NCBI RefSeq assembly: GCF_947331435.1
Contig: NZ_CAMZOF010000006.1
Span: 186,001 to 250,000, forward strand
DNA from: Pelagibius sp. Alg239-R121
GTDB lineage: Bacteria; Pseudomonadota; Alphaproteobacteria; Kiloniellales; Kiloniellaceae
Direction: 5' to 3'
DNA: 64,000 nucleotides
The stretch's first letter is position 1. Every line of letters begins with the position of its first letter. The translations under genes were made by a program, and so were the position numbers. Positions 1-64,000 of this stretch are shown here, one piece after another. Below the pieces are notes generated by a model. It was not told the DNA's origin and made no database searches. It saw only the letters and a program-made list of their open reading frames with translations.

Positions 1-1370
1 CTGTCTCCGCGAGCCGTAAAGGTGGACTGAAAGCCCTTATTTCCCACGATGATCGCGGCGGCGCTTACGCTTGGGCCGTGATGTCGAAGATCCTGGCTTA
101 TGCGGCGGCGCTGGTGCCCGAGATCGCGGACGATGTTCCTGCCATCGATCGGGCCATGAAGCTTGGCTACAACTGGAAATTCGGCCCTTTCGAGCTTATC
201 GACAAATTGGGTGCAGGCGACTTCGCTGCGCGTTTGAAGGACGAAGGCCGCGATGTTCCGCCACTGTTGGAAAAGGCATCTGCCGCGGGTGGCTTCTACC
301 GGGTTGAGGACGGAAAACTTCAGTTCCTGGGAGCCGATGGTGCCTATGCGGACCTGCAGCGTCCGGATGGCGTTCTTCTGCTGGAGGATATCAAACGTGC
401 CGGCGAGCCGGTCGCCAAGAATGGATCCGCCAGCCTCTGGGACATTGGCGATGGTGTTGCCTGTCTGGAGTTCCATACCAAGCTGAATACCTTCGATCCT
501 GAAATGCTGAAGATGGTCGGCAAGGCAGTTGCGCACGTGCCGAACAAGGGCTTTAAGGCGCTGGTGATTTACAACGAAGCGAGCAACTTCTCTGCCGGTG
601 CCAATTTGGGCCTGGCGCTCTTTGCCGCGAACACCGCCATGTGGCCGTTGGTCGAGGAAATGGTCGAGCAGGGCCAAAAGGCGTTTCTTGCATTGAAGCG
701 TGCACCCTTTCCCGTGGTCGGGGCGCCCTCTGGTATGGCGCTCGGCGGTGGTTGCGAAGTTCTGCTCAGCTCGGACGCCATTCAGGCACATGCGGAAAGT
801 TATATCGGTCTGGTCGAGGTTGGTGTCGGGATTGTGCCCGGCTGGGGCGGCTGCAAGGAAATGCTGCTGCGTCTGGCTGCCGATCCCAAACGGCCGCGCG
901 GACCGATGCCTCCGGTATCGGCGTCGTTCGAAACCATTGGCACTGCGAAGGTTGCGAAGTCAGCCTTTGAGGCCAAGGAATTCGGTTTTCTGAAGGCAAG
1001 TGACGGTATCACCTTCAACCGTGAGCGCCTGCTTGCGGATGCCAAGGCCAAGGCGTTGGCGCTGGTCGAGGGCTATGAGGCACCGGAAGCCGCCATACTT
1101 ACGCTGCCCGGACCTTCTGGCGCTGCTGCGCTCCGGCTCGCGTTGAAGGACCTGACCGCGCGCGGACTGGCGACGCCACACGATCAGATCGTCGCGGGTG
1201 GTCTGGTCGAGGTGCTGACCGGCGGGGTTGAAGCGGACATCACAGAACCGGTATCCGAAGAAGCCGTGCTCAAGCTCGAGCGCGAGACCTTCATGAACTT
1301 GATCAAGACCAATGGCACGCTGTCACGCATGGAGCACATGATCGAAACCGGCAAGCCGCTGCGAAACTAA
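1..1370 (+). CDS. 3-hydroxyacyl-CoA dehydrogenase / enoyl-CoA hydratase, C-terminal part (5' end outside window)
   Basis: The frame is open from the first complete codon at position 3, so the gene begins upstream; internal GTG and ATG codons at 78-83 are not its true start. About 455 residues are visible. The first part carries the helix MKLGYNWKFGPFELIDKLG, typical of the C-terminal domain of 3-hydroxyacyl-CoA dehydrogenases. A crotonase domain follows, with the oxyanion-hole segment FSAGANL (near 588) and GMALGGGCEVLLSSDA (from about 735). The catalytic-glutamate region GLVEVGVGIVPGWGG lies near 808-852. Dehydrogenase first and hydratase second is the FadN-type order, the reverse of FadB. 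The protein would hydrate enoyl-CoA and oxidise 3-hydroxyacyl-CoA in cytoplasmic beta-oxidation. It lies 44 bp before an acyl-CoA dehydrogenase on the same strand, so the two are probably co-transcribed. Confidence 0.9.
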   Translation, partial: VSASRKGGLKALISHDDRGGAYAWAVMSKILAYAAALVPEIADDVPAIDRAMKLGYNWKFGPFELIDKLGAGDFAARLKDEGRDVPPLLEKASAAGGFYRVEDGKLQFLGADGAYADLQRPDGVLLLEDIKRAGEPVAKNGSASLWDIGDGVACLEFHTKLNTFDPEMLKMVGKAVAHVPNKGFKALVIYNEASNFSAGANLGLALFAANTAMWPLVEEMVEQGQKAFLALKRAPFPVVGAPSGMALGGGCEVLLSSDAIQAHAESYIGLVEVGVGIVPGWGGCKEMLLRLAADPKRPRGPMPPVSASFETIGTAKVAKSAFEAKEFGFLKASDGITFNRERLLADAKAKALALVEGYEAPEAAILTLPGPSGAAALRLALKDLTARGLATPHDQIVAGGLVEVLTGGVEADITEPVSEEAVLKLERETFMNLIKTNGTLSRMEHMIETGKPLRN

Positions 1371-1414
1371 GGCCCGATCCGCGAGACAAGCGGAAGAAAT
1401 CGAGGAACTTTAAA

Positions 1415-3199
1415 ATGGTTACCTACGCTGCACCGATCGACGACATTCGTTTCGTGATGAACGAACTTTTCGACTACGACAACTCCATCCCGACCCTGCC
1501 GGGGTTTGAGGATGCGACCTCTGACGTGGTCGAGGCGATTTTGGAAGAAGGCTCCAAATTCTGCGTCAACGAGCTTTTGCCGTTGAACCTGCCGGGCGAT
1601 GCAGAGGGCTGTCATTACGAAAACGGTGTCGTGCGTACGCCGAAGGGCTTCAAGGAAGCCTACAAGGCGTTCTGCGACGGCGGTTGGACCGGCCTCTCCT
1701 GTGATCCGGATTATGGCGGACAGGGGCTCCCCAAAACCCTGCAGTTCATCATGAGTGAGATGATCGTCTCGACCAACCTTAGTTTCGGCATGTATCCGGG
1801 ACTTTCCCACGGCGCCTATAACGCCTTGTCGGTATACGGCAGTGACGATCAGAAGCAGACCTTTCTACCCAGACTGATCGACGGCACTTGGTCGGGCACC
1901 ATGTGCCTGACCGAGCCGCACTGCGGCACCGACCTGGGCCTCATCCGCACCAAGGCGGAACCCGACGGCAACGGTGCTTACAAGATCAGCGGCACCAAGA
2001 TCTTCATCTCCGCCGGCGAACATGATCTGACCGATAACATCATCCATCTTGTGTTGGCGAAGCTGCCCGACGCACCGCCGGGCAGTAAAGGAATCTCGCT
2101 CTTCATCGTGCCGAAGTTCCTGGTCAAGGAAGACGGCACGCCCGGAATGCGCAACGGCGTTACCTGCGGCTCGATCGAGCACAAGATGGGCATTAAAGCC
2201 TCTTCGACCTGTGTGATGAACTTCGAAGAAGCGGAAGGCTATCTGGTCGGCGAACCGCACACGGGCATGGCGTCGATGTTTGTCATGATGAACACCGCGC
2301 GTCTGGACGTGGGCATCCAGGGCCTCGGTCTGGCGGAAACTTCCTATCAGACGGCGGCGGCTTACGCCAAAGACAGGGGGCAGGGGCGCTCGCTCAGTGG
2401 CACCAAAGCACCGGAGAAAGCGGCGGATCCCATCATCGTACATCCGGATGTGCGTAAGAACCTGCTGACTATGCGCGCCTACAACGAATCGGCGCGGGCG
2501 CTGGCGATCTGGATCGGCATGGAAGTCGATATTTCGGAAAAGCATCCGGATGCCGACCGCCGACAGGAAGCCGACGACCTGGTTGCCTTGATGACCCCGA
2601 TCATCAAGTCCTTCTTCACCGATTATGGCTTCGAAGCCACGAACCTGGGTGTGCAGATCCATGGCGGTCACGGCTACATCCATGAATACGGCATGGAGCA
2701 GTTGGTGCGCGATGCGCGCATCGCGCAAATTTACGAAGGTGCCAATGGCATCCAGGCGTTGGACCTGGTCGGGCGAAAGCTGGGTCAGGGAATGGGGAGG
2801 TTGCTCCGCCGTTTCTTCCATCCTGTGGCTGGTTTTATCGAGGAAAATCAAGAGTCAGCGGAGTTGATGGAGTTTGTCCTCCCGCTTGCCAAGGCGTTCG
2901 GGCGTCTGCAGCAGGCGACGGGCTGGATTGCCCAAAACGGTTTAAGGGATCCGGAAGAGGCGGGCGCGGCATCAAGCGATTACCTGCGGCTCTTCGCGCT
3001 GGTGGCTTTGGCCTATATCTGGACGCGAACCGTCAAGGTCAGCATGGAAAAGATGGATGAACGTCCGGACTTCTATCGAGCCAAAATTGCCGTCGCGCGC
3101 TTCTATATGACCCGTTTGTTGCCGCAGTCTTCGTCGCTCTTTGCGACTATTATGGCGGGCAAGGCACCCCTGATGGAACTGGAGGAGATCGCGTTTTGA
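1415..3199 (+). CDS. acyl-CoA dehydrogenase (long C-terminally extended type)
   Basis: Cytoplasmic FAD enzyme that introduces the first double bond of an acyl-CoA in beta-oxidation. At 594 residues it matches the long bacterial class with an extra C-terminal domain rather than the roughly 380-residue short class. Visible motifs are the FAD/substrate segment CLTEPHCGTDLG (about residues 168-179), ISGTKIFISAGEH, and the region DARIAQIYEGANGIQALD in which Glu441 is the expected catalytic base. The start at 1415 is preceded by GAGGAA at suitable spacing. It follows the hydratase/dehydrogenase gene by 44 bp. The substrate chain is not readable from sequence; the neighbouring envelope genes suggest a long or hydrophobic acyl group. 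Confidence 0.93.
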   Translation: MVTYAAPIDDIRFVMNELFDYDNSIPTLPGFEDATSDVVEAILEEGSKFCVNELLPLNLPGDAEGCHYENGVVRTPKGFKEAYKAFCDGGWTGLSCDPDYGGQGLPKTLQFIMSEMIVSTNLSFGMYPGLSHGAYNALSVYGSDDQKQTFLPRLIDGTWSGTMCLTEPHCGTDLGLIRTKAEPDGNGAYKISGTKIFISAGEHDLTDNIIHLVLAKLPDAPPGSKGISLFIVPKFLVKEDGTPGMRNGVTCGSIEHKMGIKASSTCVMNFEEAEGYLVGEPHTGMASMFVMMNTARLDVGIQGLGLAETSYQTAAAYAKDRGQGRSLSGTKAPEKAADPIIVHPDVRKNLLTMRAYNESARALAIWIGMEVDISEKHPDADRRQEADDLVALMTPIIKSFFTDYGFEATNLGVQIHGGHGYIHEYGMEQLVRDARIAQIYEGANGIQALDLVGRKLGQGMGRLLRRFFHPVAGFIEENQESAELMEFVLPLAKAFGRLQQATGWIAQNGLRDPEEAGAASSDYLRLFALVALAYIWTRTVKVSMEKMDERPDFYRAKIAVARFYMTRLLPQSSSLFATIMAGKAPLMELEEIAF

Positions 3200-3373
3200 G
3201 ATAACGCAAGACAACGGAGCTGCAAGCAATCGTTACTCCCAGTTGGAGAGAAAGATAAAAAAACGCTGCAGCTGGAATGGGATAGGGCTAAACTGAATAA
3301 AGAGTGTAAAGGACTCGAAGCGGGCGATTACTTTGAAGCGGGTATTCGAGCGCTGGGAGGATAAGGGGGTAAG

Positions 3374-5191
3374 ATGAATTCCGTATCCGGTTTGTTGCAA
3401 AACAACCCACGGCTGACGGGTATGTTTGCCAAGACTTCCATGATTGCAGGTTTGGGTGTGGGCGCGGCGACAGTGATCGCATTGCCCGCTGTTGCAATCG
3501 ATTTTGATTGGAACAACGGTGCCATTAGCGGCTCGTTTGATACAACGGTTTCGACCGGCGTCTCGGCCCGGACCCAGGGGCACGATCATCGGCTGATTGG
3601 TGTCAATAATGGTGGCACGGCCAATTCGATCAATGGCGACAACGGTAACCTGAACTATGAGAAGGGCGACATCACCTCGGCGAATGTCAAGGCGACGCAC
3701 GAGCTCTCTCTTAATGCCGGTGACTTTGGTTTCTTTGGCCGCGCGTCATACTTTTACGACACCGCGATCATGGATGGGGAAACCGCGCGTACAAATTTGG
3801 GGGATGAAGCGAAAGGCCGCGCCGGCCAGGACTTCGAGCTGCTCGATGCGTATGTCTATGGCGATTTCGATGTTGGGGATGTCCCGGTAACGGTGCGCGT
3901 CGGCAATCAGGTGCTGAGCTGGGGTGAAAGCACCTTCATTCAGAACGGCATCAACACCATTAACCCGATCGACGTGACTAAGTTCCGGGTCGCAGGCGCC
4001 GAGATTCGCGAAGGCCTGGTGCCTGTGCCGATTATCGACGTCAACGTTGGTTTGACCGATAAGCTATCGATTGAAGGCTTTCTGCAGCTCGAGTGGGACA
4101 ACACCGAGATCGAGCCTGAAGGGACCTTCTTCTCCACCAACGATTTTGCGTCACCAGGCGGGCAGTTCGTCTTCCTTGGTTTCGGTCAACCGCCGCTGCC
4201 GACCGACAATCCGCCGACTATCGCGGCGAATGCGCCCGTCGGCACGACGATTCCTCGTGGGCCGGACCGGAGCGGGACCGACAACAATCAATGGGGTGTC
4301 GCGCTGCGCTATTTTGAACCCGAACTGAACGACACGGAGTTCGGACTTTACTACATTCAGTACAACAGCCGACTGCCAGTATTAAGTGCCCGGACGGGGA
4401 CGCTCGCGGGGCTGGGTGGGGGCAACTATGCAGGCTCTGCTCAGTTCTTCCGGGAGTTTCCGGATGATATCAAACTCATCGGCGCCAGTTTCAATACCGA
4501 GATACCAGGAACCGGCATCGCGCTGCAGGGTGAATACTCTTTCCGTAAGGACCAGCCGCTGCAGGTCGACGATGTTGAACTTCTGTTTGCTGGTTTGTCA
4601 CCAATTCCGGCAACGCCGTTCGGAACTCAGGGCCAACTTGGAGCTTTCGGTTTTGACGAAGAAATTTCAGGCTTTCGTCGCAAGGACGTAAGTCAAGCAC
4701 AGGCGACAGCTTCCAAGGTGCTCGGGCCGACGTTCGGGGCTGATCAGATTGTTCTGGTTGGTGAAGTCGGTGGCACCTACGTCCACGACATGGAAAATAA
4801 GAGCGAGCTGCGCTACGAAGGGCCAGGTACCTTTACCAGCGGCAACAGCTTCTTCACCGGAGCAGGTCTCCAGCCGGCCACGCAGGATGGCGGTTTCGCC
4901 GATGCCTTTTCTTGGGGGTACCGCCTCAGGGCACGGGCCGAGTTCAACAATGCTATCGGACCGGTCAATCTGCAGCCCGGGATCGCGTTTTCGCATGACG
5001 TCAGTGGAACGACCCCGTCTCCATTGTCAAATTTCGTCGAGGACCGTAAGACCGTAACCCTGTCCCTGGGAGCGACCTATCTCGACTCGCTGCGGGCCAG
5101 CATCGCCTATACCTCGTTCTTTGGCGGTGGTGCGTTCAACCTATTGAACGACCGTGACTTCGCGTCATTCGTCGTCAGCTATTCGTTCTAG
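3374..5191 (+). CDS. DUF1302 family outer-membrane protein
   Basis: 605 residues. The N-terminus has a long hydrophobic export segment (about residues 20-40, ending ALPAVA) followed by a mature start rich in Asp, Asn and Gly. The rest consists of alternating, aromatic-rich beta strands, and the protein ends in VVSYSF, the terminal aromatic typical of outer-membrane beta barrels. These traits and its pairing with DUF1329 match the DUF1302 family. Its precise function is unknown to me; a porin-like channel for a hydrophobic compound is a reasonable inference. The start at 3374 has AAGGGGGTAAG just upstream. The next gene, DUF1329, follows after 39 bp with its own strong ribosome-binding site, so the pair is likely one transcript. 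Confidence 0.85.
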   Translation: MNSVSGLLQNNPRLTGMFAKTSMIAGLGVGAATVIALPAVAIDFDWNNGAISGSFDTTVSTGVSARTQGHDHRLIGVNNGGTANSINGDNGNLNYEKGDITSANVKATHELSLNAGDFGFFGRASYFYDTAIMDGETARTNLGDEAKGRAGQDFELLDAYVYGDFDVGDVPVTVRVGNQVLSWGESTFIQNGINTINPIDVTKFRVAGAEIREGLVPVPIIDVNVGLTDKLSIEGFLQLEWDNTEIEPEGTFFSTNDFASPGGQFVFLGFGQPPLPTDNPPTIAANAPVGTTIPRGPDRSGTDNNQWGVALRYFEPELNDTEFGLYYIQYNSRLPVLSARTGTLAGLGGGNYAGSAQFFREFPDDIKLIGASFNTEIPGTGIALQGEYSFRKDQPLQVDDVELLFAGLSPIPATPFGTQGQLGAFGFDEEISGFRRKDVSQAQATASKVLGPTFGADQIVLVGEVGGTYVHDMENKSELRYEGPGTFTSGNSFFTGAGLQPATQDGGFADAFSWGYRLRARAEFNNAIGPVNLQPGIAFSHDVSGTTPSPLSNFVEDRKTVTLSLGATYLDSLRASIAYTSFFGGGAFNLLNDRDFASFVVSYSF

Positions 5192-5230
5192 AGTGCGACC
5201 GAAAACCGTGACGCACGGGAGGAGAATTTT

Positions 5231-6595
5231 ATGAAACTGGCATCAAAGCCGCTTGCTTGCGGAGCGCTAGCGCTCCTGCTGGCTGCCCCGGCCGCATTTG
5301 CCAAAGTGTCGTCGGAAGAGGCGGCAAAACTGGGCACGGAACTGACGCCGATGGGCGCGGTCAAGGCCGGCAATGCCGATGGCACGATTCCGGCATGGGA
5401 TGGCGGCATTACCACGCCACCAGCCGGCTACCAGCCGGGGATGCATCATCCCGATCCTTATGCGGGCGATGCGGCGATTACGACGATCACGCCGGCCAAT
5501 GTCGATCAGTACAAGGACAAGCTGTCCCCTGGTCAACTGGCGATGTTCAAGCGCTATCCCGATAGCTGGAAGATGAACATCTATCCGAGCCATCGCAGTG
5601 CCTCCTATCCGCAAAGGATTTACGACTTTGCGATTGCAAATGCGACGACGGCGGAACTGACGCCGGACGGCAACGGTGTGCTGAATTCTCGTGAGTCGAT
5701 TCCATTCCCGATCCCGCAAAACGGTCTGCATGCCGTTTGGAACCACTTGTTGCGCTATCGTGGGGACACTGTTCGCCGGATCATTGGACAGGTCTCGCCG
5801 ACGTCGGGCGGTTCCTACAATCTGGTCAAGATCGACGAACAGATCTACCTCGCCTACGCTCATGAAGGCGCATCGATCGAGAGTATCGACAACACGCTTG
5901 GTTACTTTCTTCAGGAGGTAACCGCACCTGCTCGTCTTGCAGGGACAATCCTGCTGGTGCATGAAACGCTAAATCAGGAGCTGGAGCCACGCAAGGCCTG
6001 GACCTACAATCCGGGTCAACGCCGCGTACGCCGCGCGCCCAATGTCGCCTACGACAATCCAGGCACCGCATCCGACGGCCAGCGGACAAGCGATCAGCTG
6101 GATATGTTCAATGGCGCGCCGGATCGCTACACCTGGGAGCTGAAGGGACGGCGCGAAATGTATGTGCCCTACAACTCCTACAAGCTTCACAGCGATTCCC
6201 TCGAATATGACGACATCATTCAGGCCGGACACCTCAACCAGGATCTGACCCGCTATGAATTGCACCGGGTCTGGGAGGTCGATGCGACGCTCAAGGATGG
6301 TACCAGCCACATCTACGGTCGCCGGACGTTCTATTTTGACGAGGACAGCTGGCAGATCGTCGCCGCCGATCAATACGATGGGCGTGGCGAAATTTGGCGC
6401 GTCTCCGAGGCACACAATATCAACTACTACGAAGTGCCTCTCCTCTGGGAAACGGTAGTTACTCAGTACGACGTCCAGAATGGCCGCTATCTCGCGTTCG
6501 GATTGAACAACCAGGACCGTATCGAAGTCTTCAACCAGGATCTCGGGTTGAAACAATTCACGCCTGAGGGCCTGCGGCGTAAAGGCCGCCGTTAG
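5231..6595 (+). CDS. DUF1329 family periplasmic protein
   Basis: 454 residues with a clear signal peptide (cleavage probably after Ala24, in APAAFA) and no lipobox, so it is probably soluble in the periplasm. The mature start contains GTELTPMGAVKAGNADGT and IPAWDGGI, hallmarks of DUF1329 proteins, and the C-terminal half is rich in Tyr and Trp beta strands (WEVDATLKDG, DSWQIVAADQYDGRGE). From memory the family is placed near the LolA/LolB lipoprotein-carrier fold, which would suit a carrier of a hydrophobic ligand between inner and outer membrane. It has a GGGAGGAG ribosome-binding site and lies directly behind its usual partner DUF1302. A hairpin begins at the stop codon and a stronger terminator follows about 85 bp later. 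Confidence 0.87.
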   Translation: MKLASKPLACGALALLLAAPAAFAKVSSEEAAKLGTELTPMGAVKAGNADGTIPAWDGGITTPPAGYQPGMHHPDPYAGDAAITTITPANVDQYKDKLSPGQLAMFKRYPDSWKMNIYPSHRSASYPQRIYDFAIANATTAELTPDGNGVLNSRESIPFPIPQNGLHAVWNHLLRYRGDTVRRIIGQVSPTSGGSYNLVKIDEQIYLAYAHEGASIESIDNTLGYFLQEVTAPARLAGTILLVHETLNQELEPRKAWTYNPGQRRVRRAPNVAYDNPGTASDGQRTSDQLDMFNGAPDRYTWELKGRREMYVPYNSYKLHSDSLEYDDIIQAGHLNQDLTRYELHRVWEVDATLKDGTSHIYGRRTFYFDEDSWQIVAADQYDGRGEIWRVSEAHNINYYEVPLLWETVVTQYDVQNGRYLAFGLNNQDRIEVFNQDLGLKQFTPEGLRRKGRR

Positions 6596-6636
6596 AGACT
6601 GATCGTTTTCACCGAACAAAAAAGTGAATCAGTCTC
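6595..6636 (+). repeat. imperfect inverted repeat, copy 1 of a dispersed element
   Basis: GAGACTGAT (6595-6603) pairs with ATCAGTCTC (6628-6636), and TCAC (6609-6612) pairs with GTGA (6624-6627), around an A-rich loop. The first base overlaps the DUF1329 stop codon. The 14-mer CTGATCGTTTTCAC at 6599-6612 recurs exactly at 12181-12194, again followed by a TGAATC or TGATTCAG element. It could be a short dispersed intergenic repeat or simply an mRNA 3' hairpin. Confidence 0.6.
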
Positions 6637-6679
6637 GACATCATATGGTTGGAGCGCGGCTGTTGAAGCGTTTCATGGC

Positions 6680-6714
6680 AGCCGGCCGGCATAAGCCGGG
6701 CCGGCTGATCTTTT
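6680..6714 (+). terminator. Rho-independent terminator after DUF1329
   Basis: A GC-rich stem of 11-12 bp (AGCCGGCCGGC against GCCGGGCCGGCT, one bulged base) encloses the loop ATAA and is followed by GATCTTTT. It would end the DUF1302-DUF1329 transcript before the YCF48 gene, unless read-through occurs. Confidence 0.7.
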
Positions 6715-6780
6715 GAGGCCATATTCCAACAGCTATAGAAACGTCACGCAGATGGATTTCGCTCGAATTGGATCGTTGAT

Positions 6781-7791
6781 ATGAGACTCTGTGACTGGCT
6801 GATGCGATCCACACCGCTTTGGGTGGCGTTTGTGGTCGGTTTGCTTGCTGTTGCATCAAATAGTGCCTCAGCGCAACAGTCGGCCGCGACTGCCGATACG
6901 CAGGTGGAAGAGTCGGAACTTGCTGACCTTGCGAGCCGGTCACTTCTCCTGGACGTGGTTCAGAATGCGAATCGCGTCATTGCAGTTGGCGACCGGGGTC
7001 ATGTGCTTTTGAGCGACGATCCCGCTTCGAATTCCTGGAAACAGGTGGTCGTCCCCACGCGTTCAATGCTGACGGCGATCGCCTCCGGTGGCGACGGTCA
7101 ATTCTGGGCGGTCGGCCACGATGCGGTGATCCTGAAAAGCACCGATAGTGGACAGAGCTGGCAGCTGCAAAGCCGTGACGCCGAACTCGAAGCGCCACTT
7201 CTCGATGTCTGGTTTGAAGAAGGCAACCATGGCTTTGCCGTGGGGGCTTATGGTTTGTTCTACGAAACTTCCGACGGCGGGCAGAATTGGGAACAACGGA
7301 GCATCGACGAGGAAGAACCGCATTTCTATACGCTATTCGAGTCCGCCAATGGTTCGCTTCTTCTTGCCGGCGAGTTCGGATCTATTTTGAGATCCCCAGA
7401 TCGGGGGGAAACCTGGGTGAGGCTGGAAAGCCCCTACGAGGGGAGTTTTTTCGGTGGGCTGGGATTATCCGACGGGACGCTTCTGCTCTTCGGATTGCGG
7501 GGCAACCTCTTTCGTTCAACTGACAACGGCGAGACCTGGATTAAGATAGATACCGGCGTCACCGCTTCGCTGCTTGGGGCGACGGAACAGTCGGACGGCC
7601 AAGTGGTCATCGTGGGGCTCAGTGGTACCTTGCTGCGAAGCAATGACGGCGGACAGAGTTTTACCCTGACCGGCGGTTTGCGCCGCGAAGGCCTGAACGC
7701 CGTATTACCGTCAGACGGAGGTGGCCTGCTTTTGGTCGGTGAGCGGGGTGTTTCGCTTTTGACAGACGCGACAGCGGGAGCCGTGCAGTGA
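6781..7791 (+). CDS. YCF48/BNR-repeat periplasmic protein
   Basis: 336 residues with an N-terminal signal sequence (hydrophobic about residues 12-28, cleavage near ASA-QQ). The body is a set of repeats of the form S-x-D-x-G-x-x-W: STDSGQSW, TSDGGQNW, SPDRGETW, STDNGETW, SNDGGQSF. Each is followed by a hydrophobic strand, as in seven-bladed propellers of the YCF48 (photosystem II stability factor-like) and BNR families. It is not a photosynthesis gene here: in many heterotrophic proteobacteria this family sits between DUF1329 and an RND transporter, as it does in this window. A scaffold or adaptor role in the envelope is inferred. The ribosome-binding site is weak, and the gene ends 51 bp before the transporter start. 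Confidence 0.85.
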   Translation: MRLCDWLMRSTPLWVAFVVGLLAVASNSASAQQSAATADTQVEESELADLASRSLLLDVVQNANRVIAVGDRGHVLLSDDPASNSWKQVVVPTRSMLTAIASGGDGQFWAVGHDAVILKSTDSGQSWQLQSRDAELEAPLLDVWFEEGNHGFAVGAYGLFYETSDGGQNWEQRSIDEEEPHFYTLFESANGSLLLAGEFGSILRSPDRGETWVRLESPYEGSFFGGLGLSDGTLLLFGLRGNLFRSTDNGETWIKIDTGVTASLLGATEQSDGQVVIVGLSGTLLRSNDGGQSFTLTGGLRREGLNAVLPSDGGGLLLVGERGVSLLTDATAGAVQ

Positions 7792-7842
7792 GATCAAGTT
7801 TGACGTCCCGACCTGTGAGACGATGCCCATTCGAAGAAAGGC

Positions 7843-10212
7843 ATGATGAGCATGTCTGACGCTAAAGCGCCGGCCAGCGCCAGATCACCGCTGCTCGCAA
7901 AGATCGAAGAGCTGATCTTCGGGCACAGGAAGATCATTTTGGGATTCTTTCTGCTCGCGACGCTCTTCATGGGCTATCAGACATCTCTGCTGCGTATCGA
8001 CGCAGGCTTCGAAAAACAGCTGCCGCTGCGCCATCCCTATATGCAGACCTTCATCCAGCATAAAGAGGAATTCGGCGGTGCCAACCGGCTGTTGATCGCG
8101 GTCAGGGCCAAGGACGGCGACATTTTTACGCCCGCTTTTTTCTCCGCGATGAAAGCGGTCACGGACGAAGTGTTCTTCCTGCCAGGCGTGAACCGCAGCA
8201 CGGTGCGCTCCATCTACACGCCGAATGTACGCTTTATCGAGATTGTCGAAGGCGGGTTCTCGGGCGGCAATGTCATTCCCGCGGAGTTCAAGCCGACACC
8301 GGAATACCTGGCCGAAGTGCGTGAGAACATATTGAAGTCCGGGGTTGTGGGGCGGCTTGTCGCCAACGACTTCAGCACTGCGATGGTTTCGGCACAATTG
8401 GTCGAAATAGACCCGGCAACAGGACAGCGGCTGGATTACCTGAAGGTTGCAGAACAGCTTGAAGCCCGGATCCGAGATAAATACGTCGATGAAGATGTCG
8501 ATGTTCATATCATCGGCTTCGCCAAGGCGGTTGGGGATATCGCCAACGGCGCGCTTGGCGTGATCCTCTTTTTCGGCATCGCCTTCGTGATCACCGCGGC
8601 AATCGTTTATCTCTTCACCCATTCGCTCAGGATGACCCTGCTGCCGCTATTCTGCTCCCTGGTGGCTGTCGTATGGAACATGGGACTCTTGACCCTTTTC
8701 GGGTTCGGTCTGGATCCCATGTCGATCCTGGTTCCGTTCCTGGTGTTCGCGATCGGCGTGTCACACGGTGTACAGATGATCAATGCCGTGGGGGCCGAGG
8801 TGTTCGATGGTGCGGATAATCTCAGCGCCTCCCGCACGGCATTCCGCCGGCTTCTCCTGCCTGGCGGTGTGGCCTTGCTGAGCGATACCATCGGCTTTCT
8901 GACAATCCTGCTGATCGAAATCCGGATCATCCAGGAACTAGCGGTCACCGCCAGCCTGGGCGTCATGGTGATCATCCTGACCAACCTGATCTTGCTGCCG
9001 ATCCTCCTGTCGTACGTCACCCTGGGCGACAGCTACCGCAAACGCATGCATGAAGGGGCCAAACGCCGTGAGCCTCTCTGGCGTCTTCTGGCCAAGGTTG
9101 CCGATCCAAAAGTCGCCCTTGGCAGTATCGTCTGCGCCCTGCTGCTGCTGGCCTGGGGGCTTTACGAAGCGCCAAATCTAAAGATCGGCGATATTCATGC
9201 GGGCGTTCCCGAGCTCCGGCAGGATTCGCGATACAATCGGGATACAGCCGTTATCACTGAACGCTTCTCAATTGGCGTGGATGTCATCACCACTATTGTA
9301 GAGACCGTTCCCGACGGCTGTATCGAACATGACATCATGGACCGCATTGACCGCTTCCAATGGCAGATGGCGAACGTGCCGGGCGTGCAGTCGACCATAT
9401 CCATGCCGCAGGTGGCCAAAGTCATCAACGCGGGTTGGAACGAAGGCAATTTGAAGTGGCGGATTCTGCCCAGAAACCCGCAAACCATGGTGCAGGCGGT
9501 TTCCTCCATCGAGACCTCGACCGGTCTGCTGAATAAGGACTGCAGCGTCCTGCCGGTCTTGATCTTCACCGAAGACCATAAGGCAGAGACGATTGCCCGG
9601 GTGATCGAGGCCGTGAAGGCTTTTGCGGAAGAGAACAACAGCGACCGCCATACCTTCCGCTTGGCCACCGGCAATGTCGGAGTCATGGCCGCGACAAACG
9701 AGGTGGTGCAGGCCGCGCAGACCGAGATGCTGTTGTGGATTTATGCAGCCATTATCGTGCTGTGTTTTGCGACATTCAGATCCTGGCGCGCGACCCTCTG
9801 CATCGTATTGCCGCTCAGTTTAGTGTCTGTGCTCGGTTATGCGGTGATGAGTCTGCTGGGGATCGGCCTGAAAGTCTCCACCTTGCCGGTCGCGGCACTG
9901 GGTGTCGGTATCGGTGTTGACTATGGCATCTACATTTTCAGCCGCTTTCGCACGCTGCTGAACGAAGGCGGTCTCGGTCTGCACGATGCCTATGAAGAAA
10001 CTTTGAGAGTCACCGGCAATGCGGTGCTGGTGACCGGGCTGACATTGGCGATCAGCGTCAGCACCTGGGCGTTTTCAGCACTGAAGTTCCAGGCTGATAT
10101 GGGCGTCCTGCTGGCCTTCATGTTCTTGGCCAACATGCTGGGCGCTCTGCTGCTGCTCCCGTCACTGGCCTTTGTCGTTTACTCCTTTCTGCGCCGTAAG
10201 CGCGGCGCCTGA
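7843..10212 (+). CDS. RND superfamily (MMPL-type) transporter
   Basis: 789 residues in the duplicated RND layout. Transmembrane helix 1 lies at about residues 29-47, followed by a large periplasmic loop to about 215 and helices 2-6 to about 395. Helix 7 is near 423-440, followed by a second periplasmic loop to about 625 and helices 8-12 to the end. The helix-10 region of the second half has GVGIGVDYGIYIFSRFR, the MMPL proton-relay Asp motif; the equivalent first-half motif reads GVSHGVQ, so one Asp is replaced by His. MMPL-type RND proteins move lipids or hydrophobic molecules. With the DUF1302, DUF1329 and YCF48 proteins beside it, an inner-membrane motor of a trans-envelope lipid route is inferred; direction is unknown. 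Start could be 7843, 7846 or 7852 (three close ATGs after AAGAAAGG). Confidence 0.88.
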   Translation: MMSMSDAKAPASARSPLLAKIEELIFGHRKIILGFFLLATLFMGYQTSLLRIDAGFEKQLPLRHPYMQTFIQHKEEFGGANRLLIAVRAKDGDIFTPAFFSAMKAVTDEVFFLPGVNRSTVRSIYTPNVRFIEIVEGGFSGGNVIPAEFKPTPEYLAEVRENILKSGVVGRLVANDFSTAMVSAQLVEIDPATGQRLDYLKVAEQLEARIRDKYVDEDVDVHIIGFAKAVGDIANGALGVILFFGIAFVITAAIVYLFTHSLRMTLLPLFCSLVAVVWNMGLLTLFGFGLDPMSILVPFLVFAIGVSHGVQMINAVGAEVFDGADNLSASRTAFRRLLLPGGVALLSDTIGFLTILLIEIRIIQELAVTASLGVMVIILTNLILLPILLSYVTLGDSYRKRMHEGAKRREPLWRLLAKVADPKVALGSIVCALLLLAWGLYEAPNLKIGDIHAGVPELRQDSRYNRDTAVITERFSIGVDVITTIVETVPDGCIEHDIMDRIDRFQWQMANVPGVQSTISMPQVAKVINAGWNEGNLKWRILPRNPQTMVQAVSSIETSTGLLNKDCSVLPVLIFTEDHKAETIARVIEAVKAFAEENNSDRHTFRLATGNVGVMAATNEVVQAAQTEMLLWIYAAIIVLCFATFRSWRATLCIVLPLSLVSVLGYAVMSLLGIGLKVSTLPVAALGVGIGVDYGIYIFSRFRTLLNEGGLGLHDAYEETLRVTGNAVLVTGLTLAISVSTWAFSALKFQADMGVLLAFMFLANMLGALLLLPSLAFVVYSFLRRKRGA

Positions 10213-10329
10213 TTGCGATTTCGTCAACAAACTCGGCGCACGAGACTTTGACCAACTCATAAGAGGGTGACTCCAAGTTCCTGAGCATTTCAGTCGGGAA
10301 CGATCGCACTCTGGATAACAAGCACGAAG

Positions 10330-10860
10330 ATGAATCTTATATTTCGCCTGTTTCGCGTTCTCCTGGCCGGATTGTTCCGGTCCAAGGTGGGCTTTCTCGA
10401 TGAATCCGTGGTGTCGTTCCGGGTTCTACCCAACGACCTCGATTTTAATCTGCATATGAATAACGGCCGATACCTCACGATCATGGATCTGGGCCGGTTC
10501 GATCTGATGCAGCGCAGCGGTCTGACGGGAATCGCGATTAAGAACCGCTGGATGCCTGTCGTTGCGTCACAGGTGATCAACTACCGCCGGTCCTTGGCAC
10601 CCTTTCAACTTTACAGCCTGCACAGCCGTATCCTCGGGTGGGACGAGCGCTTCGTATATTTCCTTCAGCAGTTTCGCAGTGATGGAAAATTGGCGGCTTC
10701 CGCGTTGGTAAAGGCCGGTATCGTCGCCAATGGCAAAAGCCTGACGATAGAGGAGATGCTCCCGCTTGTCGGCTACATGGGACCCAAGCCACTGCTGTCG
10801 CCGGAGGTTACGGCTTGGCGCGGCACTGAGGAATGGTTGCGATCCGGCGCAGATGGCTAA
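10330..10860 (+). CDS. 4HBT-like acyl-CoA thioesterase family protein
   Basis: 176 residues. The segment DLDFNLHMNNGRYLTIMDLGRFD has the hot-dog thioesterase signature (Asp, HMNN and Tyr around the active site) and resembles the 4HBT_2/THEM6-like group. A short hydrophobic N-terminus (about residues 1-20) may attach it to the membrane. It would hydrolyse an acyl-CoA thioester. It lies 117 bp behind the RND transporter on the same strand and may be part of the same lipid-handling unit. The gene is convergent with the GNAT gene. Confidence 0.75.
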   Translation: MNLIFRLFRVLLAGLFRSKVGFLDESVVSFRVLPNDLDFNLHMNNGRYLTIMDLGRFDLMQRSGLTGIAIKNRWMPVVASQVINYRRSLAPFQLYSLHSRILGWDERFVYFLQQFRSDGKLAASALVKAGIVANGKSLTIEEMLPLVGYMGPKPLLSPEVTAWRGTEEWLRSGADG

Positions 10861-10943
10861 CACCAAGGCGCATTGAAATGCTCCATAGAGATTGTCTAGA
10901 GGGGCCACCAGGTCGGAGAAGGTGTGTGGACGATACCGCCGTT

Positions 10944-11828
10944 TTAAGCGAAGGCTTGGGCAGCGATCGCATAATAATGCTTTGGACGGGCAGCCGTTTC
11001 TTTAACTCCCCGAAGCATAATCGGCGGCTTGTCGTCTTCTTCGAACCCCAGGGATTCAAGGACTGGAAAGAGAGACTTCTGGCGGGCTGGGAGGTCGATC
11101 CGGAAGGGCCCGTCGCTGTTTGCCGTTAAAGCCGCCACTATGGCCAGGGCAGCATCGTCATTGGGGGCGATGATTGGACCCAGGACGGCAAGTTCACCCT
11201 GTCTGACCAGAAGCCCATAGCCTGTGGCGGCTGCGCCTTCGAACAGAACGCAACCGGTTTTTGCCTGGTCGATCCTATGGCCGAGAAGGCAGTCGCGCCG
11301 ATAGCCAAAGGCTGCTGCATCGAGATCGATAACGGTATTCGTCAAACGCTCATCCAGAGGCGCCAACCTGCGATCGTTTGCGTGGGAGGTGACGGCCGAA
11401 GTTGGAACGTTCGTAGGCGCGACGAATTTGTGCAGGGTCTCGACAGTTCGAAACCCAAGCTTCTCATAGAGTGGTAAGCCGATCAGAGTGGCAATCAAGG
11501 AAAGTGGAACGGGCGGCTGGCTGTTGGAGGCCCAGCGGATGGCTTCTCTGACTAAGGCTTCGCCCAGGCCCCGACGGCGCGCTTTGCTGTCGACAATTAC
11601 CATACCTAGAGCCGCCGATTGAACGCTGCCGGAATCTCCATAGGGAATGACAGCTGCGCTAGAGACGATTTCGCCCGAGTCAGCCCGATGACCGAAGACG
11701 TTGCCCGAACGCAAAATCGTTAGCCAGTCCTCTGAACTGTGAGGCCAATTCTGAGCCAACGAAAGTTGCCGAAGGCCGCTCAGATCATTCAAAGAGAATT
11801 GCGTGATTGGCCAAACCTGTCCGATCAT
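10944..11828 (-). CDS. GNAT family N-acetyltransferase, two-domain
   Basis: 294 residues. The N-terminal half is a GNAT fold: the acetyl-CoA pyrophosphate loop is ARRRGLGEALV (about residues 84-94) and LYEKLGFR follows as motif B. The C-terminal half (about 165-290) resembles a second, degenerate acetyltransferase-like domain seen in YitH-type proteins, with VRQGELAVLGPIIAPND and LESLGF. The substrate is not predictable. The ATG overlaps the stop of the 84-residue gene upstream as ATGA, so translation is coupled. Confidence 0.78.
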   Translation of the reverse strand: MIGQVWPITQFSLNDLSGLRQLSLAQNWPHSSEDWLTILRSGNVFGHRADSGEIVSSAAVIPYGDSGSVQSAALGMVIVDSKARRRGLGEALVREAIRWASNSQPPVPLSLIATLIGLPLYEKLGFRTVETLHKFVAPTNVPTSAVTSHANDRRLAPLDERLTNTVIDLDAAAFGYRRDCLLGHRIDQAKTGCVLFEGAAATGYGLLVRQGELAVLGPIIAPNDDAALAIVAALTANSDGPFRIDLPARQKSLFPVLESLGFEEDDKPPIMLRGVKETAARPKHYYAIAAQAFA

Positions 11829-12079
11829 TCCGCCTGTTCATCGTCGTCTTGAGTTCTGGCCAATTCGTCCATAAGACGTTTTGCAAAGGCGCCGTTGTCG
11901 GTACGTGCCAGCAAAAACTGCTCTATGACCTTGCGCGCGGCCTTTTTGTCGTAGGGTTCCGACTCCGGATTGTCGACCTTCTGCTGTACCTGCTTCAGAA
12001 TTTCGGGATCAATCGACTCTCGTAATTCGGCAAGCTGGCGGAGGAGGGCTTCGCGATCAACGGGTTCGTCTTCAGCCAT
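11825..12079 (-). CDS. conserved-looking small acidic protein of unknown function
   Basis: 84 residues from the ATG at 12079; a TTG at 12088 would add three. No recognisable domain. The protein is highly charged, without hydrophobic segments, and predicted mostly helical (DREALLRQLAELRESIDPE, ARKVIEQFLLAR). It overlaps the GNAT gene by 4 bp, which suggests joint function, for example as a partner or substrate of the acetyltransferase. It is real rather than a shadow frame because of the coupling and because no better frame competes. Confidence 0.6.
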   Translation of the reverse strand: MAEDEPVDREALLRQLAELRESIDPEILKQVQQKVDNPESEPYDKKAARKVIEQFLLARTDNGAFAKRLMDELARTQDDDEQAE

Positions 12080-12401
12080 AATTTGCAATCGGAGTAGTTG
12101 AAGGATGGGCAGTGGTTTGCGATCACTCGAAGCTTATGCCGAATCATTGTGTTTGGCTATCTTACCGAGATGGCCGGAGTCTGATCGTTTTCACTTTGAA
12201 TCCGGGGGAAACTTGATTCAGCCTCTTATTCTTTAGACTAGGGGCTGATTCATGTTCTTGAGACACGCGCTTGCAGGCACGACAAAGGGATGGTAATAAT
12301 AATTAGTAAACCATAAAATGTAGATAAAAAACAATAGGTTAGAGAATTTTCTGAATTCACTGAACCTAACACGCACGGAAGTTGGAAAGAGTTAGCAGTC
12401 G
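12080..12401. other. intergenic region with repeat copy 2 and AT-rich promoter stretch
   Basis: This 320 bp stretch lies between divergent genes. It holds the second copy of the dispersed repeat (12181-12253). From about 12290 comes a markedly AT-rich tract (AATAATAATTAGTAAACC and following) that probably contains the promoter of the gene at 12402. No convincing coding frame is present. Confidence 0.6.
12181..12253. repeat. imperfect inverted repeats, copy 2 of the dispersed element
   Basis: CTGATCGTTTTCAC at 12181-12194 is identical to 6599-6612. It is followed by TTTGAATCC and then by a hairpin made of TGATTCAGCCTC and GGGGCTGATTCA (10 of 12 positions complementary). Outside the 14-mer and the TGATTCA-type elements the two copies diverge. 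Confidence 0.55.
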
Positions 12402-13130
12402 ATGTCGCTTGGGTTGCACGAACGTAGAGCGAAGCGCCGCCGCCAGTTTTGGTGGGGTGTTATCAAGTGGTTGGTGGCTTTGGCCGTAATCGGCGCGCTG
12501 GGAGTGAAGGCCTATTTCACGGGGTCCGATATTGCACAGCGCGATTTGGTTGCCGAGCAAGAGAAGACCTCGAAGCTGACCGGAGAACTCGCTGCTGTCA
12601 ATCAGACGGTCACTGATCTCAAAGCCCAACTGAATACGGCGAAACTCTCCGCTAACGATTGGCAAAAAAAGTACGAATCAGATGTCCCGACCGGCGCGCT
12701 GAAAGAGGTGCTGGACCTTGCAAGTGGCAAGCTCAGCAACGGCGTGGATATGAACCGTCTGCGGTTCCTGATCGGTTCGGCACAGAATGAGCGCAGCTGT
12801 GACAACGCGCCGGTGACTAAGCGGTTCTTTGTCGGGACTGACCTCTACAGCGGAGCAAACGACTCGGTTTCTTTTGCGAAGTCTGCGATCACGATCACTG
12901 CCAAAGGTGCGTCCGCAAAAGATCCGGCCGGTAATGTCGAGGCCTGGTACGACGCGGCTCAGCCGGTGAAGGTGAATTTCACCATTATCGGCGGCAAGGC
13001 AATCGAGGAAAGCGGCAAGCTCCCGCTGCATCACTCGGTCGTGGTCAATGATTCGGAGTACCGCTTCAGCCTGACTGAAGGTCCACGTGGCTTCGTTATT
13101 ATTTCCGGCGATCGCTGCGATTATCCCTGA
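12402..13130 (+). CDS. membrane-anchored coiled-coil protein of unknown function
   Basis: 242 residues. A basic N-terminus (RRAKRRR) is followed by one transmembrane helix at about residues 18-41, a positive-inside type II anchor. A coiled coil (about 46-86, AEQEKTSKLTGELAAVNQ and following) comes next, then a mostly beta, soluble C-terminal domain (about 95-242) with two Cys residues (SCDNAP and DRCDYP) that could form a disulfide in the periplasm. I do not recognise the family. The layout suggests an envelope scaffold or sensor. The ribosome-binding site is weak (GGAAAGAG about 10 bp upstream). Confidence 0.65.
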   Translation: MSLGLHERRAKRRRQFWWGVIKWLVALAVIGALGVKAYFTGSDIAQRDLVAEQEKTSKLTGELAAVNQTVTDLKAQLNTAKLSANDWQKKYESDVPTGALKEVLDLASGKLSNGVDMNRLRFLIGSAQNERSCDNAPVTKRFFVGTDLYSGANDSVSFAKSAITITAKGASAKDPAGNVEAWYDAAQPVKVNFTIIGGKAIEESGKLPLHHSVVVNDSEYRFSLTEGPRGFVIISGDRCDYP

Positions 13131-13204
13131 ACCGCAAATCACCTGGACACAAAGCATGGCGTTCCTTCAGTTTACGGTTATTGGCGCGGCCTGAAAGGCT
13201 CTGA

Positions 13205-14044
13205 ATGCTCGCCGAGTGGTTCCGATATCTGACCACGCCATGTCCGAGGCACCTGCGCGCACTTGGATATCCTCAACAGATTATTGCGACCCACGCACGC
13301 TACCGGCGTTGCGAGGACGCCTGGCGCCCGCATCTCGAAAGCACGAAGTCTTTCATCTTGGAGAGTGCTGCCGGGGCAAGCGGCAACCGGCGCGCTGTGA
13401 TCCTGGGCTCGGGGTCTCTCCTCGATATTCCTCTCGCCGAACTCTCGAGAGATTTTGAGCAGATCGAGCTTGTCGATATTCTGCATCTCCCCTGGGTCAA
13501 GCGCCGGGGCTTACGATATCCCAACGTTCGCTTTCACGATCTGGATGTCACAGGGCTGTGCGAATCTTTGGTTTCACTGGAAAAACTTGGACGAGGTGCG
13601 CAAGGGCGGCAAACCGAACTTCCACAGACAGAACCGCAGTCTCTGGAACAAAGTTTGAGCTGTGGTCCCATCGATTTTCTCGTTTCCGTAAATCTTCTAT
13701 CACAACTGCCGTTGATGCCGAGCGCCTTTCTCGAAAAGCGATGCCCGGCCTACACGGACGCAGATCGGAAGGCCTTCTCACAAGGCCTGATCGTCAATCA
13801 CCTTCACTGGTTAAAAGCACACACAGATCAGGTGTGTTTGATTACCGACCTGGAGCGGTCGATCTGTGATGGAGCGGGTCATGAGATCGACCGGGAAGAC
13901 GCGCTTTTTGGGGTTGCGCTGCCCGCGCCGGATCGCGAGTGGATGTGGGATATTGCCCTGCAGCCCGAGGTTCACCCTCTGCATGACCTTCGGCACAGGG
14001 TTGGGGGATATTGCAATCTGCGCGAATTTGACTTCGCTTCATGA
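13205..14044 (+). CDS. hypothetical protein with Rossmann/methyltransferase-like core
   Basis: 279 residues, start at 13205 behind AAAGG. The central part has VILGSGSLLDIPL (about residues 66-78), a glycine-rich loop after a beta strand, followed one strand later by IELVDILHLPW. This order resembles an S-adenosylmethionine-binding fold. FLVSVNLLSQLPL is in the place of the usual motif IV. No signal peptide or transmembrane helix. Several Cys residues are present without a metal pattern. A methyltransferase-like function is inferred, and the substrate is unknown. Confidence 0.6.
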   Translation: MLAEWFRYLTTPCPRHLRALGYPQQIIATHARYRRCEDAWRPHLESTKSFILESAAGASGNRRAVILGSGSLLDIPLAELSRDFEQIELVDILHLPWVKRRGLRYPNVRFHDLDVTGLCESLVSLEKLGRGAQGRQTELPQTEPQSLEQSLSCGPIDFLVSVNLLSQLPLMPSAFLEKRCPAYTDADRKAFSQGLIVNHLHWLKAHTDQVCLITDLERSICDGAGHEIDREDALFGVALPAPDREWMWDIALQPEVHPLHDLRHRVGGYCNLREFDFAS

Positions 14045-14414
14045 GGTCTGAATTCAGGGGCCTCAAACTCTCCTTTTCACGTCTCTGATATTTCTGTTGA
14101 AGCCCAAGAAAAATTCAAGAGCAGCAAATTGTCTTGCGTGCATCACCCTTCACTGGTTCTAGGACGGCTAATCGCCCTGAGAAGGTGACATAGTGCACCA
14201 ATCAGAAGAACGTTGAGAGTTTTGACGCTCCGTGGGCAAAGGCGCTTAGCAGGGGCAAAGACGGGGCGCAATTGAAGTCAGTTTTGGCTGGCTTCTCTCG
14301 TTTTATGTACATCAACGTGATTTTCATCTACTAATACTAGTAGAGCGAGCACTCTCTTTAATTCTGTAAGTACGTTCCAACTTTGCCATATTGAGTAATG
14401 ATTGGAGTCGTTTG
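14045..14414. other. AT-richer intergenic region
   Basis: 370 bp without a credible gene. GC content drops relative to the flanks. A small inverted repeat CTACTA-ATAC-TAGTAG lies at about 14328-14343, roughly 70 bp before the next gene, and could be an operator. Nothing else stands out. Confidence 0.45.
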
Positions 14415-15041
14415 GTGCCTGGTTTGTACCGTGCAAAAGTGGAAGGCAAAGTCATTTTAGGACGTGCTGGTTTAGCACTCCCTTTTACGCCCTCCGATGG
14501 TCCTATCTGTTTCGCGCAAGACCATAAGAACTTTTTCGTCTCTCCGATGGTCAACGACTTTAAAAACCCTAAAGCTCCATGGGTCGGTAATCCAGGGCAG
14601 CTGCCAGGTGGCGGGATTAAAACCTTCCACATGGACAACTGCGTTACGGTCTGCGTTGCAGAATTGCAAATGAATGCTGGCAATGGAAACTGTTGGAGCC
14701 GGGCATTCTTCGCCCACCTGTCAGGAGGAAACTGGGACTGGTGCGACTCAGGTGAAAAATTCAAAGATTTTTCGCTAACCGTGAATCCGAATCTTTGCTA
14801 TTCGCTCGTTATCGCAAACTTCAGAACAGGGACAGGGACGACAATTGAAAAAATCCTGAATTCCGGATTTCCAGTCGAAAAAATGTCGGTTTACATCACA
14901 AATATGGGCACGACTGATGTTGCGGTCGAGTTCAGGAACAAAGGCGAATTTGGATTAATTCACTGGTCGGGTGGTAGAAGCGACGAAGAACCTAATGGGT
15001 TCGACCCAAGGGGCATCAAGACCTATTTCAACCTTTCCTGA
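14415..15041 (+). CDS. protein of unknown function with CheD/CNF-like Cys-His pattern
   Basis: 208 residues from GTG 14415, chosen because GGAG lies 8 bp upstream; a TTG at 14391 would add eight residues but has no ribosome-binding site. The protein is Gly-, Asn- and Trp-rich with short beta strands and no signal peptide. The stretch TFHMDNCVTVCVAE followed by RAFFAHLSGGNW resembles the Cys and His strands of the CheD/CNF1/BLF1 glutamine deamidase fold, with Cys76 and His101 as candidate catalytic residues. The spacing of 25 is longer than I remember for those families. Length is close to Burkholderia lethal factor 1. Codon use and base composition are AT-richer than the flanks, suggesting acquisition. 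Function is a hypothesis only. Confidence 0.5.
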   Translation: MPGLYRAKVEGKVILGRAGLALPFTPSDGPICFAQDHKNFFVSPMVNDFKNPKAPWVGNPGQLPGGGIKTFHMDNCVTVCVAELQMNAGNGNCWSRAFFAHLSGGNWDWCDSGEKFKDFSLTVNPNLCYSLVIANFRTGTGTTIEKILNSGFPVEKMSVYITNMGTTDVAVEFRNKGEFGLIHWSGGRSDEEPNGFDPRGIKTYFNLS

Positions 15042-15049
15042 GATTAAGA

Positions 15050-16081
15050 TTAAGCGGAAAAGCCCTCAAGGAAGCTCACCAGATTACTGCCCAACGCGGG
15101 GTTCGCGTAGCCGCCCTCCTGCACGATGACACTTGGCAGTGCCAGCCTGCCTATGACCTTGCCGATTTCGCCAAAGCCCTCGGTCGTGACGGCCAAGCCG
15201 GCAAAGGGGTCGCTTTCGTGGGCATCGAGCCCCAGGGCGACAACCAGAGCGGACGGCGCAAAGGCATCGATCTGTGTGCAGGCGCTATCGAGTGCAGCCA
15301 GGAACGGCTGGTCTCCCGAACCCCGGTCCAGTGGGAAATTGAGATTGTAGCCTATTCCAGCCCCTTCGCCGCGCTCGCTCGCGTAACCCCAATAGAAGGG
15401 ATAGAAGTGTTCGGGATCGGCATGGATCGAGATCGTCAGGACATCGTCCCGACGATAGAAGATGCCCTGTGTTCCGTTGCCGTGGTGAAGATCCACATCC
15501 AGGATGACAACGCGCTCATGATCCTGCCTTAATTCCTGGGCGGCGATCGCTGAATTGTTCAGGTAGCAGAAGCCGCCAGCCATATCGGCAAAGGCGTGAT
15601 GGCCCGGCGGGCGGCAGAGTGCGTAGGCAGCCCGCGCGCCGTCCTCAAGTTGTCGGGTGGCATGAACGGCCGTGTTCATCGATGCCATGACCGATCGCCA
15701 GGTCGTTTCTGAAATGGGACAGGCGGTGTCGGCCATGTGGTAGCCCGCTTGTCCGACGGCGGAGGCCGGATAACCCATGGCGATTCCATGGGGCCGCCCA
15801 TTCGGATGGACGTTGGGTATGACTTCTTCGGAGGCTCCTTCGATCTGACGCCAGCGGTCGTATATGCCTTGCAGAAATTTCAGGTACTCGGGCGTATGAA
15901 TAGCAGCCGCGGGCGCCAATCCGTAGTTGACGGGCTCAGTGATCTTGAAGCCTGATGCCCGGCCGGCCTCCAGTAAAATGTCGGCGCGTTCCGGGGTTTC
16001 CGGATTGGGTTTGGTCGCGCCGCTGGAGAGAAAATGCGCCGGATAATGTTCACTCTGGATTGGGCTGAAGACGAATTTCAT
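15050..16081 (-). CDS. histone deacetylase family / acetylpolyamine amidohydrolase-like
   Basis: 343 residues, the size of bacterial acetylpolyamine amidohydrolases. Zinc and catalytic motifs are complete: RPPGHHAF (tandem His), DVDLHHGNGTQ (zinc Asp and His), LGLDAHESDPF (second zinc Asp) and VQEGGYAN (transition-state Tyr). It would remove acetyl groups from acetylated polyamines or lysines in the cytoplasm using zinc. The SGATKPNPETPERADIL stretch near residues 20-36 is the usual N-terminal loop of the AphA group. It is divergent from the ThDP enzyme with 249 bp between them, and ends 8 bp from the convergent AT-rich gene. Confidence 0.88.
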   Translation of the reverse strand: MKFVFSPIQSEHYPAHFLSSGATKPNPETPERADILLEAGRASGFKITEPVNYGLAPAAAIHTPEYLKFLQGIYDRWRQIEGASEEVIPNVHPNGRPHGIAMGYPASAVGQAGYHMADTACPISETTWRSVMASMNTAVHATRQLEDGARAAYALCRPPGHHAFADMAGGFCYLNNSAIAAQELRQDHERVVILDVDLHHGNGTQGIFYRRDDVLTISIHADPEHFYPFYWGYASERGEGAGIGYNLNFPLDRGSGDQPFLAALDSACTQIDAFAPSALVVALGLDAHESDPFAGLAVTTEGFGEIGKVIGRLALPSVIVQEGGYANPALGSNLVSFLEGFSA

Positions 16082-16330
16082 CGCGGGTCACCTTGGGCAG
16101 GATTTGAGTTGATGCAAGCATGGAGCCTGATCGTGCGGTCAGATGGCGACTTACCTTCTTGATCGATTCAATCAAATGCGATCTCACTCTAGAAAGCGGG
16201 CAGGGGTGTGCCAAGCGGTGTTTGTGGGATAATCCACACTGCCGTCCTTAACAGACGTCGCTCCGCGATTGCTGTCCACATCACATCTGGGCTATGAAGT
16301 CATGGCTTCAAATCACGAAAGATACTCAGC
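16082..16330. promoter_or_regulatory. divergent promoter region with partial palindrome
   Basis: The region separates the deacetylase and ThDP enzyme genes. TTGATCGATTCAATCAA at 16159-16175 is a 17-bp near-palindrome (7 of 8 arm positions pair) about 85 bp upstream of the deacetylase start. It is a candidate operator; no regulator gene is adjacent. Confidence 0.35.
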
Positions 16331-18022
16331 ATGACATCTCAGGGGAATATGCGGACGGGTGGCCGGATTCTGGTCGATCAGCTCCGGATACATGGTGCGG
16401 ATATGGCGTTCGGCGTGCCCGGCGAAAGCTACTTGGCGGTTCTCGATGCGCTCTACGACGTGCCTGAGATTTCATTCCGGATCTGCCGGCAAGAGGGCGG
16501 AGCTGCCATGATGGCGGACGCCTATGGCAAGCTGACCGGCCGGCCGGGTCTGTGCTTCGTGACGCGCGGGCCGGGCGCCACCAGCGCAAGTGCCGGCGTG
16601 CACATTGCCTACCAGGATTCAACGCCGATGATTCTCTTCATTGGCCAGGTCGGCCGAGACATGATCGAGCGTGAGGCTTTTCAGGAAATCGACTATCGAC
16701 GCATGTTTGGCCAGATGGCCAAGTGGGTGGCTCAGATCGATGACGCGGACCGTATCCCTGAATACCTGGCACGTGCCTTCGCGACGGCCACCTCTGGACG
16801 CCCGGGGCCCGTCGTTCTTGCCTTGCCGGAAGACATGCTTCGCGACCTGACCGGCGCTGCGGACGCGGCACCCTATAACAGTGTCGAGGCTCATCCCAGT
16901 GCATCCGACATGGATCGTCTTGGCAGTCTCCTTGCGGCGGCAAAGAGTCCATTGATGATTCTGGGAGGTACTTCTTGGGATGCAGAGGCCTGCCGGAACA
17001 TCCAGAGCTTTGCGCAGACACATGGTCTGCCGGCCGCGGCCTCGTTCCGATGCCAGGACTATTTCGATAACAGTCATCCGAATTACGCGGGCGATGTCGG
17101 TATCGGAATCAATCCCAAGCTCTCTGAGCGGGCTAAAAACTCCGACCTGGTCCTGGTGGTCGGTGCCCGTTTGGGCGAGATGACGACCGGCGGCTACAGT
17201 CTTTTTGATTCGCCGCGCCCCAAGCAACCGCTTGTGCATGTTCACGCCGGTGCTGAGGAACTCGGGCGGGTTTATCAGGCCGAACTGGCGATCAATTCGG
17301 GGGTCAAGGCGTTCGCTGCAGCGGCGGCATCACTTACAGGCCCCAGCGCATTGGACGATGCGCGCAGACAGTTGGTTGCGACTGCGCGCAGCGACTATCT
17401 GGAATTCATTCAGACGCCGAAGATACCGGGCGACCTTCAGATGGGCGACATCATGGGCTGGTTGCGCGACCGCCTGCCTGAAGATTCCATCATCACCAAC
17501 GGAGCGGGGAACTACACGACCTGGGTCCACAGGTTCTATCAGTACCGCAGCTTTCCGACACAGCTTGCGCCGACCTCCGGGTCGATGGGGTACGGAGCGC
17601 CGGCAGCTGTGGCAGCCAAGTCCGTCTTTCCTGAGCGAACCGTGGTTTGTTTCGCCGGCGACGGATGTTTTATGATGCACGGACAGGAGCTCGCAACCGC
17701 TGTCCAATATGGCCTGAAGATCATCATTCTGGTGATCAACAACGGCATGTACGGGACGATCCGAATGCATCAGGAGCGGGCTTATCCGGAGCGTGTCAGC
17801 GGCACTGAGCTCGTCAATCCGGATTTCGCCGCTTATGCGCGCGCGTTCGGTGCTAACGGTGAACTGGTCGAGCAGACAGACGAGTTTGCGCCTGCTTTCG
17901 AACGCGCGATGGCCGCCGATGGTCCGACGGTCATAGAAGTCCGGATCGATCCGGAAGCGATTACGCCAAAGGCAACCCTTTCGGAAATCAGAGCGGCGGC
18001 GAAGGCAGCGGCAGGCAGCTAG
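16331..18022 (+). CDS. thiamine diphosphate-dependent enzyme (acetolactate synthase-like)
   Basis: 563 residues in the three-domain ThDP layout. The N-terminal PYR domain contains the conserved Glu in ICRQEGGAAMMADAYG and the loop TRGPGATSASAG. The central domain spans about residues 190-330. The C-terminal PP domain has the GDG...NN metal/ThDP motif (FAGDGCFMMHGQEL to VINNGMYGT). It resembles the catalytic subunit of acetolactate synthase, but no regulatory subunit is adjacent. The exact reaction (acetolactate synthase, 2-oxoacid decarboxylase or another lyase) cannot be fixed from sequence. Confidence 0.85.
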   Translation: MTSQGNMRTGGRILVDQLRIHGADMAFGVPGESYLAVLDALYDVPEISFRICRQEGGAAMMADAYGKLTGRPGLCFVTRGPGATSASAGVHIAYQDSTPMILFIGQVGRDMIEREAFQEIDYRRMFGQMAKWVAQIDDADRIPEYLARAFATATSGRPGPVVLALPEDMLRDLTGAADAAPYNSVEAHPSASDMDRLGSLLAAAKSPLMILGGTSWDAEACRNIQSFAQTHGLPAAASFRCQDYFDNSHPNYAGDVGIGINPKLSERAKNSDLVLVVGARLGEMTTGGYSLFDSPRPKQPLVHVHAGAEELGRVYQAELAINSGVKAFAAAAASLTGPSALDDARRQLVATARSDYLEFIQTPKIPGDLQMGDIMGWLRDRLPEDSIITNGAGNYTTWVHRFYQYRSFPTQLAPTSGSMGYGAPAAVAAKSVFPERTVVCFAGDGCFMMHGQELATAVQYGLKIIILVINNGMYGTIRMHQERAYPERVSGTELVNPDFAAYARAFGANGELVEQTDEFAPAFERAMAADGPTVIEVRIDPEAITPKATLSEIRAAAKAAAGS

Positions 18023-18095
18023 ACACTGTTGTGGCATTCCGGCGCTGGAGCACGAGTGGTTTACTCGCTTCCGTAGTCTCGGCGCGGCTTCTTTT

Positions 18096-18716
18096 CTAAG
18101 GAGTCGCCAAGCTGCTCAGATCCCCCAGGCGCGGTTGCCGGTAAGCGGTCTGGACTATTACACCTTCCGGCAGGAGCTGGCCCGCACCGACCAAGTTCTT
18201 GAGCACGTCGAGAAAAATGGGTTCGTAGTCGAAGTAGACTTCGGCCGTGATGATATTCTCGTTGTCGCGGACAAGGAAACCCGATGGCATCGACGCGGTA
18301 TCGCCGACACCGCCGACGGCACTTGCCGGAGTCAATGGACCACCGCCTGTGATCTGCCAGGTAACCTCAGCCGAGTCACCCGGGTTTTTATAAACCGAAC
18401 TGACGATGACACCGCCACTTGTCGCCAGATCGAATGGCAATACCACTTCGACCGCGGCGTCCATGAGCTGATTAATTTCGGCTGCCGAGATGTTGGATGG
18501 GCGGGACACGAGGTCCGACATTGTCGCTGCCGCCCGATCCAGCTTTTGGTTCAACAGCATGTAACGTGCCGCGTCGAAGGCACCAAGCAGGGTCAGCAGA
18601 ATAATTGGTGTCACCACAGCAAACTCCACCATGGTAGAGCCTCTTTCGTTCGACGATAACGACCGAAGACGAGACCAGGTCCAGCACCGCAAACGATTAA
18701 ACTGTAATTTCTTCAT
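18096..18716 (-). CDS. TadE-like pseudopilin (second copy)
   Basis: 206 residues from the ATG at 18716, chosen because AAGGAG lies just upstream and longer starts overlap the preceding gene. NERGSTMVEFAVVTPIILLTLLGAFD is the TadE/TadF hallmark: a type IV-pilin-like processing site followed by Glu and a hydrophobic helix. The remainder is periplasmic. It is the last gene of the tad operon, 10 bp after the other TadE gene. Such minor pseudopilins are cleaved by the prepilin peptidase CpaA and take part in Flp pilus assembly. It could equally be called TadF; there is no VWA domain as in TadG. Confidence 0.85.
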   Translation of the reverse strand: MKKLQFNRLRCWTWSRLRSLSSNERGSTMVEFAVVTPIILLTLLGAFDAARYMLLNQKLDRAAATMSDLVSRPSNISAAEINQLMDAAVEVVLPFDLATSGGVIVSSVYKNPGDSAEVTWQITGGGPLTPASAVGGVGDTASMPSGFLVRDNENIITAEVYFDYEPIFLDVLKNLVGAGQLLPEGVIVQTAYRQPRLGDLSSLATP

Positions 18717-18726
18717 GATGGTCTCC

Positions 18727-19227
18727 TTACTCTTCGGAATAAGGTTCATTGCGCACGGCAACGGTTGCCGACATCGGAAGGTTTCCATCCGGACCGCCGA
18801 ATACAGCAAAGACAGGTGTCATGAACTCCCATTCGTAGTCGAGTCGGTAGAACACGACGTCATTTGCATCACCTGCACCTGGCGTGCCCGGACCGGTGTC
18901 ATCACCCGTGAAGTCGGGGTAGACGGTCATCGTGACGTTCGCGTCGGAGATCTCGATCAGGCCGTGCGTATGCTGCTCAACGATTTCGAGAATCTTCTCC
19001 TGCCTTTTTGCAGGATCCGGCTCCTGGCCGGTAACACCGAAACGGGCGGCTTCGCGAAGGCCGCCCTCGGCCAGGGAGAGGGTAAACATCACCATCGCGA
19101 CTTCCAGGGTGCCGAATAGCATCAGGAGAAACGCCGGGAGTATCAGTGCGAACTCCGCCGCGGCGATGCCGTCTCTGGCACGCGTGAATTGATGAATGAG
19201 CTGTTTGGTCTGCGGCATAATAGACAT
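18727..19227 (-). CDS. tadE: TadE-like pseudopilin
   Basis: 166 residues from ATG 19227, behind AAGGA; a longer frame from 19287 lacks a good ribosome-binding site. RARDGIAAAEFALILPAFLLMLFGTLEVAM is a TadE signature: processing after Gly, Glu at position 5 and a long hydrophobic helix. The soluble part contains no recognisable enzyme motif. It lies 104 bp behind tadC and 10 bp ahead of the second copy. Confidence 0.85.
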   Translation of the reverse strand: MSIMPQTKQLIHQFTRARDGIAAAEFALILPAFLLMLFGTLEVAMVMFTLSLAEGGLREAARFGVTGQEPDPAKRQEKILEIVEQHTHGLIEISDANVTMTVYPDFTGDDTGPGTPGAGDANDVVFYRLDYEWEFMTPVFAVFGGPDGNLPMSATVAVRNEPYSEE

Positions 19228-19331
19228 CAGTCTCGATCCTTGGTCATGTTTGACTTGGACAGGAGATACCGCTTCCTCCTCTGGCATTGTCCGATAGAAC
19301 TGTCAGCCGGCATCCGCTTACGCAGTGCCTT

Positions 19332-20306
19332 CTACATCGTGCTCAGGGCATCGATGGTGTTCACGATTGCCGGCCCCAGCAGCACAACGAACAGAGGCGG
19401 CAAAATGAACATGATCATCGGGACAGTCATCATAGCGGGGAGCCGGGCTGCTTTTTCCTCTGCCTTAAGCAACCGCTCTTCACGGGATTCGGAACTCATG
19501 ACCCGCAATGACTGCGATAAAGGCGTACCGTAACGCTCGGCTTGAATGAGTGTATTCACCAGGCTGCGGAGCATCTGAAGGTCGGTCCGCTGCGCAAGAT
19601 TGTCGAGGGCGGCCCGGCGCTCCGGAAGAAATCCAAGTTCCAGACCGGTCAGGCTCATTTCATCGGCGAGCTCAGGTGCCGACCCCGCCATTTCCTGCGA
19701 AACCCGGTTCAGGGTTGCGTCGAGGCTCAGACCGGCTTCTGAACAAATCACCATGAGGTCGAGGCCGTCTGGCAGGGACTTACGGATCGATTCCTGGCGT
19801 TTTTGTGCGGCGTTCTTGATGATCGTGTCCGGCAGGTAGGCGCTGATGCCGACGGTGGCGACGCAGGCCACGAGTTTCATGCTGGCAGAAAGGCCATAGC
19901 TGTTGAAGCCGTAAAACACGAGGATGGCAAGGCCACCCAATACAACGGGGAGGGCCAGTTTGAAGAAGAGGTAACGCACCACTGCATCTTTTGACCGCCA
20001 ACCCGCGCGCATCAGCTTCGCCGATATGTTGCCGGCTTGCGCAGACTTCATGAGCTGCATGCGATCGACGACCTGCCGCATGAAGGATGCGGAGTTCAGG
20101 CGTTCTTTCCGCCGTCGCGGCGCCAGCATACCGCCGCGCAGTGCCTCGCGCTGTTCGGCAATCAGCTTGGCACGCTTCTGCGAGGGGTCGCGGTGCAGCA
20201 GCGAAGACCAGACCGCGGCAAAGCTGATCAGCACGGTGATCGCAGACATGACGATAATCAGGTCTTCGATCGTGACGCCGGCTGGAAGGTAGCGCTCTAC
20301 GCTCAT
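19332..20306 (-). CDS. tadC: Flp pilus inner-membrane protein TadC
   Basis: 324 residues, type II secretion F-domain membrane protein. Transmembrane segments lie at about residues 10-28, 115-130, 138-155 and near the C-terminus (295-318). The cytoplasmic F domain contains SLPDGLDLMVICSEAGLSLDATL and ERYGTPLSQSLRVMSSESREER. With TadB it forms the inner-membrane platform that couples the ATPase CpaF to pilus growth. Its start overlaps the tadB stop by 4 bp. Confidence 0.93.
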   Translation of the reverse strand: MSVERYLPAGVTIEDLIIVMSAITVLISFAAVWSSLLHRDPSQKRAKLIAEQREALRGGMLAPRRRKERLNSASFMRQVVDRMQLMKSAQAGNISAKLMRAGWRSKDAVVRYLFFKLALPVVLGGLAILVFYGFNSYGLSASMKLVACVATVGISAYLPDTIIKNAAQKRQESIRKSLPDGLDLMVICSEAGLSLDATLNRVSQEMAGSAPELADEMSLTGLELGFLPERRAALDNLAQRTDLQMLRSLVNTLIQAERYGTPLSQSLRVMSSESREERLLKAEEKAARLPAMMTVPMIMFILPPLFVVLLGPAIVNTIDALSTM

Positions 20307-21313
20307 ATCTCGAATTTCACCATCTTGTACATCGTGCCGATACCGATCGCGAACATCGCGAAACCGCCGGCGAGCATCAGATTGCCGCGCGGATCGTGTA
20401 TCAGGGTCATGACGTATTCGCGGTTAATAAAGTACAGCAGCAGGAACATGATGAAGGGCAGGCTGCCGATGATGTAGGCACTGGCCTTGGCTTCCGACGA
20501 CATGGCCTTAACCTTCAGTTTCATCTGTTTGCGCTTACGCAGAACGTCCGAGAGGTTTGTCAGGGTCTCGGCCAAGTTACCGCCGGTTTCCGTCTGGATT
20601 GAAAGTGCGACCGTGAAGAAGTTGAATTCGGGGATCGACAGGCGGCCGGCTGTTTCCCACAGGGCGTCATCAATCTTGGTGCCGATTTTGACTGCGTCGA
20701 AAATCCGCGTCAGCTCTTCACCGACCGGTCCGGGTATTTCCTGACCTGCGGATTTGATGGATTCTGCGATTGGCAGACCCGCTTTCAAACCGCGGACCAT
20801 AAGGTCGATTGCATCGGGAAAGTGCGTGACGAACTGCAACTGCCGGCGTGATGCCATGTATCCCAATACAAAGTGCGGCAGACCGATCGTACCGAAGATT
20901 CCGAAAAGGCCGGCAACGATGCCTGGGAGACCTAGAAAAACTTTGGCGAACGCGAAGGCGATCAGACCACTGATCGCGCTGATCATGAGATAACGGCCCA
21001 ACGCAGGTTTTACGCCCGCGCGTTCCAGTCTGTTGCGCAGGAGATCGGGGCGGGGCAGGGCTGTCTTAATCAGCCGGTCGATAAAGGCGTACTTACTGTC
21101 CGTTGTTGAGCGGCGCACGCTGACAACGGTCTGTACCATTGCGGGTGTTGCGCCCTGATCGCCTTTGACCCTGTCGATCCGCCGCTTAAACTGCCGTGTC
21201 GCGCCGTTTCCGGCAAAGGCAGCGGCGATCAGCATGACACCGCCCAAGATTGGCAGCGACATCAGTATCAGGGTGGTGGTCGGATCGGCACTGCTCAGAA
21301 GGGACAAATCCAT
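20303..21313 (-). CDS. tadB: Flp pilus inner-membrane protein TadB
   Basis: 336 residues with an N-terminal membrane segment (about 14-34), a pair near 107-140, and a pair at the C-terminus around the F domain. HFPDAIDLMVRGLKAGLPIAESIKSAGQEI and TETGGNLAETLTNLSDVLRKRKQMK are the type II secretion F motifs. It is the platform partner of TadC. Its ATG overlaps the last base of the cpaF stop codon, so translation is coupled. Confidence 0.93.
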   Translation of the reverse strand: MDLSLLSSADPTTTLILMSLPILGGVMLIAAAFAGNGATRQFKRRIDRVKGDQGATPAMVQTVVSVRRSTTDSKYAFIDRLIKTALPRPDLLRNRLERAGVKPALGRYLMISAISGLIAFAFAKVFLGLPGIVAGLFGIFGTIGLPHFVLGYMASRRQLQFVTHFPDAIDLMVRGLKAGLPIAESIKSAGQEIPGPVGEELTRIFDAVKIGTKIDDALWETAGRLSIPEFNFFTVALSIQTETGGNLAETLTNLSDVLRKRKQMKLKVKAMSSEAKASAYIIGSLPFIMFLLLYFINREYVMTLIHDPRGNLMLAGGFAMFAIGIGTMYKMVKFEI

Positions 21314-23055
21314 TACATCGCCTCCAACAGTCGCTGCTCCAGGCCGAAGTAGGCAGCCTTGGTGGCAAAGAAGGGACGAAGACCGGACGATTTGAAGCTG
21401 CCCTGCAGATTGCCGTCAGGTCCTTCGCCTTCGAATTCGAAGGTATAGAGGTCCTGGGTCGTGATGATGTCGCCTTCCATCCCGACGATCTCGGTAATAT
21501 GGGTCACCCGCCGCATGCCGTCCCGCATACGCGAAATCTGGACGATCATGTGAACGGCATCGGCGATCTGGGTACGCACCGCCTTTGCCGGCAGATTGAT
21601 GCCCGCGAGACCGATCATGTTTTCAAGACGCGTCAGACCTTCGCGCGGTCTATTGGCGTGGACGGTGCCCAGTGAACCGTCATGACCCGTATTCATGGCC
21701 TGGAGCATATCCACGGCTTCGGCGCCGCGAACCTCACCCAGGATAATCCGGTCAGGACGCATACGCAGTGTGTTCTTGACCAAATCCCGCATGTCGATTG
21801 CGCCCTCGCCCTCCAGATTGGCGGGCCGGGTTTCCAAACGAACCACATGGGGCTGCTGTAGCTGCAGCTCGGCGGCATCCTCGATGGTAACGATCCGCTC
21901 GCCCGGGTCGATCATCTGAGACAGGGCGTTCAGCAGGGTGGTTTTACCGGAACCGGTACCGCCTGATATCAGGATATTCAAGCGGCTGCGCGCGGCGATT
22001 TTCAGCACCATCGCCATTTTGTCGGATATGTTTCCCTGCCGGGCCATCACGTCCAGCGTGATGCCTTTTTTGGCAAACTTACGAATGGAAATTGATGCGC
22101 CGTCGATGGCGAGTGGCGGGATGATGATGTTGACACGACTGCCATCCAGCAGACGGGCGTCGACCAGGGGTGTCGTCTCGTCGACACGCCGGCCGATCTG
22201 CGCGACGATACGCCGTGATATGTTCACGACGTGATCGTTGTCACGGAATTTAATATCCGATAACTCGAGCTTTCCGCCTCTCTCGACGTACACTTGATAG
22301 GGACCGTTCACCATGATGTCGGTGACTTTTTCGTCCGCAAGCAAGGGCTCGAGCGGTCCAAGGCCCAGCATGTCGGCCAACATCAGTTCGACGACACCAA
22401 GCTGCTCAGGGCCGTTCAGCCTGATTTTCTCTTCGGCGAGGACCTCGGAAACGATTTCACCAAGTTGACTGGACAGTTCTTCGCGCGGCAATTGGGAAGC
22501 TGCGGAGACGTCGAGCCGCTCCATCACCTTGGCGTGAATGGCGTCCTTCGCCGATTCCACGGTGTCGGTGATCGGTACTTTGGTTTCAAGCCGACGTTCA
22601 TCAACCTTGAATACATCGTTCAGATCTTCAGCGGGAGACTGCGGTGCAACCGGCTTGTCCGCGCTTGTCTGCTGCCGTGGTTCCGGTGCAGAGGTGGCGC
22701 GTGCCGGGGTCGGTCGTGCTTGGGCGGCCGGTCGGGCAGGGGTCTGGGCTGCGGATGCCGCTGACGCTGATGCCGAGGAACGGGGATGCTGTGCACTGAC
22801 CCAGTTGATCAGTTCAGTCAGCAGCGTCCGGCGTTCCAGCAGATTGAGGTCGTTGGGCTGTTTTTCGAGTTCGGCGCTTACCAGTTGGCCAAGACGAAGA
22901 CCAAGTTCAGGGCGGGAAAGCTGAGAAACTTCATGACCTTGAAGAGCCTCCGCGACCTTGGGTTTCATCTGCTCGACATAGGGCGCTAAATCCGCCCGCG
23001 TTTGCGAGGGAGCCTTGCCGGGTTTTGCATTCTGGCGCTGTGCGAATATCGACAT
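21313..23055 (-). CDS. cpaF: Flp pilus assembly ATPase CpaF/TadA
   Basis: 580 residues. The first 190 residues are an Ala/Pro-rich, low-complexity extension (SASAASAAQTPARPAAQ). The type II/IV secretion ATPase domain follows, with Walker A ILISGGTGSGKTTLLNA, the Asp box TIEDAAELQLQ, Walker B MRPDRIILGEVRGAE and the His box TGHDGSLGTVHANRP. It is a cytoplasmic hexamer powering Flp pilus extension, and possibly retraction. It lies 5 bp behind cpaE. The extension is longer than in many CpaF proteins and may mediate contact with CpaE. Confidence 0.95.
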   Translation of the reverse strand: MSIFAQRQNAKPGKAPSQTRADLAPYVEQMKPKVAEALQGHEVSQLSRPELGLRLGQLVSAELEKQPNDLNLLERRTLLTELINWVSAQHPRSSASASAASAAQTPARPAAQARPTPARATSAPEPRQQTSADKPVAPQSPAEDLNDVFKVDERRLETKVPITDTVESAKDAIHAKVMERLDVSAASQLPREELSSQLGEIVSEVLAEEKIRLNGPEQLGVVELMLADMLGLGPLEPLLADEKVTDIMVNGPYQVYVERGGKLELSDIKFRDNDHVVNISRRIVAQIGRRVDETTPLVDARLLDGSRVNIIIPPLAIDGASISIRKFAKKGITLDVMARQGNISDKMAMVLKIAARSRLNILISGGTGSGKTTLLNALSQMIDPGERIVTIEDAAELQLQQPHVVRLETRPANLEGEGAIDMRDLVKNTLRMRPDRIILGEVRGAEAVDMLQAMNTGHDGSLGTVHANRPREGLTRLENMIGLAGINLPAKAVRTQIADAVHMIVQISRMRDGMRRVTHITEIVGMEGDIITTQDLYTFEFEGEGPDGNLQGSFKSSGLRPFFATKAAYFGLEQRLLEAM

Positions 23056-23060
23056 ACAGG

Positions 23061-24296
23061 TTATTTCTTCTTCAGCCAGTCACGCCAGGATTTCTTATTC
23101 TTGCCCGTGTTTGTTGACTTACTGTTGTCCAGAACGTCGGCAGTGCGTGTGAGCGTCTTGCTCGCTTTGCTTCGGCTATCGGCCTGGACCAGGGGTTTAC
23201 CGGTGTTGGAAGCCAGATTGAAGGCTTTGCGGTCTTCGCTGATCTGAAAGTCGACCTTTCGGCCAAGTGCCTTCTGAAAATCACCGAGCTGCATCGCCTG
23301 TGCGGCGCCGCCGGTGCGGTTGGCGATGACTTTCACCACTGAGTTGGGACTTGCCTCTTCGATACCTGCGAGCACACGAATGGAGTCACGCAGACCCGAC
23401 AAGGTCAGTTCGGTCACCAAAACGACCTGAGTTGCAGCTTCGAAAACGCCTTGCCGCATGCCGACGGCGGACCGTGGCAAGTCGACGACGATGCAGTCAT
23501 GTTCACGGCCCAGGGCATCGAACAACGCGCCTGTCGCCGCCGGGTCAAACAGCATCTCGTGATTTACGGTTTCTTCGGTCGCCATGACGGATAGCTTTTC
23601 CGTCAGCTTGGCTGTCGCGCTCGAGATGAAGAGGCTGTCGATACGGGATGGGTTCTCAAGCGCCTCGCGCAGACCCCGTGTCGGCTCCAGATCGAGCGAA
23701 AGAGCGATGGTTCCGAATTCCAGGTCCAGGTCGATCAACGCGGTGCGCTTTTGTTTGCGCTCGGCCATGCTCCAGGCGAGGTTCACCGCAACAGTCGATG
23801 CGCCGCATCCGCCTCTGGACCCCACGACCACGATTTTCTGAATAGCATCGGGGTCGGCAGCGGGTGCTTCAAGCTCTTCGTCGGGCTCCTCGATTTGCTG
23901 GAGGACACCGATCAGGGCCTTCTCGGTGATCGGTTTGACCAGATAGTCCGAAATACCGGCACCGATCATCTCACGATAAAGATTGATGTCATTCATCGAC
24001 CCGATGCCGACCAGACGGGTTTCCTCGGAAAAGGCAGCCGTAAGGGAAAGCATTGCGGTCAAGGGTGAGGAAGAATCCCCGATGTCGACGATCAGGACGC
24101 GCGGAAGCGGTGCTTCAGTCAGATACTGCATCGCTTCGTTGCTGCCGCCGTCGCGGATGACCGTCTCGGCATAGAACTGCCGGGTCACTGCGTCGATGAC
24201 GTCGTGGGTCTGGCCGTCGCTTACGAAAGCTGCACATTCCGCGAGCGGCGTAAGCTCGGCGTCTTCCGACGCGAAGAGGTCTTCAGCCGTACTCAT
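23061..24296 (-). CDS. cpaE: pilus localisation protein CpaE/TadZ
   Basis: 411 residues. The N-terminal part (about 10-130) is an atypical receiver-like domain. The C-terminal part is a MinD/ParA-like ATPase whose Walker A reads GSRGGCGASTVAVNLA. The usual signature lysine and the KT pair of the deviant Walker A are absent, as is common in this family. LIDLDLEFGTIALSLD and DCIVVDLPRS follow. TadZ/CpaE proteins mark the pole where the Tad machine assembles. The ATG overlaps the cpaD stop by 4 bp. Confidence 0.9.
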   Translation of the reverse strand: MSTAEDLFASEDAELTPLAECAAFVSDGQTHDVIDAVTRQFYAETVIRDGGSNEAMQYLTEAPLPRVLIVDIGDSSSPLTAMLSLTAAFSEETRLVGIGSMNDINLYREMIGAGISDYLVKPITEKALIGVLQQIEEPDEELEAPAADPDAIQKIVVVGSRGGCGASTVAVNLAWSMAERKQKRTALIDLDLEFGTIALSLDLEPTRGLREALENPSRIDSLFISSATAKLTEKLSVMATEETVNHEMLFDPAATGALFDALGREHDCIVVDLPRSAVGMRQGVFEAATQVVLVTELTLSGLRDSIRVLAGIEEASPNSVVKVIANRTGGAAQAMQLGDFQKALGRKVDFQISEDRKAFNLASNTGKPLVQADSRSKASKTLTRTADVLDNSKSTNTGKNKKSWRDWLKKK

Positions 24297-25042
24297 TCCT
24301 GTTCAACCTCCTTGGTCGCGAGGATCTCGTCGAGGGGAATGATTTCACCTGCCCGATAACGCTCGATACCCAAAACCGCAGCGGTGCCGTCTCTAGGCCC
24401 GCCAGGTGAACCGCGCTGCAGGTCGGCCGGATTGGCGACCATCAGCCCAAGATTGGTCTTGTTGGCGCAATCCCTTAGCGCAGTCGGCCGTTGTCCCCGT
24501 CCAGGTGCGGTGCTGCTGCAGTCAGGCATGGCCACGAGTGTGCGCGTGACAATGATTGCGATGCGTTCATCCGGTGCCCGCTGAATGGTGATCGGCCTCT
24601 GTGCGACGTACGCTCTCAGCCCAAGGTTGGCGAGCTCGAGCCGCAGGGCTTCAATCCGCTCCTCTGTCTCCGGCAGATACTGGTTGTCTTCCGCGCGTAA
24701 ACCGTCCAGTTGTATGCGGTCATCTCTGCGAATGCCTTTACTGCGCAGAAAGCTCATTAAGTCGCTGCGTTCGCTTTCGGTGATCGTCGAGGCGCCGACA
24801 GGAAATTTCACCGCGTAGGCCTGCATGACCGCCTGGGTCTCCAGTCCCGCAATGGAGTCCATTTGGCGCCAGTTGCCGGTCAGGAACGCGTTTTCCACAA
24901 CGCCAACAGTACTGTCGTAGACGAATTGCGATGCATCCGCCTCGGTGAATTCCGCTTGTCCATTGTTGCAGGCACTGAGAAGCAGGCTCGCTGCGACGAG
25001 TGCCGGCGTAATAAATCGCTTCGTTTGCACTGGGTTTTGCAT
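24293..25042 (-). CDS. cpaD: Flp pilus lipoprotein CpaD
   Basis: 249 residues from ATG 25042; a TTG at 25060 would overlap the cpaC stop but has no good ribosome-binding site. It has a lipoprotein signal peptide with lipobox LLLSAC. The mature protein contains RIQLDGLRAED, RPITIQRAPDERIAIIVTRT and DCSSTAPG, matching the CpaD outer-membrane lipoprotein that assists the secretin CpaC. Positioned exactly between cpaC and cpaE, as in Caulobacter. Confidence 0.9.
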   Translation of the reverse strand: MQNPVQTKRFITPALVAASLLLSACNNGQAEFTEADASQFVYDSTVGVVENAFLTGNWRQMDSIAGLETQAVMQAYAVKFPVGASTITESERSDLMSFLRSKGIRRDDRIQLDGLRAEDNQYLPETEERIEALRLELANLGLRAYVAQRPITIQRAPDERIAIIVTRTLVAMPDCSSTAPGRGQRPTALRDCANKTNLGLMVANPADLQRGSPGGPRDGTAAVLGIERYRAGEIIPLDEILATKEVEQE

Positions 25043-25052
25043 CTCGCTCACT

Positions 25053-26441
25053 CTACTCAAGGATAAAGCCCAAGGGGCGCGGCAGTTCTGCAGCCGACGA
25101 CGAAGTCGCTGGGAGTGTCAAACTGGATGCCGTGCCGCCAACCTGCGTCTGGGCAGCGGTGCCGTCAGTCTGGTTCGATTCGACATATGCATCGGTCGGC
25201 AGCGGCAGTGGCTGCGAAACCGGGCGTACCAGATAAGGAGTGACAATGATCACCAATTCGCTTTCGCTGCGCTGGAACCGGTCACTCGTGAAGAGTTGGC
25301 CGAGGATCGGGATGTCACCCAGACCTGGCACTTTACTTGTCAGCTGCTGGGTATCGTCGAGCAGCAGCCCGGCAATCGCAAAGCTCTGACCCGAACCGAG
25401 CTCGACGGTCGTTTCCGCACGGCGTGTCGCCAAGGCCGGGATAACCAGATCGGCAATCGTAACGGCACCGTTTTGTGAAAGCTGGCTGACTTCGGGGCGC
25501 ACCCGCATGCTGATGAGGTTTTCGCCGATCAGCGTTGGCGTAAAGGCAAGGCTGACGCCGAACTCTTTAAACTCAATCGTGATGTCTCGGCCGCCGGCGT
25601 CATTGGTTTCAGCGCCAACGGGCACCGGGAACTCACCACCAGCCAGGAAACTGGCCGTTTCGCCTGATAAGGCCGTCAGGTTGGGTTCAGCAAGCACCGT
25701 CACCAACTCATCATCGGCGAGCGCGTCGATCAGCACATTCAGATCCAGTGGACCTGGCGTCCCCGCAGCGGAGAAGAAACTGGGCGAAGCGTCGGCGAGA
25801 ATTCGCGAGGTGTTGGTGAACAGGCCAAAGTTAAAAGCACCATCGGCAATTGCGCTCCAATCGAAACCGAACTGCTCAAGGACTTCTTTCGAAACCTCGG
25901 CAACCCTTACACGCAGGTTGATCTGATTGGGGGCCGTGACCTGGATTTGATTGATGATCTCTTCAGGATTGTTCACAAAGCGCGTCGTAACCCGCACGGC
26001 GTTTGCTGCTTCAGTCGCCGTATTGGCGGTGCCACCAAGGATAATCCCGCCGTCAATCGAAACTGCCGTGATCTGAGCACGTGGCGCGACAGCATCCAAT
26101 GCCGTGCGCAGCCGGCTGAGGTTATGACTGACACTCAGTGTCAGGTTTGCGATGACATTGTCATTGCTGTCGACGGCAAAGAGGGTCGTTTCGCCGGTCG
26201 CCTGTCCAAAGACATAGATCAGTTGCGGCGACTTGACGTTGACGTTTGCGATCTCGGGGTTGGCCACGAACACGGACACCGCCGATTCTTCAAGACGCAG
26301 AAGCTGACCCTCGTTGACTTCAAGTTCGATCGGTTCACCCGTCGCCGGTGCTGCGTAGCCGACGATATCGGCCCGTGCACCAACCGGCAGCACCAACGTC
26401 AGCAAAAGCAACGTTGAAAGGAATGTGCGGAAAATCTTCAT
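25053..26441 (-). CDS. cpaC: Flp pilus secretin CpaC/RcpA
   Basis: 462 residues with a signal peptide (cleavage near ARA-D). An N-terminal pilus/secretin domain (IELEVNEGQLLRLEESAVS, NVKSPQLIYVFGQATGETTL) is followed by a BON-like stretch near 105-155. The C-terminal secretin domain has VTVLAEPNLTALSGETASFLAGGEFP and VPGLGDIPILGQLF. It forms the multimeric outer-membrane pore for the Flp pilus. The ATG overlaps the cpaB stop by 4 bp. Confidence 0.94.
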   Translation of the reverse strand: MKIFRTFLSTLLLLTLVLPVGARADIVGYAAPATGEPIELEVNEGQLLRLEESAVSVFVANPEIANVNVKSPQLIYVFGQATGETTLFAVDSNDNVIANLTLSVSHNLSRLRTALDAVAPRAQITAVSIDGGIILGGTANTATEAANAVRVTTRFVNNPEEIINQIQVTAPNQINLRVRVAEVSKEVLEQFGFDWSAIADGAFNFGLFTNTSRILADASPSFFSAAGTPGPLDLNVLIDALADDELVTVLAEPNLTALSGETASFLAGGEFPVPVGAETNDAGGRDITIEFKEFGVSLAFTPTLIGENLISMRVRPEVSQLSQNGAVTIADLVIPALATRRAETTVELGSGQSFAIAGLLLDDTQQLTSKVPGLGDIPILGQLFTSDRFQRSESELVIIVTPYLVRPVSQPLPLPTDAYVESNQTDGTAAQTQVGGTASSLTLPATSSSAAELPRPLGFILE

Positions 26442-27343
26442 TGGGCCCCTACCACTTCGATGTCGAGTTCCTCGACCTGACTGCCCCTTGCAATCACGAC
26501 CTTCAAATCATTGGCGCCCGGGCGAGGTACGAGGACGCTAACATCGCTCTCCCAGGTATAGGTTTTTCCGGATTCAGGCTCGGGTTCGCTCATGGGATCC
26601 TCGCCATTTACCAGACGCTCGAGCTCTTCTTCGTCTTTCGCAAGGCTGCGTAGACTCAAGGACAGCTGTCCCAAACCACGTACCGCGGCAATCATTTCGG
26701 CTTGTTTCGGCGTCAGCTCGAGCGTTGCGGTATCTGCGACCGTAGGTTCGCTTTCGCTGTCGTTATTGGTCACTTGGTCGACCGCCAGGATACGGACATT
26801 GGTCAAAATGGTCTCGCTCGCCCGGCGCTCGTTGCGATCTTCCAGGGTCGAATCCTGAATCGTATGGCTGAGGATCAGATCGACCCGGTCTCCAGGGAAT
26901 ACGAAGCCGCCGATGCCTGAGGTTTCGTTGACCTCGATCGAAACAGCACGAAAACCCGGTTTTAAGACCGCGGCGAGAAATCCACGCTCACCCGGCGCGA
27001 CGACGCGTCCCAGTACCATCGGATCACCACCGACGATAGGCTGGCGGGCGACGGACCCAAACAACGTGGTCTCGTCGAAGTCATCTTTGATCAGATAGCT
27101 CTCGGATATACCGTCATCCGGCCAGGCCTGCCATTCCAGGTCGGTTTCCTGAAGGAAGGTGCCGACAGGAATATCGACTTTCGCAATCAACACGTAGGTG
27201 AGTTCCGGCTCCGGCAGAATTGGTGCTTCCGCTGAAACTTGAGCAGGCGCGCGCTGGGCATCGAGCCAGTTCTTGGCAACGAACGCCGTGCCACCAATCA
27301 TGAAGAGGGCGCCAACGATCAAGAGTATGTTTCGTATCGACAT
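26438..27343 (-). CDS. cpaB: Flp pilus assembly protein CpaB/RcpC
   Basis: 301 residues with one N-terminal membrane anchor (about 4-24). A SAF-like domain follows (VLIAKVDIPVGTFLQETDLEW) and then the RcpC/CpaB core (GFRAVSIEVNETSGIGGFVFPGDRVDLIL). The C-terminal part contains an acidic linker (NGEDPMSEPEPESG). It is a periplasmic component that works with the secretin. It lies 9 bp behind cpaA. Confidence 0.92.
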   Translation of the reverse strand: MSIRNILLIVGALFMIGGTAFVAKNWLDAQRAPAQVSAEAPILPEPELTYVLIAKVDIPVGTFLQETDLEWQAWPDDGISESYLIKDDFDETTLFGSVARQPIVGGDPMVLGRVVAPGERGFLAAVLKPGFRAVSIEVNETSGIGGFVFPGDRVDLILSHTIQDSTLEDRNERRASETILTNVRILAVDQVTNNDSESEPTVADTATLELTPKQAEMIAAVRGLGQLSLSLRSLAKDEEELERLVNGEDPMSEPEPESGKTYTWESDVSVLVPRPGANDLKVVIARGSQVEELDIEVVGAQ

Positions 27344-27352
27344 GGCTTTAGC

Positions 27353-27850
27353 CTATCTCAGCAGTGTGAACGCTACGTAAACGGCACCGACTGCAATGGC
27401 GACACCGTAGGGCATTGGTTTCTTTGCGAAAGTTTCAGAATCGCAACTTAATCCCTGTGGTAAAAATGGGACCAGAAAAGAAGCTCGATGAGTTAACCAG
27501 AGGCCGATCGCGATCAACCCGCCGGAGAGAGCCATCAGAAGAGTGAATTCAAGAAACAGGGCAGGACCCGCCCAGAGCGACACTGCCGCGAAGAGTTTGA
27601 CATCTCCGCCGCCGCAAATTTTTAAAGCAAACAGACCAAATCCCACGACCAGGGAAGCCGCTGCGATACCTGTCGCGGAAACCCAATCGATCGCCCCGCC
27701 TGATGACAGAACAAATGCTGGATACAGGATAATGAGTGACAGACTGTAGACGTTCGGGAGCGTGAAGCTCTTCACGTCGCTGTAGGCCGCGGCTGCTACA
27801 ACCAGCGCGAAAATACAGACAGTTGTGTCATTGAGAATATCGTAGAACAT
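27353..27850 (-). CDS. cpaA: prepilin peptidase CpaA/TadV
   Basis: 165 residues, nearly all hydrophobic with about five transmembrane helices. The two catalytic aspartates of A24 peptidases are visible: Asp25 in YSDVKSFTLPN and Asp83 in CGGGDVK. It processes the Flp prepilin and the TadE-like pseudopilins at the inner membrane. The methylation domain of PilD is absent, as expected for TadV-type enzymes. It lies 112 bp behind flp, with a strong hairpin in between. Confidence 0.93.
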   Translation of the reverse strand: MFYDILNDTTVCIFALVVAAAAYSDVKSFTLPNVYSLSLIILYPAFVLSSGGAIDWVSATGIAAASLVVGFGLFALKICGGGDVKLFAAVSLWAGPALFLEFTLLMALSGGLIAIGLWLTHRASFLVPFLPQGLSCDSETFAKKPMPYGVAIAVGAVYVAFTLLR

Positions 27851-27879
27851 TGGATTTAATTTGGTCCCCGGAGCAAAGA

Positions 27880-27908
27880 GGGCCGAGGGGCGTTACGCAC
27901 CTCGGCCC
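27880..27908 (-). terminator. hairpin between flp and cpaA (attenuator)
   Basis: GGGCCGAGG and CCTCGGCCC form a perfect 9-bp GC-rich stem, extended internally by GCG and CGC. On the minus strand it is followed by TCTTTGCTCC, only a short U-rich tail. It likely reduces transcription into cpaA or protects the 3' end of the flp mRNA, giving more pilin than assembly protein. Confidence 0.7.
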
Positions 27909-27962
27909 ATTCTCTGTAGATTGTTCAGACGAAACCAGTTGCCGGGCCCGTCTGAAGCTGGA

Positions 27963-28142
27963 TCACGGCGTAGAAGCAGTCTTCAGCTCAGTGCCGACGC
28001 GGCCGAACATGTTCTGAAGCTCATCACCCATCGTGGTCAGGGCGGCAATGGCGGCGACCGAAACCAAGGCGGCAATCAGGCCGTACTCAATCGCAGTTGC
28101 ACCTGATTCGTCGTTGAAAAACGCTTTTACAGTACCAAACAT
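27963..28142 (-). CDS. flp: Flp type IVb major pilin
   Basis: 59 residues. The prepilin has a short leader, MFGTVKAFFNDESG, followed by ATAIEYGLIAALVSVAAIA: cleavage after Gly14, Glu at mature position 5 and Tyr at 6, then a hydrophobic helix. These are the defining Flp traits. It has a GGAGG ribosome-binding site 7-8 bp upstream of the ATG. It is the first gene of the tad operon and encodes the structural subunit of the adhesive Flp pilus. Confidence 0.95.
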   Translation of the reverse strand: MFGTVKAFFNDESGATAIEYGLIAALVSVAAIAALTTMGDELQNMFGRVGTELKTASTP

Positions 28143-28470
28143 TCTTAGAACCTCCAGTTAGCAGAAAACCTGATGACGATATTGGCCTTAAGTGATTAAA
28201 GAAAAGTAAATATAGGTAAGCAAAAAAACCTGTAAATTATTGTTAAACAACGAAAAAAAACCTATTTATTTGCATAAATACAGTATAAATATAGAGAAAA
28301 ATTTGTCTAAAATTTTATATTCTAATATTTTGCAGGAAAATTGGGGATTTAGAGGATGTAATCAAGTGTAATACACGGCGACTTCAGAGAAATTGTGCCT
28401 GGGGTTATCGCTTGTTGCGTTGATGATTAGAAGGCGTTTAGGGTCGCGCTTTGCGTATGAAATTCTGGGA
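28143..28470. promoter_or_regulatory. AT-rich divergent promoter region of tad operon and cobQ
   Basis: The 250 bp upstream of flp are extremely AT-rich compared with the rest of the window, with several A and T runs. On the minus strand TTAACAATAATTTAC (28232-28246) matches the CtrA box TTAA-N7-TTAA at 7 of 8 fixed positions and lies about 90-105 bp upstream of the flp ATG. A TATACT hexamer on the same strand near 28280 could be a -10 element. Apart from these I see no gene. Confidence 0.5.
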
Positions 28471-29967
28471 ATGACGGGGGCGTCGGTGCCGAAAGCAGCT
28501 GCGGCCATAATGTTTCAGGGAACGGGGTCCGACGTTGGGAAGTCGTTGCTGGTGGCAGGGCTTGCCCGCGCCTTTTCGCGGGCAGGTCTACAGGTTCGGC
28601 CCTTTAAGCCGCAAAACATGTCGAATAATGCGGCCGTGACCGTTGATGGCGGAGAAATAGGCCGCGCACAGGCGCTTCAAGCCCGCGCCTGCGGTTTGAC
28701 TCCGCACACGGATATGAACCCGGTTCTCTTAAAGCCGCAGAGCGAAACGGGCGCGCAGGTGGTTGTCCAGGGCAAGGTCATTGGAAGTGCCAAGGCCCGG
28801 GAATACTGGGCGATGAAACCAAGTTTGATGCCTGCGGTGCTGGAAAGCTTCGAGCGCCTGAGGGAAGATTGCGATCTGATCCTGGTTGAAGGGGCGGGCA
28901 GCGCCTCGGAAGTGAACCTGCGCGCAGGCGATATCGCCAATATGGGCTTTGCGGAAGCCGCGGACGTGCCAATCATCCTGATTGGCGATATTGACCGCGG
29001 AGGCGTAATCGCCAGTTTGGTCGGGACGGCAGTGGTTCTTCCAGAGTCAGAACGAAATCGTATAAAGGGATTTGTAATCAATAAGTTCCGCGGGGATGCC
29101 AATCTCTTCTCCGAAGGTCTGGAGATCATTACCGCGCAGACGGGGTTCGCATCACTAGGAATTGTGCCCTATTGCGAAGCTGCGCGCCGGTTACCGGCCG
29201 AAGACTCGGTTCAACTCTCAACGGCACCAGATAAAGCCGCCGCTTCCGGCGATATCATTGTGGCTGTACCGGTATTGCCGCGAATTTCGAATTTTGACGA
29301 CTTCGACCCTCTGATTGCAGAGCCCGACGTTTCTGTTGTGTTTGTGCAGCCCGGGCAGGTGCTTCCTGTTAACGCCGATCTCATCGTACTCCCGGGATCG
29401 AAAGCCACGCTTTCCGATCTTGCGTTCCTGCGGGCGCAAGGGTGGGACATCGACCTCATGGCGCATTGCCGTCGTGGCGGGCAGGTCATTGGTCTCTGTG
29501 CCGGTTATCAGATGCTTGGCCGCCGGATTAGCGATCCTCAGGGCATTGAAGGCGCACCCGGCGAAGCAGCTGGTCTAGGCCTGCTGGCGGTGGAGACAGA
29601 ATTATCCGGGAACAAGACCCTGGTGGCGGCAGAGGGCGTTGAACTCGCGACCGGTGAAGCCATCAGCGGCTACGAAATGCATATCGGAACCACTGCGGGT
29701 CCAGGCGTCGATGCAGCCATGATTGAATTGGCAAGCGGAAGAGACGGGGCTGTATCTGCCGATGGGCGGGTTGCCGGCTGTTATCTGCACGGTATCTTCT
29801 CTGCCGACGGTTATCGGCAAAGCCTGCTGGCACGCTTTCGGCAACGCCGCGGATCAGGGTTGAATTACGAACAAGGGGTTGAGGATGCCCTGGACGCCCT
29901 GGCCGACCATTTGTCAGCCCATCTTGATTTAGATCGAATCCTTGAAATCGCGCGCGCCAAAACTTGA
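28471..29967 (+). CDS. cobQ: cobyric acid synthase
   Basis: 498 residues from the ATG at 28471; the frame is open further upstream, but the longer N-terminus lacks family features. The N-terminal ATP-dependent amidoligase domain has [21 protein letters not shown] (P-loop) and [13 protein letters not shown]. The C-terminal class I glutamine amidotransferase domain has the nucleophile in [10 protein letters not shown] and His in CYLHGIFS. It amidates four carboxyl groups of adenosyl-cobyrinic acid a,c-diamide using glutamine and ATP. No other cobalamin genes are in the window. It is divergent from the tad operon. Confidence 0.95.
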
Positions 29968-30011
29968 TCAGCTCAACGTAAACGGCGCGAGGCTCATAGC
30001 CGGTCTTGTGA

Positions 30012-30707
30012 TCAGTCGGCGTCTTCGATTGAGAAGCGCAAGGGTGTGAGGCCCTCGATTGTGGCTTCAATCCGGTCGCCAGGCAGGACAAAACCGACGC
30101 CTGAGGGCGTCCCGGTGAAGACCAGGTCTCCGGGCTTCAGTTCGAACATGCGGGAGAGATAAGAGACGATCTCCGGAACAGACCAGATCATTTCCCCTAA
30201 ATCGGCGTCCTGGCGGGGGCGGTCGTTGACGGTGAGTGCAATCTGTCCTGCATTCATCTGCGGGCAGCCACCTTTGGGGGTCAGCAGACCACAGGGTGCA
30301 GAGCGGTCGAAGGCTTTGGCGGCTGTCCAGGGTAGACTGCGGTCCTCGGCGACTTGCTGCAGGTCCCGTCGTGTTAAGTCAACGCCGACAGCATAGCCAA
30401 AGATGTGGTCTTCCGCCTGTTCCGGGGGAATCTCATAGCCGCCCTGCATAATCGCAACCACAAGTTCGACCTCGTGATGCAGACTGGCGGTCGCGGGCGG
30501 ATAGGGCAGGGACTCTCTGTCTCCCACGATTCCGTCGCTCGGTTTGTTGAAAAAGAACGGCGATTCCCGATCCGGATCCCGCCCGGTTTCCAAAATGTGA
30601 GAGACGTAGTTATGGCCGACGCAGTAGATCCGTCTGACGGGAAAGCGTTCGGAGCGCCCGACGATGCCGACCGATACGGTGGGTTCAGGCGGAAAAAGGT
30701 AGTCCAT
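30012..30707 (-). CDS. fumarylacetoacetate hydrolase family protein
   Basis: 231 residues, the size of fumarylpyruvate/acylpyruvate hydrolases. Motifs are IYCVGHNYVSHILE, FFFNKPSDGIVG, the metal-binding HHEVELVVAI (two Glu), GYAVGVDLTRRDLQ (metal Asp) and FTGTPSGVGFVLPGD. It cleaves C-C bonds of a beta-diketo acid with Mg or Mn, or acts in related isomerase reactions. It stands alone; the neighbouring suf genes begin 70 bp downstream of its opposite end. The specific substrate is not predictable. Confidence 0.87.
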   Translation of the reverse strand: MDYLFPPEPTVSVGIVGRSERFPVRRIYCVGHNYVSHILETGRDPDRESPFFFNKPSDGIVGDRESLPYPPATASLHHEVELVVAIMQGGYEIPPEQAEDHIFGYAVGVDLTRRDLQQVAEDRSLPWTAAKAFDRSAPCGLLTPKGGCPQMNAGQIALTVNDRPRQDADLGEMIWSVPEIVSYLSRMFELKPGDLVFTGTPSGVGFVLPGDRIEATIEGLTPLRFSIEDAD

Positions 30708-30777
30708 TGAGGGGGATGCGACTTTCTCGCTCTGTCGTGCCTTGGGCGGCAGTATTGTTCTTTAACGCCGGTCTTCT

Positions 30778-31122
30778 TTAGACGTGAAAGCTCTCGCCGC
30801 AGCCACAGCGTCCCTTTTCGTTGGGATTGGTGAACACGAAGCCGGTTTGAAATTTATCTTCAACGTAGTCCATTTCGCTGCCGATCAAAAACATCACGGC
30901 GGTCGGATCTATGAAGATCTTAACGCCCTTGTCCTCGACGATGTCTTCGAAACGCCGCTGTTCTTCGGCATACTCCACGACGTAGCTCATGCCCGAGCAA
31001 CCACGCGAATTGACGCCGACGCGCAGGCCGAGTACCGGCTTTTCACTGCGTCCGATCAGCTCCTTGACCCGGTCCGCCGCAGCGTCGGTCATGGTGATCA
31101 TGGGTTTTGACATATCGAACAT
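30778..31122 (-). CDS. sufA: A-type iron-sulfur carrier (SufA/IscA family)
   Basis: 114 residues. The three cluster-binding cysteines are in place: NSRGCSGMSY, then GRCGCGESFHV near the C-terminus (C-x-C). It receives Fe-S clusters from the SufBCD scaffold and passes them to target proteins. It is the last gene of the suf operon, 68 bp after sufT. An alternative start three codons downstream is possible. Confidence 0.92.
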   Translation of the reverse strand: MFDMSKPMITMTDAAADRVKELIGRSEKPVLGLRVGVNSRGCSGMSYVVEYAEEQRRFEDIVEDKGVKIFIDPTAVMFLIGSEMDYVEDKFQTGFVFTNPNEKGRCGCGESFHV

Positions 31123-31190
31123 GGCGGTCAGTCTACCTCAGATTTCTCAAGAGTTATATGGGCAGAAAACTTAATTTTGGAATAGTTCTT

Positions 31191-31624
31191 TCAAAATAGC
31201 CCGAGAGCCAGCTGGGCATCTTCCGACATCCTCTCGGGAGTCCAGGGCGGATCCCAGATCAGTGTGACGGCAACTTCGCCCACTCCTTCTGCCCCGGCAA
31301 CGGCTCTGGCCACATCGAAGGGCATTTCCCCAGCGACCGGGCAAGCCGGTGCGGTCAGGGACATTTCGATTACGACCGAGCCGTCTTTAGCAATATCGAT
31401 GCTGTAGATCAGGCCCAGATCGTAGAGGTTCACCGGAATTTCCGGATCGTGCACGGTCCGAAGCGCTTCGATCACCGTATCCTCGTCCGCAACCTTGGCC
31501 CCTGGTTCCAGGGGTGCGCCGGCCCGGGCCGTCAGTTCTTCGCCCTCGGCTACCTGGCCGCCGGGCATGAAATGCGCAAGACCAGGACCACCGGCGGAAT
31601 CGAGGGGATGTTTGAATTCGCTCA

Positions 31625-31625
<1 letters not shown>
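31191..31625 (-). CDS. sufT: SUF system protein SufT (MIP18/DUF59 family)
   Basis: 144 residues. After a Gly/Glu-rich N-terminal 45 residues comes the MIP18/DUF59 domain: TVHDPEIPVNLYDLGLIY, MSLTAPACPVAGEMP (conserved Cys) and LIWDPPWTPERMSEDA. SufT helps in cluster maturation or transfer. Its ATG overlaps the sufS stop as ATGA. Confidence 0.92.
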
Positions 31626-32925
<1,300 letters not shown>

Positions 32926-32929
<4 letters not shown>

Positions 32930-34242
32930 ACCGCCAGCCAATCCGAGATTTTTTCAAGAAACAGATCCTGCAGCTCCACCGCGCCAATTTCACTTACGGA
33001 CTCTGCAAGAAAAGCTTGTATTAACAGTGCTTTTGCTGAGGTTTCTGAGAGTCCGCGGGAGCGCAGGTAGAAAAGGGCATCATGATCGACTTCGCCGGCG
33101 GAGCAGCCATGGCTGCATTTTACGTCGTCGGCGTAGATCTCCAACTCCGGCTTGGCATTAATCTCCGCTGTGTCTGTAAGCAGCAGGACCTTGTTCAGCT
33201 GATGGCCGTCGGTCTGCTGGGCGTTGGGCCGGACGACGATGCGTCCCTGAAATACACCGCGCGAACGTCCGTCCAGCACGCCTTTGAAGACTTCCCGACA
33301 GGAGGTTTGCGGCGCCAGATGCTCAACGACCGTGGTGGTATCGCAGTGCTGTTGGCTGCGCATCAGGTAACCACCGTTCAAATGGCAGTTCGCCCCCTCG
33401 GCCGTTAAGTTCATCTTGGTTTCATTCCGCGACAGAGCGGCGCCGACACTCAGCGTATAGCCGTCGTAGAAGCTGTTGCCTGCGAGCTCTCCGTTCGTCG
33501 TACTGGTGTGAACCGCGTTCTTGCCCTCGGCCTGGATCCGGTAGTGGCGCAGCGTCGCATCTTCGTCGAGGGTCACGTCGTTCGCCGCGTTAATGTAATA
33601 GGCAGAATCGTCCAGGCCCAGATGATGCTCAAGAATCGTCGCTTCGCTGCCGGCGCCCAGGGAAATCAAGTTCCGCGCGTTATGGGCAAAGACGCCGTTC
33701 TGCGCTGAATTGACGTGGATTACTTCCAGTACCCGTTCAAGCTTGCAGCCAGCGTCGAGCTGCAACAGCAGGCCATCGCGCATCAATGCCGTGTTGAGGG
33801 CGACGAGAGGCTGGTCTTCAATGCCCTTATGCTGAGCCAGCAGCCTTTCCACGCACTCAGGCTCGTCTTCGGACAAAGCGGCTACCCCGCCGATAACAGC
33901 ACCTGCCGGCAGATCCGCCAGATCGGACAGGTCAGCGCGAAAATCACCGTTTACAAAAACGATCCGATAGGCGCTGCCATCGGGTAGAAGACTGGGCGCT
34001 CGGTCGATACTGACCGGCCTCGGCGCAAGCGACTGCCCGTCCAGCTCAAGCTGCGTTAAGTTGCGCAGATTGGTGTATTTCCAGGACTCTCTGCGCTGAG
34101 TCGGCAGGCCGCTTGCGGAAAAGGCATCCATGGCCCGGTCCCGCAGGGCTGTCATCCACGGCAGGGCTGACCCGGGGAGCTCCGGTTTGAGGCTGTCGTA
34201 CTGATCGACAAAGGGGGTGGTCATTGCGTTATCTTGCTTCAT
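32926..34242 (-). CDS. sufD: Fe-S cluster assembly protein SufD
   Basis: 438 residues. SufD features are the beta-helix core and the C-terminal motif DDVKCSHGCSAGEVDHDALFYLRSRGL. It joins SufB and SufC in the SufBC2D scaffold. ATG 34242 lies 30 bp behind sufC; a second ATG six codons on is possible. The N-terminal part contains PTQRRESWKYTNLRNL, typical of the family. Confidence 0.94.
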
Positions 34243-34272
34243 GCCTGGTCTTAACTGCTTGCTGCGATGTGC

Positions 34273-35022
34273 TTACGCGGCTTGGCCGGTGAACTCCGCA
34301 TAGCCTTTCTTTTCAAGCTCTTGTGCGAGGGTCTTGTCGCCGGATTTGACGATGCGTCCGCTGGCCAGCACGTGCACGAAGTCAGGCACGATGTAATCCA
34401 GCAGGCGCTGATAGTGGGTAATCACCAGCGTGGCGTTTTCCGGCGACCGCAGCAGGTTCACACCGTCCGCGACGGTCTTCAATGCGTCGATATCCAGTCC
34501 GCTGTCGGTCTCATCCAGGATCGCCAGGGTCGGTTCCAGCACGGCCATCTGCAGGATGTCGTTGCGTTTTTTCTCGCCGCCCGAGAAGCCGACGTTCACG
34601 GCGCGCTTGAGCATGTCGCTGGAAACGCCGAGCTGTTTGGTCTTTTCGCGGATCACCTTCATGAACTGCATGGCGTCCAATTCGTCCTCGCCGCGATACC
34701 TGCGGATAGAATTGAGCGCTTCCTTCATGAAGGTGGTGTTGGTGACGCCTGGGATTTCGACCGGGTATTGGAAGGCCAAGAACAGGCCTTCGCCGGCACG
34801 CTCTTCGGGCGCCATCTCCAGAATGTTCTTGCCGCGGTACAGAACCTCGCCTTCCGTGACCTCATAGCCATCCCGGCCGGTCATGACATGGGCAAGAGTG
34901 CTCTTGCCCGAGCCGTTGGGACCCATGATTGCGTGCACTTCGCCTGGCTGGATGGTCAGGTCAATGCCGCGCAGAATCGGCTTGTCTTCGACGCTGGCAT
35001 GGAGGTTTTTGATTTCGAGCAT
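34273..35022 (-). CDS. sufC: Fe-S cluster assembly ATPase SufC
   Basis: 249 residues, ABC-type ATPase. Walker A is GPNGSGKSTL, the signature is VGFSGGEKKRNDILQ, Walker B is LAILDETDSGLDIDAL, and the His switch lies in LVITHYQR. It powers the SufBC2D scaffold and is cytoplasmic, with no transporter partner. It follows sufB by 55 bp. Confidence 0.97.
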   Translation of the reverse strand: MLEIKNLHASVEDKPILRGIDLTIQPGEVHAIMGPNGSGKSTLAHVMTGRDGYEVTEGEVLYRGKNILEMAPEERAGEGLFLAFQYPVEIPGVTNTTFMKEALNSIRRYRGEDELDAMQFMKVIREKTKQLGVSSDMLKRAVNVGFSGGEKKRNDILQMAVLEPTLAILDETDSGLDIDALKTVADGVNLLRSPENATLVITHYQRLLDYIVPDFVHVLASGRIVKSGDKTLAQELEKKGYAEFTGQAA

Positions 35023-35077
35023 TACGCTTGGAACCTTCGTTATCTTATTGTTTTCAAATCATCTATGGCTGTCGGTG

Positions 35078-36532
<1,455 letters not shown>

Positions 36533-36584
36533 CGCCAATTTCTCCTAGCTCGTCAATACCTTAACGGCGTTTTCTGATAAGTCT

Positions 36585-37052
36585 CTACGCGTTGCCGCGT
36601 TGTGGTTCGCGTTCTGTCTCGTCGCTTGCCGGCACACCGAACATCGGCAGGGCGATGCTCATATCGGCCAGCGTGACGCTCGACAGCGCCGCATGAATGG
36701 CAGTGTTGACCCGGTTCCAGTTACCGCGCATCGGGCAGAGGGATTCTACCTCGCAGTTACTCTCGGCACCTTCGACGCAGGCGGTCAGTGCAATGGGGCC
36801 TTCCAGCGCCTGAATGATCTCCGCCATGGTGATATCTTCTGCCGCACGGCTCAGCGCATAACCGCCGGTCACACCGCGCTGAGAGGTCATCAGACCGGCC
36901 CGGGCCAAGGTGCCGAGCAGTTTCGAGACCGTCGGCAGCGGCACGCCGGTATCAGCGGCGATATCATGGGCGCTGTTCGTTTCGTCCGGGCGCAAGGCCA
37001 TCTGGGACATCACGACGACCGCGTAATCTGTAAGCCGATTCAGTCTGAACAT
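36585..37052 (-). CDS. Rrf2-family Fe-S regulator of the SUF operon
   Basis: 155 residues from the ATG at 37052, chosen for GGAG at 7 bp and because MFRLNRLTDYAVVVM is the typical start; the frame extends 65 codons upstream into non-coding DNA. A winged helix-turn-helix covers residues 1-65 (DTGVPLPTVSKLLGTLARAGL). Three cysteines, Cys92, Cys100 and Cys106, match the IscR-type [2Fe-2S] ligands (92, 98 and 104 in E. coli IscR). It belongs to the SUF-specific branch of the Rrf2 family. It should sense cluster status and control its own operon; the large inverted repeat upstream is a candidate site. Confidence 0.92.
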   Translation of the reverse strand: MFRLNRLTDYAVVVMSQMALRPDETNSAHDIAADTGVPLPTVSKLLGTLARAGLMTSQRGVTGGYALSRAAEDITMAEIIQALEGPIALTACVEGAESNCEVESLCPMRGNWNRVNTAIHAALSSVTLADMSIALPMFGVPASDETEREPQRGNA

Positions 37053-37510
37053 CTCGATCTCCAGGGCGCGCCGTCCATAGCTATCTTGCCAATCCTCGTC
37101 GCGGTTCTCTTCGACACCAGACGCGCGTGGAACCCGGAAGGCTTCCTTTTCGGTGTCGGTAGGAAGAGGTGTCTGAAACGAGATTTTTCCGACGTGCCAT
37201 CTAATCCATACCATTTTGGTCCAGTTTAACTTTTTAATCCAGACCAAATCAGTATGGATTTAAATATAACAGCGAAAACAAAACGCAAGGGCAATTGTTG
37301 AAGAAGTTAGTGCGAGTAATTCTCATTAGCGATTAAATTTAATTTCCACCTGATTTTGCAGGCTGCTCAACGTGTTCTGGACAGGAGGCATCCGCTCTTT
37401 TATCAATCGCCGACGTAAATCCGGCGCCGGTGCGCAGCGTTATTCGCCAACTGCGGCAGAACAGCGCAGGGCATCTTCACGGAGCATGGGCAGGGAAGGC
37501 AAAAAGAACC
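37053..37510. other. intergenic region between the SUF regulator and upp
   Basis: 458 bp between divergent genes. The half next to the regulator still has coding-like composition (the in-frame extension of the regulator). The middle, 37200-37350, is AT-rich and carries the inverted repeat above. The right part is GC-rich leader of upp. No separate gene is supported. Confidence 0.5.
37203..37260. promoter_or_regulatory. large inverted repeat, candidate SUF operator
   Basis: AATCCATACCATTTTGGTC (37203-37221) and GACCAAATCAGTATGGATT (37242-37260) are inverted copies matching at 16 of 19 positions with a 20 bp AT-rich spacer. It lies 150-208 bp upstream of the regulator start and within the region shared with upp. 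Rrf2 regulators bind such symmetric AT-rich sites. Confidence 0.55.
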
Positions 37511-38143
37511 ATGAGCAAAAACCTCAAGATCGTCGAACACCCGCTGGTGCAGTACAAGCTGTCGCAGATGCGCTCGAAAGACACGCCGTCCGCGGATTTT
37601 CGGCGCCTGCTGCGCGAGATCAGCCTGCTGCTCGCCTACGAAGTGACACGAGATCTTCCGCTCGCCGAAGCCGAGATCGAAACACCGATGGCACGGGCCA
37701 TGCTGCCGGTCTTGAAAGACCTGGAACCCTGCTTCATTTCGATCCTGCGTGCCGGTAACGGGATTCTGGAAGGCATGCTCGATCTTCTGCCCTCGGCCCG
37801 GGCCGGTCACGTCGGCCTCTATCGCGATCACGAAACCCTGGAAGCGATCGAGTACTACTTTAAGGTCCCCGAAGATATGACGGGTCGGCTGACCATCGTC
37901 TGCGATCCGATGCTGGCCACGGGCCATACCGCGGTTGCGGCGATCCAGCGGCTCAAGGATGCTGGGGCACAGCACATCAAGTTCGTCTGCCTGCTTGCGG
38001 CACCCGAAGGCGTCAAAACCCTGATCGAAGCTCATCCCGACGTCCCGATCTTTACCGCGGCGCTGGATCAGAAACTCAACGAAAAGGGCTATATCGTCCC
38101 GGGTCTTGGGGATGCCGGCGACCGGATCTACGGAACCAAATAG
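37511..38143 (+). CDS. upp: uracil phosphoribosyltransferase
   Basis: 210 residues from ATG 37511, the usual length of Upp. The start [20 protein letters not shown] is characteristic, and the PRPP loop [19 protein letters not shown] is intact. The uracil-binding region near the C-terminus reads [16 protein letters not shown]. It converts uracil and PRPP to UMP in pyrimidine salvage. The longer frame from 37430 lacks a ribosome-binding site. No uracil permease is adjacent. Confidence 0.97.
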
Positions 38144-38187
38144 GCAAGGTAAGGTCACCGGAGCCAATCAGTCCACCGATTGAGTCG

Positions 38188-39375
38188 TTATTGGCCACTC
38201 CGGACTGGATCCGTTCTCCCCCGCAACAATCTGCACCAACCGGTGACAGCAGCGGCCAGCAAAAAGCCTGCGGCCAGCAAAGCGATGCGTGCCAACCCCT
38301 GCTGCTCGTAAATCAGACCAAAGAGCGCGGCACCGCTCAAGGCGCCCAGATAAGTCACCGCCGAGTTGATGCCCAGAACTGCGCCGCGCGCCTCGCCCGC
38401 GGCGGCACTGAGCAGCAGTACCAGGATGTTGAGTCCGAAGTGGTTGAGAAAACCCCAGAGCAGGCAGATGCCGAGCAGCAGGCTCAAATCGGCACCGGCG
38501 GGCACAATCGCTGCATAGGTTAGGCCAATGCCGAGCAGAGCAAAGGGAAAGAGCCTCTTTGCATCATAGCGATCCAAAATACCATCCGCGAGGCTTGCTG
38601 CCCCAAAGCCTATTCCGTAGGCCAGCGAAAACAGACCGGCGAAGGAAGTCGAGGCACCAAGTCTGCTGCGCACATGATCGCCAATGAAGGGGTAGACACC
38701 ATAGAAAGCGATCATGTAAGCGAAACAGATCATCAGAAGCAGGGCGATATCGCCTGTAACGGCATCGCGCAGCGATCGTATAAAAGACAGGCGGGCACCA
38801 AGGTCGTTCGGCTGATCATTGGGGATCAGACGCAGACCCAGCAGTGTCGCAAGCGCCAGGAGGCCGAGAGTGGCAAAGCACGCGCGCCAGCCCAATGCGT
38901 CCGCAATCACCGCTGAAACCGGTACCCCGAGCACCAACGATAGCGACCAGCCGGTCAGAACCCGCCCGAGCACGCGTGCTTCCTGACCCTTCGGCGCGGT
39001 TTTTGTGGCTAGGGCATAGGTCGAGGGTAGAACCACACCCGCGCCTAAACCGGCCAGGGCCTGTGCCAGGGCGAGCATGATCCAGTTATGTGCGAACGAG
39101 CTCAGTGCGATACCGACAAAGAGGGCCAGCAGTCCGCGCAACAGCATTTTCCTTGAACCAAAACGATCGATCAGCGGCGCCAACAGCACTGCCGACAGCG
39201 CGGTTGCGCCCCCATAAGCGGCGATCGCCCGGGCTGTGATCGCGGGGCTTGTCTCGAGCCCCTGCGATACGTCTGTCAGGATTGGGCTGAGCACGAGGGA
39301 GTTGGATCCGACAGTGGCGACCACGCCGAGAAGAACGACTGTCGTATAGCTACTGGATTTATTTACGTTCGGCAT
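38188..39375 (-). CDS. MFS transporter (drug/sugar efflux type)
   Basis: 395 residues, 12 predicted transmembrane helices. The loop 2-3 motif is DRFGSRKMLLRG, the MFS motif A. Motif C is probably GWSLSLVLGVPVSAVIAD. It resembles the AraJ/YdhP-like exporters. It is divergent from the Lrp/AsnC regulator with only 48 bp between the starts, so it is probably the regulator's target; amino acid or metabolite export is inferred. Confidence 0.85.
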   Translation of the reverse strand: MPNVNKSSSYTTVVLLGVVATVGSNSLVLSPILTDVSQGLETSPAITARAIAAYGGATALSAVLLAPLIDRFGSRKMLLRGLLALFVGIALSSFAHNWIMLALAQALAGLGAGVVLPSTYALATKTAPKGQEARVLGRVLTGWSLSLVLGVPVSAVIADALGWRACFATLGLLALATLLGLRLIPNDQPNDLGARLSFIRSLRDAVTGDIALLLMICFAYMIAFYGVYPFIGDHVRSRLGASTSFAGLFSLAYGIGFGAASLADGILDRYDAKRLFPFALLGIGLTYAAIVPAGADLSLLLGICLLWGFLNHFGLNILVLLLSAAAGEARGAVLGINSAVTYLGALSGAALFGLIYEQQGLARIALLAAGFLLAAAVTGWCRLLRGRTDPVRSGQ

Positions 39376-39387
39376 AAAGCTATAATC

Positions 39388-39404
39388 ACCGAATTAAATT
39401 CGGT
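39388..39404. promoter_or_regulatory. 17-bp perfect palindrome, candidate Lrp-type operator
   Basis: ACCGAATT-A-AATTCGGT is a perfect 8+1+8 palindrome in the 48 bp between the MFS and Lrp/AsnC genes. On the minus strand it fills the spacer between TTGCGA (-35-like) and ATTATA (-10-like) in front of the MFS gene. It therefore overlaps both promoters, as expected of an autoregulating local regulator. Confidence 0.65.
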
Positions 39405-39423
39405 CGCAACGAGGTTTTGAACG

Positions 39424-39909
39424 ATGTCGAAAGAAACGAATGAGCTTCGGAGTAACGGGCGCACAAAGGCGGTCCCGGATGCAAAAGACCGAATGTTGTT
39501 AAGGCTGTTGTCGCAGGACGCAACTGCGTCATACGCCGATTTGGGCGAACGGATTCATCTCTCGCCACCAGCCGTGCATGAACGGGTAAAGCGCCTTAAA
39601 CGCGACGGCTATATAAAGGCCACGGTGGCCCTGTTGGATGGGGAGAAGATCGGGCGGCCTCTGCTATCTTTTATTCACGTCGACACCTCCGGTTGGGGGG
39701 CGAAGTCGCCGATGCGCGCCCTCGCGGAGCTGGACGAGGTGGAGGAGATCCACACGGTAACCGGTGATACCTGCGTGGTCCTGAAGGTGCGCATGCCTGG
39801 AACCCAGGCCCTGGAAGACCTGCTCGCTCGGATCTACAAGATCGACGGCGTGAAGGGGACCCGAAGCTATGTGGTGCTCAGCACCTACCTGGAGCGGGGG
39901 CCGAGTTAA
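39424..39909 (+). CDS. Lrp/AsnC family transcriptional regulator
   Basis: 161 residues. The N-terminal helix-turn-helix is at about residues 20-65 (ASYADLGERIHLSPPAVHERVKRLKRDG). The C-terminal RAM effector domain (about 75-155) has VEEIHTVTGDTCVVLKVRMPG. Such proteins form octamers or dimers and sense amino acids. The divergent MFS gene and the palindrome between them point to a local regulator of that exporter. Here TATAAT (39381-39386) could serve as its own -10 element. Confidence 0.92.
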   Translation: MSKETNELRSNGRTKAVPDAKDRMLLRLLSQDATASYADLGERIHLSPPAVHERVKRLKRDGYIKATVALLDGEKIGRPLLSFIHVDTSGWGAKSPMRALAELDEVEEIHTVTGDTCVVLKVRMPGTQALEDLLARIYKIDGVKGTRSYVVLSTYLERGPS

Positions 39910-39921
39910 CTTGATCACTCG

Positions 39922-41115
39922 CTATTGTGGAACGGTTCTATCCGCGTCCGCTTCTTCTGCTGCTCTCGGAAAACTCAAGAGCCGAAACGCGAGCAGGATG
40001 GCGAGGCCTGCCAGTCCTGCCATGGCGAAAAAGGCAAATGCGGGGCTCTCACTGTAGAGCAGACCTGCCAGCAAAAGCCCCAGGCCCATACCAAGGCCGC
40101 CCGAGATTGCTGCATAAAGGCTCTGCGCCGTAGCTGCCGATCCCTTGGGCGCGCGTCTGGCGATGAAATGCATGGCACCCAGGTGGGTGGCGCCAAAGGT
40201 TCCCGCATGCAGCAACTGAACCCCGACCAACGCGGGCAGCCAAGTGGTTTCGCCGATCACCAGCCAGCGCACGACTCCGCAAGCGCCGCCGATGAGCAAT
40301 AGCAGACTGGGGCGCAGGCGGCCGGTGATCTTGCCGCTGACGGCGAAAAGGAAGACTTCAGCGACGACGCCTTCCGCCCAAAGCAGGCCGATCACGCTTT
40401 CGCTGTGACCCGCAGCCTGCCAGTGGATCGTCGAGAAGGCGTAGTAAGTCGCATGACTTGCCTGCAGCAGACTCGCACAGACCAGAAAGATCAGAAAGCG
40501 GGGCTGCAGCAAAGGACGCCAACTTCCCTTGTTCTGCCGGGGGCTCTCCGACCGTTCCTTGCGTTCATGCCTTTGACCGGGCAGGGCGACGACCGTGCCA
40601 AGCGTGATCAGCAGCAGGACGACCAGCAAAGGAAGAAACGCGTCGATACCATAGCTTTCGACCAATGGTCCGGCGGCGGCCGCAGCGGCAATAAAACCGA
40701 TCGATCCCCAGAGCCGGATACGGCCGTAGTCGAGCCCCTGGCCATAGACTGCCGCCAGAGTCTGGCTGTCGCAAAGCGGCGGCAATGCGTGCATAGCCGC
40801 AAGTGCAATCAGGCTGATGGCCAGAATCATCCAAAAGCCGGCAGCACCTGAAAGAAGCGCAAACGCGGTAACGGCGATCAGAGCAACTGCGATCATCGTG
40901 GCTTTCGGCCGTCCGCTGCGATCCGAAATCTGTGCGAAGCCCGGTGTTGTCGCGATTTTGAGCCAGGATGCCGTGGCCAGCAGCGCTGCAATTTCCTCGG
41001 CACTCAGTCCTTTTGCTCCGAGCCAAAGAGGCCAGAAGGGAATGTAAATACCGATGGCCGCGAAGATCGCAGCATAAAAGGCCGCGTAGCGAACCGAGAG
41101 TTGTGTGCTCGACAT
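39922..41115 (-). CDS. MFS transporter (MFS_1-like, sugar/phenylpropionate type)
   Basis: 397 residues from ATG 41115, chosen because the first transmembrane helix (YAAFYAAIFAAIGIYIPFWPLWL) follows at once; the frame could start 11 codons earlier. Twelve transmembrane helices. IYIPFWPLWLGAKGLSAEEIAALLA and ISDRSGRPKATM match the LacY/HcaT-like MFS_1 group. It is convergent with the Lrp gene (12 bp apart). The substrate is unknown. Confidence 0.82.
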   Translation of the reverse strand: MSSTQLSVRYAAFYAAIFAAIGIYIPFWPLWLGAKGLSAEEIAALLATASWLKIATTPGFAQISDRSGRPKATMIAVALIAVTAFALLSGAAGFWMILAISLIALAAMHALPPLCDSQTLAAVYGQGLDYGRIRLWGSIGFIAAAAAAGPLVESYGIDAFLPLLVVLLLITLGTVVALPGQRHERKERSESPRQNKGSWRPLLQPRFLIFLVCASLLQASHATYYAFSTIHWQAAGHSESVIGLLWAEGVVAEVFLFAVSGKITGRLRPSLLLLIGGACGVVRWLVIGETTWLPALVGVQLLHAGTFGATHLGAMHFIARRAPKGSAATAQSLYAAISGGLGMGLGLLLAGLLYSESPAFAFFAMAGLAGLAILLAFRLLSFPRAAEEADADRTVPQ

Positions 41116-41284
41116 GAAATCTGGGCGGGATTGGTTGATTCGGCGCAAGATTGCACGCGATCCGGCGCAGGTAAAGTTATTAAATTCAATATTTTAGATG
41201 GCATTTCTCGTATTGCACGTTTGAGGACGTGGTATTTCCTTCAGAGCCTTTTATGCTGTTTGCAAGCGAATGAATAAGCGGCGT

Positions 41285-41308
41285 GCCAGCTTGTCTGTAC
41301 AAGTTGGC
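41285..41308 (+). promoter_or_regulatory. hairpin in the leader of the lipase gene
   Basis: GCCAGCTTGT and ACAAGTTGGC pair at 9 of 10 positions around CTGT and are followed by TTTT. It ends 22 bp before the ATG at 41331. It could be a repressor palindrome or a leader attenuator. Confidence 0.4.
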
Positions 41309-41330
41309 TTTTGGGGAAGGTGAATCTGAA

Positions 41331-42059
41331 ATGGCATACTGTCTCGACTACGCCAAGATGGCGATTGCGTCCTATTACACAAATACGCGGCAATACTATG
41401 ACTCACCGCCGGGCTATATGGTCGATGACTGGAAGGTTCAGAAATTCGTCAAGGGCGGCCTGTTCGGCGACGGTTTTCAAGGCGCAATTTTCCAAAAGGG
41501 TAAGGATGTGGTGGTCAGCTGTTGCGGCACCAATCCGGATCAGCTCGGGAAGCTGTTCCAGGATGCCATTGCTGACATCAAGATTGCGCTCGGCTGTATT
41601 CCTTCGCAGGCCAATTCGGCAGGCAAGTTGATAGATGAGGCGAAACGGCTCGTCGGACCTGATGGGCGCGTCACCGTCACCGGGCACTCCCTGGGAGGCG
41701 GATTGGCACAGGTCTGCGGAATCACGCGCAACGTGCCCTTTGTAACCTTCAATGCCCCCGCAATGCGTAATGCAGTGACGTCGGGCGCGCTTGGTAAACG
41801 CTTGAAGGAGGTTCCTGGAAACGTTGTTGTGTCTACGACCGGGCCTATGCCGGGCGCTGCGGCGACGGGGCTGAATTTCGCGCTCGATACGGATCTGGTT
41901 TCGACTCACGTTCTTGGGCGGGATCATCTTGGCGTCGTTGTCGAAATGCCGAACGTGCTGGGAGAAAAAAGCATTGTCGGTGCCCATAGCCCGGAAAACT
42001 GCTGGCAGGCAATCCTGGCAAGCGACTGGTCGCACATCGATCCCTTTGAGGCCCTTTAA
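41331..42059 (+). CDS. class 3 lipase family alpha/beta hydrolase
   Basis: 242 residues from ATG 41331, behind GGGGAAGG; an upstream ATG-like start at 41283 lies in the hairpin. The nucleophile elbow is VTVTGHSLGGGLAQV (GHSLGG), and FVTFNAPAMRN follows as in class 3 lipases; LDTDLVSTHVLG and VGAHSPENCW probably supply the Asp and His. No signal peptide is visible, so it is cytoplasmic or exported by a contact-dependent route. It lies 75 bp before the 2OG oxygenase gene. Confidence 0.78.
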   Translation: MAYCLDYAKMAIASYYTNTRQYYDSPPGYMVDDWKVQKFVKGGLFGDGFQGAIFQKGKDVVVSCCGTNPDQLGKLFQDAIADIKIALGCIPSQANSAGKLIDEAKRLVGPDGRVTVTGHSLGGGLAQVCGITRNVPFVTFNAPAMRNAVTSGALGKRLKEVPGNVVVSTTGPMPGAAATGLNFALDTDLVSTHVLGRDHLGVVVEMPNVLGEKSIVGAHSPENCWQAILASDWSHIDPFEAL

Positions 42060-42133
42060 GCAGAATGATCGTCGGACTTGTCGGGGGAAGTCTGAGGGAT
42101 CATGCTGTTGGCAGCGAGCGATTGGGGGTGGGG

Positions 42134-43216
42134 ATGACCAAGCTTACTGACGTTCCGATTCCGTTTGATACGGCGCTGCAGCTCGAAGCCGGCGATCGGA
42201 TCGACCCTTTTTCGTTGCCTGATCAAGATGGTTTCACGTTCCAAAGCCTGTCAGACACGGTCGCCGGCTTGCCGATGTTGCTGGTCTTCGAGTGTTCCAG
42301 GGGCGAAGCGGATCCGGATTTCGAAAGAGACCTGTCCGACCTTAGAGATCAGCTCGATCCTGGATTGACGGACGATGTCGTCATACTGGCGATCACACGC
42401 CGGACAGAAGGGGAGAATGGCCATCTTCGGGATCGCCTCGGACTGTCCATTCATTTCCTATCGGATCTTCAGGGCTTGCTGTTCAGAGCCTGCGGACTGG
42501 AGCCCGCGCCATCTGGCTGTGGTGTGGTTGCGCTTGTTCTGGACCAGCAGGCGCGCGTCTGCGGTATCATGGGCGGCCGCGGCGGTTACATCAGACAAGC
42601 CCTGGACTTGCTGAAAGCCACTGCCGACGAGCAAGAGCATGACAGGCTGCGTGCCCATGCGCCGGTCATTGTGGTCAAACGGGTGCTGACGCCCGAAGAC
42701 TGCGCCCGGCTCATTCAGATCTGGCACCAGCCGGTTCCGGTCTGGACAACGGACGGACTGGTCTGCGACGGCCATGAAGCCGAGCCAGGCGACTTCAAGG
42801 TTCAAGGCGAAGAACCTTACAAGGTCTTGCAGTACGTGGTTCGTGACCCGCAGATACAGCGCTATCTCGATGCCAAGATCATCCGCAGGATCAAGCCAGA
42901 GGTCGAAAAGGCGTTCCAGACCGGATTTTCCAAACGTGAAGAATACCGGATCGCAGCCTATGGACCGGGCGATTACCTGGCGCCGCATCGGGACAACCCG
43001 ACAGCCAAGACCCGCCATCGGCGTTTTACTGTGTCCGTGACTCTGAATGCCGAGGAATTTGAGGGGGGCGCGCTACAGTTTCGCGAGTATGGCGGGCAGG
43101 AATACCTTGTAGAGACCGGTTGCGCGATTATCTGGTCCTGTTCGCTACTCCATGAAGTCCGGCCGGTGACCGCGGGGCGGCGCTTTATCCTGGGGACACA
43201 TTTTTTTGGAGATTGA
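42134..43216 (+). CDS. peroxiredoxin-like domain fused to a 2-oxoglutarate/Fe(II) dioxygenase
   Basis: 360 residues from ATG 42134, behind GGGGTGGGG; an earlier ATG at 42065 has no ribosome-binding site. Residues about 15-165 resemble AhpC/TSA thioredoxin-fold domains (DPFSLPDQDGFTFQSLSD, LLVFECSRGEAD with a Cys near the peroxidatic site, LLFRACGL). Residues about 185-360 form a prolyl-4-hydroxylase-like oxygenase: the iron ligands are HRD in APHRDNPT and His in LLHEVRPVTAGRRFIL, with the Arg for 2-oxoglutarate. The fusion may couple redox state to hydroxylation. The substrate is unknown. Confidence 0.75.
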   Translation: MTKLTDVPIPFDTALQLEAGDRIDPFSLPDQDGFTFQSLSDTVAGLPMLLVFECSRGEADPDFERDLSDLRDQLDPGLTDDVVILAITRRTEGENGHLRDRLGLSIHFLSDLQGLLFRACGLEPAPSGCGVVALVLDQQARVCGIMGGRGGYIRQALDLLKATADEQEHDRLRAHAPVIVVKRVLTPEDCARLIQIWHQPVPVWTTDGLVCDGHEAEPGDFKVQGEEPYKVLQYVVRDPQIQRYLDAKIIRRIKPEVEKAFQTGFSKREEYRIAAYGPGDYLAPHRDNPTAKTRHRRFTVSVTLNAEEFEGGALQFREYGGQEYLVETGCAIIWSCSLLHEVRPVTAGRRFILGTHFFGD

Positions 43217-43243
43217 GGCAGCTCACCGCACGCAAGACTGCGT

Positions 43244-43486
43244 TTATCCGAAAGCCTTATAGGCGACGATCGTGAAGGTGTCCTTGATCCCGGGCAGGGT
43301 TTGGATCGATTCAGTGACAAAATGCCCGATGTCATCCTTGTCCCCGAGGAAACACTTCAGCATCAGATCATACTGACCGGACGTCGAATGCACCTCTGAA
43401 ACCTGCTCGACGGTTTGGACGGCCTGATCTGCAACTTGGTAAGCTTTGCCGAGTTCGCATTTGATATTGACGAAGATAGTCTGCAT
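43244..43486 (-). CDS. stand-alone Lrp/AsnC ligand-binding (RAM) domain protein
   Basis: 80 residues, the full RAM domain without the DNA-binding part: MQTIFVNIKCELGKAYQVAD, VSEVHSTSGQYDLMLKCF and LPGIKDTFTIVAYK. Such small proteins form amino-acid-binding oligomers and can modulate larger Lrp proteins. It is convergent with the 2OG oxygenase gene, 27 bp apart. Confidence 0.85.
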   Translation of the reverse strand: MQTIFVNIKCELGKAYQVADQAVQTVEQVSEVHSTSGQYDLMLKCFLGDKDDIGHFVTESIQTLPGIKDTFTIVAYKAFG

Positions 43487-43577
43487 TTCGCGTCAAGAAC
43501 TCCACTGAAACGCCGGTCTTCGGCGGGGGCAGGGGCTGTCACTGGGAATCTAAAGTGCGATTGTTAAGCTGGCAAAG

Positions 43578-43606
43578 AAAAATGGGCCCGAGTTGGGGCC
43601 CATTTT
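43578..43606 (-). terminator. Rho-independent terminator downstream of the RhlE-type helicase
   Basis: A perfect 11-bp stem AAAATGGGCCC / GGGCCCATTTT with a 6-nt loop (GAGTTG on the plus strand), followed on the minus strand by TTTTTCTTT. It lies about 45 bp after the helicase stop and may also stop transcription from the other side. Confidence 0.85.
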
Positions 43607-43649
43607 CTTGACAGTCTCATTTTGCGCAACAGTCGAAGTGTGACTGCGA

Positions 43650-45140
43650 TCACGCAACCTGTGCAGAACGAAGCATAAAGGCCGGTGTGTGGTCACCGAA
43701 TGCGCTGCTGTTATCGGCTGCATCATCGATATCGTCACGCGATGAGGCCGGCGCGGTCTTGGTTCTGGCCGGTTTTGCTTTCGCTGCGGGCTGTCGCCGT
43801 GGTTTCGGCGACTCAGCCACGACATCTGGCTGTTCGGCATTCGCAGGATCATCGTCGCGATCGCTGACGACTTTCAGGCGTGCATTAGAATTGCTTTTGC
43901 GGCCGTCTGAAGTCTTGCGGCCCCTGGATCCACTGCGGGGCTCGCTGGTGCTGCGCGAGCTGCTGCGCCGTTTGCGGCTTCGTCCGCCAGCTTCCTCCTC
44001 AGCACTCCAGCCTTCAACGTCCTCAAGCTCGACAATCGGAATATCGCGTTTGATCACCGCGACGACGTTTGCCAGCGCGCGGCTTTCTTCGGGTAATGCC
44101 AGTGTAAAGGCTTTACCCGAACGCCCGGCGCGACCAGTGCGTCCGATCCGGTGCACGTAGTCCTCGGCATTTATCGGCACATCGAAGTTAAAGACATGGG
44201 AGACTGCGGGGATATCTAGACCGCGGGCCGCCACATCGGAACAGACCATAATCTCGGATTTGCTGTTCTTGAAGTCGTCCAGCGTCTCCATGCGGACCGG
44301 CTGAGCCATGTCTCCGTGCAGAGCGACAACCGAAAACTCATGCCTTTTAAGAGATTTGAACACAATGTCGACATCGCGTTTGCGATTACAGAAAACGAGA
44401 CCGCTCTTGACCTCTTCGCTTTTGATCAGACCGCGCAATGCAGCGCGTTTGGCTTTTGCGTCGCCGGAGACTTTCACCAGGGCCTGCGTGACCGTCTCTG
44501 CCGCCGAGGCAGGCGGGTCGACAGAAATTTCTTTTGGGTTCATCAGGAAGGCGTCTGCCAGGCGGCGGATCTCCGGCGCCATGGTTGCCGAGAAGAACAG
44601 GGTCTGACGGATCTTCGGCAGCAGCGAAACGATGCGCTCGACGTCCGGGATGAAGCCCATGTCGAGCATGCGGTCAGCTTCGTCGATCACCAGAATTTTA
44701 ACGTCGGCGAGCAGGATCTTGCCGCGTTCAAAGAGATCGAGCAGCCGTCCCGGCGTTGCGATCAGGACATCAACACCGCGATCCAGCTTCTTCTCTTGTT
44801 CGACAAAAGACGAACCGCCGATCAGCAGAGCCATCGAGAGCTTGCCGTGCTTGCCGTACTTTTCGAAGTTTTCCGACACCTGTGCGGCGAGTTCGCGGGT
44901 CGGGGCAATGATCACTGACCGCGGCATGCGGGCGCGCGCCCGGCCACTGGACAAGATGTCGATCATCGGAAGTGTAAAGCCAGCCGTCTTGCCGGTGCCT
45001 GTCTGCGCACAGCCAAGGACGTCACGCCCCATCAAAACATAGGGGATAGCTTGTTCCTGAATCGGCGTCGGGGTGTTGTAACCAGAATCGTTGACTGCCG
45101 TCAGGATCTCTGGACTTAGTCCAAGATCAGAAAAATTCAT
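43650..45140 (-). CDS. rhlE: DEAD-box RNA helicase, RhlE-like
   Basis: 496 residues from ATG 45140. The DEAD-box set is complete: Q motif in PTPIQEQAIP, AQTGTGKT (I), PTRELAAQV (Ia), TPGRLLDL (Ib), VIDEADRMLDMGF (II), FFSATMAPEI (III), ARGLDIPAVSHV (V) and HRIGRTGRAG (VI). The C-terminal about 115 residues are basic and low-complexity (RSRKRRSSSRSTSEPRSGSRG), typical of RhlE-like RNA-binding tails. It unwinds RNA in ribosome assembly or mRNA decay. The leader, 220 bp to the divergent gene, is AT-rich. Confidence 0.93.
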   Translation of the reverse strand: MNFSDLGLSPEILTAVNDSGYNTPTPIQEQAIPYVLMGRDVLGCAQTGTGKTAGFTLPMIDILSSGRARARMPRSVIIAPTRELAAQVSENFEKYGKHGKLSMALLIGGSSFVEQEKKLDRGVDVLIATPGRLLDLFERGKILLADVKILVIDEADRMLDMGFIPDVERIVSLLPKIRQTLFFSATMAPEIRRLADAFLMNPKEISVDPPASAAETVTQALVKVSGDAKAKRAALRGLIKSEEVKSGLVFCNRKRDVDIVFKSLKRHEFSVVALHGDMAQPVRMETLDDFKNSKSEIMVCSDVAARGLDIPAVSHVFNFDVPINAEDYVHRIGRTGRAGRSGKAFTLALPEESRALANVVAVIKRDIPIVELEDVEGWSAEEEAGGRSRKRRSSSRSTSEPRSGSRGRKTSDGRKSNSNARLKVVSDRDDDPANAEQPDVVAESPKPRRQPAAKAKPARTKTAPASSRDDIDDAADNSSAFGDHTPAFMLRSAQVA

Positions 45141-45369
45141 GTAGCTCAATCAGTTGGAGAGGTGTCTGCTTAGCTAAATCCAGCCTTACCTGAATCATGG
45201 GATTTGCTGCACGATCACATTGGCCGCATCATAAGAAATTCAACCATTCTGTCAAAGAAAAAAGATGTGAAACGCTTTGAGTTGCTGTGTCTTAAATTAG
45301 TCGTGTGTAAGATTTATTCGCATTAGCTGTGGTTTGTTAACTATAAATTACGGTGGTAAGACAGGATTC

Positions 45370-45912
45370 ATGCTGATTCAATCTGAAAAGTCGCTGCTGC
45401 TGATCATCGATGTGCAAGAACGACTCGCCCCTGCCATTTTCGATGCGCCGCGCTCAACAGCGAACATTATCAAACTCTTGACGGCTGCCCAGCGCCTTAA
45501 CCTGCCCCGGCTGGTGACGGAGCACTACCCGGGCGGCCTTGGCACTACTCTGGCTGAAGTGGCTGCATTTGTTTCAAAAGAGGATGTGTTCGAGAAGATT
45601 CACTTTTCATCCTTAGCCGAACCGGGATTTCAGGAGCGTTTGCAGGCAAACGGGCGCCGTCAATTGGTCGTTGCGGGGATGGAGACGCATGTCTGTCTTC
45701 TACAAAGCGTGTTAGACCTGCATGAAGCCGGCTACGATATTTTCGTCGTTGCAGATGCAACCGGCTCACGCACCGCAGAGAACGCCAGCCTCGCAATTGA
45801 GCGGATGCGTGCTGCAGGCATTCAGATCGTTTCGACGGAAATGGTGATCTTTGAATGGATACACCGCGTCGACATCGATTGTTTTAAAGAACTGTTCGCG
45901 CTTATAAAGTAA
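45370..45912 (+). CDS. isochorismatase-like cysteine hydrolase
   Basis: 180 residues from ATG 45370. The catalytic triad is visible: Asp14 in LLIIDVQERL, Lys76 in FEKIHFSS and Cys109 in VVAGMETHVCLLQS. It belongs to the YcaC-type hydrolases of unknown substrate, cytoplasmic. The starting codon 12 residues upstream (45334) lacks a good ribosome-binding site. Confidence 0.88.
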   Translation: MLIQSEKSLLLIIDVQERLAPAIFDAPRSTANIIKLLTAAQRLNLPRLVTEHYPGGLGTTLAEVAAFVSKEDVFEKIHFSSLAEPGFQERLQANGRRQLVVAGMETHVCLLQSVLDLHEAGYDIFVVADATGSRTAENASLAIERMRAAGIQIVSTEMVIFEWIHRVDIDCFKELFALIK

Positions 45913-45989
45913 ATCTATTCTGCGTGATTTCGGTAATTCGGCTGAGGTTCGCCACGCCTGTTCCGTAAGGTCTTCTTGGGATACGAAAA

Positions 45990-46700
45990 GTGACGACTTC
46001 TACCGAAAGCCTTGTCTTCCTGCCCGGGCTCATCTGCGACCATGCCTTATGGCGCGAGCAAATGATCGCCTTTTCCACTCAGTTTGACTGCCGCGTCGCG
46101 GATTTGACCGGATCGGAGACAGTAGGCGAAATGGCGCAGTCGGTTTTGTCCGATTCGCCGCCGCGCTTCAATCTTGCCGCACTTTCCATGGGGGGCTATG
46201 TGGCGTTTGAAATTTTGCGGCAGGCGCCGGAGCGGGTCGCGAAACTCGCATTGCTCAACACGAAAGCGCGTCCCGACTCGAAAGACGAGACGACGAGGCG
46301 TAAGGAACTGCTAAGCGCCGTCGGTGTTGGCAACTTCAAGGGGGCGACCGGCAGGCTGCTGCCGCTGTTCATACACGAAGACCGTTTGAGCGATGAAGAT
46401 CTGACCGCTGAAATCGAACAAATGGCGGAACGGGTCGGCAAGGATGCTTTCGTCCGACAGCAAAAAGCGATCTTATCCCGTCCCGACAGCCGCCCAGGAT
46501 TAAGCAGGATATCCTGCCCAACCCTGGTGATCGGCAGCCGCCAGGACCGCCTGACGCCGGTTGATTGTCACGAGGAAATCGCGGAAGGCATTCCAGGTTC
46601 CGAGCTGATTATCATTGAAGACTGCGGTCACCTGTCGCCGATGGAGCATCCCGACAGAGTGACCGAAGAACTTCAAGGTTTGTTCAGCGAATCCGCCTGA
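45990..46700 (+). CDS. alpha/beta hydrolase
   Basis: 236 residues, GTG start at 45990. The oxyanion segment FLPGLICDHALWREQM is near the N-terminus. The nucleophile elbow is ALSMGGYVAFEIL (Ser66), the acid is in VIGSRQDRLTP, and His is in DCGHLSPMEHPD. It resembles the small carboxylesterase or thioesterase-like hydrolases and may act on esters or thioesters. It lies 77 bp behind the cysteine hydrolase. The last 17 bp overlap the convergent lipoprotein gene. Confidence 0.85.
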   Translation: MTTSTESLVFLPGLICDHALWREQMIAFSTQFDCRVADLTGSETVGEMAQSVLSDSPPRFNLAALSMGGYVAFEILRQAPERVAKLALLNTKARPDSKDETTRRKELLSAVGVGNFKGATGRLLPLFIHEDRLSDEDLTAEIEQMAERVGKDAFVRQQKAILSRPDSRPGLSRISCPTLVIGSRQDRLTPVDCHEEIAEGIPGSELIIIEDCGHLSPMEHPDRVTEELQGLFSESA

Positions 46701-47286
46701 GACGATTTCCGTCGCGCCGGTCCGGGTTATCCAATGGGAAGAGATTGAGAGTGGCTTCCTGGATCAGCTTGTGAAACCGCGGATCACTGGAAGATGCGGG
46801 ACGGGGTGCCGTTCCTGCTATCGAGGAGAGTCGGCGGTCGTTCACACAATAGACCGCGACGACACGAAGATCGCTGCCGCCCGGTTGGGTCGAAGCCGGT
46901 CTGTAGGCGTCTTCCGGATTTGCACAGAGCTTTTCCGGCCGCGCGTTGGTCGGAGCATCCAGCACCATCACGACGTGATAGGGCGAATTCTGCTCCGGCG
47001 GAACCTCGGTGTCGAAGGCCAGTTTTGGCCGGAATGTTGCACCTGTCATGGCCGACGTGGTGCTGCGATCGACCTGAGGCTTTGCCTCGTTGAAAGGATT
47101 GCCGATCACTTCGGTTTTAACCGGTCCTTTTCCCGCCAGATAGAAAAGGTCTTCCGGGTCGTAGTTGTCCAGTTGAACCGGCCGCAGCACGGTTTGGTTC
47201 GCGCAGGCGGTAAGGAACGTCAGCAAAGCGGCTGATATTGCCAACTTTGTCGTCAAAGATCTCGCGGATCTGGTTTTCTTGTTCAT
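46684..47286 (-). CDS. putative lipoprotein of unknown function
   Basis: 200 residues. A lipoprotein signal peptide has its lipobox at LTAC (Cys28), preceded by Lys and Arg residues. The mature part is rich in Pro, Asp and Thr (ALGP-type), with VVMVLDAPTNARPEKLCANPEDAYRPAS and an internal Cys pair (LCAN, VYCVND). The family is not recognised. It is likely anchored at the envelope. Convergent with the alpha/beta hydrolase, with a 17 bp overlap of the ends. Confidence 0.72.
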   Translation of the reverse strand: MNKKTRSARSLTTKLAISAALLTFLTACANQTVLRPVQLDNYDPEDLFYLAGKGPVKTEVIGNPFNEAKPQVDRSTTSAMTGATFRPKLAFDTEVPPEQNSPYHVVMVLDAPTNARPEKLCANPEDAYRPASTQPGGSDLRVVAVYCVNDRRLSSIAGTAPRPASSSDPRFHKLIQEATLNLFPLDNPDRRDGNRLRRIR

Positions 47287-47425
47287 CGTAACTCTTCAAC
47301 AGCTGTGGCTGCACTCGTACGTGACAATATGGTGGGCGTGGATTCCGCTCTCCATGGCCAGTATCACACATTAACGTGAGATTGTCGTTACACAGTCAAA
47401 AACCTTGGACAGCCCGGGCAGAGCC

Positions 47426-48964
47426 TCAACCGCCTTCGCCGGCTGCCTCCTGCCGCCGTTTCATGAGCCTGGAGAGATAGGGCATGATCATCGGCACGAA
47501 GAGGATGGCTGCGGCAATCACCAGGATCGAGAGTGTCAGCGGGCGCTCCCAAATGAACGACCAGGAATCGTTGTTGATGATCAGAGCCCGGCGGAGGTTT
47601 TCCTCCATCATACCGCCCAGAATGAAGCCGAGCAGCATCGGTGCCATGGGAAATTCCAGCAGGCGCAACCCCACAGCTGCAACGGCGAAGATCACCATCA
47701 GCTGAATGTCGAAGGCGTTGAAGGAGACGAAATAAACCCCGATCAGTGAGAAGAACAGGATCATCGGGATCAGGACGGTCGAGGGGATGGCGAGGATTCG
47801 CGCGATATAGGGGATCAATGGAAGATTTAGAATCAGCAGCACGACATTGCCGATGTACATGGAGATGATCACCGACCAGAACACGCCGGGATTATCGACG
47901 AAGAGGCGCGGCCCCGGTTGGATGCCGTAGGAGATCAAGGCGCCGAGCATGATGGCGGTGGTGCCGGATCCTGGAATACCAAGTGTCAACAGTGGCACGA
48001 AGGAGCCCGAGCAGGCGGCGTTATTAGCAGTCTCCGGTGCCGACAGTCCGCGCACAGAGCCTTGTCCGAAGAGCTTGCCTTTTATCGGCCCGGCAACGCG
48101 CTGTTCCATACCATAGGCGAGGAAGCTTGCGATGGTCGCACCGGCGCCGGGGAGGACGCCTATTATAAACCCGAGGACCGAAGAGCGGCCGATCACCGGT
48201 GCCATCTCACGCTTATCCTCAGGCGACAGTTTCATGGATCCCAGATTCTTCTGGGCTTCCATTTCACGCTTCCGGTCTTCGTCAGACTTTGGCTTCAAGA
48301 CCTGCATCAAGGCTTCGGAGAGAGCGAAGGTCGCCATAGCCAGCAGCAGGAACGAAATCCCGTCCGTGAGATCGATCATGCCCATCGTAAAGCGCTGAAC
48401 ACCCTGGGTCTGATCGGTGCCGACCGTCGAAATCATGAGCCCCAAGACCGTCATCACAAGCGCCTTGACAATGTTGCCCTTGCCCGCGAAGGCCGCGACA
48501 GCGGTCAGGCCGAGCACCATCAGCGCAAAATAATCGGTCGATTGGAAGGCGAGTGACACGGTGGCCAGCGACGGGGCGGCTATTAAAAGAAAGATTGCGG
48601 CGATGGTGCCGCCGGAAAAGGATGAGTAGGCGGCGATGGCCAGGGCCTTGCCGGCCTGGCCCTTACGCGCCATGGGATAGCCGTCAAATGCGGTGGCCAC
48701 GGTGCCGGCCACGCCCGGTGCATTGATCAGGATCGACGAGGTCGAACCGCCGAAGATTGCTCCATAGTAGACGCCGGCCATCAGAATCAGGCCGGTAGCC
48801 GGATCGAAGCCGTAGGTGATGGGGATCATCAGCGCAATGGCGGAAATCGGACCGAGGCCCGGTAACATGCCGATAAAGGTGCCGACAAAACAGCCGACCG
48901 TGACCATCATCAGGTTGATGGGCGATAGCGCGGTGCCGACGCCGGTAAGAATTCCGTCAAGCAT
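47426..48964 (-). CDS. tctA: tripartite tricarboxylate transporter large permease TctA
   Basis: 512 residues, about 12 transmembrane helices. Family stretches are FIGMLPGLGPISAIALMIPITYGFDP, GGSTSSILINAPGVAGTVATAFDGYPMARKGQAGKAL and FVPLLTLGIPGSGTTAIMLGAL. It is the large membrane subunit for citrate-type or other dicarboxylate uptake together with TctB and TctC. It lies 4 bp behind tctB. Confidence 0.95.
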   Translation of the reverse strand: MLDGILTGVGTALSPINLMMVTVGCFVGTFIGMLPGLGPISAIALMIPITYGFDPATGLILMAGVYYGAIFGGSTSSILINAPGVAGTVATAFDGYPMARKGQAGKALAIAAYSSFSGGTIAAIFLLIAAPSLATVSLAFQSTDYFALMVLGLTAVAAFAGKGNIVKALVMTVLGLMISTVGTDQTQGVQRFTMGMIDLTDGISFLLLAMATFALSEALMQVLKPKSDEDRKREMEAQKNLGSMKLSPEDKREMAPVIGRSSVLGFIIGVLPGAGATIASFLAYGMEQRVAGPIKGKLFGQGSVRGLSAPETANNAACSGSFVPLLTLGIPGSGTTAIMLGALISYGIQPGPRLFVDNPGVFWSVIISMYIGNVVLLILNLPLIPYIARILAIPSTVLIPMILFFSLIGVYFVSFNAFDIQLMVIFAVAAVGLRLLEFPMAPMLLGFILGGMMEENLRRALIINNDSWSFIWERPLTLSILVIAAAILFVPMIMPYLSRLMKRRQEAAGEGG

Positions 48965-48968
48965 GTCG

Positions 48969-49424
48969 CTACCCCCGCAAAAATTCAGGCCAGGGTTCGA
49001 TAAAGACGCCCAGCAGCTGCGTCATTAAAACCCAGAAAAAGAGCACCACCGGAACCGACGCCACGAGTATCAGCCACAGGCGCCGTTCACCCAGGATCAG
49101 AATGCAGGCGATCAGGAACAGACTGGTCGAAATCAGAAATCCGCCCGGACGAACCGTCAGGCCATAGAGAACCATTGCGACGCAGACGATGGCACCACGC
49201 TTCCAGAGAAAACCGCCAACCTCAGGCCGCGCATCGCTACTCGGCTTGATGATCATGGTAAGCGACAGAAGGATCCCAAGAACGCTCAGGGCCTCCGGCA
49301 TAGTGCGTGCGGTAAAGGCGGCCTGCGCCTGAAACGGCAACAGCGGTATGTCAAAGATCAACAGCCCATAGGCCACGGAAAAGGCCAGGAGCAATACTCC
49401 GCCAATGCGGTCATTGGTCAGCAT
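48969..49424 (-). CDS. tctB: tripartite tricarboxylate transporter small permease TctB
   Basis: 151 residues with four transmembrane helices and the typical short, poorly conserved TctB layout; it opens MLTNDRIGGVLLLAFSVAYG. It partners TctA. It lies 108 bp behind tctC, with a stem-loop in between. Confidence 0.88.
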   Translation of the reverse strand: MLTNDRIGGVLLLAFSVAYGLLIFDIPLLPFQAQAAFTARTMPEALSVLGILLSLTMIIKPSSDARPEVGGFLWKRGAIVCVAMVLYGLTVRPGGFLISTSLFLIACILILGERRLWLILVASVPVVLFFWVLMTQLLGVFIEPWPEFLRG

Positions 49425-49480
49425 GGTGGTTTCCCCGGAATCTCGATTGGCGCAGACTTATGTGCGGCCAGAACAACGCC

Positions 49481-49516
49481 GCCGGAAGTGACGACTTCGA
49501 AGCAGTCACCTCCGGC
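49481..49516 (-). promoter_or_regulatory. hairpin between tctC and tctB
   Basis: GCCGGAAGTGAC and GTCACCTCCGGC pair at 11 of 12 positions around a 12-nt loop that itself contains CTTCGAAG. It begins about 15 bp after the tctC stop. No U-run follows, so an mRNA-processing or stabilising role for tctC is more likely than termination. Confidence 0.55.
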
Positions 49517-49532
49517 AGGTTTTCATCGGGTT

Positions 49533-50504
49533 CTAGAGGAACCCGAGCTCTTTCATCAGGGCGCCGATCTCGGCTTCCTGGCCTTCCAGGAAGGTCACGA
49601 AATCAGAACCGGGATTGTAGATCTTCACCCAGCCATTGCGTGAGCGGACTTCTTCCCATTCTGCGGTCGCGTACATTTTTTCCAGCGCCGCAGCATAAGA
49701 AGCCTGCTTTTCCGCGGAGAGACCCGGAGGTCCGAAGAATCCGCGCCAATTTACGAATTCGGCCGGGTTACCGGCTTCCTTGCAGGTCGGTACGTCCTTG
49801 GCATCGGCCAGACGGTCCGCCGCAGTCACGCAGAGAATGCGTACCTGACCCTGCTTGGACATTTCGAGCGCTTCGCCCAAACCCGTTGACAGAGCCTGAA
49901 TTTCGCCGGACAGAAGCCCGGCCATGGCTTTACCACCGGCATCGTAGGGCACGTACTTCACCTTGGTGGCATCGGCACCACCGGCCTTCATGACCATGGC
50001 CGCGACCAGATGGTCCATACCGCCGGCAACGGAACCTCCGCCGATGGCGACCTTGGTCGTGTCAGCCTTGTAGGCAGACATAAGGTCATCCATGGACCCG
50101 ATTTTAGAGTCGGTGTTGACGACCATGGCGGCGTAATCGCCGATGGTGCCCGCGACCGGTGTCAGATCCCGGAACGACTGCGGGAAGACCTTCTGCAGCG
50201 ACCGAATGACGATCGGCGTGGAGTTCACCATCAGGGTGGCACCCGCCTTGTCCGCCGTCTCGATGATGTGGGCGATGGCTTTGCCGCCGCCGCCGCCGGA
50301 CATGTTTTCGTAGGACGCGCTGCCTACGATGCCAGCCTTGGTCAGCGCTTCGCCGGTGCCGCGGGCCGTGCCGTCCCAGCCGCCGCCGGCGCCGCCGGGG
50401 ATCAGAAAGTGAATGGAATCGATGTCGGCAGCCGAGGCCGGAACCGATGCTAGAATGGCCGTCGCGGAAATGGCGGCAACGACGCCCTTGTACAAGAGCT
50501 TCAT
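49533..50504 (-). CDS. tctC: tripartite tricarboxylate transporter substrate-binding protein TctC
   Basis: 323 residues with a signal peptide (cleavage after ASA, near residue 26). The mature protein begins IDSIHFLIPGGAGGGWDGTAR, a TctC-type ligand loop; SMDDLMSAYKADTTKVAIGGG and YVPYDAGGKAMAGLLSGEIQAL are family segments. It binds a carboxylate in the periplasm for TctAB. It is first in its operon and lies 134 bp before the lone binding protein gene. Confidence 0.94.
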   Translation of the reverse strand: MKLLYKGVVAAISATAILASVPASAADIDSIHFLIPGGAGGGWDGTARGTGEALTKAGIVGSASYENMSGGGGGKAIAHIIETADKAGATLMVNSTPIVIRSLQKVFPQSFRDLTPVAGTIGDYAAMVVNTDSKIGSMDDLMSAYKADTTKVAIGGGSVAGGMDHLVAAMVMKAGGADATKVKYVPYDAGGKAMAGLLSGEIQALSTGLGEALEMSKQGQVRILCVTAADRLADAKDVPTCKEAGNPAEFVNWRGFFGPPGLSAEKQASYAAALEKMYATAEWEEVRSRNGWVKIYNPGSDFVTFLEGQEAEIGALMKELGFL

Positions 50505-50638
50505 GGATATCCTCCCAAATTACGTAGGCAGCCGGACTTCTCCGAGTCTCGGCTGTTACCTGCCAGAAAATCAGATGAAGCTGTCACGAAGCTGACATTG
50601 CACCGCACAAACGGCATTTTCGAACGTGGAGACCCGCA

Positions 50639-51739
50639 CTACTGGGCGCGCAGGGCCTCGTTCCAGCGGCTGATCAGGCGCTCGCGCTTTACCTGATCCA
50701 GATAAACCACGAGTCCCGGACTGACCGGTACGGGACGCAAACGGCCTTCTTCCTGAGCACGCAGTCCGGCCGCCGTGTTCTCTCCGGTGAGCGCGGGGTG
50801 CAGCGCCGGCAGGCGGACGTCACGCGAGATGACTTCCTGGCCTTCGCGGGATATCAGAAAATCCAGGAAGGCGGCGCCGAGATCCGGCGACTTTGCGGCG
50901 CGGGGGACCAGGCCAATGCGGGACATGACTACTGTATAGTCTTCCGGCATGATGATGCCGATGTCCGGATTGCTCGCCGCCCAGGAAGCCGCGTAGGAGC
51001 CCAGAATGTTGTAACCGAGGGCAAAACGCCCGTCGGCGACGCGCTCCAGGATGGCGGAAGAATTCGAATAGAGTTTGACTCCGGCCGAACCCATTGCCCG
51101 GACCAGCTGCCAGATATCGCGGTAATGTTCCTGATCCCGGGCCAGAAAGAAAAACCCGAGTCCGGCGCGTTCGATATCGTAGGTGCCGATTCTGCCGAAG
51201 ATCTCGTTGTCGCTGTTATAGAGATAGTTGATCAGGGCTGCGCGGGTTCGCGGCGGTGTGTGGTCTGCGAAGGACGGCTTGTGGTAGACGATAACGGCCG
51301 GCTCAAAGGTCACGCCGAAGGCCGCATTGCGCCAGGTCGCCCAGTCAGGCAGCAGGTTGGCTGAGGGCAGGTTCAAACTGGCCGCATAACCGTCATTGGC
51401 GAGCTTTACCTGCAGGTCCATGGCCGAGGAAAACGCCACATCGGCGGTGGTGCCGTCCCGATCGCTTTCGTCCAGGACGCGGGCGTAGATTTCCAGTGTC
51501 TGGAGTTCGGAATAATCAATCGCGATAGATGGATTGGCGATCTGATAGCTGTCGATCAGGGGACGGGCGATCTCTTGATCCAGCGAGCTGTAGATGGTGA
51601 GTACGCGGCTGTTGATGTCTCCCGACTTTGCCGGAAAGAGGGTCCCGGCGGCGGCGGCCGGGGCGAGGGGGCAGAAATACGCCACAAACGCCGCAAACAT
51701 AAAGGCGGTAAAGAATGCAAGATTTCGACGTTTCCCCAT
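50639..51739 (-). CDS. lone periplasmic substrate-binding protein (iron/ABC type)
   Basis: 366 residues from ATG 51739; the frame is open further upstream but would enter the tctD promoter. A signal peptide ends at about residue 30 (PAAAA-G). The mature part resembles family 1 or Fe(III)-type binding proteins: LTIYSSLDQEIARPLIDSYQ, DVAFSSAMDLQVKLANDGYA and WNEALRAQ at the end. No ABC permease or ATPase gene is adjacent. Because it is divergent from tctD-tctE, a periplasmic sensing role for that two-component system is a reasonable inference. Confidence 0.8.
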   Translation of the reverse strand: MGKRRNLAFFTAFMFAAFVAYFCPLAPAAAAGTLFPAKSGDINSRVLTIYSSLDQEIARPLIDSYQIANPSIAIDYSELQTLEIYARVLDESDRDGTTADVAFSSAMDLQVKLANDGYAASLNLPSANLLPDWATWRNAAFGVTFEPAVIVYHKPSFADHTPPRTRAALINYLYNSDNEIFGRIGTYDIERAGLGFFFLARDQEHYRDIWQLVRAMGSAGVKLYSNSSAILERVADGRFALGYNILGSYAASWAASNPDIGIIMPEDYTVVMSRIGLVPRAAKSPDLGAAFLDFLISREGQEVISRDVRLPALHPALTGENTAAGLRAQEEGRLRPVPVSPGLVVYLDQVKRERLISRWNEALRAQ

Positions 51740-51848
51740 GCACTCAGCTTGCCCGACCACTGCGTGCTTCACAAGTGGACCACTAAGCAATAGCGTTGGA
51801 AGCAGATAATGCGTTGGCGAAAGAACAGCGTGACAGGGGGAAAAGGCG
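51740..51848. promoter_or_regulatory. divergent promoter region of the binding protein and tctD
   Basis: 109 bp between divergent starts. CCACT and AGTGG half-sites (about 51751-51776) lie here, and GGGGGAAAAGG serves as ribosome-binding site for tctD. The response regulator probably binds in this region. Confidence 0.35.
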
Positions 51849-52514
51849 TTGCGCCTGCTGGTGGTGGAAGACAACGAGACCTTGGCACAGGGTCTGACGA
51901 CGGTCCTGAAGGGAGCGGGCTATGCCGTCGACCGGGTGAACGACGGTCACTCGGCCGAAGCAGCGCTCTTGACCACGGCCTACGATCTTGTCGTGCTGGA
52001 TCTGACTCTGCCCGATATGGATGGCTTGGACGTTCTCAAGAGGTTGCGCCAGCAGCGCGACGATTGCGCCGTCCTGATACTGACGGCGCGCGGCGCCTTG
52101 GACGACCGCATCCGCGGGCTCGATCTGGGCGCCGACGATTACATGACCAAGCCCTTTGAAGTGCCAGAGCTCGAAGCTCGTGTCAGGGTCCTTTTGAGGC
52201 GAAGGGCGGGCCTTCGGTCCTCGCAGCTCGATTTTGGGGCGCTCTGCCTGGATCTGTCGGCCCGGCAAGTGACCCTCGACGGTGAGCGTATCGAACTGCC
52301 GGCGCGCGAGCTTAATGTTCTCGAGGCATTACTGCTGCGCGCCGAGCAGGTGGTGTCCAAACAGCAGATCATCGAGAGCCTTGCGGATTTCGACGACGAT
52401 ATCAGCGAAAACGCGGTGGAACAGTATGTCAGCCGCGTGCGGAAACGCCTTGAACCCTCGGGTTTGAAGATCCGCACGGCGCGCGGCCTCGGTTACATTC
52501 TGGAAGCCGGCTGA
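51849..52514 (+). CDS. tctD: OmpR-family response regulator TctD
   Basis: 221 residues, TTG start behind GGGGGAAAAGG. The receiver domain has VVEDNE, the phospho-acceptor Asp in DLVVLDLTLPDMDGL, and Lys in MTKPFEVPEL. The C-terminal winged helix (about 125-220) ends RTARGLGYILEA. It controls the tricarboxylate transporter genes in response to TctE. Three bp separate its stop from tctE. Confidence 0.92.
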   Translation: MRLLVVEDNETLAQGLTTVLKGAGYAVDRVNDGHSAEAALLTTAYDLVVLDLTLPDMDGLDVLKRLRQQRDDCAVLILTARGALDDRIRGLDLGADDYMTKPFEVPELEARVRVLLRRRAGLRSSQLDFGALCLDLSARQVTLDGERIELPARELNVLEALLLRAEQVVSKQQIIESLADFDDDISENAVEQYVSRVRKRLEPSGLKIRTARGLGYILEAG

Positions 52515-52517
52515 TTC

Positions 52518-53933
52518 ATGGCTGTATCCAGTCAGAATCCTGAGCGCAAACACCATTCTCTTCGGCGCCGGCTGCTGTTGCTTTTACTGGTGCCGCTCTC
52601 TCTTATCGGTTTGCTTGCGCTGATTGATGCCTACCGGGATGCCAGAAACACCGCGAACGAGATTTCAGACCGTGTGCTGTCCGGCTCGGCACTGGCGATC
52701 GCCGAGCGGGTGATTGTTGGAGAAGACGGAGAGCTGGAGGTTGACGTTCCCTACGTTGCGCTGGAAATGCTGACCTCGGCTGCGCAGGACAGGGTGTTCT
52801 ATCGCGTCGAAGGGCCCGACGGGCTTTTCATCACCGGCTATGAAAAACTTCCGGTGCCGGAGGGAAGCTACAACGAAACCATCGGCAATCGCGCCCGCTT
52901 TTCCGATGCGGTTTTTCGAGGCGATGCCATCCGGCTGGCAACGCTCGACGGGGCTGTCTCGACCGGAACGCGCTCGATCCCCTATCGTGTGGTGGTGGCG
53001 GAAACCACCAATGCCCGACAGACATTGGCACGCGACATCCTGATCCGCACGGCAGTGCGCCAGGCATTGCTGGTGGGAATTGCGGCCATTATTGTCTGGA
53101 TTGGCGTTACGCGTGCACTGAAACCGCTGCAGCGTCTGGAAGAAGCCATCGGACGGCGAAGCCTGGACGACCTTCGCCCGATCGAGCACGAGGTGCCTAG
53201 CGAAGTTGAACAGCTGGTGGTCTCGATCAACGGTTTCATGCGCCGCCTGGGCGGCGCGCTGGAAGCGCTGCGGCATTTCACCGGAAATGCGAGTCATCAG
53301 TTGCGCACGCCGCTGACAGTCATCCGCACCCAACTTGAACTCACACGACGGGCGGAGACAAATGGCGATGCAGCCTCCGCGTTGCAGGTTGCGGATGGCG
53401 CCGTCATTCATGCAGAGCGCACTCTGTCTCAATTGCTGTTGCTTGCGCGTGTCGATGAAGCCTCGGCCGACAGTTTGAGCGATGCTACCTTCGATCTGCG
53501 GCAGGAGGCACAGACAACGACTGCCGGATACCTGTCGAAGGCGCGGGAAAAAACTGTCGATCTTGGCTTTGAAGGGCCGGATGCGCCCATCGAGATCAAG
53601 GGCGATGCGATGCTGTTTGGCGAGCTATTGCGGAACCTGATCGAGAACGTGATCGCTTACGCCGGCGAAGATGTGACCGCGACGGTACGTGTGGGGCGCG
53701 ATCGGACGAATGCGTTCCTGGAAGTCGAAGACGATGGGGTTGGAATCGATCCCGGAAATCGCCGCAAAGCCTTGGAGCGGTTTGTCAGGTTCTCACCGGA
53801 CGATCAGGCCGGGGCAGGTCTTGGTCTCTCGATTGTTTCTGAAATCTCAGAGCTATTTGAGGCGAGGCTGGAGCTGTCGAATGGCGCGGAGGGCAAGGGT
53901 TTACTGGTGCGGGTCACCTTTGCCCAGTCATGA
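52518..53933 (+). CDS. tctE: sensor histidine kinase TctE
   Basis: 471 residues. Transmembrane helix 1 lies near residues 16-36, followed by a periplasmic sensor domain to about 170 (TctE-type: SGSALAIAERVIVGEDGELEV, YRVEGPDGLFITGYEKLP), helix 2 (ALLVGIAAIIVWIGVTRAL) and a HAMP region. The kinase domain has H-box GNASHQLRTPL, N box NLIENVIAYA and G box GAGLGLSIV. It senses a carboxylate and phosphorylates TctD. Confidence 0.93.
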   Translation: MAVSSQNPERKHHSLRRRLLLLLLVPLSLIGLLALIDAYRDARNTANEISDRVLSGSALAIAERVIVGEDGELEVDVPYVALEMLTSAAQDRVFYRVEGPDGLFITGYEKLPVPEGSYNETIGNRARFSDAVFRGDAIRLATLDGAVSTGTRSIPYRVVVAETTNARQTLARDILIRTAVRQALLVGIAAIIVWIGVTRALKPLQRLEEAIGRRSLDDLRPIEHEVPSEVEQLVVSINGFMRRLGGALEALRHFTGNASHQLRTPLTVIRTQLELTRRAETNGDAASALQVADGAVIHAERTLSQLLLLARVDEASADSLSDATFDLRQEAQTTTAGYLSKAREKTVDLGFEGPDAPIEIKGDAMLFGELLRNLIENVIAYAGEDVTATVRVGRDRTNAFLEVEDDGVGIDPGNRRKALERFVRFSPDDQAGAGLGLSIVSEISELFEARLELSNGAEGKGLLVRVTFAQS

Positions 53934-54569
53934 CGACGCCGACGCCTTTATCGATGACTTTCCTTGCAGGAAACCCGTTCCCCATATCCATTGCGTGACT
54001 TTACCATCGCTTCCTACGCCGGGGTGAGACTCAATCGTCACAGCTTCGAAGCCGGATGCCTTGAGCAGCTGTACGAGCTTCGGGACATCCATCGCACAAA
54101 AATAACGCCCCAGATCGTCGGTCCAGTCCTGAGAGGCTTCCTTGAAGCTCGCCTTGAAAATTCCACCGGGCCGCAGACTCCGCACCACCTTTGCAAAGAC
54201 TTCGTTTAGGTCGTTTGAAGATACATGAAGCAGAGATGCGGCTGCCCAAACAGCGTCAAACTCGTTTGTGAATTTGAGGTCGAGGAAATCGGCAACAATC
54301 ACGTCCTGTCCTGTCCGCGTTTGCGCAATGGAGGCGAGCTCTGGGGATCCGTCGAGGGATGTAACCTTAAAGCCCTGTTTCAACAAAGCGAGGCTGTCGT
54401 GACCACCCCCGCAGCCAAGGTCCAGAACGCTCGCACCTGGAGGAAGCTGTGCCGCAAACCCTTCGCGCTGTTCGGTGAAGCCAGGCGAAGGATTGTGCTT
54501 CGCATAGTTTTCGGCATTGCAGGCATAGAATGCCCGGGTTTGATCGACTGGTCGTTTTCTCTTCGCCAT
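53928..54569 (-). CDS. class I SAM-dependent methyltransferase
   Basis: 213 residues. SAM motif I is VLDLGCGGGHDSLALLKQGF, then TSLDGSPELASIA (II) and FDAVWAAASLLHV (IV). The start NCKRKRP-like basic N-terminus has FYACNAENYAKHNPSPGF. It is cytoplasmic; the substrate is unknown. The last 6 bp overlap the convergent tctE end. It starts 6 bp after the dimethylformamidase-like gene and is probably in the same operon. Confidence 0.88.
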   Translation of the reverse strand: MAKRKRPVDQTRAFYACNAENYAKHNPSPGFTEQREGFAAQLPPGASVLDLGCGGGHDSLALLKQGFKVTSLDGSPELASIAQTRTGQDVIVADFLDLKFTNEFDAVWAAASLLHVSSNDLNEVFAKVVRSLRPGGIFKASFKEASQDWTDDLGRYFCAMDVPKLVQLLKASGFEAVTIESHPGVGSDGKVTQWIWGTGFLQGKSSIKASASS

Positions 54570-54575
54570 ACGGCG

Positions 54576-56723
54576 CTATTCTATAGCCTTCCAGACCACG
54601 TTCTCCAGCAGCTTCGATACATTGTTCTCATAGTCGTTCCAGGGCAGGCTGCCGCAGAAGGTGATGGAGCCGGTGGCGAAGACGCTGCCGCCGCCGGGGA
54701 CTTCGAAATAGACCATATCGGCGCGCAATAACTTTTCCTCGGGCTCGCCAGCCCAGTTGGTCAGGTGGGTGAGCTGTTCTTCGGGCACCAGCATGAAGTC
54801 TTTGCCGTGCTTTTCCGAACTTGCCAGGACGGTGCAGTTTTCCGGCGTGCCGAGGCGCTGGTCCGCACGGTCCAGCTCGAAGCCGGCAGCGCCGCTGCCG
54901 CTGAAGCCGAAGTCACCGAGCAGATCGCCTTCGACGCCTTCGAAAATCCAGTCATACTGCGGATCGAAGCACTTGCGCCGGTAATAGGAGCCGTTGAATT
55001 CACCCTGGGCCGAGAAGCCGACCCCGGCGAGCATTTGGGGTGGGCGTCCATTACGGCGCCAAAGGCCGCCGTAGTTGCCGTCGAAGGCGTTGTAGTATTC
55101 GCCGGGCTCCGCTGCCCAGGCACGGATGCCGTCCTCGGCCCGGCGGATCTCGATCGCACCGTCTTCTTCCTGGTGCAGGGCGATGCGCCAGTAAAAGCCG
55201 TTGCCGCCGAGATAGAGCAGGTTGCCGCCGTTGTCGCGGTAGTTCTGAAGGGCATCCAGGGTTTCGCGGGTGTGATATTCCGGGTGACTCGTGGTCGTGA
55301 CGGCGTCATAATCGGCGATAGCCGAGACGCCTTCATCGTGCAGTTCCCGGTCGGTGATGACATCGTAGTCGATGCCCTTGGCATGCAGCCAGGAGATCAG
55401 GTGGCTGTCCGCCTGGAAATGCCGAAGACCTGAACCCTCGCCGGTTCCGAAAGTCAGATAATCCGGCCGAAGATTGAAGAGGGGTCTGCGATGGGAGGCA
55501 TGGCAGATGCCTGAGTTATCGGAGTGATAGTTGTAAGTTGAGAGGCCGTAGTCCCGATGTTCCGCAGCGTTATGGGGATAAGCGTCCCAGGCCGTGATGC
55601 GCGCCTGCCAGGAGGGATCGTAATCGGGACGCGCGTGGTTGCCGTAGACCGCATAGGTGAAGGTGGGAATCAGCACGCAGAACCTTGATCGTGGCTGTCC
55701 CTTTGGGGCGCAGACATAAAACGGCATGGCATCGGCGTGCACACCGCAACGAATGTGCATCACATAGACACCTGAAGGGAGGTCTGCGGGTGGTGTGAAG
55801 GTAAAGTCCGTTTTCCAGCCGAAGTCGTAGATATCGTCGTCGTGGAAGTGAATTGCGCCGTATTGCTCGCGCGCGTGCCGCCAGCACATTTCGCTGGCAT
55901 CCCAGTTCGCGCCGGTCATGGCGCGCGCGGGTAGATTGAACAGCCGGGCATCAACGTCGTTGGGGCCGTCATCGCGAAGCCTTGTGGAGGAGATATCTCT
56001 TGAAAAATCCCACCGCGCAATGACGCTGCCCGCTGTTGCTTCGGGCCCACCGAAGATCGTCGGCGCCTCAATCTTACCGTTGAAGTGATCGCAAGCTGCG
56101 TGATCATGCCAACGAGCGGCAATGCAGACGGGGCCCTCCAGCGCCGATGGCTCGATAGGATTTGCGATTTTCTGCGTGATCTCAGCGGCGCCGGGCGTTG
56201 CGGACTTGATGGGAATTTGCCGAAGTGTAGCGCTGCTGGTTCTTGGGTTGTAAAGAGCGTCCAAGCGGTACCAGCAGCGGAGCTCCAGGACCGTTGAGGT
56301 CGTGAGCTGGTTGCCACCGATGCAAAACGCGGCGGCTCCGGTTTCGTTGAGTGAAAGCGTGACCTCACCGACGCTCAGTATTGTCTGCTTCGCTGGTTTT
56401 CGAAGCGTCGGGAAAATCAGAACCGAGAGCAGAAAACCCTCGTCATGCGGCAAGGTGACCTCGGTGTCGGTAATGCCGTATGAACCTGGAAAGAAGGGCT
56501 GAAACCTAGACGGAAAACTCTGCTCCGGAAACGCGTCTTCAACCGGTTCTTCGATGATGCCCGGACCATCCGGATTGGGGTCGGCGGAGATCGAACGGGT
56601 CAGCCAGGCCTGGAAGGGCTCGGTCGCGTTCGAGGATATCTTGAAACCGATGGTCTCGCCGGGACGCAATGAGAGGCGGTCCGAGTATCCAGCCAGAGGG
56701 ACTGTGGATGTTGTGTTCTGCAT
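54576..56723 (-). CDS. N,N-dimethylformamidase-like large subunit
   Basis: 715 residues from ATG 56723, chosen because the family begins with a short segment followed by LAGYSDRLSLRPGETI; an ATG eight codons upstream overlaps the dctM stop. Residues about 120-310 form a LamG/concanavalin-like domain, and the C-terminal half is the amidohydrolase domain. Two Tyr-one Glu iron ligands of dimethylformamidase plausibly correspond to Tyr357 or Tyr360 (TFTYAVYGN), Tyr397 or Tyr399 (STYNYHSD) and Glu482 (TSHPEYHT); their spacing agrees within a few residues. This assignment is from memory and needs an alignment. No small subunit gene is adjacent. It follows a TRAP transporter, suggesting uptake and hydrolysis of an amide. 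Confidence 0.72.
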   Translation of the reverse strand: MQNTTSTVPLAGYSDRLSLRPGETIGFKISSNATEPFQAWLTRSISADPNPDGPGIIEEPVEDAFPEQSFPSRFQPFFPGSYGITDTEVTLPHDEGFLLSVLIFPTLRKPAKQTILSVGEVTLSLNETGAAAFCIGGNQLTTSTVLELRCWYRLDALYNPRTSSATLRQIPIKSATPGAAEITQKIANPIEPSALEGPVCIAARWHDHAACDHFNGKIEAPTIFGGPEATAGSVIARWDFSRDISSTRLRDDGPNDVDARLFNLPARAMTGANWDASEMCWRHAREQYGAIHFHDDDIYDFGWKTDFTFTPPADLPSGVYVMHIRCGVHADAMPFYVCAPKGQPRSRFCVLIPTFTYAVYGNHARPDYDPSWQARITAWDAYPHNAAEHRDYGLSTYNYHSDNSGICHASHRRPLFNLRPDYLTFGTGEGSGLRHFQADSHLISWLHAKGIDYDVITDRELHDEGVSAIADYDAVTTTSHPEYHTRETLDALQNYRDNGGNLLYLGGNGFYWRIALHQEEDGAIEIRRAEDGIRAWAAEPGEYYNAFDGNYGGLWRRNGRPPQMLAGVGFSAQGEFNGSYYRRKCFDPQYDWIFEGVEGDLLGDFGFSGSGAAGFELDRADQRLGTPENCTVLASSEKHGKDFMLVPEEQLTHLTNWAGEPEEKLLRADMVYFEVPGGGSVFATGSITFCGSLPWNDYENNVSKLLENVVWKAIE

Positions 56724-56727
56724 TACG

Positions 56728-58023
56728 CTAAAAAAGCCGCTTTCCATAAACGAGATCGGGCAGGAAGGTAACCCAGTCCGAGAAGAAGACGAGCAGCAGA
56801 ATCATCAGAACGTAAGGAATCAGCAGCGGCAGGACGCCTACGGAGATCTGTTCGATGGAGACGTTACTGATACGTGCCGCAACGAAGAGGTTCACACCGA
56901 TGGGCGGGGTGAGGAATCCGATCTCGCAGGTCATCACGGTGAAGATGCCGAAGAGGACCGGATCGACACCCAGACTGGTCACCAATGGGAGGAAGACCGC
57001 CGTAAAGATAATGATCTGGGGAATGCTCTCGAGCCACATGCCGACGATGATGTAGAACACACCGATCATCAGCAGGATAAGCCAGGGGTACTCCTTGAAA
57101 CCCTCGAACAAACCCAGGATCGACAGCGGGATATCGTAGAGCGTGACCAGTTGGCCGAAGGCCTTGGTGGACCCCAATATGAAGAGCACAGTGCCGATGA
57201 CGATGGCGGTGAACTTGAAAGCTGCAAAGACCCTTTCCAGCGTCAGTCCACGATATATGAAGAGGCCGACAAAGAGGCCGTAGAAGACGGCGACGCCTGC
57301 CGCTTCCGAAGGCGTGAAAACGCCAGTATAGATCCCGCCCAGAATGAGCACCGGCGCAAAGACCGCCCACTTGCCGTCCCACAGGGCCTCGAGCAGAGGC
57401 TTCCAGGTAAAGCGTTCCCCGGTGCCGCCGTAATTGTTTCTGGCTGCGACGATGAAAGTCACCACCATCAGCATCAGGCCGAGCAGCAGGCCCGGCAGGA
57501 TGCCGGCCAGGAACAGCCGCGGGATCGATTCATCCGAGACCAGGGCATAGATGATCAGCAGGTTGCTCGGCGGGATCATGCTGCCCAGGGCACCGGCTGC
57601 TGCTGCGATGGCCCCGGCGAAACGCGGCTGATAGTTCTCTTCCTTCATGGCCGGGATAGTGATCGAGCCGATCGCGGCGGTGGTCGCGGGCCCGGAACCG
57701 GAGAGAGCGGCGAAGAACATGCAGGCAACCACTGTAACAAGCCCGAGACCGCCCTTGTAGGCGCCGACCAGCCGCTGGGCGATAGTCACCAGCTTTTCCG
57801 ACATGCCGCCCTGTTCCATCAACTGTCCCGCAAGCACGAAGAGCGGAATGGTGACCAGCGGAAAGGGCTCGAAGGCGGTCCAGGCAGATTGCGCCATCAG
57901 GGTCAGCGGGATATCCGCGATCAGAACGCCCGCGACCGTGGCGATACCGGCAGCGAAGGGGATGGGAACGCCGATAGCCATCGTAAAGATGAAGACCGCC
58001 GCCATGACGAGAGGGCCATTCAT
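56728..58023 (-). CDS. dctM: TRAP transporter large permease DctM
   Basis: 431 residues, about 12 transmembrane helices. Family stretches are IPFAAGIATVAGVLIADIPL, LFVLAGQLMEQGG, FFAALSGSGPATTAAIGSITIPAM and EIGFLTPPIGVNLFVAARIS. With DctQ and DctP it imports a carboxylate or related solute using an ion gradient. Its ATG overlaps the dctQ stop as ATGA. It ends 5 bp before the amidohydrolase-like gene. Confidence 0.95.
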   Translation of the reverse strand: MNGPLVMAAVFIFTMAIGVPIPFAAGIATVAGVLIADIPLTLMAQSAWTAFEPFPLVTIPLFVLAGQLMEQGGMSEKLVTIAQRLVGAYKGGLGLVTVVACMFFAALSGSGPATTAAIGSITIPAMKEENYQPRFAGAIAAAAGALGSMIPPSNLLIIYALVSDESIPRLFLAGILPGLLLGLMLMVVTFIVAARNNYGGTGERFTWKPLLEALWDGKWAVFAPVLILGGIYTGVFTPSEAAGVAVFYGLFVGLFIYRGLTLERVFAAFKFTAIVIGTVLFILGSTKAFGQLVTLYDIPLSILGLFEGFKEYPWLILLMIGVFYIIVGMWLESIPQIIIFTAVFLPLVTSLGVDPVLFGIFTVMTCEIGFLTPPIGVNLFVAARISNVSIEQISVGVLPLLIPYVLMILLLVFFSDWVTFLPDLVYGKRLF

Positions 58024-58502
58024 AGCGGGAGACCCTTCCAGCCGGATTTACCCCAGCGCCAATAGACCTGAAGGATACGAAACAGCATGAGGACCAGCGC
58101 AGCGGGCACGACGATCTGCACCCAGCGCTGCTCGATCCCCAGGCCGGGCGTGATGTAAGTCACTTCGAACAGCAGCTTGGTGTATTCGATGGTTTGGGTG
58201 ACCATGAAGACGACAAAGCCGAACCAAAGCGCATCGGCCAGGACCACGCTCGCGATCTGAAGTTGGCGAGGCAGGGCGTTGACCAGCATGGTAATGCGGA
58301 TATGCGCCCGCTCGCGCACCGCCATTGACGCGCCGAGGTAAACCGCAAAGATCATCCCATAGACGGCGGTTTCTTCCGCCCAGGCGCTTGCCGAGGAGAA
58401 GACGAAGCGCAGGATCACTTGAAGCATGACACTGCAGGCCACAACAGAGAGGCAGATCGTGCAGATGACTTCTTCGAAGGATTTGTCGAGTTTCGATAAC
58501 AC
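58020..58502 (-). CDS. dctQ: TRAP transporter small permease DctQ
   Basis: 160 residues from GTG 58502, because GGAG lies 9 bp upstream; a TTG at 58511 touches that ribosome-binding site and is unlikely. Four transmembrane helices. The family core is LQVILRFVFSSASAWAEETAVYGMIFAVYLGASMAVRERAHIRI. It forms the membrane complex with DctM. It is separated from dctP by a hairpin. Confidence 0.88.
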   Translation of the reverse strand: MLSKLDKSFEEVICTICLSVVACSVMLQVILRFVFSSASAWAEETAVYGMIFAVYLGASMAVRERAHIRITMLVNALPRQLQIASVVLADALWFGFVVFMVTQTIEYTKLLFEVTYITPGLGIEQRWVQIVVPAALVLMLFRILQVYWRWGKSGWKGLPL

Positions 58503-58578
58503 TACGAGCAACTCCGGCGGCGATGTTTCAGTCGCGCACTATGGCAGCACAGGACGGAAGACCCTGAAGCGGGAAGGC

Positions 58579-58607
58579 GGCCGGCACTTAATCGTCGAGT
58601 GCCGGCC
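58579..58607 (-). promoter_or_regulatory. hairpin between dctP and dctQ
   Basis: GGCCGGCACT and AGTGCCGGCC form a perfect 10-bp stem around a 9-nt loop, about 27 bp after the dctP stop. No U-run follows on the minus strand (GCCTTCCCGC), so it probably stabilises dctP mRNA or attenuates the downstream genes. Confidence 0.6.
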
Positions 58608-58633
58608 TTCATCCAAACGATTGGAGGCGGTGT

Positions 58634-59647
58634 TTACTTCGCGGCAGACCTGATCGCTGTCAGCAGGGCCTTGAAGTCGTCGCCCTTTTCGGCCGCATAG
58701 CGGTCCTGCACGCGTTGACCCGCTGCGATGAAGTCGCTCTTGTCGAAGTCGACCGTCTGCATGCCGCCCTGGCCCTCGGAGGTCAGGAAGGACCGGATCT
58801 CGGCGATCTGCTGGGACATGGTTTCCTTGTGGAAAACGCCTGCTTCCTTGGCAGCGCGCATGACCGCGTCCTTCTGCGCGTCGTCCAGCTTGCCCATAAT
58901 TCGCGAGCTGGCGAACAATGGCGAGAAGTAGGAGAAATGCTCAAGCGCGGTGAAGTAAGGCATGATCTCATAGAACTTCTGAGACTTGATGAAAGAGGTG
59001 CCGTTGTCCGCACCCTCGACCGTCCCGGTCTGCAGGGCCGTCGGTGTATCGGCCCAGGGCAGGGGAATCGGTGCGGCGCCGAATTCCTTGAAGGTGTCGA
59101 TCATGACCTGGTTCTTGGGTACGCGGACCTTCAGGCCCTTCATGTCGGCCATGGACTTGATCGGATTGCGCGCGTTATAGAAATCACGGTCGCCGACGAA
59201 ACCGAAAGTCAGCAAATGGACCTTGGTTGCACCGTGCAGCTTGCTTGAGAAGTCCGCACCGACATCACCTTCCAGCACCTTATAAGCGTGTGCTTTGCTT
59301 TCGAAAACGTAAGGCAGGACAAAGGCGTCCATCAGTGGGAAGTGCGGTGAGACGTTGTTGCCGGTGATGATGTGCATATCGACCGTGCCGAGCTGCATGG
59401 CCTTGAAGGCTTCGTCCTCGGTGACCAACTGCGCACAGCAGCGCACTTTTACGTCGATCGTGCCGTTCGAGTACTTCTCGGTAAGCTCTTCGAATTTGTT
59501 GGCCAGCACGCCGTAGGTACTGGTTTCCGCCGCCGCATAGCCGAGGTTGATCGTGACGTTGTCGGCCTGCGCGCTTGCGCTTCCCAAGGCTGTTAATGCA
59601 AGCACAGCCGTAGCTGCGCTCAATTTTCCTGCTGTTTCCCAGAACAT
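58634..59647 (-). CDS. dctP: TRAP transporter substrate-binding protein DctP
   Basis: 337 residues, with a signal peptide (about residues 1-28, cleavage near AQA-D). The mature start has INLGYAAAETSTYGVLANKFEELTEKYS. The ligand region has KGLKVRVPKNQVMIDTFKEFGA with the Arg that binds the carboxylate, then ADTPTALQTGTVEGADNG. It is first in the TRAP operon, behind GGGAGAG. The ligand cannot be named; it would be a carboxylate or a related solute. Confidence 0.93.
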   Translation of the reverse strand: MFWETAGKLSAATAVLALTALGSASAQADNVTINLGYAAAETSTYGVLANKFEELTEKYSNGTIDVKVRCCAQLVTEDEAFKAMQLGTVDMHIITGNNVSPHFPLMDAFVLPYVFESKAHAYKVLEGDVGADFSSKLHGATKVHLLTFGFVGDRDFYNARNPIKSMADMKGLKVRVPKNQVMIDTFKEFGAAPIPLPWADTPTALQTGTVEGADNGTSFIKSQKFYEIMPYFTALEHFSYFSPLFASSRIMGKLDDAQKDAVMRAAKEAGVFHKETMSQQIAEIRSFLTSEGQGGMQTVDFDKSDFIAAGQRVQDRYAAEKGDDFKALLTAIRSAAK

Positions 59648-59746
59648 CGGACTCTCCCACCATTATATTGTGTTCCCAGGATATTGAGCCGCAGAACGAT
59701 CGATGTATAATATTATATCAGTCACTATTGATACCTTTTTGATATC
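59648..59746. promoter_or_regulatory. divergent promoter region of dctP and the LysR gene
   Basis: AT-rich region. TATAATATTATA (59706-59717) is a perfect 12-bp palindrome. TGATA-N9-TATCA (59729-59747) overlaps the LysR start codon and fits a LysR-type binding site. They are candidate operators for the divergent LysR regulator. Confidence 0.5.
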
Positions 59747-60640
59747 ATGCGTTTTGGCATTAGACATATCCGTCATTTCACCGCAGTGGCGGAGGAGCTT
59801 CATTTCCGCCGTGCGGCCGAGCGCTTGAACATGGCGCAGCCGGCCTTGAGCCGGTCTATCAAACATCTCGAAGGGCAGATCGGGGTCCAGCTTCTTGAGC
59901 GCACGAACCGCAGCGTCAGCCTGACCAAAGCGGGAGAAGTCTTTCTGGAGGGGTGCCATTCCATGCTGGCGAACATGGAAGGCGCGGTTACGCAGGCCCG
60001 TAAGGCGAGCATCGGCGAGATCGGCCATCTCGTGATCGGCTATACGGATTTCGCCATCAGTGGCGCCTTACCCCAGATCCTGCAGGATTTCCGGCAGCGG
60101 TACCCGGGTATTACGGTCGAGCCGATCCACCACGTAACCATGCGGCAGCTCGAAGGGCTTGAGTCCGAAAAACTGGATTTTGGATTTATCACCGGGCCTT
60201 TTGACCGGCCCGGATATCATGGTGTGGTGGTGCAGGACGATGCCTATGTGGTCATTTTCTACGAAGGCCACCCGCTGGCGAAAAAGAAGTCCGTGACACT
60301 TTCCGAACTTGCCGATGAGCCCTTTGTCCTCGGCAGCCCGAATGATTGGCAGCACTTTCACGATCACTTGAACCGCCATTGCCGTGCCGCCGGTTTCGTC
60401 CCGAAGATGGTGCAGCAGGCCTATAACTCGGAGGGGATCTTCGGGCTGATCGCCTGTGAGATGGGAATTACGGTTCACACCGAGTGTGCTTACAACTATG
60501 TAAGAAAGGGCTTGGTGGTCAGGCCGATCCGTGGCCTCGACGAAACCTTAAAGACCATGGCGGTCTGGAAAGACAATGAGCGCTCACCGGCGCGCAGAGT
60601 CTTTGCCGACTTTCTGCTGGAACAGGCGGGCGGGTCGTAG
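59747..60640 (+). CDS. LysR-family transcriptional regulator
   Basis: 297 residues. The N-terminal helix-turn-helix is typical: RHIRHFTAVAEELHFRRAAERLNMAQPALSRSIKHLE. The effector-binding domain covers about 90-297 with GHLVIGYTDFAISGALPQILQDF. It is divergent from the TRAP operon and is expected to control it in response to the imported substrate or a breakdown product. Confidence 0.92.
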   Translation: MRFGIRHIRHFTAVAEELHFRRAAERLNMAQPALSRSIKHLEGQIGVQLLERTNRSVSLTKAGEVFLEGCHSMLANMEGAVTQARKASIGEIGHLVIGYTDFAISGALPQILQDFRQRYPGITVEPIHHVTMRQLEGLESEKLDFGFITGPFDRPGYHGVVVQDDAYVVIFYEGHPLAKKKSVTLSELADEPFVLGSPNDWQHFHDHLNRHCRAAGFVPKMVQQAYNSEGIFGLIACEMGITVHTECAYNYVRKGLVVRPIRGLDETLKTMAVWKDNERSPARRVFADFLLEQAGGS

Positions 60641-60662
60641 AACTAAACTTGGGGGCAATCAC

Positions 60663-61202
60663 TTGAAGAAGATACTGGCATTTTCCGGCAGCAGCAGCTC
60701 ACGCTCGATCAATCAGAAACTGGTTCGTGCCGCGGCCGGTCATCTTGAGCCCTCTAATGTCACCGTCATCGATATCCGAGACTATCCCATACCGATCTAT
60801 TCCATCGACATCGAGGAAGGTGAGGGCTTTCCCGAGAATGCGCTGCGTCTGCGCGCGCTGTTCAGTGAACATGACGGCTTTCTGATTTCCTGCCCGGAGA
60901 ACAATTCCTCCATTACGGTGATCCTGAAGAACGTGATCGACTGGATGTCCCGGATGGAAGGCAAGATCTTTCAAGAAAAGCCAGTGGTGCTGATGTCGAC
61001 CACGCCCGGAAAAAACGGAGGGCGAACCAATCTTGAGCACATGGCGAAGCTGATGCCATGGTGGGGAGGGTCGGTCGTCGCAACCTTCAGCCTTGCGCGT
61101 TTTCAGGATACTTTCGATGTCGAGGCCGGTGCGCTCCGCGATGCGGAGCAACAGGCTGAACTGCTGGCTGCTGTGAAGGCCCTGGAGGTTGCGGTTGGGT
61201 AG
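60663..61202 (+). CDS. NADPH-dependent FMN reductase family protein
   Basis: 179 residues, TTG start behind GGGGG; the longer frame from 60576 overlaps the LysR gene. The flavodoxin-like fold has FSGSSSSRSINQKLV (FMN phosphate loop) and ISCPENNSSITVILKNVIDWMSR. It reduces FMN or quinones with NAD(P)H. It lies 22 bp behind the LysR gene and may belong to the same degradation unit. Confidence 0.87.
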   Translation: MKKILAFSGSSSSRSINQKLVRAAAGHLEPSNVTVIDIRDYPIPIYSIDIEEGEGFPENALRLRALFSEHDGFLISCPENNSSITVILKNVIDWMSRMEGKIFQEKPVVLMSTTPGKNGGRTNLEHMAKLMPWWGGSVVATFSLARFQDTFDVEAGALRDAEQQAELLAAVKALEVAVG

Positions 61203-61210
61203 GCTTGTTG

Positions 61211-62335
61211 TCAGGGGCGTACCAGGGCGGCCAAGACGTAGTCGACGATGACGGTGACCGGCAGCCGCCAATCGCCGGGCTGATTGTAGTTGCCCGCAGT
61301 GATCACGATGGCGAGGTCGAAATTCGGCATGATCATCAGCCGCTGACCACCGTTGCCGAAGGCCGCCATCCAGGGCTCGCCGGTGACCGGTGAGGTGCCG
61401 AGCCACCATTGGTATCCATATTCAAGAATGTCATCGACACGGGCGCGCGGCGTGAGGGATTCAGCTAGCCAGTCCTCCGGAACCAGCTGTTTGCCGTTCC
61501 ACTGCCCCCGATTTAGAACGACTTGTCCTATTTTTGCCAGATCACGCGGTCTCATGCGCAGGCCGGAGGCGGCTGCGGCTTCGCCGTCTATCCCCTTGAC
61601 CCACTCGACGTCGGAGATGCCCAGCGGGTCGAAGAGTTTATCCCTGGCAAAGTCGAAGAGAGGCTTGCCGCTGCCGCGCGCAATCAGCTTGGCGAGTAGG
61701 GCGGTTGTACCGCCGTTGTACTGCCATTGTGTACCGGGCTTGGTTGCGAATGGACGGTCAAGAACGAAGCGGTATCGATCCGGCGAGAACTCCATCGCGA
61801 TCTCACTGTTATTAGGATCGTCGTAGGGCAGGCTTTCGTTCCACTGAGTGCCGAGCCGCATGGTCAGGGCATCGGCCACGGTCATACGGCGGCGATCGGA
61901 GTCTGCCGCGAGGTCTTTGTACTCGGGAAAGCTATCCACGATGGGCGCATCCAGTGCCGGTGCGAGTCCTTCCTGAAGGGCGATACCGTAGAGCAGGCCG
62001 ACGATGCTCTTGGACACTGAGCGCAGGTCATGTTTGGTCTCGGCGTCGAAACGCACCAGACTCAAGGACCTTCCCCAACGCTCGTCGAGTCCTTCGTAGT
62101 AGCGCTCGAAGACCAGTTTGCCGTTCCTGACAACCAGGACCGAATGCAGTCCGTCGAGTTTCCCTTCCCCGACAGCAGCGTCAAGCTTTTCTGCCACGTC
62201 GGATTGAAAACCTGCCGCTTCAGGAGTGATGCTCTGCCAAGATTCTGCGGTGGCGGATTGCGAAGACAAAGTCAACGGCATAAGCGGACCTACAAGGGCG
62301 AATACGAAGCGGAGAAGTGTGGATGTTGCAGCCAT
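61211..62335 (-). CDS. class C beta-lactamase-fold serine hydrolase
   Basis: 374 residues from ATG 62335, which begins a signal peptide (hydrophobic about 5-24, cleavage near ATA-E); a longer frame starts 14 codons upstream. Nucleophile motif SVSK (in DLRSVSKSIVG) and Tyr in QYNGGTTALLAKL fit the class C/esterase (EstB, 6-aminohexanoate dimer hydrolase) family. The usual KTG is replaced by a Gly-rich FGNGGQ. It probably acts in the periplasm on an ester or amide. Not necessarily an antibiotic-resistance enzyme. Confidence 0.85.
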   Translation of the reverse strand: MAATSTLLRFVFALVGPLMPLTLSSQSATAESWQSITPEAAGFQSDVAEKLDAAVGEGKLDGLHSVLVVRNGKLVFERYYEGLDERWGRSLSLVRFDAETKHDLRSVSKSIVGLLYGIALQEGLAPALDAPIVDSFPEYKDLAADSDRRRMTVADALTMRLGTQWNESLPYDDPNNSEIAMEFSPDRYRFVLDRPFATKPGTQWQYNGGTTALLAKLIARGSGKPLFDFARDKLFDPLGISDVEWVKGIDGEAAAASGLRMRPRDLAKIGQVVLNRGQWNGKQLVPEDWLAESLTPRARVDDILEYGYQWWLGTSPVTGEPWMAAFGNGGQRLMIMPNFDLAIVITAGNYNQPGDWRLPVTVIVDYVLAALVRP

Positions 62336-62470
62336 CAGTGATTGTACCTCGCTCTGAGTATAGCGGCAACGCGACAACTCGCTGTACAGCTCTTGCTCCG
62401 CGATTTTAAGCTGCTATGACTCGACTCCCGGTATTCCCGCTCGGGCCTTCATCAAACAGGATCTTTTGCT

Positions 62471-63640
62471 GTGCGTTACTCCCCTCGCGTCGACCGTATT
62501 GCCGGTGAAGGTGCCGCCGCCTGGCGGATCCATATGGAAGCCGTCGACGCCCGTCAGCGCGGTGAAGATATCATCGTCATGAGCATTGGCGATCCGGATT
62601 TCGCCACGCCGCCGGCGATCGTTGAAACCGCAGTACAGGCATTGCAGGCCGGCGATACGCACTACACCGGTATTGCCGGGCGTCAGGAGCTACGGGCCGC
62701 GATTGCGAGGGAGGTCGAGGCTTGCGGCGGTCCGGCCGTTACAGCGGAGAATGTGATTGTGCTGGCAGGCGCGCAAAACGCCTTGTTTTCGGCATCTCTC
62801 TGCCTGTTTTCGCCGGGTGACGAGGTGATCGTCCTTGACCCCATGTATGTGACCTACGAGGCCACGGTGCAGGTCTCGGGTGCAAAGCTGGTTTCCGTGC
62901 CCGCGCTCCCAGACAGTGGCTTCCGGCCTGATCTGGACGCCATCGAAGAGGCAGTGACTGAGCGCAGCCGCGCCATTATGTTCGCCAACCCCTGCAATCC
63001 ATCCGGCGTTGTCCTGACCCGGGAAGAACTCGAAGGCATTGCCGAGATTGCCAGGCGTCATGATCTCTGGGTGATATCCGACGAGGTCTACGGCTCGCTG
63101 ACCTTCGAGCAGGACCACATCATGATCGCAGGTTTGCCTGAAATGGCGGAGCGGACCGTGACGGCGGCAAGCCTCTCGAAATCCCAGGCCATGACCGGCT
63201 GGCGTACCGGTTGGATGGTCGGCCCCAAGGAGTTGATCGCCCATGCAGAGCACCTTTCGCTCTGTATGCTTTACGGACTGCCAGGTTTCATCCAGCAGGC
63301 GGCGCTTACGGCGCTGGGGAATGCCCGCGGCGAAATGGACCGCATGCGCGATATTTACCTGTCGCGCAGGAACCGGGTGATCGAAGGTTTAGAGGGCGCC
63401 GGCAAGCTTTCGGTCGTGCCCTCGGAATCCGGAATGTTCCTATTGGTCGACGTGCGGGAAACCGGCATGACGTCGCTGGATTTCGCCTGGGCGCTCTATC
63501 GGGAGGAAGGCGTCTCGCTGCTGGATGCGGCGGCCTTTGGCAGCAGCACTGCGGGTTACGTTCGTTTGTCCTACACCCTGGGAGATGAGGCGCTGGACGA
63601 AGGTTGCCGCCGGATCTGCCGCTTCGTGTCGCGTCTTTGA
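62471..63640 (+). CDS. class I/II pyridoxal phosphate-dependent aminotransferase
   Basis: 389 residues, GTG start. Motifs: SIGDPDFATPPAIVE, THYTGIAGRQELR, NPCNPSGVVL (PLP-binding Asn) and the Schiff-base Lys in SLSKSQAMTGWRTGWMVG; the C-terminal Arg is in AGYVRLSYTL. It resembles aspartate/arginine:pyruvate-like aminotransferases. The amino donor and acceptor are not predictable. Confidence 0.9.
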   Translation: MRYSPRVDRIAGEGAAAWRIHMEAVDARQRGEDIIVMSIGDPDFATPPAIVETAVQALQAGDTHYTGIAGRQELRAAIAREVEACGGPAVTAENVIVLAGAQNALFSASLCLFSPGDEVIVLDPMYVTYEATVQVSGAKLVSVPALPDSGFRPDLDAIEEAVTERSRAIMFANPCNPSGVVLTREELEGIAEIARRHDLWVISDEVYGSLTFEQDHIMIAGLPEMAERTVTAASLSKSQAMTGWRTGWMVGPKELIAHAEHLSLCMLYGLPGFIQQAALTALGNARGEMDRMRDIYLSRRNRVIEGLEGAGKLSVVPSESGMFLLVDVRETGMTSLDFAWALYREEGVSLLDAAAFGSSTAGYVRLSYTLGDEALDEGCRRICRFVSRL

Positions 63641-63718
63641 TCCAGACCTGTGTGTTGCATCGCTGTTATAGTTCGCGGCGTGGATACAGTCGTCGGTTAA
63701 ACCAGAGGCGAAGCAAAC

Positions 63719-64000
63719 ATGACGGATCGGTCCGGAAATTCCATCGAAGGCGGCTGCATTTGCGGCGCGGTGCGCTATCGCGTCTCCGGGCAACTGGCTG
63801 ACGTTATCGCCTGCCATTGCCGCGAATGCCGGCGTATGAGCGGTCATTACTATGCGGCCACTGCCGCATCACAGGAGGCTTTTGAAATCACCGAAACTTC
63901 GGGGCTAGCCTGGTTCGGATCCTCCAAAAGCTCGCGCCGCGGCTTTTGCCGGGTTTGCGGCAGCAGTCTTTTCTTTGATCACGGTCCGAATGAGCCCGTT
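63719..64000 (+). CDS. GFA family zinc protein, N-terminal part (3' end outside window)
   Basis: The gene starts at 63719 and runs off the window. The visible 94 residues show the GFA (glutathione-dependent formaldehyde-activating) cysteine pattern: GGCICGAVRY, ACHCRECRRMSG and FCRVCGSSLFF, which bind zinc. It is 78 bp behind the aminotransferase on the same strand. Family members have varied functions, so formaldehyde metabolism is not certain. Confidence 0.88.
   Translation, partial: MTDRSGNSIEGGCICGAVRYRVSGQLADVIACHCRECRRMSGHYYAATAASQEAFEITETSGLAWFGSSKSSRRGFCRVCGSSLFFDHGPNEPV

Follow-up and report, generated by a model that had tools for sequence, protein, structure and literature searches.

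What do four envelope proteins carry, and in which direction, when their genes adjoin what looks like a full set of beta-oxidation genes? The question is raised by one end of a 64,000-nucleotide stretch of DNA from Pelagibius sp. Alg239-R121 (hereafter the window), part of a genome of 8.0 Mb in 48 contigs. An earlier note, made from the letters of the window, had proposed that the four proteins form one route across the envelope for a hydrophobic compound, with the DUF1329 protein as carrier and a beta-propeller as adaptor. All the open reading frames and families that it named are recovered at their positions in the ORF list and by Pfam. On the plus strand, an acyl-CoA dehydrogenase gene (1415..3199, 594 aa, with a PF12806 domain in Pfam) is followed by AmeA, a DUF1302 protein and putative outer-membrane barrel (3374..5191, 605 aa, Pfam E 1.5e-176); AmeB, a putative periplasmic DUF1329 protein of the LolA-like superfamily (5231..6595, 454 aa, Pfam E 1.5e-155); AmeC, a YCF48/BNR propeller with a signal-peptide-like start (6781..7791, 336 aa, Pfam PSII_BNR/YCF48 5.2e-24); AmeD, an MMPL/HAE3-like RND protein (7843..10212, 789 aa, Pfam MMPL 3.9e-26); and a 4HBT_2 thioesterase with a hydrophobic N-terminus (10330..10860, 176 aa, Pfam 1.4e-24). 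The gaps from the acyl-CoA dehydrogenase through to the thioesterase are 174, 39, 185, 51 and 117 bp, and on the strength of these distances a single transcript is possible. Barrel proteins typically end in an aromatic residue, and the C-terminus of AmeA reads VVSYSF. DUF1302 is its sole Pfam match, PF03349 being absent, and a single-sequence search of the PDB with AmeA gave no match up to E 1. The N-termini of both AmeB and AmeC look like signal peptides when judged by eye.

The left edge of the window cuts a further plus-strand gene, for a hydroxyacyl-CoA dehydrogenase/enoyl-CoA hydratase, whose 3' part occupies positions 1..1370. The whole gene starts upstream of the window and is present at L004:10989-13370 as a frame of 793 aa, with the dehydrogenase domain N-terminal and the hydratase domain second. 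In L004 the complete gene is preceded by four others: a sigma-54-type response regulator comes first, followed by an acyl-CoA ligase, a MerR regulator and a thiolase. Scanning L004 for sigma-54 sites gave 11 matches against 8.8 expected, a number reached in 54 of 200 shuffles; promoter-like sites (3 against 4.3 in shuffles) and terminator-like sites (16 against 11.6) were likewise not used as evidence. Oligopeptide-type ABC transporter genes lie upstream of the response regulator on the minus strand (L004:305-5067), and on the other side of the cassette two frames (12402-14044), encoding 242 and 279 aa, match nothing in Pfam or NCBIfam at E 0.001.

By its families and their order, the window cassette is an AmeABCD-type arrangement of a known kind. 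The statement in the earlier note that the biochemical role of such a set is not established is out of date: a study of 2018 gave AmeABCD its name, deleted it and ran assays (PMC6394551), and in 2024 the set of Pseudomonas putida was published as a co-folded model (PMC10866462). The set from Castellaniella defragrans 65Phen comprises the same four families in the same order, with proteins of 605, 451, 316 and 787 aa against 605, 454, 336 and 789 aa here (PMC6394551). This likeness is judged by families, order and lengths, and both cassettes adjoin catabolic genes; that of C. defragrans lies beside monoterpene genes and its authors propose export, whereas the present one lies beside beta-oxidation genes. 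The same authors describe the cassette as conserved and its RND component as a likely new subfamily within HAE3 (PMC6394551). In P. putida, PP_0765/PP_0766 and PP_2018/PP_2019 are reported to encode a DUF1302 protein, a DUF1329 protein, a periplasmic protein and an RND-type transporter, as here; all four are required on Tween 20, and co-folding gave weak contacts between 0766 and 0765 and between 0766 and 2019, and a strong one between 2018 and 2019 (PMC10866462). A 'nanopod' cluster of the benzene degrader ORM2a again joins a porin-like protein to DUF1329, YCF48 and MMPL proteins, and deletion of a DUF1329 gene in Delftia is reported to impair growth on phenanthrene (PMC13101534); DUF1302 and DUF1329 proteins are among those listed for Delftia nanopods (PMC3110197). 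In Betaproteobacteria, a four-gene set regulated by AphR/S/T combines DUF1302, PF07044, COG4447 and COG1033 (PMC6449761). The ORM2a and AphR/S/T sets differ from ours in their aromatic substrates and extra universal-stress genes, and the passages cited name no beta-oxidation block (PMC13101534, PMC6449761). AupA and AupB of Marinobacter hydrocarbonoclasticus are likewise outer- and inner-membrane proteins, there serving the uptake of a hydrophobic growth substrate; however, AupA is FadL-like and not DUF1302, and the words DUF1302, DUF1329, RND and MMPL are missing from the main text of that report (PMC5989066). Given the reports on C. defragrans, P. putida and the aromatic and benzene degraders, the route proposed in the earlier note was largely in print.

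The four envelope genes are a real unit. We compared the named loci, that is, the best 80 of at least 590 AmeD loci, a sample biased towards relatives of the window's AmeD, and of which 64 have at least 5.5 kb of sequence upstream. Among these 64, AmeC is present in 63, AmeA in 59 and AmeB in 57, and the order A-B-C-D is complete in 57, so that the four genes, as expected from the earlier proposal, are commonly adjacent elsewhere. Seven loci depart from this: four from Pseudomonas have C and D only, one from a gammaproteobacterium has D alone, and in two from Nitrospirillum (L082 and L091) AmeA, AmeC and AmeD are present and AmeB was undetected. L141 is presumably the orthologue of PP_2018/PP_2019. 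The P. putida genes are themselves numbered as two separate loci, whereas those of the window are contiguous (PMC10866462).

A survey of 299 genomes of the phylum leads to the same view. Full-length DUF1329 occurs, among the matches listed, in 34 genomes, and every one of these also has an AmeD-type RND gene. AmeC lies within 8 kb and on the same strand at 48 of 50 AmeD places, all four genes are present at 24 or more of the 50, and DUF1329 is found within 1.5 kb and on the same strand for 59 of 65 full-length DUF1302 genes. Only 34 of the 91 full-length DUF1329 genes among the matches listed are within 8 kb of a scored AmeD, which indicates that many A-B pairs are separate from C-D, as in P. 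putida. Up to three AmeD, six DUF1329 and four DUF1302 candidates were scored per genome, so cassettes per genome are lower bounds; the counts leave out the second fragment of the G154 AmeD gene (50 of 51 rows used), repeat AmeC fragments and weak LolA-like matches among the DUF1329 results, and genes in relatives were called simply as the longest open frames. Over 51 loci, the pairwise distances of the proteins are correlated at 0.71-0.91, figures that include shared organism descent. Moreover, the ten genes from ligase to thioesterase keep the same order in all four genomes of the genus, with L155 and L156 covering only part of the ligase. With all ten genes kept in the genus and A-B-C-D kept so widely among the named loci, the arrangement is not due to chance.

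Outside the genus the cassette is scattered. AmeD (E up to 1e-60) is found in 4 of 4 genus genomes, in none of the 19 other genomes of the family and in none of the 18 further genomes of the order that we examined. In one congener, G300, AmeD is 92% identical and lies at 34101 of its contig. The best matches beyond the genus, among those listed, come from a Rhodospirillaceae MAG, Desulfuromusa-type and other Deltaproteobacteria-type MAGs, an Acidiferrobacteraceae MAG and others, with 61-65% identity over the best segment. From this patchy pattern of presence and absence we infer that the genus ancestor may have gained AmeABCD horizontally. PF03349 (FadL/Toluene_X) has no match in the four genus genomes. 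The idea that AmeABCD replaces FadL is nevertheless weakened: 15 of the 19 other family genomes lack both FadL and AmeD, and 30 of the 33 other AmeD genomes in the phylum sample carry FadL, so that AmeABCD does not stand in for FadL as a rule.

The neighbouring genes give an indication of the cargo. Ligase, thiolase, dehydrogenase/hydratase fusion, acyl-CoA dehydrogenase and thioesterase together look like a full beta-oxidation set. Among the best 25 NCBIfam models of each, the top models of the ligase, thiolase and dehydrogenase/hydratase are for fatty-acid oxidation, the best of the ligase being long-chain; the general thiolase model TIGR01930 is the only one above its cut-off. The acyl-CoA dehydrogenase scores best with acryloyl-CoA reductase (169.9 bits) and Bacillus FadE (134.2 bits), both far under cut-off. 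A long-chain specificity of these enzymes is therefore suggested rather than established by the models. The earlier note had listed acyl, isoprenoid and steroid-like substrates, and of these a hydrophobic acyl compound agrees best with the neighbours here, which hint at fatty acids as the cargo of the window's cassette. Elsewhere, terpene, phenol and benzene settings indicate that the cargo varies.

The link to beta-oxidation is itself local. In the Rhodospirillaceae MAG L071, homologues of six genes of the block (40-67% identity) follow the cassette on the opposite strand, in convergent orientation, which argues that the two blocks stay together despite rearrangement. Less similar pairs of dehydrogenase/hydratase and thiolase genes stand beside the cassette in L072, L073, L078, L129, L134 and L140. 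When a neighbour is defined as at least one dehydrogenase, dehydrogenase/hydratase or thiolase scoring above 80 bits, 9 of the 59 named loci of at least 15 kb (from the best 80 of at least 590) have one. These nine include L070, from the window's genus, and two Pseudomonas loci that by this definition carry thiolase and ligase only; L078, which has beta-oxidation genes in 14.8 kb and so falls below the 15-kb bar, and L145, with another FadE-type gene, are uncounted. In the phylum sample, a dehydrogenase/hydratase gene accompanies the cassette in 1 of 34 AmeD genomes, namely the window's own. We thus reject a general linkage; the association drawn in the earlier note stands for this genus and a minority of others, but not for the cassette at large.

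A carrier role for AmeB receives indirect support from sequence. Besides DUF1329, AmeB matches LolA_like (PF17131) with 36 bits against a cut-off of 30 (E 7.3e-9). A single-sequence search of the PDB gave no match up to E 1; the AmeB profile gave six up to E 5, the best being the LolA-like 9tp6 (E 0.015) and the others looking unrelated. Against the LolA-like pair of the same genome, the profile scores weakly (probability 4.3). On contig C7 (L006:7290-11864), an RND protein and a LolA-like domain share one 1077-aa frame with no internal stop, followed by a DUF1302-like barrel. This fusion recurs with 82% conservation in two of the other genus genomes and was not found in the third, which makes 3 of 4, and it supports contact between carrier and pump in the wider family. 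The carrier role that the earlier note assigned to DUF1329 gains plausibility from the LolA_like score and this fusion. On contig C1 (L005:3446-12004), genes for a histidine kinase, a sigma-54 response regulator, an RND protein, a LolA-like protein and a DUF1302-like barrel occur separately in a row. The C1 and C7 sets are distant relatives of the cassette.

The best NCBIfam model for AmeD is HAE3 TIGR00921, at 190.6 bits for a cut-off of 351.9. The protein displays 12 hydrophobic peaks, and its two large loops span 43-239 and 443-626. All 14 aligned sequences share S307-H308 of segment 4 and D693-Y694 shortly after segment 10, and a simple pattern search of 76 AmeD frames of the named loci (best 80 of at least 590) finds G-x-S-H in 65 and G-V-D-Y in all 76. 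MmpL3 has Asp-Tyr pairs in both halves. We take the Ser-His of segment 4 to sit where MmpL proteins have Asp-Tyr, the pair by segment 10 being kept; proton coupling in AmeD may thus involve one half only.

Gene content, conserved order, correlated divergence and neighbours are observed, and from them we derive a scheme in which localisation, contacts, cargo, direction and energy coupling are proposals. AmeA would be the entry barrel of the outer membrane. AmeB, periplasmic and LolA-like, would take a hydrophobic acyl compound from AmeA to AmeD, on which AmeC would sit as an adaptor. Using the Asp-Tyr pair near segment 10 to draw on the proton motive force, AmeD would place the compound in the inner membrane; the ligase would then activate it for degradation by the acyl-CoA dehydrogenase, dehydrogenase/hydratase and thiolase, and the thioesterase would relieve CoA trapping. 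That the window holds an AmeABCD-type cassette joined to an apparent long-chain fatty-acid beta-oxidation operon and importing acyl compounds is a reading to which we give even weight for and against.

A second kind of neighbour bears on direction. VolA, a lipase at the cell surface, supplies fatty acids for uptake. Genes for VolA/Pla-1-type phospholipases, on the same strand and with a stop 4-17 bp before the AmeA ATG, occur in 6 of the 63 named loci (best 80 of at least 590) that have at least 7 kb upstream of AmeD: L079 from Nitrospirota, and L081, L083, L098, L122 and L135 from Gammaproteobacteria. Two of the six proteins were scanned, and both pass PF12262 and fall just under the TIGR03502 cut-off; the other four match these two at more than 400 bits. 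In the phylum sample, a PF12262 gene adjoins AmeA in G154, one of 12 genomes holding both, and is not beside the cassette in the other 11. A PF12262 search of the window's own genome gave no match at E 1e-5, and none of the six phospholipase loci carries the beta-oxidation block too. Taken together, a lipase outside, a periplasmic carrier and beta-oxidation inside suggest a coherent import route, and the beta-oxidation genes and the phospholipase gene before AmeA favour an inward acyl cargo. A stronger version, in which AmeABCD would be a proton-driven importer of long-chain acyl lipids with its RND protein working inward, a surface phospholipase freeing fatty acids where present, and the cassette feeding beta-oxidation and serving as the entry route in the genus, where no FadL was found, is tentative and rather doubtful.

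Overall, we assign import about one half of the probability and export one third. RND proteins are mostly exporters, and the best sequence matches of AmeD among solved structures are the mycobacterial exporters MmpL3/4/5 and efflux pumps. As an exporter, AmeD would take a toxic or overflow hydrophobe (a fatty acid freed by the thioesterase, a terpene or a solvent) from the inner membrane and pass it through AmeB and AmeA to the outside, protecting the cell; the thioesterase gene adjoins AmeD in the four genus genomes and in L071, in line with this reading, whereas the phospholipase genes of six loci, which appear to be transcribed together with the cassette, fit it poorly. The four proteins also figure in predicted aromatic-degradation regulons, where they are listed as possibly coping with toxic aromatics (PMC6449761). 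The C. defragrans authors likewise read their data as export, citing slightly raised accumulation of Nile Red by the mutant under CCCP and its lost tolerance of high limonene, seen as poorer growth above 5 mM with acetate (PMC6394551). However, the mutant's growth defect appeared on non-functionalised monoterpenes as sole carbon source and was lifted by acetate at 3 mM limonene, and its real-time Nile Red efflux was almost identical to that of the wild type (PMC6394551). To our reading, import accounts for these published data no less well than export does.

Improbable, in our estimate, is a role in building the envelope, whereby an endogenous lipid would be moved to the outer membrane, as by HpnN or BstABC for hopanoids or sterols, and the neighbours would reflect lipid turnover or chance. 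AmeD does match the HpnN and BstA models, under their cut-offs, and at the two loci checked the neighbours are non-catabolic: a Na+/H+ antiporter and an M1 peptidase in Rheinheimera (L103), and UvrA, an AI-2E-type transporter, an RMMBL protein and DUF3108 in Cephaloticoccus (L087). Such a role sits badly with so patchy a distribution, AmeD and full-length DUF1329 co-occurring in 34 of 299 phylum genomes among the matches listed, and with the break between the genus and the rest of its family; the phenotypes of the published cases, moreover, depend on the substrate.

Separate reports connect the cassette with terpenes, with aromatics, with benzene and with Tween 20, and they read it either as an exporter or as a transporter of unstated direction. 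This genus and the lipase-cassette loci are natural settings for testing cargo and direction directly, with ordinary fatty acids. If acyl import proves true, an inward-working bacterial RND protein would be a real addition; otherwise the window holds one more instance of a published system.

Some variants of the cassette were seen along the way. Apparent gene fusions in G032 (C10), G054 and G058 turned out to be open frames merely overlapping the adjacent AmeA gene. Two tandem DUF1329 genes are present in L081 and L098, giving A-B-B-C-D, and also in L104, whose sequence starts at the first B. In G032 (L150:5867-18998), four DUF1302 and two DUF1329 genes follow one another with AmeC last, and one of the DUF1329 genes contains an in-frame TAA.
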